Source: a virus. Taken from it: 30,110 bases of DNA. The number at the start of each line of letters is the position of its first letter. Positions within the stretch are counted from its first letter, which is position 1. Position numbers and translations under genes: made by a program. The DNA lies in the IMG/VR virus record IMGVR_UViG_3300036944_000099, positions 1-30,110 of that record; one strand, 5' to 3'. The notes below the pieces were generated by a model. It did no database searches. It saw nothing but the letters and a program-made list of their open reading frames with translations, and was not told the DNA's origin. Positions 1-30,110 of this stretch are shown here, one piece after another.

Positions 1-2
1 TT

Positions 3-56
3 CGCATTCTGGAGATTGCAGACGCACTTCGTGCAAGTCTGAAGATACCGAAGTAA
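3..56 (+). CDS. C-terminal end of a rightward gene (partial)
   Basis: Reading frame 3 is open from the window edge and ends at a TAA at 54-56. It gives 17 residues (RILEIADALRASLKIPK) that look like a normal amphipathic helix followed by a basic tail. The stop lies only four bases before a strong stem-loop at 61-84, as expected for the last gene of a rightward operon converging on the leftward late operon. In N4 the rightward genes also run up to the 3' side of the vRNAP gene. Too little is present to name the product. Frame 2 also ends nearby (stop at 59-61), but its translation is rich in Ser, Cys and Arg and looks less like protein. Confidence 0.5.
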   Translation, partial: RILEIADALRASLKIPK

Positions 57-60
57 AGTA

Positions 61-92
61 AGGGCTCCTTTTTCAAGGAGCCCTTTTCTTTT
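61..92. terminator. Stem-loop terminator between convergent genes
   Basis: A perfect 10-base-pair stem (61-70 with 75-84) closes a four-base loop (TTTC). On the plus strand it is followed by TTTTCTTTT, a good intrinsic terminator for the gene ending at 56. On the minus strand the hairpin falls immediately after the vRNAP stop codon (91-93) and is followed by a moderately T-rich stretch, so it may also end the late transcript. The plus-strand reading is the stronger of the two. Confidence 0.8.
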
Positions 93-3000
93 ACCCAATG
101 ATCTGTTTGATCGGGTTCAAGTCCACTGCTCGCCATGCGTTGTCGAAGCCCACAGAGTTGGGGAGACGACCATCGAGCAGCAAGTTCAGACCGTTATCAT
201 CCATGACCGTACCTGCTTCATACGAACCGGGAACCATAGACGACAGAAGCGTGTGCAGAGGATTGTGACGGATCAGGCTTGCAGCGACCTTGATCGAACG
301 CACCTTGAACTTCCAGAACCACAGCAGGCCCATCTCTTCAGCCTTGGTCATGCCACGGCTGTCCAGAATGTCGTAGTTCACGAACTCGTTGGTAATCTTC
401 AGCAGAGCAGCCTTCTTGTCGTTCTTCTGCTTGGTGGTCAGGTGATCGTACAGGATCGCCTTTGCCACGAAGTCCGTATAGGCCACGCTCCGAGCCAACC
501 CAGCGAACAGTGCCGTGTCCTTGGTGATCAGAGCATACCGGCCAGCCGTCTTCACAGCCTTGGGCAGCTTGTCAGCCCACTTCACCGCCGGATCGTAGAA
601 CCGCCCACGAGACAGTTCCATGTCCTCGCTCGTCAGACCCTCACTGATCTGGCTGAACTCACCAGCCTCAATCAGAGGCCAGATGCTCAGCTGCTTGTTC
701 AAGTCCTCGATCTTACGCATCTCGGTCTCGATCCGACGAGCGATGTCAGCACGCTTGGCACCACGAGCGCCAGCCAACTCCACACGCAGTCGCTGATACT
801 CCACCTCATTCTTGGCATAGAGGTGAGTTTCACGGAGCAACTCTGCTCCCTTAAGAGCGATCTGCACCGGGCCAATACCGTTGGCCATCAGCTGATAGAA
901 GTTAGCCGAGGCGTTCAGGACAGGCACCAGCATGGACTTCACCACGATGCCGACACGAGCATCGCCCATCAGTTGGGTCCACGACTTCTCAGCCATCATC
1001 AGATAGCGGTAGGCCTCAGGACCCAGCAGACCCGTGATGAAATCAGCCAGGGCTTCCCGGTTCTCCTTCTGCATACGGCTGTTGCCGGACCACAGATCAC
1101 CGACGCTCATGGAGCGGAAGCCAATGGTGTTGTCCACCAAGGTACGACGGACCATGAACTTGCCGTCCATGCGGGCCTTGATCCGGCTGATCTCTGCATC
1201 AGGCATCAGGCTGAGCATGTCAGCCGTGACCGGATCGGTCTTGGCCAGTTCGAACAGGTCCACGAACGAGCTCGTTTGAGCCGTGGACTTCGACCTGTTG
1301 TACATGTTCGCCAGACGATCGATCAGGACTTCGTTGATCTTCGCAGCCTGAGTTTCCTCGTGCTGACGACCCATCCACTGACCGATGGCGATAGCAGCAT
1401 TCTCTTGCGTCTCCAGAGCATTGGAGACCACCGAAGGATCAATGAGCCGCTCATAAGCGACCACTGCCCCATCTTCATTGAAGATCGGCGAGATCATGTT
1501 GTCGTTGCCCTTACGGTTACGCAGGGCATTGGTCAGGTTCTTGACCGCTGTGGTCTCAGTGATGAGGCCAGCAGTGGGCTTATCAATCGATTGGCCCGAC
1601 ACAGCATCAATACCGAACACCGAAGGACGGATGATCCGCATGATACCCTGCTTAACGCTGGGAGCAGCCAGATCAGTGGCCACATACATTACATCTTTAG
1701 CCCGAGCATCATACAGAGCCTCAGCACTGCCTTGCTTACGCGAGCCAATGAGACGGTATCCGGTCGAAGTGTAGTCGTTCAGCTTGTCCATAGGCACAGC
1801 CTTGAACGTACCGAGCGTCTCCGTGGGCATGTAGCCCTTGGGGACGTTGTACTTGTGCTTGTCGGGAACCCGCTTCATTTCCAGATCACGGCCTTCAGCG
1901 ATCATGGACAGGGTGTAGCGAAGCCCAGCCTGTTCCGTCTTCGCCAGTTGGCTCAGTGATTTCAGAACACTTGGGGCCACTTGGGACATTGCAAGCAGCG
2001 AGACGTAGGCGTCGATGGCCTGCACTTCCGGGCTGGCGTTGTCGAACGTCCCGACCGTTTGCTCGCCCACCCGGTTCGCAATCGCCAAGGCGTTCTTCTT
2101 CACAAACCCATGAGCAGGCTTCTTGTTGACCATCAGGGAGGCCAGATCGCGGGCGTCGCCAAGGATCGCAGGGGCGTTAGCCCCGAAGAGACGCTGGATG
2201 TCGGCAGCTTTCTGCGCCTCCTCCGCCTTCATGGCAGCAGGGTCAGCCAGCATACGAACCACGTCACCATCAGTCATCCGGCCAGCCATGAGAGAAGCCA
2301 TATCCATCTGACCCATGACATGAACGTGTGCCCACTCGTCCTTCGTCAGCGTCCGAGTGAACTTGGCAGCAATCTGCTGAGGCACTCCCTTGCGGAAAGT
2401 CTCACGAACCCGGTCAATGATGGCACGACCCTGCTTAATCAGAACGAAGATGTCCTGATTGGTCTCGTTGCTGCCCATGATGGCAGTGATGAAGCCACGA
2501 ACTTCAGGGTGAAGTTCAGCAGTGTCAGCCCATTCCGTGACCTTCTCGATGGCTTCTTCGTAGTTGTTCTTGTCCAGCAGCTTAGCGCCCAGCTGGAGAG
2601 GAGTAGCGACAGCAGCGACCGCGACACCAGCCTTGGTGCCTTGGGTCTTGCTGATCGAGTAGCCCAAAGCATCGCTGACTTTGCCCAGACCATACGAGAT
2701 GAAGTCCGAGGTCTTGTCGTTGGCCATGTTCACGAGCTTACCGGGAAGCTCCAGACCTTCTTGCAGGAAGTTCTTCTCTTGGTCGATGCTCTCCACCAGT
2801 TGGGCAACCAACTCATGGACCTCATCACCAATCGGCTCACCCGGCTTCATACCAAGGGTCTTATCCACCAGAGCGTTCATCGCTTCATTGGTCAACTTGG
2901 TGACGGACTCGTCAAAGGACGTAGGCACAGTCTTGCCCTTGCCCGAGCGAACGACCACTCGGTTGAAGAGCTCACGCGCTTCCGGGCTGACAGCAGCCAA

Positions 3001-6000
3001 GGCAGCGAACATCGGGACCACCAGCGAGGAGCCGTTCAGGTCGGAGCCAACATCAATAGTGCCGTCGAGCAGAGCGATACGCTCACGGGCTTCGATGTTC
3101 ACACCGGGGTCCTGAGGATCACCAGTCGCCATGTTGTCTTGGTTCATCTGAGCCGAGAGTTCACGGTGGTAGCGGTTCATCTTCATGGCGAAGGCCGGGT
3201 TTTTGAGCATATTCACCCGGAACGCAGACACCATCACGATGAAGGCACGACGCTCTTCATTGGTCAGGTTGAACCCGTTCTGCTTGACCGTCTCAGCCAG
3301 CGTGACCGAGGTCCTCAGGGACATCTGGCTAGGCTTACGGCCCATCCACTTCTCATATCCCTTGTCGGCACGGCGCAGAACAGACGCCATCTTGGTCATG
3401 ATCTGATCCAGATCAGGCCGAGTGTTCGTGCTGTGCATCAGCAGCCGAGAGGCGGCCACCGACGTAGGCGTAGGCAGCTTCCGGCTCATCAGCAGCATGG
3501 TGTTGAACCGGATGTTCGAGTTCATGTCCGGCCCACGAGGAGGCAGACCGAACATCGCACGCAGGGCGCTCAGCACATCCTTGGCGATACGGACCAGCTT
3601 GCTCTCGACCCTAATGCCCGAGTTCAGTTCAGTCAGGTTCTCGTTGGCCAAGTTCCAAGCCATGAACTCGTTCAAGGCAGCAGCCTTGTCGTTGTTCTTG
3701 AGGTGCTGTTCGATAGCACTCTTGGCCTTCGTCACCGTTTCAGCGATGCTCTTCTTACGAAGGGCGCTGTAGTCTTCGATAACGTCGAGCCATTCGTTCT
3801 GAAGGGCTTCCAGTCGTGCGATGGCGTTCCTCGAAGCAGGATCAACCTGCATCGGATCGATCATGTAGGCCTCGACACGCTCGAAGGTCGCAGCATGGAT
3901 GAGCTCGTGAGCCAGCGTCTCAGACGAGCCATTCGCCACGATCACAGTCCGACGAGCAGGAGCAGCCAGACCGAAGTCGCCAGCCTTGAAGGTGTGAGCG
4001 ATCCCGTTGGCCTTGGCATAGGCGTTAGCCGTCGCCAGATTGCCGACCACCACATTCCACGAACCAGACAGTGCAGACACTGCACGACGGATCAGCTGCT
4101 CTTGCTGCTTGGGCATCTTCATCCCAGACAGCAGGCTCGTCAGTTGGTCAGTCGAGACGACCTTCGCACCCGACTTGTGATCCGGCAGACCTTCGAACGC
4201 AGCTTCGATCTTGTCCGAGGTGACAGCAGCCTCAGACTTGGTCTCGACCTTGGCACGTTCCTCCAGGAACAGTTCCTGAAGACGAGCACCCATCTCGTCG
4301 TAGGTCAGACCGCTCAGGTCTTCACGACCCTCTTGGCCCTTGGTGGACGCAGGAGCGTTGATCGCAGCCATGTGGTCCGACGACAGGTGGACACGGGCGA
4401 ACACAGCCTGACGGGCCTGCTCGTCCAGAGCAGCACTCTCCATGCGAACCAGCAGAGACATCATCTGCCCTTGGATCAGAGCGGCAGGTTCTCCCTCCAT
4501 CTTGGCAAAGGGAGAGTTGTTGTTGGAGAAGATCTCCGTCAGTTCAGCTTTACCGAAGGCAGTTACATCAAGAGTCTCAGCTGCAACCTTGTATGTCTTC
4601 AAAAGATCTTGGAAAGGCGTACCTGAAGTCATGACATCGAGCACAGCTTGGTTGATTGCTTTGCCGTTTGCCTGAGCATCACGCAAGTTGGTGTTGATAC
4701 CGTCGAACACCATGCCACGACCGCCCTTCATCAGAGGGGAGGCAGCAATGATCATACGACCATCACCGTAGGAGATGTTCACCTTGGCAGCACCACCGAC
4801 GCCAGCCAGACCGGGGAGATCAATCTCCATGCTGTGAGCGACGGTGTCATAGACGTTGGCCGAAGCCTTGATGTTTCGCTTGTCGCCGGTAGCCGGGTTC
4901 ACCGAGACGAACTGGCTCGGTTCCAGACCCTTGATGTTCACGTTGACCAGATCACCTGCCATGTAGGGCAGGAGGAAAGCGATCTTCTGGAAAGCCTTTT
5001 TCAGGGCGTCAGGAGACACACCATCAGACCAGCTTCCGCCATTGCGGACATGCTCTTCCATCGAGTCATAGACGGCCTTCTTGGCAGCAGCCTGAGCCAA
5101 CGACGACATCATGTTCGAGGTCTTCTGGATCAGATCCGAGCCTTCCATCGAAGAGCCCATGACCTGCTCAATCGTCGTCACCATCGGATCGATGTAGAAG
5201 ACACGCAGAGCCGAAGCGATGTTGGCAAGACCAGCAGGTGAGACGGTGAACTTCACCGGGTCCACGGCATTCACGGCAGGCAGCTTCTTGCCGCCTTCAT
5301 GCACTTCCCACTTACCAAAGACCTTCTTGATCCCAGCATCGTTCAAAGAGCTAAGAGCAGTCCAGAACTTGGTCAGTTTCTTTTGGTGTTCAGCAACGAA
5401 AGCTGCATCACCCTGTGCGTTGTCAATGTCTTTGGTGAACAAGGCACCTTGCCAGCCAGCACTCTTGCCAGTCATCTCCAAAGTCAGAGCATGAGCTTCG
5501 GACATACGGGCATACAAGCCCTTAACGAGCTCCTCCGCCACGTTAGTAGCGATGCCGCCTGCCGATGAACCATACAGCGAGATGGTCAAAGGGTTCTTCA
5601 ACATCTTACGACCGATGGTAAGGGTTTGCTCCTTCACATCGTAGCTGAAGTCATCCTTACCCATCAGGGTGTCCAGCACAGTGATCACAGCACCAGCTTT
5701 GGCCAGCATATGATCAGCATGACCGGAGGCAGCTAGTTTGATGGCATCCCGGATTTTGGTGCCAAGGCTATCCTTCAGCAGATCAGCAGCGTTGACGTAG
5801 GTGTCCTTCAGAACCTCGCCGCCGAACGGCTCAGTACCTTCAGCCGGATCGAACAGATCAGAGACGCTCTTGGCCTCTTCAGCGAAGACGACACCACCAC
5901 GAGCCAGTCCACGGACCATGTCCGCATCGAAGCCACCGATACGCATGTAGAGCAGCGAGTTGGTCGGACCATCGGTCACGCCATCGGCTTCCACATACAT

Positions 6001-9000
6001 GTGGGTGAAGAAGTTGCTCTTGTCTTCGGCATTGTCGAACTGTGCCTGAGACATCAGGGCATGAAGCTTCACAGTGCTGTCGATGCCAGCGTCCTTCAGG
6101 ATTTGGACGTAGTTCTCCGGCTTCTTCTCAGCCTTCATGGCTTCAAGAGCAGCCTTGAACTCATCAGTTCCCTGATACTTATCCAGAGCAGCCAGCCAAC
6201 GGGTCTCGCTCTCCTTGTCCACCTTCATACCGAAAGCCTGAGCAACGCTCCGCTTCCACATCAGGAGATCAGCAGGATCAGTCAGGTCCAGCGTCACAGC
6301 CATAGCCGTGATGGCTTCACGGGTCAGCTTGGACGACTGATCGCCATAGAGCCCACGCTGTTGCAGACGGTTCACCGACGAGAAGATGTAATCCCGGAAG
6401 AGTTGGACCTCAGCCAGATCGACATTGCGTTCGAGAGCCACAGCACCCATCGCATCGACCAGACCCATGACGACATCATAGGCAGCCTCGAAGGACTTGT
6501 TCTTGCTCTGCTTCGAACGGAAGTCGTTCACGTTCATGACGTTCTCATCGAGAACGCCTTCACCCAGCAGGGCAACGATACCGGCTTTGTCCAGTCCACG
6601 CAGGACAGCAACGAAGTCCTCGTTCACCGTCTGGGGAACCGAAGCTTCACGCAGTTCAGTCTCACGCTCTGCCCTAGTGGTAGGCGTGTTGGTATTCTTT
6701 TGGATACTGTTTGCAGGACCGGCAGGCTTCTCGAAGGAGTAGCCACGGATCGACGTGTCATTCAGGACAGTTTCAGAGATGAGCGACGGCATTGCACCGA
6801 AGCTCACTTCATTATTCAGACCCAAGGCCTTCGTGTTCACAGACAGGAAGTTGTTCTGCTCGTCCTGCTGACCAATCGTGGTGCGAGTGACCAGACCAGC
6901 TTCTTCAGCAGAGTCCAGGAGCTCGATAGCCATCGACTCCAACAGAGCCTTGGTGAAGCCCATACGAACAGAGCCCTTGGCTTTGAGGCCGAGGAACTTG
7001 CCCAGAGTGTTGGCCAGCCCACGACGGGAAGCAGTCAGCGCCATACCATTGTTAAACGCCGCCTCAAGCTCGCTGGAGACGTGATCACCGGGCTTCATGC
7101 CCAAGGACTTGCGGATGTCCTCAGCGTCCTTGGTGGGGTTCGCTACGCTGTTCTGAGCCAACCAATCAGCAAGGGCCATCGCCCCGACCTGTTGGATGGT
7201 CTGGTTGTATGCAAGCTTGCCGTTCTTCTGAACCATGAAGTTGAGCAGTCGCATCGAGACGAACTTGTTCACTCCAGCCTTGGAGAGGACAGACACATTC
7301 CTGTAGTTCTTGGACAGGCTCAGACGCTTGTCCATAGTAGGCAGGACTTTGTTCAGAACTGCACCGATTACCGAGGCATAAGCCTTGGTTACAGGCTCAG
7401 TCACACCGCTTGTCTCGGTAGTGACGGTCTTCACCACGTCTTCGAGCGAGATTGCATCCTCACCGATCAGGCGAGTACGGTTGTTCTCATCGACGGTGAA
7501 GCCATCGTGAAGCAGGTTCGAGCCGTCAGCATCTTTCACCACATCGGGGAAGAGTTCTTCAACGGTGGGGAGAGGCTTAGTCGCAACTTCCTCCGTCGCT
7601 GTCACCTCCGGCTGCGCCTCCGGTTCGGCGACTTCCTCAGTTGCTTGAGGAGTGGGAGCAGCAGTGTCTTCCACGATAACGCTCTCTTCCTCACGCAGAG
7701 CATCTTCACGACGATCACGCTCAGCACGCAGGACTTCGAGGTTCGCCCTGTCGTTCTTCCGTTCGGTATCGAACAGGATGCGGTTCTCGATCTCATCGAT
7801 CTTGTTCTGGATCGGACGCAGGCTGTCAGCACGACGGACCTGATCAGCCGTGTAGAGGCGATCTTCCGGTGCTTCTTCCTTGGCCGGCTCTTCGACAGGC
7901 TCAGGTTTGGCCGGTTCTTTGGCCGGTTCCTGTACAGGCTGTGCCTGAGTTTCAGCCGGTTTCGTGTCCGCCTGTTTGGCCGGTTTCACGATGTCCGGGT
8001 TCTTCTCAGCGAAGTCAGCCTTCTTGGCTTCCTCGAACACCTTACGAGCAGGCATACGCAGGCCATCGTCCAGTCGAACTTGTTCAACTGGTTCCAGACC
8101 TAGAGCAGGGTTCTGTGCAGCCAGAGTGTTGTAGTTGTTGATGACATACTCAGCATCAACACCAATCTGTTGAGAGTCCGAGATGGACTTATAGTTGTTT
8201 TTGTTGTTGAAGCGTACAACAGTCCAGCCCTTCTTAGGGACATACCACTTCTTGTCTGCGTAACTCCAAGCCTGATACTTCACTTCAGGGTTGTCTCGGT
8301 CCGAGAACTTACCCTTCACTCGACCAAGGAACGAAGTGTTCACTGCACCCAGCTTGTTGGCCATGTGTTGGGCGAAGTTCCGGTACTCTTCCAGAGCGAC
8401 ACGAGCACCTTCAACGTCACCACGACGCAGGGCACCAGTGATCAGCTGAGTGTGTCCCAGCACCGAGGGACCAGCAGTCCCCGGCTCGTTGGCGTCCTTG
8501 ATCTGGATTTCGTTGGCGACACGCGAAGAGTTAGGGGCTTCGACGCCCATGACCTTCGCGGCTTCAGTCGCAGCCTTCAGGGTCTGGTTCAGCGCAGCAG
8601 TCGAACGCAGAGCAATCGCCTGAGCCTTGGTGAAGGCATCAGGAGTGTTCTCCGTATGCTTCAGCAGACGCTCAACCACTTCAGGGGAGACGCTTTCCGG
8701 GTTGATCTCGACCTGAGCAGCAACCTGTTTGGCTGCACGTTGACCTTCAGGCGTCGAGATGTCCTGAATGTCATCGACAGTCACCTCAGGCAGAGAGGCG
8801 AAGACGCTCTGAATGGCTTCATTGAAGCCCTGATGGGTCTCAACCTTTTCCTGAGCAGCGATGATCTTCGCAGCAGCTTTCGCAAGATTGCCGTTAACAT
8901 CAGCTTTAGCCTGAAGTTGCAGCACTTGTCCCAGGTTCTCACCCGTAACACGACCTTGAAGGTCGGCAATGAAGAGAGCCGTATCGATACGCTGTTCAGG

Positions 9001-10731
9001 AGTCAGATCATCACGATCCAACTGAGCGACAGCAGCTTCCATTGCAGTGAAGATGTCAGAGTTCTCCTGAGGCATAACCGCCTTCAGGACAGCTTCAGCT
9101 TCATTCTGAGGCTGGAACTCAGCAGGATCGAACCGGAACTGTTCGTTCAGGCTTTCCAGAACGTCAGCGTTCTCCTGCATCTCACGCATATCAACATCCT
9201 GATCCACATCAGGCATGACTTCAGGGACGTAAGGAGCAGCAGCTTCCTTTACTGCCGCCGAAGTTGCAGCAGCTTGGTCGAACTTGTTCCGTTCATTGGT
9301 GGCACGGCCCTTTGCTTCGATCTCACGAAGCTTGGCTCCCACTGCATTACCGGCAGCACTGAAGCCTTCACGGCCCATACCGACAGCAGTCGAAGGGGCA
9401 GCGAACACGCCAGCCGTACCAGCGCCAGCAAGGGCACCTTCAGCGGCAGACTCACCGACACCTTCAGCAAGGTCGTAGTCACGGTCAGCGACACGCATCC
9501 CTTGGTTCTGAGCATACTGCCCAGCGCCAGACTGGATGCCCTCTTCAATCGTCTCCTTGACGACATTCGAGGCACCCGTAGCGAGGGAGCCAATACGGAA
9601 AGGATTGGCTTCGAACTTGGAGGTCAGCAGACCAGTGACAGCACCGATGGGGGCTTGGATCGCAGCAGCCGTCAGAGCGCCAGAGTTGGCCACGCGCACA
9701 CGAGCACGTTGAGCAGACACGCCGTCTGCAATGAGCTCACGATACATGTCCGAGGTTTCGAGCAGCTGTTCATGGGGCATGTCCATGATTTGCTGAGCAG
9801 TAGCCGTGTAGGCACCGCCACCTTCCATCGCACCGATGGAGAGAGGCATACGAGCACGATCAGCGATCTGACCTGCCTTCACAGCAGCATCAAAAGCCCG
9901 AGGGTTGCTGATCGCCAGAGCAGCAGCACGACCGGGGCCAACGCCCTTCACAGCCAGCGAGCCAACAGCACCAAGACCCTTGGAGATGACACCGCCCAGC
10001 AGAAGGGAGCCAACGCCCTGAGCTACGCCGTCGAGTGCCGTTGCACCTTCGGAGACGCTAATCTCAGCTTGGTCAGAGAAGTTCCGTCCAATACGACGGA
10101 GCGTAGCCAGAGTCTCACCGTGTTCGTGAACTTCACGACGATAGGTGGCTTCATTGTCCAAAGAGCTCAGGAAGCTCTGAGCAGCGACAGCACGACGACG
10201 GTCATTCAGACCATTCGATTGGTTGTCACGCAGCTTCCCAGTGGCCCAGCTCGTCGCACCAGCAATGCCCGTGCCGAGGTCCTCATTGAGGATACCACCG
10301 CCTAGAGCGAGCAGACCACCGGCCCCACCGATCAGCCCAGAGGCCACACCACCGACAGTGTCACCGACGACTTCAGAGCCAAAGCGATCACGTTGCAGGT
10401 CATTGCGGAACTGAGCGTTCCCGCCTGTCCGAGCATGGAGCAGACGACGGCCTTCTTCGTAGCCGTACTTCGCTTCCAGTTCCTGACCAGTCATGGTCCG
10501 AACGTCTTGGAAGAGCTCGTCTTCCACAGACACGCCGTTATCACGGTGACGAGCAGCAGCGATGTTGTAGAAGTTCGGGTCCTGACGCTGAGGAGCGACA
10601 GGATTGGGATCAACATACAGGCTTCGTTGGGGGGGAGCAGCCGTAGGAGTCAAATCCGCCAATCGAGTTTGCTGAGGTACACCCGGACGCGGGTTGAAAG
10701 ACGACAGAAAACGATCTGCTGGATACGACAT
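91..10731 (-). CDS. N4-type virion RNA polymerase, 3,546 residues
   Basis: This is the giant virion-encapsidated RNA polymerase of N4-like phages (N4 gp50 type), which enters the cell with the DNA and transcribes early genes. T7-family motifs occur in order: SxxNR with R1455 (TxxGR equivalent), motif A with D1583 in DGVTDGPTN, motif B RKMLKNPLTISLYG with R1708, K1712 and Y1720, and motif C VFDG with D2010. Spacing is close to N4, whose polymerase domain is about residues 998-2103. Residues 121-147 and 234-267 are Gly-rich and hydrophobic. Residues 915-958 and 1015-1060 are Pro/Glu/Ala-rich linkers just before the polymerase domain. The C-terminal third contains a HELIH motif (H2275-H2279). 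The gene has no strong Shine-Dalgarno and is separated from its upstream neighbour by a terminator. It fills about a third of the window. The family assignment is very secure; roles of the flanking regions are inferred. Confidence 0.95.
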   Translation of the reverse strand: MSYPADRFLSSFNPRPGVPQQTRLADLTPTAAPPQRSLYVDPNPVAPQRQDPNFYNIAAARHRDNGVSVEDELFQDVRTMTGQELEAKYGYEEGRRLLHARTGGNAQFRNDLQRDRFGSEVVGDTVGGVASGLIGGAGGLLALGGGILNEDLGTGIAGATSWATGKLRDNQSNGLNDRRRAVAAQSFLSSLDNEATYRREVHEHGETLATLRRIGRNFSDQAEISVSEGATALDGVAQGVGSLLLGGVISKGLGAVGSLAVKGVGPGRAAALAISNPRAFDAAVKAGQIADRARMPLSIGAMEGGGAYTATAQQIMDMPHEQLLETSDMYRELIADGVSAQRARVRVANSGALTAAAIQAPIGAVTGLLTSKFEANPFRIGSLATGASNVVKETIEEGIQSGAGQYAQNQGMRVADRDYDLAEGVGESAAEGALAGAGTAGVFAAPSTAVGMGREGFSAAGNAVGAKLREIEAKGRATNERNKFDQAAATSAAVKEAAAPYVPEVMPDVDQDVDMREMQENADVLESLNEQFRFDPAEFQPQNEAEAVLKAVMPQENSDIFTAMEAAVAQLDRDDLTPEQRIDTALFIADLQGRVTGENLGQVLQLQAKADVNGNLAKAAAKIIAAQEKVETHQGFNEAIQSVFASLPEVTVDDIQDISTPEGQRAAKQVAAQVEINPESVSPEVVERLLKHTENTPDAFTKAQAIALRSTAALNQTLKAATEAAKVMGVEAPNSSRVANEIQIKDANEPGTAGPSVLGHTQLITGALRRGDVEGARVALEEYRNFAQHMANKLGAVNTSFLGRVKGKFSDRDNPEVKYQAWSYADKKWYVPKKGWTVVRFNNKNNYKSISDSQQIGVDAEYVINNYNTLAAQNPALGLEPVEQVRLDDGLRMPARKVFEEAKKADFAEKNPDIVKPAKQADTKPAETQAQPVQEPAKEPAKPEPVEEPAKEEAPEDRLYTADQVRRADSLRPIQNKIDEIENRILFDTERKNDRANLEVLRAERDRREDALREEESVIVEDTAAPTPQATEEVAEPEAQPEVTATEEVATKPLPTVEELFPDVVKDADGSNLLHDGFTVDENNRTRLIGEDAISLEDVVKTVTTETSGVTEPVTKAYASVIGAVLNKVLPTMDKRLSLSKNYRNVSVLSKAGVNKFVSMRLLNFMVQKNGKLAYNQTIQQVGAMALADWLAQNSVANPTKDAEDIRKSLGMKPGDHVSSELEAAFNNGMALTASRRGLANTLGKFLGLKAKGSVRMGFTKALLESMAIELLDSAEEAGLVTRTTIGQQDEQNNFLSVNTKALGLNNEVSFGAMPSLISETVLNDTSIRGYSFEKPAGPANSIQKNTNTPTTRAERETELREASVPQTVNEDFVAVLRGLDKAGIVALLGEGVLDENVMNVNDFRSKQSKNKSFEAAYDVVMGLVDAMGAVALERNVDLAEVQLFRDYIFSSVNRLQQRGLYGDQSSKLTREAITAMAVTLDLTDPADLLMWKRSVAQAFGMKVDKESETRWLAALDKYQGTDEFKAALEAMKAEKKPENYVQILKDAGIDSTVKLHALMSQAQFDNAEDKSNFFTHMYVEADGVTDGPTNSLLYMRIGGFDADMVRGLARGGVVFAEEAKSVSDLFDPAEGTEPFGGEVLKDTYVNAADLLKDSLGTKIRDAIKLAASGHADHMLAKAGAVITVLDTLMGKDDFSYDVKEQTLTIGRKMLKNPLTISLYGSSAGGIATNVAEELVKGLYARMSEAHALTLEMTGKSAGWQGALFTKDIDNAQGDAAFVAEHQKKLTKFWTALSSLNDAGIKKVFGKWEVHEGGKKLPAVNAVDPVKFTVSPAGLANIASALRVFYIDPMVTTIEQVMGSSMEGSDLIQKTSNMMSSLAQAAAKKAVYDSMEEHVRNGGSWSDGVSPDALKKAFQKIAFLLPYMAGDLVNVNIKGLEPSQFVSVNPATGDKRNIKASANVYDTVAHSMEIDLPGLAGVGGAAKVNISYGDGRMIIAASPLMKGGRGMVFDGINTNLRDAQANGKAINQAVLDVMTSGTPFQDLLKTYKVAAETLDVTAFGKAELTEIFSNNNSPFAKMEGEPAALIQGQMMSLLVRMESAALDEQARQAVFARVHLSSDHMAAINAPASTKGQEGREDLSGLTYDEMGARLQELFLEERAKVETKSEAAVTSDKIEAAFEGLPDHKSGAKVVSTDQLTSLLSGMKMPKQQEQLIRRAVSALSGSWNVVVGNLATANAYAKANGIAHTFKAGDFGLAAPARRTVIVANGSSETLAHELIHAATFERVEAYMIDPMQVDPASRNAIARLEALQNEWLDVIEDYSALRKKSIAETVTKAKSAIEQHLKNNDKAAALNEFMAWNLANENLTELNSGIRVESKLVRIAKDVLSALRAMFGLPPRGPDMNSNIRFNTMLLMSRKLPTPTSVAASRLLMHSTNTRPDLDQIMTKMASVLRRADKGYEKWMGRKPSQMSLRTSVTLAETVKQNGFNLTNEERRAFIVMVSAFRVNMLKNPAFAMKMNRYHRELSAQMNQDNMATGDPQDPGVNIEARERIALLDGTIDVGSDLNGSSLVVPMFAALAAVSPEARELFNRVVVRSGKGKTVPTSFDESVTKLTNEAMNALVDKTLGMKPGEPIGDEVHELVAQLVESIDQEKNFLQEGLELPGKLVNMANDKTSDFISYGLGKVSDALGYSISKTQGTKAGVAVAAVATPLQLGAKLLDKNNYEEAIEKVTEWADTAELHPEVRGFITAIMGSNETNQDIFVLIKQGRAIIDRVRETFRKGVPQQIAAKFTRTLTKDEWAHVHVMGQMDMASLMAGRMTDGDVVRMLADPAAMKAEEAQKAADIQRLFGANAPAILGDARDLASLMVNKKPAHGFVKKNALAIANRVGEQTVGTFDNASPEVQAIDAYVSLLAMSQVAPSVLKSLSQLAKTEQAGLRYTLSMIAEGRDLEMKRVPDKHKYNVPKGYMPTETLGTFKAVPMDKLNDYTSTGYRLIGSRKQGSAEALYDARAKDVMYVATDLAAPSVKQGIMRIIRPSVFGIDAVSGQSIDKPTAGLITETTAVKNLTNALRNRKGNDNMISPIFNEDGAVVAYERLIDPSVVSNALETQENAAIAIGQWMGRQHEETQAAKINEVLIDRLANMYNRSKSTAQTSSFVDLFELAKTDPVTADMLSLMPDAEISRIKARMDGKFMVRRTLVDNTIGFRSMSVGDLWSGNSRMQKENREALADFITGLLGPEAYRYLMMAEKSWTQLMGDARVGIVVKSMLVPVLNASANFYQLMANGIGPVQIALKGAELLRETHLYAKNEVEYQRLRVELAGARGAKRADIARRIETEMRKIEDLNKQLSIWPLIEAGEFSQISEGLTSEDMELSRGRFYDPAVKWADKLPKAVKTAGRYALITKDTALFAGLARSVAYTDFVAKAILYDHLTTKQKNDKKAALLKITNEFVNYDILDSRGMTKAEEMGLLWFWKFKVRSIKVAASLIRHNPLHTLLSSMVPGSYEAGTVMDDNGLNLLLDGRLPNSVGFDNAWRAVDLNPIKQIIG

Positions 10732-10780
10732 TTTATAACGGCCTGTTGGTAGTCAGGAATAACGAGACCTCTCTACCAGA

Positions 10781-10812
10781 AAAAAAGCCCCCCACAATCC
10801 GTGGAGGGCTTT
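10781..10812 (-). terminator. Intrinsic terminator upstream of the vRNAP gene
   Basis: The arms AAAGCCC (10784-10790) and GGGCTTT (10806-10812), plus CCAC/GTGG (10792-10795 with 10801-10804), form a stem with one internal mismatch and a five-base loop. Read leftward it is followed by a run of T. It begins five bases after the stop codon of the gp51-like gene. It should reduce read-through into vRNAP, or imply a separate vRNAP promoter. I saw no convincing promoter in 10732-10780. Confidence 0.75.
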
Positions 10813-10816
10813 CTTT

Positions 10817-12988
10817 TTACGAGGCTCCGAAGACTCGACGCCGGTATTCCTCATCCCTGTCGATCCGACTGGTCCGAGGTGCAGGCCGACGAGCAGCAGG
10901 AGGAGGAGCGACAAACGAGACGCTCGGTCCACGGGCCACAGGCCCACCCTCATACCGGCTTTGCTGAGGAGCCCCAGCAGCACCGTTCGCATACGAACGC
11001 TGAGCAGGAGCCGGACGCTCACCGCCCGGACGAGAAATGCCAGGACGATTTGCGCCAGCCTGTGCAGCAGCCACAGCAGCCGAAGTGGTGCGAACCGCTT
11101 CGACATAGCGGGACACGTCACCACGTCCACCGTTTGCCAGACGACGTGCTTCAGCGTTCGCAAGTTGCTGACGAGCAGCCGTATCGGCAGCAGTTGCAGC
11201 TGTGATTGCAGCCTGTGTTTCCAGATTGTCCTGAACCAGCGCCACTTCATCCTGCATCGTCCGGTTACGGGTCTCCATAATCCGGGCTTTTGCAGCATTG
11301 TAGTCAGGAGCAGTTGCTCCAGTGGCGCCAACCACCGAGAAAGCACGCTCTCCCCAACCACGGTTGCGACGAGTTGTGCTAAGTGCCCAGCCAGCGACAG
11401 ACGCCGAGACGCCAGTATCGTTCATCAGCTTCTCGACATCCTCACGGATGCGATGCTGTTGAGCACCAGCGAAGACAGCACCCGGCACAGCCTTGCCGTC
11501 AGGACCCGGAGCACCGATCAGTTCGTTGGCGATGGTCTGTGCATCTGCATCAGGACGTTGGCTCGCCGTCAGGAAACCAGCTGCAAGAGCAGTCCGATTG
11601 CCGGAGAAGCCACCATCAGTGCCCACAGACAGACCAGAGTTCAGGTCTTGTTGCGAGGTTCGGATGGAACCACGAGGCACAGCATTGGGGACCACACCGC
11701 CTTCTTGACGGGCAATCATCAGACGAGCCTGTTCCCAAGGCATAGCCATCAGCTGACGAGCTTCACCAGCATCAATAGCCGACCAACGGCCACTGATTGC
11801 ACCAGCACCTTTACGCTTTGCATCCTCGAAGATGGCACGAGCGATCTTGTCGTCGTTCTCTTCAGTCGGAGGCAGAGTACGCCAGTTGGCTCCAAGAGCC
11901 CGTTGACCAAACTCACGACGGGTATCCCGAGTGATCTGGAACGGACCCGATGCCGTCGAGGTGACGCCCTGAACGCCGAGCATCCGAGTGCCGAAAGCAT
12001 CCAGATCGGCATAGGTCTTCACGCTGTCAGGGACAGCAGAGAAGCCACCACCACGAGCATTGTAGTTCAGAACGCCCATAGCGTTGGTGGCAGTGCCTGC
12101 ATAAGACCCACCAGCAGCACTGAAGCTGCCAGTTGCACCAGCTTCTCCTGCCGGACCAACCGGAGCACCAGTAACACTGTCCAGAGTTGCGAACATTCCG
12201 GGGATAGCTTCCCGAATAGCGTTCAGAACTTCAGCATCTTCGCCGGCATAGTTGTTGTTCAGCGTCGTAAGAGCACTGACACCGTCGATGTTGTCACGAG
12301 TGATCTCGTTCAGGATTTGAGCAGCACGATCCTTCTGCGCGTCCGACTTCAGCATACGGTCGAACGTGTACTGAGTGGAGCGATAGGACTGATCGCTGTT
12401 CCGGGTATCCCGGAAGGCACGGACAGCTTCCTGCCCACCGTCGATCATGCTCTCGATCTGAGCAGCAGTCGCACCCGGATTGGCTTCCAGAATGGTCGCC
12501 ATCTGAGCATCATAGGCCGAGCGATCACCCGTCTTCTCTGCTTGCAGACGCAGAGGCAGAAGGCTCCGAGCGATGTTCTGGCCGATGAGACGTTCGTTCT
12601 CACCACGCTCATAGGTCTTGTCCTCGCGGTCAGCGAGTTCGAGACCACGATCCCAAGTGTACTCAGCCTGACGACCAGTACGCAGTTCACCAGTGAACGA
12701 GCGCATAGCAGCCAAGTCCTGAGGCTTCAGGTACTTGAGGTCGCCAGCCAGTTGACCACTGGCCAGCTGTGCAGCGTAGGCGTCCACGTCGTTGTCATCC
12801 AAGAACTGGTTCTGACGACCCATCAGGACCGCCAAGTTCTTGTCACGCTGGGAACCTTCCCAGTCGTTGATGACCCCGCTCAGACCACTGAAGGCGTTCT
12901 GGAACGTCTGACCAGCCATCTGCTGTGCGCGGATGGCCGACTCACTTACGTCATTTACGGCAAGAGGCTGCCAATCAATGCGAGACAT
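10817..12988 (-). CDS. Large internal virion protein with lysozyme-like motif (N4 gp51 position)
   Basis: This 723-residue protein lies next to vRNAP, the position of N4 gp51, a virion protein thought to help genome ejection. The N-terminal half is predicted alpha-helical, rich in Gln, Ala and charged residues. Around residues 309-360 there is a Tyr-Asn...Gly-Gly-Gly-Phe block followed by STASGPFQI (A346 to I352). This resembles the Ser-x-Ala-x-Gly-x-(Tyr/Phe)-Gln signature of lambda-type lysozymes and transglycosylases. I do not see the usual catalytic Glu just before that block, so activity is uncertain. The tail is rich in Pro, Ala and Arg. The start ATG lies seven bases after the previous stop and has AAGGGG upstream. 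Virion role inferred from position and size. Confidence 0.8.
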   Translation of the reverse strand: MSRIDWQPLAVNDVSESAIRAQQMAGQTFQNAFSGLSGVINDWEGSQRDKNLAVLMGRQNQFLDDNDVDAYAAQLASGQLAGDLKYLKPQDLAAMRSFTGELRTGRQAEYTWDRGLELADREDKTYERGENERLIGQNIARSLLPLRLQAEKTGDRSAYDAQMATILEANPGATAAQIESMIDGGQEAVRAFRDTRNSDQSYRSTQYTFDRMLKSDAQKDRAAQILNEITRDNIDGVSALTTLNNNYAGEDAEVLNAIREAIPGMFATLDSVTGAPVGPAGEAGATGSFSAAGGSYAGTATNAMGVLNYNARGGGFSAVPDSVKTYADLDAFGTRMLGVQGVTSTASGPFQITRDTRREFGQRALGANWRTLPPTEENDDKIARAIFEDAKRKGAGAISGRWSAIDAGEARQLMAMPWEQARLMIARQEGGVVPNAVPRGSIRTSQQDLNSGLSVGTDGGFSGNRTALAAGFLTASQRPDADAQTIANELIGAPGPDGKAVPGAVFAGAQQHRIREDVEKLMNDTGVSASVAGWALSTTRRNRGWGERAFSVVGATGATAPDYNAAKARIMETRNRTMQDEVALVQDNLETQAAITAATAADTAARQQLANAEARRLANGGRGDVSRYVEAVRTTSAAVAAAQAGANRPGISRPGGERPAPAQRSYANGAAGAPQQSRYEGGPVARGPSVSFVAPPPAARRPAPRTSRIDRDEEYRRRVFGAS

Positions 12989-12995
12989 CTAGTTC

Positions 12996-13505
12996 TTACC
13001 CCTTGCGTTCGTCACGAGCAGCCCACTTAGCGCGAGCTTCTTCACGGGCAGCATCCGAAGAGCCTTCCATAACCTGACGGGAGCGAAGCTTATCGTCCAG
13101 TTGCAGGTTGAACGACCGGATGCTGTTGCCCAGATTGGTGTCGGCCAGACCCTTTTGGTAGTTGAAGGACTGTCGAGCCAGCTTGTTCTGTTGCAGTCCG
13201 CTCCAGATGTTGGCCACACCGCCCAGAACACCCACACCCATCTTCAGAGTGTCGAGGTTCTTGCCCAGACCGTCGATGCCGAACCAGCCGCTGCTGGAAG
13301 GCGAACCGATCTGAGGAACGCTCACGTTCAGGGGTTGCAGGTTCATCGGAGTGACCGGGTTCATGACCTCGGTGCCACCGGCAGGCGTCATGTATCCGCC
13401 CGACCCACCGAGCCAGTTCGGGTTGAAGTTCTGCATGGGATTTGCAGCACCACCCAGACCGCCGACGAACGGTGCCGGAGTATTCAGACCATTCCAGCCG
13501 TTCAT
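12996..13505 (-). CDS. Small internal virion protein (N4 gp52 position)
   Basis: This 169-residue protein occupies the N4 gp52 position between the gp53- and gp51-like genes. The N-terminal half is rich in Gly, Pro and Asn. It is followed by a hydrophobic Gly-rich segment (about residues 85-100) and a Gln/Arg/Lys-rich helical tail, a pattern seen in small internal or core proteins of podoviruses. I chose the ATG at 13505, preceded by AGAGG at good spacing. A TTG five codons upstream overlaps the end of the preceding gene and has no better support. Function is not recognised from sequence alone. Confidence 0.8.
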   Translation of the reverse strand: MNGWNGLNTPAPFVGGLGGAANPMQNFNPNWLGGSGGYMTPAGGTEVMNPVTPMNLQPLNVSVPQIGSPSSSGWFGIDGLGKNLDTLKMGVGVLGGVANIWSGLQQNKLARQSFNYQKGLADTNLGNSIRSFNLQLDDKLRSRQVMEGSSDAAREEARAKWAARDERKG

Positions 13506-13506
13506 T

Positions 13507-15741
13507 TTAGACCTCTTCAAGCGGATTGCGGAGGGTGAGCTCCACGAAGTTGGTGATCATGTCATTGCTCATCTGAGCAATATCGGAGCCTGTCAACAGA
13601 GTGCGAGCGAGGAACGCTTCAGAGGGTTCCGTAAAGAACGTCTCGGCAGTCTGTGTCAGCCTCGTAGGATCAAATGTGGCATTACCATACCCGAACTGTT
13701 CTGCATACTGACCCTGTAGAGCCAGAGACTGCTTGCGGAAGTCATCCAGCACATCCTTGGTTTGACCCATGATGTCTTTGGTGTCGGCGTTGATGATGCC
13801 TGCATAGGCGTTCCCGACCGAGTTGGTCAGGTTCAACAGGTTCATTGGCTGCATCAAGGCGTTCATGGCAGACGCCATCGAACCACCGGACTGCATGGCA
13901 GAGCCGACTTGCAGGACCACCATCGACGCGATGGCAGCCACGATCAGACCGATCTTCTCACCGAGCAGCTGAACAGAGACGTAGGTGATCAGCTTGGTGA
14001 TGATCATCGCAGCGATCATGTTCGCCAGTGCGCCAACGACAGCAGCAACCAGTCCACTGAAGCCAAGGGCTACACCAATAGCCATACTCCCACCAAGAAT
14101 ACCGCTACCACCAGCTGCTGCACCAGCAGGAGGGTACAAGACTGTCAGCACAACGACAGCAATGATGATCAGTACCTTGAACCATCCCTTCTGATACCAC
14201 TTCTTCTTCACGATTTGATACGAGTTGAAGATGATGTTCACACACTGTGTGCCCATTTGGGTAGCGTCCACCAAGGACATCTCACGGAAGATGTCATAGT
14301 GGATCGGGATGATGAACCCGGACTCATCCTCATCGACCAGAGCCTGAGCAGCCGTCGTCACCACGGTCTTGCCGTTGTAGATGTGGTTGACGTGAACCAT
14401 GCCCTTGATGACTAGCTTCTCCCACGTCCCATCAGTCACCTGATGGTACGCTTCGACCGTATCGATCTGGAGGTTTTCGACCTCATCGTTCGTGTAGGCG
14501 GAGGCGTTGATCGTCTGCCCGCCAGCGAACGTGAACCACACATCGCCTTTCTTGGCTCCAGGCTTGGCTACGCCCTGACCCCCGAAGAGCTCCATGCTGT
14601 TCCAGCTGATCTCCAGCTTGAGGTTGGTCTTGCCCGGTCCCTTGTCTTCGATGATGACATAGTTGCCCGGAGCATTGGTCAACGCAGGACGATCAGGGGC
14701 AGTGCCCAGCGTAGGGGAGCCAGCAGCATTAGCCAGCTGCGAGGTGTACCACGACAGCCAGTTGGTGATCCCAGCCCCAGTAGCAGCTTGCTCATTTGAC
14801 CAAGAGTTGAAAGCCCCCGGTCCATACAGTTGGTTCTGTTGCAGGTGCTTGAAGTACCTGAACATGTACCGACGGGACGCCATGTCCACGGTGTTGAAGG
14901 ACACACCGAAGAACACATAGGCGAAGTCAATCTCCTTGATGTCGGGATTGTCTGCAATCTTCTCGACCAGATCATCGTACTTCTGGCCTGTAGCCTTCTT
15001 GTACGCCTTCTTTGCCTCGTCATAGACATCAGACTTGTACGAAGAAGAGATGAACTTCGACTCATGCCGGAACGGGATGAAGGGCAGATACTCACCAGTG
15101 GAGCCAGCAATCGTGAACAGGGCGTCCATAGCCGTAGAGCCGGTGCCACGCTCGTAGATGAACAGCTGAGGCGTCGTCCAACGATTGGTCGTCAGGGGCC
15201 GGCTGTAGGACACATAGATGTAGTCCCCACCTTTACGGTAGCCAGTTGGCTTGAACACCACGGGAGCAGTGCCGTCCGTGAAGTTGATGAGGGCTTCGCC
15301 AGTCTCATCAATGTAATCCACCGTCCAAGTGTTGGTGGCTTCCTGCAAAGGCAGGTTCTCTCGCATCCAAGCCCTGCCCCACATCTCAATGGTGGCAGGC
15401 CCTGTATCGATCCAGTCGATGTATGCGGTGATGTCGTAGTCCGACAGCAGAATAGCAGCCACAACGTCAGCGTTGAGGTTGCGTTTGCCATAAAAGCGAT
15501 CAGACGGGATACCGACCTGCTTGTAGTTGTCCCGAGCCCAGCGATGGTATCCACGCAGCCGGAGACCAAGGCCCCCAACATAGGCACCTTGTACGATCTC
15601 GACAGGGTCAAATCGCTTCTGTGTCAGGAGACCGCCAAGGATGACGCTCTTCAAATAGTCTGGCCGATCCTCCACAGGACCGGCCAGATTGTAGATGACA
15701 GTGGAAACGTAGGTCTTCTTGGTAGAACTGAAGAGTCCCAT
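13507..15741 (-). CDS. Virion protein with long hydrophobic region (N4 gp53 position)
   Basis: This 744-residue protein matches N4 gp53 in position and approximate size. Residues 1-510 look like a soluble, beta-rich domain with many aromatic residues. Residues 521-540 and 546-612 form an almost continuous run of hydrophobic, Gly/Ala-rich segments that could cross a membrane several times. About 130 more residues follow, predicted helical. The combination suggests a virion protein that reaches the host membrane during ejection, but that is inference. Its start uses the RBS at 15742-15754, which overlaps the stop codon of the gp54-like gene. Its stop lies one base before the next start, implying tight translational linkage. 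Confidence 0.8.
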   Translation of the reverse strand: MGLFSSTKKTYVSTVIYNLAGPVEDRPDYLKSVILGGLLTQKRFDPVEIVQGAYVGGLGLRLRGYHRWARDNYKQVGIPSDRFYGKRNLNADVVAAILLSDYDITAYIDWIDTGPATIEMWGRAWMRENLPLQEATNTWTVDYIDETGEALINFTDGTAPVVFKPTGYRKGGDYIYVSYSRPLTTNRWTTPQLFIYERGTGSTAMDALFTIAGSTGEYLPFIPFRHESKFISSSYKSDVYDEAKKAYKKATGQKYDDLVEKIADNPDIKEIDFAYVFFGVSFNTVDMASRRYMFRYFKHLQQNQLYGPGAFNSWSNEQAATGAGITNWLSWYTSQLANAAGSPTLGTAPDRPALTNAPGNYVIIEDKGPGKTNLKLEISWNSMELFGGQGVAKPGAKKGDVWFTFAGGQTINASAYTNDEVENLQIDTVEAYHQVTDGTWEKLVIKGMVHVNHIYNGKTVVTTAAQALVDEDESGFIIPIHYDIFREMSLVDATQMGTQCVNIIFNSYQIVKKKWYQKGWFKVLIIIAVVVLTVLYPPAGAAAGGSGILGGSMAIGVALGFSGLVAAVVGALANMIAAMIITKLITYVSVQLLGEKIGLIVAAIASMVVLQVGSAMQSGGSMASAMNALMQPMNLLNLTNSVGNAYAGIINADTKDIMGQTKDVLDDFRKQSLALQGQYAEQFGYGNATFDPTRLTQTAETFFTEPSEAFLARTLLTGSDIAQMSNDMITNFVELTLRNPLEEV

Positions 15742-15754
15742 AATCTGACCTTAG
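15742..15754 (-). promoter_or_regulatory. Ribosome binding site overlapping a stop codon
   Basis: On the minus strand, TCTAAGGTCAGAT precedes the ATG of the 744-residue gene. It contains the TAA stop of the upstream gene and the AAGG Shine-Dalgarno core. The same 13 bases occur before the gene starting at 25895. Confidence 0.7.
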
Positions 15755-16767
15755 AGGTTATGGCTCGTCTTAATCGTGGTCAGAACACCATCAAGGCTTG
15801 CATTGTTGAAGTTGACCGGAGGCAGAGTGCCTTCGTCAATCGTCTTCATGGTGATCCACGCATCCACGAAGACACGGCTCGCCTTCAGTTGTGCATCCTG
15901 ACGGTACGAAGTGATCTGCTGCGCTTGCAGTTCCTTCTGCTTCCCGAGAGTACCCGTGACAGGCGTCACATTGTCCGACCGAGTGTCCATAGTTTGGGCA
16001 CGTTGGGTCTCATGCTGTTCCTGAGTGACCTTCACCTGAGCCAGCAGCTGATCACGCTGAGCAGGCATGATGTAGGTGTTGGTGAAGACGGCGTTGTCGG
16101 CGTTGGCCTGAGCCAGTCGGACCTGTTCAGGCAGGAGCAGATTGGTCGTGTCAACGACCTGATCCGTCTGAGCCAGCGTCATCCCATGTTGGGCGTCGAG
16201 GATCAGAGCCTGCTTGGGCAGCATGGTCGCCAGATTGTACTCAGCCGTGCAGAACTCGACGCGAGCAGTAGCCAGCTGCATCTTCATCAGAGCAGTCTGA
16301 GCCTCCGCTCCAGCAGCTTGGAAGGCCATCATACGCATACGGTACTTGGCTTCTTCGAGCTCGACGGAAGCTTTAGTGAGCTCGACCAGACCAAGTTTGG
16401 CCTGCGTCTGAGCAGCAAGGGCCATCCAGTGAGCCTGATCCTTCTGGAGCAGGAACTGAATAGCAGCCCCCATCGCTCCATTGGAGAAGTCCACATAGGA
16501 CTTGGCAAAGTCGTTGTTCGTAATACGACCTTGCTGGCGTTCCCTGTCCAAGTGAGCCGTGACCGAGGTCATCAGCTTGTCGAAGACGCCTGAACCGCCG
16601 GTCTTACCCTCCGTCAGGTCCTCCATCTTGATGGACGGTGTGTCCATGAAGGCAGAAGGGTCCACTGCCGGGAAAGCAGGCATCGTCACATCGACAGACG
16701 GGACGTTGACCGTTTCCTTCAGAGCATTGAAGAGCTCTTCGGCAGAGGGGATCGGATTGCAAACCAT
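15751..16767 (-). CDS. Helical virion protein (N4 gp54 position)
   Basis: This 338-residue protein lies in the N4 gp54 position. The central two thirds (about residues 75-290) are rich in Gln, Ala, Leu and Met with few Gly or Pro, predicting long helices or coiled coils. There are no membrane segments or recognisable catalytic motifs. AAGG stands about nine bases before the start. It is transcribed with the gp55-, gp53-, gp52- and gp51-like genes. A structural or internal head role follows from gene order and from N4 gp54 being a virion component. Confidence 0.8.
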   Translation of the reverse strand: MVCNPIPSAEELFNALKETVNVPSVDVTMPAFPAVDPSAFMDTPSIKMEDLTEGKTGGSGVFDKLMTSVTAHLDRERQQGRITNNDFAKSYVDFSNGAMGAAIQFLLQKDQAHWMALAAQTQAKLGLVELTKASVELEEAKYRMRMMAFQAAGAEAQTALMKMQLATARVEFCTAEYNLATMLPKQALILDAQHGMTLAQTDQVVDTTNLLLPEQVRLAQANADNAVFTNTYIMPAQRDQLLAQVKVTQEQHETQRAQTMDTRSDNVTPVTGTLGKQKELQAQQITSYRQDAQLKASRVFVDAWITMKTIDEGTLPPVNFNNASLDGVLTTIKTSHNL

Positions 16768-16793
16768 TGGTTCAGGCCCTTCGGGGAGAGGTA

Positions 16794-17462
16794 TTATTCG
16801 TCAGCGGCTTCAGCAGCGCCCTGAGCACGAGCCAGTTCACGCATTTCTTCGGGCGTGAGCGGGTCCAGCAGAGTGATCGCGAACTCCGGGACCATCTTGG
16901 TCGTCGGGGGGTTACGCGAACCCTTGGGCGGGTTCTTGATCTGCAAGAACTTCTTCCGCTTCAGGAACTTCAGCAGCATGAAGGGCACATGGTACGCCTC
17001 ACCCGCTTCATTGTAAGGCACGAACTTCTTGACGGTGCCGACGATGTCGTTGTGGACCGTGAAGATTTCGCCGGGAAGCTCGGCCTTGGCCGGGTTCAGG
17101 CAGGAAATCTGGATGCGAACCAGCTTGGTGTTCTCCAGACGCAGCTTGCGACGGGCCGACAGGTCTGAGGACGGATCACCAGCAGCGTTCAGGACGGTGC
17201 CAGGAGCTTCTTCCAGAGGCTCTTGGATCAGAACCTCACGAGCATCCAGCAACTTCTGGCGCATCGAAGGGATGCCCTCATTCGGACTGAACGTGATGCC
17301 CAGCAGTTTGCCGTTCTCGCGCAGCTTGTCCTTCAAGTCCTTCAAGTCCTTCTCGAAGTCGATCTGTTCCTGAGCAATACGCTCATTCTCAGCCTGTAGA
17401 GCAGCGGCTTGACCCAGTGCAACGAGGTCTTCGCCAGCTTTGTCTTGATTGGTGTCGGGCAT
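16794..17462 (-). CDS. Conserved N4-like protein of unknown function (gp55 position)
   Basis: This 222-residue protein directly follows the capsid-gene terminator. I chose the ATG at 17462, which has GAGA upstream at good spacing. The longer open frame to 17615 would run through the terminator hairpin and into the capsid gene. The N-terminal 70 residues are a charged helix with Gln/Glu/Lys/Asp repeats (a probable coiled coil). The rest is a mixed domain with a basic patch around residues 155-185 (LKRKKFLQIKNPPKGSR). The tail is Ala/Glu-rich. It occupies the N4 gp55 position. I do not recognise a biochemical function. Confidence 0.75.
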   Translation of the reverse strand: MPDTNQDKAGEDLVALGQAAALQAENERIAQEQIDFEKDLKDLKDKLRENGKLLGITFSPNEGIPSMRQKLLDAREVLIQEPLEEAPGTVLNAAGDPSSDLSARRKLRLENTKLVRIQISCLNPAKAELPGEIFTVHNDIVGTVKKFVPYNEAGEAYHVPFMLLKFLKRKKFLQIKNPPKGSRNPPTTKMVPEFAITLLDPLTPEEMRELARAQGAAEAADE

Positions 17463-17490
17463 TTGAATGTTCTCTTGGGTTTGGTCTAAC

Positions 17491-17520
17491 AAAAAGGGGA
17501 GGGAGTGGAACTCCCTCCCC
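17491..17520 (-). terminator. Intrinsic terminator after the major capsid gene
   Basis: A perfect 10-base-pair G/C-rich stem (17496-17505 with 17511-17520) closes a five-base loop and is followed, read leftward, by TTTTT. It lies 25 bases beyond the capsid stop codon. Because the downstream structural genes have no obvious separate promoter, it probably acts as a partial terminator that raises capsid message relative to downstream genes. Confidence 0.85.
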
Positions 17521-17545
17521 CCTGTACTCTGCTTTACAGCGGAGA

Positions 17546-18751
17546 TTAGTCGCGGACAACCAGCTTGATCAGGCCGATACGCTCGGGGCGCATCACGAGG
17601 ATACCGTAGTACCACTTGATCGAGGAGAAGCCCGTTTCCCCGTAGGGGTCGGTCTTGTCGGCGATTTCCTTGCCCGGCATCTTGGTGGTGATGTCGAACT
17701 TCATGGACTTGCCGTCCGTCTGGAAACCGATGGTGACGAACGACTCGTCACCGACCACCAGCAGCGGGTAGATGTCGTAACGCTCTTCAGCGTTGACCAT
17801 CGTGGTACGGAAGCCGGGGTTTGCACCCGTGGCGACAGCACCAGCACCAGCCCAGTGAAGCATTTCCGGCACTTCGATCACGCGGAACGGACCGATGGAG
17901 CCGACTTCACCTTCCAGAGCCGTACCGGCATCTGCGTACTTGTGCAGATGGATGAAGGCCGGTTCATCGAACTGGTCCTTCAGGTTCATCAGTTCGGCCA
18001 CCGCTTCCGGCGAGCCGTACATGATCCGAGCAGCTTGGATCGTCCGGGTGTCGGTGTAACGCGAACCCGAGATGATGTTGGTGTGCTTCGGCGTCAGGTT
18101 ATCCGTGAGGATACGATCCATCCGCGTCAGCGTGGGGTAGGAGACCAGCGAAGCGCCGGCACCTTCACCAGTGACTTCGTTGTCGTCGGTCGCGTTGCCG
18201 GTGAAGGCGACGACACCAGCGTTGGTGACGAGGTCGATTTGCAGCATCGACTCCGACAGTTCGACGGCGCCGGTCAGCAGTTCACGCGAAAGGTGCTGCA
18301 TCAGGTCGGCGTCGGAGTCGAAGTTGATGGACTCCTGCGTGAACTCGGTGAAGAAGCCGAGCTTTTGCAGGGTGCCCCGACGTTCCAGACGGGTGAAGCC
18401 GACGCGGTTAACGCGCCCGCCGTTTTCCGTCAGGGTCGGAATGCGATCCATGATGGTGCCGATGTCACGGCTGGAACCGTAGAGGTTGCCGTTGACGGTG
18501 GCGACACCAGCAGCGTCGATGCCTTGGTTGTAGGTGTTCTTGTCCGACAGAAGCGGAACGTACTCATAGACGACCATCGTCTTGCCCATGTTCTTGGGCA
18601 TCGACTTCGTGACCGACAGCTGAGTGAAATACTGCTTCTTGCGAGCAGTGATGATGGCCTTGCGGAGCCAGAAGAACGTCTGAAACTGCTTGGTTCCAGC
18701 ACCGTTGATCGTGGACTCTTGGCCGTCGATGGGGGCCTTATACTGCAACAT
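17546..18751 (-). CDS. Major capsid protein (N4 gp56 type)
   Basis: This 401-residue protein has the length and position of the N4 major capsid protein gp56, between the scaffold-type gene and the gp55-like gene. Features fitting an HK97-fold capsid subunit are a charged N-terminal helix, an extended hinge region (about residues 60-130), a central alpha/beta domain and a beta-rich C-terminus ending in hydrophobic strands. There is no separate protease gene, and the N-terminus shows no clear delta-domain. AAAGGG lies upstream of the ATG. Its own downstream terminator fits the high expression needed for capsid protein. Assignment rests on gene order, length and overall composition. Confidence 0.87.
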
Positions 18752-18771
18752 GGTGGTGAGCCCTTTCAGCC

Positions 18772-20028
18772 CTATGCTGGCGGACTGGACATGTTCTCAA
18801 TGTCCTTGTCGCTCAGCGCATAAATATCGGGAACTTGTTTGGCCTGTCCACCACCAACCCGAGGGGAAGCAGCAGCAGCAGCCCGTGCGTCTGGCGTCTC
18901 AACCTTTCGAGGTGCAGGACCGGATGCAATCGGAGTTCGGGGCGCAGGCTTCGCGGGCACTGGTTCCTGAATAGTCCGGCGTTGCTCAGCCGCAGGAGTC
19001 GAAGGGTTGGCTGCCTCAGCGGCCTGAGCCATCTCGTCACCGACGCTTTTGAAGGCTTCGATGAAGGGAAGACTTGCGGGGATTTGTCCCAGAGTACGCC
19101 GACGTTCGACCTCAGTGGCTACCTGATCGTAAACACCAGATTGCTTGTAGTCGTAAATCTGACGAACTGCCTGAGCATTTCCCCAAATCATGTCCTTGGA
19201 TTTTTGGTCCCAGGTATCGATGAGCGCCAGTGCTTCCCGACCACCATCGAGGGTGCGAACCTCTTTGAGTGTCTCAGTAAAGTTAACCGCTTCATCCGTT
19301 TGAAGATGACTTACAGGCGTATATTGATCACCTGCATCCATGTCCAGAGCAAAGATGTCGATCTTCAGGTCTTTGACCAACTTAGCGAGGGCTTTCGGAT
19401 CGCCATTGTACAGGTCAATCATCTGACCGTAGGCGTTCTCGTCGCCGAGCAGCCCAGCACGCTCCATCATGGCAGCAAGTTTGCGGGCAGGCTTCAGTTG
19501 TTCCATCTTTTGGGCATAGCCCGCACCTTGTTGAACCAAACGAATGACTTCGTCGGTATTCTTCAGGGTGATTTCTTTGCCGTTCGCCTTGATCGGTACG
19601 CCGATCAGCTTGCCCAGTTCAGCCTTGTAGTCGGGCTCAGCCTCAGCTTGAGCCTTGCCTTCCTTGGCACCGACAGCAGGCTTGGCTTCGGGAGCAGGCT
19701 CTTTGCCTTCTTCCGACTTGGGCTCTTCCTTGGCAGGCTTGTCGTCGGCAGGAGCGGGTTGCTTGTCGTGATCATCGTCCGACAGGTCCTCGCTCTTCGG
19801 GCTTTCGCCTTCCTTGTCGTCGCCTTCGGCTCCGCCTGCGTCGTCTTCGCCCTCAGGCTTCTGACCGTCGTCCTCAACAGGGGGAGTTTCAGGCTCTTCT
19901 TGCTGTTGTTCAGCAGGAGCATCTTCCTGTTGTTGCTCCTGAGCAGGAGCCTCATCCACCGTGAAGGCAGAGTCATCGAGACCAGCGAGCTCTTCGTCGC
20001 TCATGTTCTCAAAGGATTGGGTGTTCAT
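18772..20028 (-). CDS. Putative scaffold-type protein (N4 gp57 position)
   Basis: This 418-residue protein lies immediately upstream of the major capsid gene and downstream of the portal region, the usual place of a scaffolding protein. Residues 15-135 are extremely acidic and low-complexity (Glu, Asp, Gln, Pro, Ala). Residues 135-310 form a helical, ordered-looking domain. The tail is rich in Ala, Pro and Arg and ends in a short segment that could contact capsid. This three-part arrangement is common in phage scaffolds. Scaffold function is inferred from context and composition; no specific domain was recognised. The start lies just after the stop of the 106-residue gene, and the upstream Shine-Dalgarno is weak (AGAG). 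Confidence 0.7.
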
Positions 20029-20031
20029 GGG

Positions 20032-20352
20032 TCAGGTCTCTTGTTCTTGGGCTTCTTGATCGATGAGTTGGTCGAGCGCAGGCATTTTGTCCCGTGCATC
20101 CTCACCTTCGTTATGAACGCGACTAAGGAAGTCCTCAAGCACGAAAGCAGCTTGTGCTTGCTGCCCTCTAGCAATCTTTGCTTCAGCAGTCATCTCTTTT
20201 GACGCCATACGAGTAAGGTTGATCACCTCTTCTCGCATGAAGCCATTCATGATGAGCCGCTGGAAGTTCAGATTGGTCTTGAGTGCTGATAGTGCGTGGA
20301 AGAGCTCCACCTTTCGGCGGAGCTCCCTACGTTCTTCTTCCAGTTCAGACAT
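20032..20352 (-). CDS. Small helical protein (N4 gp58 position)
   Basis: This 106-residue protein lies between portal and scaffold genes. It begins with a Glu/Arg/Leu-rich coiled-coil segment (about residues 1-30) and is helical throughout, with no membrane segment or catalytic motif. Its start is one base from the portal stop, so translation is probably coupled. The position matches N4 gp58. A role in head assembly is plausible only from context. Confidence 0.75.
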   Translation of the reverse strand: MSELEEERRELRRKVELFHALSALKTNLNFQRLIMNGFMREEVINLTRMASKEMTAEAKIARGQQAQAAFVLEDFLSRVHNEGEDARDKMPALDQLIDQEAQEQET

Positions 20353-20353
20353 T

Positions 20354-22687
20354 TCAGATCATGGGTTCCGTTGGTCCAGAGAAGCTCTGTTCCGGCATAG
20401 GTGGAGCCATGTCAACCGGAGGCTCCATCATAGGAGCTTCCATCATCGGCGGAGGTGCAGGAGGAAGCGTCGGAGCTTCCTTGTTCGAGTCCTTCGTCAA
20501 CTCGTTGAAGCCAATGGCAGCCTCGACATCACCGGGCTTCTCATTCTCCTTGGTAGGACGAGTGAGGGCCTTCGTGACCTCGTAGGTCTGGTTGCCTTCC
20601 GCTTGCGCCTGAGCCAGCTGAAGATTGCGTTGGTGTTGGACACCTTGGCCTTGTTCAGCAGCATCGAGCGAAGTCTCGTCGGCTTCAGCCAGTGCCTTCT
20701 TGGTCTGAGCTTCAAGCAGCATGGTCTTAGCCTTGCGCTCAGCGATCTGTCCTTCGAGTTCAGCGATCTCCAGTTCCTGCTTCTTCTTCTCGACAGGATC
20801 GACCTGGGGTTCATAGGCCATGATGGCCTGTTCCAGATCAGGCATACGCTTCAGACGTGCGATCTTGGCGAGGATGATCTTCATCATCGACAGGTCCAGC
20901 GTCGGACCCATCGTCTGAAGCATGAAGCCGAGGTCTTGCGACTGAGCTTCATCGACTTCAGCAGTGGCGATGTCTATCTCAACATCAAAGATGCCAGCCA
21001 GTTCGACACGGTTGATCGTGACGAACTCAGAGTCGGTCTGTCCTTCAGGACGATCCAACATCAGAGGCGCTTTGTTCGTGACCCGAATGACTTCCTTCTC
21101 ACTCAGGAACACTTGGTTCATGGCGATGAACTTACGGGCGATGGCTACAATGCCCTCGACCAGTCGGCGAAGGATACCCATCTCACGCTTTGCAGCAGAG
21201 TCCAGCATCCCACGGATGCCAGAGGCCACCTTACCGAACCCATCCCCAGACATACCGCCAGAGAAGGCCTTCGTGCCCGTGATGCTCTCAGCATCGTTGT
21301 TCAGGATCGTCATCAGATTGACGGCTGAACCGGAGAGCTCAGGGAAGACGTGGTGATGGATGGCGTTCTGAGCAGGCAGGTTCGGGTTGAACTGGTAGTT
21401 CTGACCCGTCTCGAACCGCTTCTTGTTCACGGCGTCCAGCGTGCCAGCAGCGATACCCGTCTGCCCAGCAGCCGATTTGCCGAGGATGTCGATCATGCCA
21501 CGCATGATGGCACCGATGTTCTGTTGCTGATCGCCCAGCAGTGCAGCATCGCTCTCGCCATAGACGGAACGCTTCTTCGGCATGTACGGCACGATGACGA
21601 ACGGAGGCAGACCGTCCGGGAACGGGTTCTCAGCCATACGGATCATCACGTCGCCGAGCCAGCAAGCCACGATGGGAACCAGCTGACCCGTCTTGTTGAT
21701 GTCGTACAGGCCCCAGTATTCATGGACAACGATGCGCTTACGCGACCGATCCTTGAACTGGAACGACGTATCCTGAGACTGTGCGTGGTGATACTCGGTT
21801 TGCAGCGGTCCAACCGCTTCCCAGTTCACCTTATCGAGGTTCTTGTAACCAAGAGCCTTACGATCCGCCAAGAGTTGTGCCCTTGTGGTCTCGTAAGAGT
21901 AGATCATGAACATCGCTTTGGTGATGTCACCACCGCAAGTGGGATCGATACGCAGGTTGCGTGCGTCAATCACCTCAGCAGTCGGATGGTTCTTGAGGAT
22001 TTGTTCCTCTTCGATCTCTTTCTTTTTCTTAGTTGCGATGGCAACGACCTGTTCACCGTACTCTTCGTAGTACGCAACAGCGGCTTTAAGAGACGAAGCA
22101 GCACGAAGCTCGAAGGTAGTGGGGTCACTTTCCTTCGCTTCGATTGCAGCCTTGATAACTTCGGCCTCTTCAGGGGTCGAGATGTCGTAATAGTCGAAGA
22201 CTTCGACCTCACGCTTGATCTTGCGGGTCTCACGCTTCCAGCCGGTGCGGACAACGACAGTGCCCTCATCCACGGCTGCACGGACATAGTTGTCCACGAA
22301 GGCGACCCGGTTCATCGTCCTGTTGAACTGGTGGTTCAGCAGCATCTCATTCTGGAGAGCCGCTTCCGTATCCTCACCCGTGGTGGGCTTGATCGAGAAC
22401 AGGCGGTTGCTCGACAGCATGGGTTCGGACAGGGCGGAGTATTTCCACTCTGCCTGACGGCGAACCAGCTTCGGCTGAGCCTGCGACTTGGTCTTATCGA
22501 CCGTCATGGCAGCAGGGAGCTCTCCCTTATGGAGACGCTCCCACTCTTGGATGTTGGCGACTAGAGCACCATGCGTGGACTCACAAGCCAAGAACTCCGA
22601 CTTAAGGTCGTTGAGTTCCGGCTCAGATGCCCAAGTTGTCAGCCTGTTATCTCGTTCCGAGATCGGCTTAGTCGCTACTTGTTCCAT
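20354..22687 (-). CDS. Portal protein (N4 gp59 type)
   Basis: This 777-residue protein is large, as are portal proteins of N4-like phages (N4 gp59 is about 94 kDa), and lies between the lysis block and the scaffold and capsid genes. The central part (about residues 80-480) has the mixed alpha/beta character of portal wing and stem domains. Residues 560-690 contain a long Glu/Lys/Ala/Gln-rich helical region (crown or barrel type). The tail is rich in Pro and Met. The first 20 bases overlap the end of the i-spanin gene. Portal proteins form the dodecameric ring through which DNA is packaged and ejected. Family call from order, size and composition. Confidence 0.85.
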   Translation of the reverse strand: MEQVATKPISERDNRLTTWASEPELNDLKSEFLACESTHGALVANIQEWERLHKGELPAAMTVDKTKSQAQPKLVRRQAEWKYSALSEPMLSSNRLFSIKPTTGEDTEAALQNEMLLNHQFNRTMNRVAFVDNYVRAAVDEGTVVVRTGWKRETRKIKREVEVFDYYDISTPEEAEVIKAAIEAKESDPTTFELRAASSLKAAVAYYEEYGEQVVAIATKKKKEIEEEQILKNHPTAEVIDARNLRIDPTCGGDITKAMFMIYSYETTRAQLLADRKALGYKNLDKVNWEAVGPLQTEYHHAQSQDTSFQFKDRSRKRIVVHEYWGLYDINKTGQLVPIVACWLGDVMIRMAENPFPDGLPPFVIVPYMPKKRSVYGESDAALLGDQQQNIGAIMRGMIDILGKSAAGQTGIAAGTLDAVNKKRFETGQNYQFNPNLPAQNAIHHHVFPELSGSAVNLMTILNNDAESITGTKAFSGGMSGDGFGKVASGIRGMLDSAAKREMGILRRLVEGIVAIARKFIAMNQVFLSEKEVIRVTNKAPLMLDRPEGQTDSEFVTINRVELAGIFDVEIDIATAEVDEAQSQDLGFMLQTMGPTLDLSMMKIILAKIARLKRMPDLEQAIMAYEPQVDPVEKKKQELEIAELEGQIAERKAKTMLLEAQTKKALAEADETSLDAAEQGQGVQHQRNLQLAQAQAEGNQTYEVTKALTRPTKENEKPGDVEAAIGFNELTKDSNKEAPTLPPAPPPMMEAPMMEPPVDMAPPMPEQSFSGPTEPMI

Positions 22688-23201
22688 AGTTTTCGTACAG
22701 CTGCCTATCGGAGAGGAGTTGAGACCCTACAAGTCTCAGTTGGGAGTCGCGGAGGACAAGAGTTCTTCGGAGCTCCTCAACCACTGATCGGCCCTCGACA
22801 ATGCTGGCGTCGAGTTGGGCTGTATAGCCCGCGAGACTTCTGCACTGATCGGGTCCGGCTTCGGCAAGGGCACGATAACCGGAGGCTCTTTGTTCGCTGA
22901 CGCGCAGGCTGACAGCATAGTCAGCGCGAAGCCGAGCGAGATCACGGTCGTATTGGTCTTCACGGCTCGCGAGATCGGAGCGGATTTTCTGTGTCTCAGC
23001 AACATGAAGACGTTCCTTCTCGATGAGTTGTCCGTTCAGTCCAGCAACTACTAGGGCTTGAGCGGCCCGGTCTGCGTCCCGTTCAGCTTCTACTGCACCA
23101 ACTCCGTTATTATATCCAGTGCTGTAGAGGAAATAGAGACCGGCAGCGACAGCCAACGGTGCTCCAACGTACTTGATCAACGAACCATAAGGAATGTTCA
23201 C
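22668..23201 (-). CDS. Rz: Rz-like inner-membrane spanin
   Basis: This 177-residue protein has one N-terminal membrane segment (about residues 9-27) followed by a long charged helix with Glu/Arg/Ala/Leu repeats, typical of i-spanins whose periplasmic coiled coil joins an outer-membrane partner. It overlaps the endolysin stop by four bases. A second frame inside it encodes a lipoprotein with the features of Rz1. Together they would fuse inner and outer membranes in the last step of lysis. The 3' end overlaps the portal gene start by 20 bases. The arrangement supports the call more strongly than the sequence alone. Confidence 0.85.
   Translation of the reverse strand: MNIPYGSLIKYVGAPLAVAAGLYFLYSTGYNNGVGAVEAERDADRAAQALVVAGLNGQLIEKERLHVAETQKIRSDLASREDQYDRDLARLRADYAVSLRVSEQRASGYRALAEAGPDQCRSLAGYTAQLDASIVEGRSVVEELRRTLVLRDSQLRLVGSQLLSDRQLYENYGTSSD
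22736..23005 (-). CDS. Rz1: Rz1-like outer-membrane spanin lipoprotein, nested in Rz
   Basis: This 89-residue frame lies wholly inside the Rz-like gene in a different frame. It has a basic N-terminus (RHRK), a hydrophobic stretch and a lipobox LSAC with Cys34 as the predicted lipidated residue. A Pro-rich segment follows directly (PPVIVPLPKP), as in Rz1 proteins. The start has AAGGA eight bases upstream, inside the Rz coding sequence, which supports independent translation. The mature protein would be about 56 residues. This full embedding is the lambda Rz/Rz1 arrangement. Confidence 0.85.
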   Translation of the reverse strand: MLLRHRKSAPISRAVKTNTTVISLGFALTMLSACASANKEPPVIVPLPKPDPISAEVSRAIQPNSTPALSRADQWLRSSEELLSSATPN

Positions 23202-23923
23202 AGCAGAGACCCCAGTGCTTTGCGGATTTCCGACGAGACATCGACCCGCTTGATGGACCCCCAGTTAGGGGCGTAGGACGGCTTCCTGACCAAATAGACG
23301 TTGGTCTTGCCGTCTTGGGACCAGACACCATTGAAGAAGAGCTCACGCTCTGCCTTGCGGCGTTCAATGATCTCAGGCGGAGACCGCCAGTTCATGATGG
23401 AGCCATAAGCGACATCAGTCAGGCCACGCATCCAGTGCTTGACCCAATCAGCCCGTGTGATTGCCCCGGTGTTGTAGTCGAAGCTCAGAGCAGCAGCGAA
23501 CTGAGCTTCAGTCAGGGTCTTGCCTGCAAAGGCCTGAAGCACCCGGGGAACATAGACCTTACGCAGACGATCAACGACAGCATCCACGCATTCTTGCATG
23601 GGAGCCGGGTTGTCTTTGTATTTCCTGACGTTGATGCCAGAAGCAGACGTCAGTCCAGCAGACCACGTCTCTACACCGACGCTGTCCTTGTACATCTCTT
23701 GGATGATGGCTTCATGTCCGAAGAGTTCCTGCACAACTTTCACATTGAGCAGGCCGCTGACGTAGAAGTCGGCAACAGGCTCAGGCTTAGGATCATCCAG
23801 AGCCAGAGCAGCGTTGATGAGACGAACATCGGCTTCGAACAGGCCCTTGCCTGTGCGTTCCTGGAGGATTTGACGGACGGCCTTGAAGACCGCCTCGTCC
23901 ACCAACTTATGTTGCGGGATCAT
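23198..23923 (-). CDS. Endolysin, GH24-type lysozyme
   Basis: This 241-residue protein has the T4-lysozyme-family pattern: catalytic-type Glu71 in GHEAIIQ, then YKDSVGVETWSAG with Asp80 and Thr86. A later ALSFDYNTGAI segment and a C-terminal RRKAERELFFNGVW block are both typical of GH24 phage lysozymes. It should cleave peptidoglycan between N-acetylmuramic acid and N-acetylglucosamine. An extra helical region of about 55 residues precedes the catalytic domain. There is no signal peptide or N-terminal anchor, so it needs a holin. Its ATG overlaps the stop of the 143-residue membrane protein (ATGA). N4 gp61, in the equivalent position, is also a muramidase, but I recall it as a different family. 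Confidence 0.88.
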   Translation of the reverse strand: MIPQHKLVDEAVFKAVRQILQERTGKGLFEADVRLINAALALDDPKPEPVADFYVSGLLNVKVVQELFGHEAIIQEMYKDSVGVETWSAGLTSASGINVRKYKDNPAPMQECVDAVVDRLRKVYVPRVLQAFAGKTLTEAQFAAALSFDYNTGAITRADWVKHWMRGLTDVAYGSIMNWRSPPEIIERRKAERELFFNGVWSQDGKTNVYLVRKPSYAPNWGSIKRVDVSSEIRKALGSLL

Positions 23924-24351
23924 TTCTTGATGTCTCCAGCGATGGCTTCAGCCTTGTCATGAGCGGCTTCAGCAGTCTGAGCAGCAGCCGTCGCAGCCGC
24001 TTCCTTGGCATCCACGCCAGCAGCAGCAGCCGTCTTGGCCGTCTCGGTGATGGCCTCGAAAGCCTTGCTGGTGTTCTCGACCTTGTCCTCATCGGATTGG
24101 TTCGCAGCGAAGTGAAAGGAGACGACCATGTTCAGGAAGCCTGTCAGCGAGAACGCTGTCAACAGGGTCTTGAAGAGCTCGACATCCCACAGCTGGGGAT
24201 CATCTTTTGCCATCCACAGCATCCCCACGATGATGGAGATGATGGCCAAGGTCACGAAGTGACGCTCAGCCAGAGGCTTGATCGTGAGATTGATCTTGAT
24301 GACAGGCCACTTGAGGCCTTTGTCCTCAAAGGGGTTCTTGGACGCAGGCAT
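23920..24351 (-). CDS. Two-segment membrane protein, holin candidate
   Basis: This 143-residue protein has two likely membrane segments (about residues 31-48 and 59-82). A long Ala-rich helical tail with alternating charges ends in a Lys pair. It directly precedes the endolysin with a four-base overlap, the classic holin position. N-terminus and tail both look cytoplasmic. The Ala-rich tail of about 60 residues is longer than in common holins. Which of the three small membrane proteins here is the true holin cannot be decided from sequence. Confidence 0.75.
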   Translation of the reverse strand: MPASKNPFEDKGLKWPVIKINLTIKPLAERHFVTLAIISIIVGMLWMAKDDPQLWDVELFKTLLTAFSLTGFLNMVVSFHFAANQSDEDKVENTSKAFEAITETAKTAAAAGVDAKEAAATAAAQTAEAAHDKAEAIAGDIKK

Positions 24352-24362
24352 CAGTATTCTCT

Positions 24363-24665
24363 CTATTGCTTATGGATCAACCGAGTGATCGCTTCGTACA
24401 GCATTGCGTTAATGACGTTGCTCTTTTCCTGCGCTTCACTCAGCCTGTCAACGCTGCGAGTCAGGTCGGACATCAGCTTACCGTCTGCTAGTGCCGCTGA
24501 GATGATAACTGCGTCGGTAGATTGACTTTGAGGCTTCGCCTTTGGCGTAAGTTGGTCAATAAAAGGCTTAATAAACTTGACCACACCCCAGACACTGGAG
24601 ATCGTAATCACTGCTCCGACCACCATGATCTGCATGTGGTCAGGCAATCCTCCAATGTCTTGCAC
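24363..24665 (-). CDS. Single-segment membrane protein with helical tail (holin or antiholin candidate)
   Basis: This 100-residue protein has one membrane segment (about residues 11-32) followed by a helical tail containing Asp, Glu, Arg and Ser (residues 45-98). It lies within the lysis block, between two other membrane proteins. The first possible start is GTG at 24665, with only a weak Shine-Dalgarno. An ATG at 24635 with GGAGG 13 bases upstream would give 90 residues and is also possible. Single-span holins and antiholins look like this. The specific role is unknown. Confidence 0.65.
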   Translation of the reverse strand: MQDIGGLPDHMQIMVVGAVITISSVWGVVKFIKPFIDQLTPKAKPQSQSTDAVIISAALADGKLMSDLTRSVDRLSEAQEKSNVINAMLYEAITRLIHKQ

Positions 24666-24683
24666 TGTTTGTACTCACTCAGC

Positions 24684-25139
24684 TTATACTGCGTAGACTT
24701 TGGGGGACTCAGGCTGCTTCAGGCGCTCGTCACGGCTCAAACGTGCGTCAGTTGCGGCACGTCCTACCGAGTACATATCAGCAAGAACGAAGCCGATAAA
24801 GATCGGGAGGAGAACAAATGCTTTCTCCAACCCTAGAGCGAACAACGCCCACACTCCGCTGGACAGTACGGACGTAGCTGCACGGATCATAGGGCTAGGA
24901 ACCCAACCACCGTTCCTCCAGAGTGCCAGCAACCGTACCAAGCTCAGCAGTACAAGCACTGTTCCCCAGAACACATCATCACCCCACTGTCGCATGGGGA
25001 CGAAGGCAGGTTGATCCAGCGTATCGTATGGGATGAACAGGCACAGGCCGATGGCCAGCATGATCCAGCCAAGGCCCCATTCGAGAGCACGCACGCGGAA
25101 GTGAGTCAGAGTGGGAATACGAAGGGTAATCATGGACAT
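24684..25139 (-). CDS. Four-segment membrane protein in the lysis block
   Basis: This 151-residue protein has four probable membrane segments (about residues 20-37, 56-74, 83-104 and 106-122) and a charged C-terminal tail. It is the first gene of the lysis block, 18 bases upstream of the single-segment membrane protein. It is longer and has more spans than a typical holin. It could be a holin, a superinfection-related or a membrane-modifying protein. ATG codons occur at 25139 and 25133; neither has a good Shine-Dalgarno. I do not recognise the family. Confidence 0.65.
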   Translation of the reverse strand: MSMITLRIPTLTHFRVRALEWGLGWIMLAIGLCLFIPYDTLDQPAFVPMRQWGDDVFWGTVLVLLSLVRLLALWRNGGWVPSPMIRAATSVLSSGVWALFALGLEKAFVLLPIFIGFVLADMYSVGRAATDARLSRDERLKQPESPKVYAV

Positions 25140-25211
25140 AAAAGCCGCTGAGGTGGTGAGCCTGAGAAGAGTTCAGGCTCTAGGTGATTGGGATGGCACG
25201 AGCAAGGCGAC
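25140..25211 (-). promoter_or_regulatory. Intergenic hairpin upstream of the lysis block
   Basis: This 72-base gap contains a perfect 8-base-pair stem (25158-25165 with 25173-25180) with a seven-base loop. Read leftward it lacks a T run, so it is a poor intrinsic terminator. It may stabilise or process the message between the connector-type gene and the lysis genes. I saw no clear promoter here. Confidence 0.4.
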
Positions 25212-25895
25212 TTATCGCCATCCCCCAGCAGTGAACTTGTCCCCTTCGTCGTTCTCTTCAACATCGACTGCGCTGTTCAGTTTCGCTTCAGCACATTCTT
25301 TCTCGTACTGAGACCACTTGGCAGCAGCCATTCGGAGATTGTCTTCGCCACCGATGCCCTCGTAGGCAATGGCAGCCACGCCCAGATACAGGGCGTTGAG
25401 CAGAGCTTCAGGGATCGAGATGGTCTGGGTCAGGTCTGAGCCATCAGTCTTGAACTGAGGCGTGCTGGCTTTGTAGATCACCGTGTAGGTGCCGACCGGA
25501 ACCGTGCTGTCCAGAGCGAAGGCGGTGCCCTCGTCACGCAGGAGGATGCTGCTCAGCATGGCCTTGTCGCCGAGTTTGTACATCCGGCCCTGAGGCGTCT
25601 CAATGCCGAGGATACGCCCGACATCAGCAGTGTATGGCTCAGCAGGATCGGCAACGATCCATGCAGCACCCTTCGTCAGGGGGTAATACCTGCGTCCTGC
25701 CGTGACACTTACACGGATCATCTTCTCAGACAGAACAAACTTCACGTTAAGCCGACGAAGTACGGCGTTAACGCGACTAACTACCTTCGGGATTTGATCT
25801 CCTGAGATCGTACCGTTGGCATGATTGCTGTCAGCCATAAACGACAGAGTGTCGTGGGACAGGGCTTCGAGGATTTGTTCCAGCGTGATCTTCAT
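25212..25895 (-). CDS. Connector-type structural protein (N4 gp67 position)
   Basis: This 227-residue protein immediately follows TerL, the position of N4 gp67, a virion protein. The N-terminal 50 residues are helical, the middle is beta-rich (about residues 55-160) and the last 65 residues are helical with an acidic stretch near the end. The size and the helix-beta-helix layout resemble head-to-tail adaptor or nozzle proteins of podoviruses. That resemblance is general and not a recognised domain. Translation starts from AAGG about eight bases upstream, within the RBS shared with the gene starting at 15741. Confidence 0.75.
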   Translation of the reverse strand: MKITLEQILEALSHDTLSFMADSNHANGTISGDQIPKVVSRVNAVLRRLNVKFVLSEKMIRVSVTAGRRYYPLTKGAAWIVADPAEPYTADVGRILGIETPQGRMYKLGDKAMLSSILLRDEGTAFALDSTVPVGTYTVIYKASTPQFKTDGSDLTQTISIPEALLNALYLGVAAIAYEGIGGEDNLRMAAAKWSQYEKECAEAKLNSAVDVEENDEGDKFTAGGWR

Positions 25896-25908
25896 GATCT
25901 GACCTTAG
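25896..25908 (-). promoter_or_regulatory. Ribosome binding site overlapping the TerL stop codon
   Basis: On the minus strand TCTAAGGTCAGAT holds the TAA stop of terL and the AAGG Shine-Dalgarno core of the next gene. It is identical to the element at 15742-15754, ten kilobases away. Confidence 0.7.
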
Positions 25909-27530
25909 ACGTAGCGACTGAGAGGGGAGAACTCGACCTCTTCCTCCTCGGGATGGAAGATGCCGCCACCTTGTTCGTTGTGGTTCTTATAGTAGTCGCC
26001 TGAAGGAGCATAGGGCTTGAGGAAAGCCAACATCGAGATGGTATCGATGATGTCGTCCTTGCCCTTCAGACCATTCGATGTGGCCAGCCTGATCTGCGTC
26101 ATCATCTTGCCGACGACAACATTCCCAGTCTGGAGCTCTTTCGGGAACCACATGCGCTGAACCTTGAACCAAGGCACGACCATGTTGAACCGGGTGAGCT
26201 TGTTCACCATCGGTCGGATGCCAGGAGCTCCGTTCTTCTCTGACGAAGCCAGATTGAAGAAGGTGTCCCGACGCAGCATCTCTGCCTGTATCCACGGGAT
26301 GAACCCGCCTTGCTGGCCGGTCACTTCGATGCCGACAGCCTGAGGCTTGTAGATGCGGCACAGACGGAACAGATCGTCCATCGTCTTGTCCATCGTCTGC
26401 TTCGCAGCGACACCATCCACCCAGAACCAGTTGCCTGTGGCGTTGTACGCCCAGACGCTGATGACGCTGTCATCCGCCGATTGCTTGTCCGAAGTGGCGA
26501 AGTCGGTGGTGATGTAGAAGTTGTAGTTGAAACGACGAGCGAGAAGTTCGTTCCTGTTGTACCAAAGGATTTCGTGGTCCTGCACAAGGCGGTTCTCTTC
26601 CGACGAAATACGCAACATCAGTTCCTGTTGGAAGGCTTCCACCTTCCCAGTCATGACGGACATCTCGTATTGGTCCTTCACGAACTCATAAGAGAACCGA
26701 TCCTCCCATGCTCCACGGAACTCTTCCTTCGTGCAGGGGAAACGCTCGCACACAGGCCACACGTTCACGTCCCATGCACCCGATTGCACGGCTTCAATCA
26801 GAATGTCTTCGAGGTTGAAGGGCGTTCCGTTGAACACAATCATCCGGCGCTGAGGATCAAGGGCATAGTCGATGCCCTTGTACACAGTGTCCTTGATCGC
26901 TTGCATGGAAGCCTTGGACTTCGCATCGTCATCGGACACGAGGTCATCGAGTACGGCCAGAGTCGGACGCTTACCGAAGATTTTCGTACCCCGGATGCCG
27001 GTCTTTGCACCAAACATCTTCACACCGAGGCGGTGTCCACCCTTAGAAGTGAACTCGATGTAGGCATCAGTGAACTTGACCCCTGCTTCAGGGAGCCAAT
27101 GCTGAAGGAACTCACTGTTCCAATAGCGGTACTCGATGTTCTTCCGTGCCGACTTCACGCCGTTGTCCATCGAGTCAGACACATAGATCATGCCTGTGAT
27201 GTCCCCGAAGCCGGGGATACCACCCATCACTGCGACGAACAGGCATAGGTACTCGAAGAACAGGGTGGTCTTGGCCGCACCACGGAAGCAGAGGTTGGCG
27301 ATGCGTCGGTTCCCCGACACCAGCTTGTCCAGCATCATCAGGTGGATGACGGGGGTCTTGTTCTGCTCACCCTCACTGCCGTTCACCAGTTTGATGAACT
27401 GGAGATACATCAGGGCGAACTCCGAGGGCACATACTTCTCGAAGCCGCTATAATCTACCTCATCAAGCCACTCATCGAGTGTCTTCTTCTCAAGTTCTTT
27501 CTTGAGGTGAACGGCAATAGGGTTGGTCAT
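25905..27530 (-). CDS. terL: Terminase large subunit (ATPase and nuclease)
   Basis: This 541-residue protein is the motor that packages DNA into the procapsid. The N-terminal ATPase has a Walker A-type motif CFRGAAKTT (residues 81-89, with K87 and T88) and a Walker B motif LAVLDDL (191-197). The C-terminal nuclease shows the expected acidic residues: D343 in ITTDFATS, E402 in GIEVTG, and D492/D493 in KDDIID. The length is typical. It corresponds to N4 gp68. The start codon overlaps the stop of the preceding gene as TGATG, and only a weak Shine-Dalgarno is present, so translation is probably coupled. No intein, frameshift or truncation is visible. Confidence 0.95.
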   Translation of the reverse strand: MTNPIAVHLKKELEKKTLDEWLDEVDYSGFEKYVPSEFALMYLQFIKLVNGSEGEQNKTPVIHLMMLDKLVSGNRRIANLCFRGAAKTTLFFEYLCLFVAVMGGIPGFGDITGMIYVSDSMDNGVKSARKNIEYRYWNSEFLQHWLPEAGVKFTDAYIEFTSKGGHRLGVKMFGAKTGIRGTKIFGKRPTLAVLDDLVSDDDAKSKASMQAIKDTVYKGIDYALDPQRRMIVFNGTPFNLEDILIEAVQSGAWDVNVWPVCERFPCTKEEFRGAWEDRFSYEFVKDQYEMSVMTGKVEAFQQELMLRISSEENRLVQDHEILWYNRNELLARRFNYNFYITTDFATSDKQSADDSVISVWAYNATGNWFWVDGVAAKQTMDKTMDDLFRLCRIYKPQAVGIEVTGQQGGFIPWIQAEMLRRDTFFNLASSEKNGAPGIRPMVNKLTRFNMVVPWFKVQRMWFPKELQTGNVVVGKMMTQIRLATSNGLKGKDDIIDTISMLAFLKPYAPSGDYYKNHNEQGGGIFHPEEEEVEFSPLSRYV

Positions 27531-28219
27531 CAGGGGCTCTTGGTCACTGTCCCATCAATGATGAGACCTTGTTCGGCAATCGCCTTAACATCTCCACCCT
27601 CTTCAATGAAAGCTTTCTGTTGTCGGGCAGTTTCCGTCAGCAGGTTGCGAAGTTCAGTCATACCAGACGACTCTTGCACACCAAGATTGATGTTCACTTC
27701 CTTCGCCACAGGCGGAGTGAGGTGCTTCATCAGGCTGTCAGCTGCTGCGACCCGATCCTTATTCAGGGCCGACGTGTCCGTCAGGATTTCGTGGAGGGCG
27801 TTCGCAGCGTCATGGTACTTGCTCTGGTGGAGCACGAACGCAGGGACGATGGTCTGCTGCAAGATGGCCGTGACCAGCTGGCCCTTGTGGTACGCAGCCA
27901 CGAACGAACTGATCTGCTTTGCATCATAGTTCTTCGCCGTCATGGTCCTGATACGATCAGGGAAGGTGAACTTGAACGCATCTTGGTTCGAATGTCCCAA
28001 CAGTTTGTAGGTGACATACGAGACTGCGTTCATGTAGTCCTGCGTCTTGTACTTTCCTTCCAGCAGAACCTTGGTGTAGCTCACGAAGTTGCGTTCGAAC
28101 TCCTCTGCAATGAGAGGATCGGAGGCCATATTGTTCAACTGGTTCACGAACGCAGGCGTTACCGCTGTACGCAGGTGGGCGGGAAGGGCGTTGGCGATCT
28201 CGCCTTGGGTCAGTGCCAC
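27530..28219 (-). CDS. Protein in small-terminase position (N4 gp69 position)
   Basis: This 229-residue protein directly precedes terL with a TGATG overlap. I chose the GTG at 28219 because AGAGG lies seven bases upstream. An upstream ATG at 28312 in the same frame has no such site and would add 31 residues of unrelated-looking sequence across a stem-loop region. The protein is mainly helical, with a basic central part (about residues 45-105) and a charged C-terminal half. A small-terminase role (DNA recognition and start of packaging) is suggested by position. I see no clear helix-turn-helix, so this remains a hypothesis. N4 gp69 is the positional equivalent. Confidence 0.75.
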   Translation of the reverse strand: MALTQGEIANALPAHLRTAVTPAFVNQLNNMASDPLIAEEFERNFVSYTKVLLEGKYKTQDYMNAVSYVTYKLLGHSNQDAFKFTFPDRIRTMTAKNYDAKQISSFVAAYHKGQLVTAILQQTIVPAFVLHQSKYHDAANALHEILTDTSALNKDRVAAADSLMKHLTPPVAKEVNINLGVQESSGMTELRNLLTETARQQKAFIEEGGDVKAIAEQGLIIDGTVTKSP

Positions 28220-28315
28220 GGGGCAACCTCTTCTAATTGCATTTGTATCTAGGCTGGCCGGACGCCATACCAATGTCTGCTGTTCGTTTGGTCTTGGGTT
28301 CCAACGCGACAAGCT

Positions 28316-28359
28316 GAGGCGGGGAGAGGGGACTGGTCATCCCTATACCTCCCCGCCTC
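28316..28359 (-). other. Strong stem-loop between accessory cassette and packaging genes
   Basis: A perfect 11-base-pair GC-rich stem (28316-28326 with 28349-28359) encloses a 22-base loop that can form an inner AGGG/CCCT stem. It lies ten bases beyond the stop of the RyR gene. Neither strand has a T run after it, so it is not a standard intrinsic terminator. It could attenuate, protect a processed 3' end, or mark a factor-dependent stop. Confidence 0.6.
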
Positions 28360-28369
28360 CTTACCTCAT

Positions 28370-28894
28370 TCAATCAATCGGAATGTTGAAGCAAGCCTTG
28401 ACCGTGTTCAAGAAGAGCAGGTCTTTGCTCTTGTCGTGCGCCGAAAGGTCGGCATACGGAACCAAGCAGTGATGCTGCTTCAGTTCAGCATTACGAACAG
28501 GTCCCCAAACCCAGCCCTGCGCCAGCTTCGTGTCACACCACGACTGATGAAGCTCTTCGACCGTGATCTCCGGGTTATCATACACCCGCTTCACGCCGAT
28601 CTTGCAGCTTTCACGGATGTCCGGCGTCACATCATGCCAAGGAAGGGCGATACCTTCCTCATTGTGCGCGATCTGAAGAGCACGGATCACTTCGTGAGCG
28701 ACCATTGCTGCCTGACTGAAGCCCATGTTCAGCCGATCTTCGTTGGCTTTCTGGCCGGTCATGTACCGTTCGTAGGCCTCAGCCGTCGTGACGACGAGAG
28801 TGGGGTTCACCTCGCCGCCCATGATCCGGGCGTCTTGGCCGACCTGAGCGTGAGCGAGCTCAAGGGCCTTCATGCGTGTGGAGATGTCGGACAT
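28370..28894 (-). CDS. RyR-domain protein
   Basis: This 174-residue protein carries a RyR (ryanodine-receptor repeat) domain over about residues 60-170. The signature is clear in ELHQSW (residues 114-119), K123, GWVWGPVRN (127-135), K139, H141/H142, LVPYADL (144-150) and DKSKD (154-158). Upstream, VAHEVIRALQ (65-74) matches the first helix of the repeat. Prokaryotic and phage RyR proteins are mostly uncharacterised; comparative genomics has proposed that they bind nucleotide-derived ligands. The start at 28894 (TGATG overlap with the Acb2/Tad1-like gene, GGGAG upstream) is preferred over an open frame to 28987, which overlaps that gene. Domain identity is strong; function is inferred. Confidence 0.85.
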   Translation of the reverse strand: MSDISTRMKALELAHAQVGQDARIMGGEVNPTLVVTTAEAYERYMTGQKANEDRLNMGFSQAAMVAHEVIRALQIAHNEEGIALPWHDVTPDIRESCKIGVKRVYDNPEITVEELHQSWCDTKLAQGWVWGPVRNAELKQHHCLVPYADLSAHDKSKDLLFLNTVKACFNIPID

Positions 28895-29289
28895 CAGATG
28901 TCTCCCTCGATCCGAGCCGGTTGGAAGATCGCTCGGTTCAGAGCCATGAAGCCCTTCTCCAGATCGGTCTTGGCAATCGCCAGCCAACGCTTGTCGGCGA
29001 GGAAGCTTTCGCCGGACGGAAGCTGATCGTTCATCAGGCCGTCGATGATCCGAAGAAGTTTCTCCTCGGCGTGCTTGTTCTGGTTCACCTGAAGAACGGC
29101 GGCCTCGGGCTGGACGGATTTGTATCCGGCGACGGGCAGTCCCGTATGTTCTCCCTCGGTGGGGAGCTTCAGTTCAGCCAGCACATCGTAGGCCTCTCTG
29201 ATTTCGCTGCTGGTGATGTGGAGCGACACGTCGCCAGCGAGATTGGCACGAGCGACTTGGATCGCACGCTCAACTGTCATCTTGGTCAT
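28894..29289 (-). CDS. Acb2/Tad1-type hairpin-domain protein, candidate cyclic-nucleotide sponge
   Basis: The C-terminal part (residues 53-125) of this 131-residue protein matches the Acb2/Tad1 hairpin pattern: GYKSV (Y56), VNQNK (K72), a charged helix, then RWLAIAKTDLEKGFMALNRA (101-120) followed by Pro124. Characterised members bind cyclic nucleotides (Acb2, anti-CBASS) or cyclic ADP-ribose-type signals (Tad1, anti-Thoeris) and keep them from activating abortive defences. Residues 1-50 are an extra helical region absent from the short Acb2 proteins I recall. The Tyr-Lys spacing here is 16, against 15 in my recollection of Acb2 (Y11, K26). It follows a sigma70-like promoter and is coupled to the RyR gene. 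Family membership is likely; sponge activity is untested inference. Confidence 0.8.
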   Translation of the reverse strand: MTKMTVERAIQVARANLAGDVSLHITSSEIREAYDVLAELKLPTEGEHTGLPVAGYKSVQPEAAVLQVNQNKHAEEKLLRIIDGLMNDQLPSGESFLADKRWLAIAKTDLEKGFMALNRAIFQPARIEGDI

Positions 29290-29334
29290 GGGTGCAAGGT
29301 TCCTTTTTCTGCTTGCCCTTTAGCCTTTAGGTGG

Positions 29335-29365
29335 ATTATAGGCGGCTGTCCACAGGATGTGACAA
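29335..29365 (-). promoter_or_regulatory. Sigma70-like promoter for the leftward operon
   Basis: Read on the minus strand, TTGTCA (29360-29365, five of six consensus bases) is followed 19 bases later by a perfect TATAAT (29335-29340). The spacer is two bases longer than ideal, so activity may need an activator. In N4, late genes are transcribed by the host RNA polymerase with help from the phage single-stranded DNA-binding protein, which would fit. The predicted start is about 40 bases upstream of the Acb2/Tad1-like gene, the first of the leftward operon. Confidence 0.6.
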
Positions 29366-29371
29366 GGGCCA

Positions 29372-29396
29372 CTCTCTCTAATTTACTAGAGGAGAG
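29372..29396. other. Short stem-loop in divergent control region
   Basis: CTCTCTCTA (29372-29380) pairs with 29387-29396 through nine base pairs and a single bulged G at 29392, around a six-base loop. There is no T run, so termination is unlikely. It lies between the leftward promoter and the rightward gene. Confidence 0.45.
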
Positions 29397-29417
29397 GAAA
29401 GGGGGGAGCGTGCCTGA

Positions 29418-29432
29418 TGTACTGCTAGTACA
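29418..29432 (+). promoter_or_regulatory. Candidate N4-type vRNAP early-promoter hairpin
   Basis: TGTACT (29418-29423) and AGTACA (29427-29432) form a perfect six-pair stem with a three-base loop, GCT on the plus strand and AGC on the minus strand. N4 vRNAP binds promoters as a template-strand hairpin with a 5-7 pair stem, a three-base loop and a purine at the loop centre, position -11. Using the minus strand as template, G at 29425 fills that role and +1 falls on G29436, giving rightward transcription into the ORF at 29512. The fit is structural, from a single copy. Confidence 0.45.
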
Positions 29433-29463
29433 CAGGAGTATGGTCGCACTTCGTACTTGCAAG

Positions 29464-29480
29464 GATACATAAGCTGTATC
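29464..29480. other. Short stem-loop upstream of rightward ORF
   Basis: GATACA (29464-29469) and TGTATC (29475-29480) form a perfect six-pair stem around a five-base loop. It lies 32 bases before the start of the rightward ORF. The loop is longer than in N4 early promoters, so it may be an mRNA leader structure. Confidence 0.4.
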
Positions 29481-29511
29481 AACAATCTCACTCCACCAAC
29501 GGAGAGAGACC

Positions 29512-29793
29512 ATGTTCAGAACAATCGGCGTCGCCTTGGCATTCCTGTTCCCGGTTGAACCGGCTGTCATTCAGATGAGCCCTGCTTACCAGTTTGCAGG
29601 TGCGCCCACTGATCGGCCTCGTTGGTTCAGAAAGAAGAGCGTGCTTTGGTTCAATGGCTTCCCCGGCTGGCCGAAGCTCCCTTTGGTTCAGCGTCTTCGG
29701 GCTGCGCCCTCATCCTCGAACCCGGTCGCCTCGTCTCAGCCTGAGGAGGAAGATGGGGAAGATCAAGAAGATGACCCGGAGCCTTTGTTGTGA
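29512..29793 (+). CDS. Small rightward protein of unknown function
   Basis: This 93-residue frame starts at an ATG preceded by GGAGAGAG at ideal spacing, the best Shine-Dalgarno in the region, and runs opposite to the late genes. It begins with a short hydrophobic stretch (about residues 4-14), has a central basic and aromatic part (RPRWFRKK, residues 36-43) and ends in a very acidic tail (EEEDGEDQEDDPE). I do not recognise a family. If the hairpin at 29418-29432 is an early promoter, this could be an immediate-early host-interaction protein. Composition is compatible with a real gene, but the frame is short and could be spurious. Confidence 0.5.
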   Translation: MFRTIGVALAFLFPVEPAVIQMSPAYQFAGAPTDRPRWFRKKSVLWFNGFPGWPKLPLVQRLRAAPSSSNPVASSQPEEEDGEDQEDDPEPLL

Positions 29794-30110
29794 AGATGAT
29801 CCTTGACGACTGTCAGTGAGATCGTCAGAAGATTGCTCGTCACCTTATGAGGGGGTGGCGGGTGATACCGGAGTTGAGAGAGTAGGCGCTGTTGTAGGGC
29901 AATGAGCGACTGCTCTCTCCTCCAAACCTCATGAAGTTGCTGGGTAGTTCGCACTCCTGCTGGAGAGTTTGCTGGTTTGACCACAGTTAGAAAGAACCGT
30001 TGATGCCTAACTCAGAAAGAGTTGGGTTAAATCGCTGAACTGCCTGGCTTCGTAGTCATGATAGGGCGTCAATCTTCGGTAAACCAGCTGGGTATTCGCG
30101 CTTAGGCGCA
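29794..30110. other. Gene-free, structured right edge
   Basis: No convincing coding frame is present on either strand. Several inverted repeats occur: the arms TGACGA and TCGTCA near 29803-29826, TCACC with GGTGA near 29840-29865, the long stem at 29870-29923, CTCC/GGAG near 29955-29966, and CCTAACTC with GAGTTGGG at 30006-30026 (one G-T pair). I see no tRNA, no clear promoter and no terminator with a T run. The segment could be part of a genome end, a packaging region or an early leader. Confidence 0.5.
29870..29923. ncRNA. Long imperfect stem-loop, possible structured RNA or DNA signal
   Basis: The arms pair as GGAG (29870-29873) with CTCC (29920-29923), then GAGAGAG (29876-29882) with CTCTCTC (29913-29919), then T-G, A-T and G-C pairs, a G/A mismatch, and CGCT (29887-29890) with AGCG (29905-29908). 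A TT bulge lies at 29874-29875 and the loop has 14 bases (29891-29904). About 18 pairs in 54 bases is unlikely to be chance in this non-coding stretch. Strand and function are unknown. Confidence 0.45.

Follow-up and report, generated by a model that had tools for sequence, protein, structure and literature searches.

An Acb2-type gene overlapping an RyR-domain gene in an N4-like phage: a recurrent pair and candidate counter-immunity cassette

Main finding

Near the right end of an N4-like phage sequence, a gene for an Acb2-type hairpin protein (gene A) overlaps a gene for an RyR-domain protein (gene B), and this pairing of two anti-immune families is real and recurrent, being found as neighbouring genes and as fusions in unrelated phages. 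The window analysed here is the entire IMG/VR virus record IMGVR_UViG_3300036944_000099, 30,110 bases in length. Genes A and B probably constitute a counter-immunity cassette delivering two signal sponges from one message. The ligands of the two proteins, the sponge mode of gene B and the joint action of the pair are predicted from their families, their sequences and their linkage.

Genomic setting of the cassette

The window carries N4-like (Schitoviridae) late genes, including those for the portal, the major head protein and the large terminase, together with a 3,546-aa ORF that, judged by its size and position, would be the virion RNA polymerase. Gene A (29289-28894, minus strand, 131 aa) is followed by gene B (28894-28370, minus strand, 174 aa), and the sequence confirms the placement and overlap that the initial annotation had given to this ORF pair: at the TGATG junction (28892..28896, minus strand), the TGA stop of gene A (28896-28894) shares one nucleotide with the ATG of gene B (28894-28892). 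A purine-rich, Shine-Dalgarno-like GAGGGAG lies within gene A, a few bases upstream of that ATG, and the TGATG junction is likewise present in the related locus L034. The claim that these are the only genes of the leftward block with no N4 role was overstated. The next gene in the block (27530..28312, minus strand), which is context only and lies outside the cassette, belongs to phrog_2109, of "unknown function", and three more ORFs (24684-25139, 24363-24665 and 23920-24351) gave no convincing family match, PHROGs having been run on the last of these only. PADLOC and NCBIfam searches returned no useful match. Another viral contig, 4.4 kb long, starts within the RyR gene corresponding to gene B (L011:2-133), with 100% identity over 44 aa; a second assembly of the window virus, or a near twin, thus exists.

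Directly after the cassette stands a GC-rich stem-loop (28316..28359, minus strand), defined from an alignment of four relatives and a consensus fold, with an 11-bp outer stem, an inner stem and no T-run. It is conserved in L034, L082 and L035; in L035 it comes directly after the stop of the Acb2 gene, and across the window and these three loci the RyR gene is either located between Acb2 and the stem-loop or absent. All four also share the order of the phrog_2109 gene followed by the large terminase, and the stem-loop probably marks a boundary that sets the cassette apart from the genes on the terminase side.

Gene A is an Acb2-type hairpin protein

Gene A matches the Acb2/Tad1 hairpin family (PF24729, E=4.3e-16, 59.3 bits vs. 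a curated cut-off of 27) over residues 55-123; ahead of this domain lies an N-terminal helical extension, roughly 45-50 aa long, that is missing from its counterparts in L034 and L035. In the PDB, a profile built from 41 relatives matched only two solved Acb2 proteins, p26 (E=1.3e-9) and T4 Vs.4 (E=5.7e-7). Acb2 proteins assemble into hexamers to which cyclic di- and trinucleotides bind. The AlphaFold2 model (pLDDT 86.3) consists of four helices (H6-17, H27-39, H62-86 and H100-122), with which Foldseek retrieved 7uq2 (prob 1.00) and 8h2j/8h2x (prob 0.99) at E-values of 0.03-0.14, modest values owing to the small size of the protein. Gene A Tyr56 and Lys72 align with Tyr11 and Lys26 of p26, which we take to be cGAMP contacts.

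An Acb2/Tad1 hairpin signature had initially been read in this gene. The Acb2 half of that reading holds by Pfam, profile and predicted fold, the last of which matches solved Acb2 proteins only, while the Tad1 half does not. Tad1 presents an N-terminal antiparallel β-sheet ahead of two helices (PMC12043709); the gene A model contains no β-sheet and Tad1 is absent from its Foldseek results. Tad1 was thus rejected on fold as an identity for gene A, which is filed as Acb2-type. These features bear on the proposal that gene A is Tad1-like and shares with gene B a target in cADPR-type (Thoeris) signals, so that protection would be deepened and not broadened. Although Tad1, namesake of the hairpin family, binds gcADPR besides cyclic nucleotides (PMC12043709), and the fusions described below deliver both domains together, the sheetless helical model and the restriction of Foldseek and profile matches to Acb2 make such a same-pathway pair decidedly unlikely.

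Gene B is an RyR-domain protein of the RyDEP family

Gene B harbors an RyR domain (PF02026, E=1.1e-11, 45.3 bits vs. a curated cut-off of 27.4), whose core spans about residues 60-168. Its AlphaFold2 model (pLDDT 91.9) has as top Foldseek matches RyR Repeat12 domains and a bacterial RyR domain, and the clear RyR domain of the initial annotation is therefore borne out by both score and fold. The PF24729 and PF02026 matches remain over their curated cut-offs in a six-frame scan of the whole record, and neither appeared in any of the 14 control genomes scanned (0/14).

That RyR domains bind nucleotide-derived ligands, originally put forward from comparative genomics, now agrees with experiments on phage RyR relatives using 2'/3'cADPR (PMC13232231). 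According to this May 2026 preprint, the phage RyR proteins that make up the RyDEP family overcome Thoeris by hydrolysing or sequestering its signals, 2'/3'cADPR (PMC13232231). The RyDEP of DyoEdafos hydrolyses 2'/3'cADPR by means of the catalytic pair H75/D117, and Gln54 is among the active-site residues that were mutated; of eight homologs tested, six bind 2'/3'cADPR, those of Ruegeria and Pectobacterium phages being nanomolar sponges that defeat Thoeris, and two form no stable complex (PMC13232231), so that gene B will not necessarily bind them. N4-like (Schitoviridae) phages of Ruegeria and Pectobacterium carry RyR genes, which may or may not be the tested homologs H4 and H7.

Gene B H116, W119, H141 and D158 correspond to RyDEP H75, W78, H100 and D117, four positions important for ligand contact or catalysis that are invariant in 41 aligned sequences. 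Gene B C97 stands at RyDEP Gln54; across the same 41 sequences this position holds Ala in 36, Cys in 3 (the window among them) and Ile in 1, and Gln is unique to the RyDEP enzyme. Position 54 is a possible enzyme/sponge marker, and Gln54 may mark the enzyme subtype of RyDEP. With Cys in place of Gln54, gene B is predicted to be a sponge rather than an enzyme, which is also the better guess given that the eight other homologs assayed all failed to hydrolyse the signals (0/8; PMC13232231). The retention of the catalytic pair as H116/D158 would suit a RyDEP-like glycosidase that destroys 2'/3'cADPR and forms an eraser and sponge pair with gene A; however, set against that 0/8 result and the loss of a glutamine that no other aligned member possesses, such an activity is very unlikely.

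Recurrence as adjacent pairs and fusions

Acb2-type and RyR loci were collected from viral contigs and searched in every frame with profiles made for this analysis; the full RyR alignment was too poorly conserved for scanning and trimmed alignments were used instead. While scans of viral contigs with single proteins or with the window's clade gave few relatives, pairs surfaced from viral contigs and after a profile of a second Acb2 subfamily was added. RyR directly adjoins Acb2 in L034 and L082, both at the window's site and each with 16 other ORFs in common with it, through TGATG and GTGA overlaps, respectively. The two are also immediate neighbours in the unrelated contexts of L065, L097, L117, L118-L121, L186 and L383. 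Both gene orders occur, L097 being reversed with an ATGA overlap, and in L112/L113 some 220 nt, in which a short gene may lie, separate the two. The "RyR" of L285, a match both weak and partial, was excluded from the pairs.

Fusions bring the two domains into one polypeptide. Both are over the Pfam cut-off in phage phiCB2047-B (RyR E=3.3e-10, hairpin E=5.4e-8) and in L158 (hairpin E=4.1e-10, RyR E=1.9e-7); in L147 the RyR part is recognised by Pfam and the Acb2 part by the profile built here only. The RyR and Acb2-like parts of L147 are closely similar to those encoded by separate adjacent genes in L383. Shared other ORFs sort the pairs into five context groups, one of which (L065, L097, L113, L117, L119, L121 and L186) is only loosely joined; phiCB2047-B belongs to the Schitoviridae, yet its fusion occupies a different genome region from the window pair. 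By eye, and with no Pfam match, a similar N-terminal segment around "DGYxSxSP..F..GY" is visible in L017:4704-5267, L030:5710-6258 and L097:9375-9989, located ahead of an Acb2 domain in one phage and of RyR domains in two others.

Chance expectation, frequency and counter-cases

The window was left out of the chance test, in which the null placed the partner uniformly in the fetched flank. Under this null, generous because accessory genes cluster, and with the best 80 matches per scan, the RyR loci formed 117 clusters at 90% identity, in which 7 of 9 Acb2 partners were adjacent or fused and 2 elsewhere (P=5e-8); collapse at 80% gave P=1e-4, and collapse at 70% left few events, two of three representatives having the partner adjacent (P=0.009). 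Seen from the Acb2 loci at 90%, again with the best 80 matches per scan, four of five partners were adjacent and one was elsewhere (P=7e-5). The Acb2-RyR linkage proposed from the window thus recurs beyond chance, more weakly at the 70% collapse. Paired clusters are a minority of either family, 7/117 for RyR (about 6%) and 4/120 for Acb2 (about 3%), figures that refer to the best 80 matches kept in each scan and are not population rates. As a control, the genes beside RyR were tallied in 116 dereplicated loci: the three most frequent clusters resemble structural genes (18, 18 and 15 loci), and Acb2 ranks next, as a separate gene in 5/116.

The N4-like L035 has an Acb2 gene at the window's site and its 72.8-kb record lacks RyR altogether, which indicates that the two parts are separable. 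RyR was likewise absent from the whole records of ten named Acb2 phages (L012-L021), no adjacent RyR pair was found among relatives of the second Acb2 subfamily (L236-L314), and in alphaproteobacterial genomes RyR was present in 6/289 with no Acb2 within the 3-kb loci. In one bacterial genome (G202, locus L402), a phage-type RyR ORF lies near an ORF that by eye resembles a patatin-type phospholipase, a region that could be a host defence locus. In Rhizobium phage RHph_X2_26 (L014:4438-5243), an Acb2-family gene is directly downstream of a phage TIR-domain gene.

Small anti-defence genes share accessory slots and may become adjacent without cooperating, an explanation to which the minority status of the pair, the solitary Acb2 of L035 in the window's slot and the varying gene order among phages all lend weight. 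A shared slot alone, however, predicts neither fusions nor one-base overlaps, nor does it sit well with the likeness between the separate genes of L383 and the fused ones of L147, and the spacing is far tighter than uniform placement, generous as that null is for accessory genes; neighbourhood without cooperation is thus unlikely. Alternatively, the domains might have a part in phage regulation as nucleotide sensors, or a role in the virion, as the cassette adjoins packaging genes and elsewhere in phages many RyR genes are found within the structural block. Yet the characterised relatives in both families are immune-evasion proteins, and in the Schitoviridae V17, phiCB2047-B and CB1 the RyR gene is found among replication and nucleotide-metabolism genes, so that a virion role does not dictate where it sits; a non-immune function is most improbable.

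Proposed mode of action and significance

In the favoured reading of genes A and B as a two-sponge cassette, gene A would soak up cyclic di- and trinucleotides and thereby disarm CBASS and possibly cA3-dependent type III CRISPR, while gene B, as a sponge of the RyDEP/RyR family, would soak up cADPR isomers and disarm Thoeris. The start/stop overlap would hold the amounts of the two proteins in step. Broader protection, covering CBASS, Thoeris and type III CRISPR alike, would be in keeping with how the two families are expected to divide the labour, and the repeated occurrence of RyR beside or fused to Acb2 in unrelated phages suggests that the two are packaged as one broad anti-immunity unit. 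More tentatively, and with considerable doubt, the two domains might make up a true bifunctional immune sponge, either as a hetero-complex or, in phages such as phiCB2047-B, as one fused protein, in which cADPR isomers and cyclic oligonucleotides occupy distinct pockets and Thoeris and CBASS are blocked together. Some Thoeris systems reportedly sense capsid protein (PMC12578639), and siting beside late genes could suit a counter-measure to these.

Both families are already known, and we came across no account of them as a paired or fused module in the open-access papers searched, where "Acb2" and "RyR" came together only in an unrelated cardiology review. Phage sponges are usually studied singly; if the proposal is true, phages bundle their defences against alarm signals of different chemistry into a single unit. 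The pair also offers a guilt-by-association test for uncharacterised RyR genes, and phiCB2047-B is an isolated phage with a directly assayable fused protein.

Comparison with known systems

Like gene A, the Acb2 proteins p26 (PDB 8h2j) and T4 Vs.4 (PDB 7uq2) have the hairpin by Pfam, sequence profile and fold, and p26 shares with it the GY motif, the conserved Lys and the RWLAI..T....MA..RA helix. Gene A differs from both in its helical extension, in its overlap with an RyR partner gene and in a ligand role that is predicted. The RyDEP of mycobacteriophage DyoEdafos (gp78) and its sponge homologs resemble gene B in their RyR/Repeat12 domain and the four conserved residues, whereas gene B has Cys at the Gln54 position and a longer helical N-terminal part; the DyoEdafos RyDEP is set within a NARP1 NAD-salvage operon, while the partner of gene B is an Acb2-type sponge. 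The 188-aa SUFG_00048 of Sulfitobacter phage phiCB2047-B also combines RyR with the Acb2/Tad1 hairpin, but as a single protein with RyR first, by comparison with the two genes of the window, where Acb2 comes first. T4, with Acb1 and Acb2, similarly holds two anti-signal proteins in one phage (PMC11722364); both of these act on cyclic oligonucleotides and neither has an RyR domain, in contrast to the pair described here.
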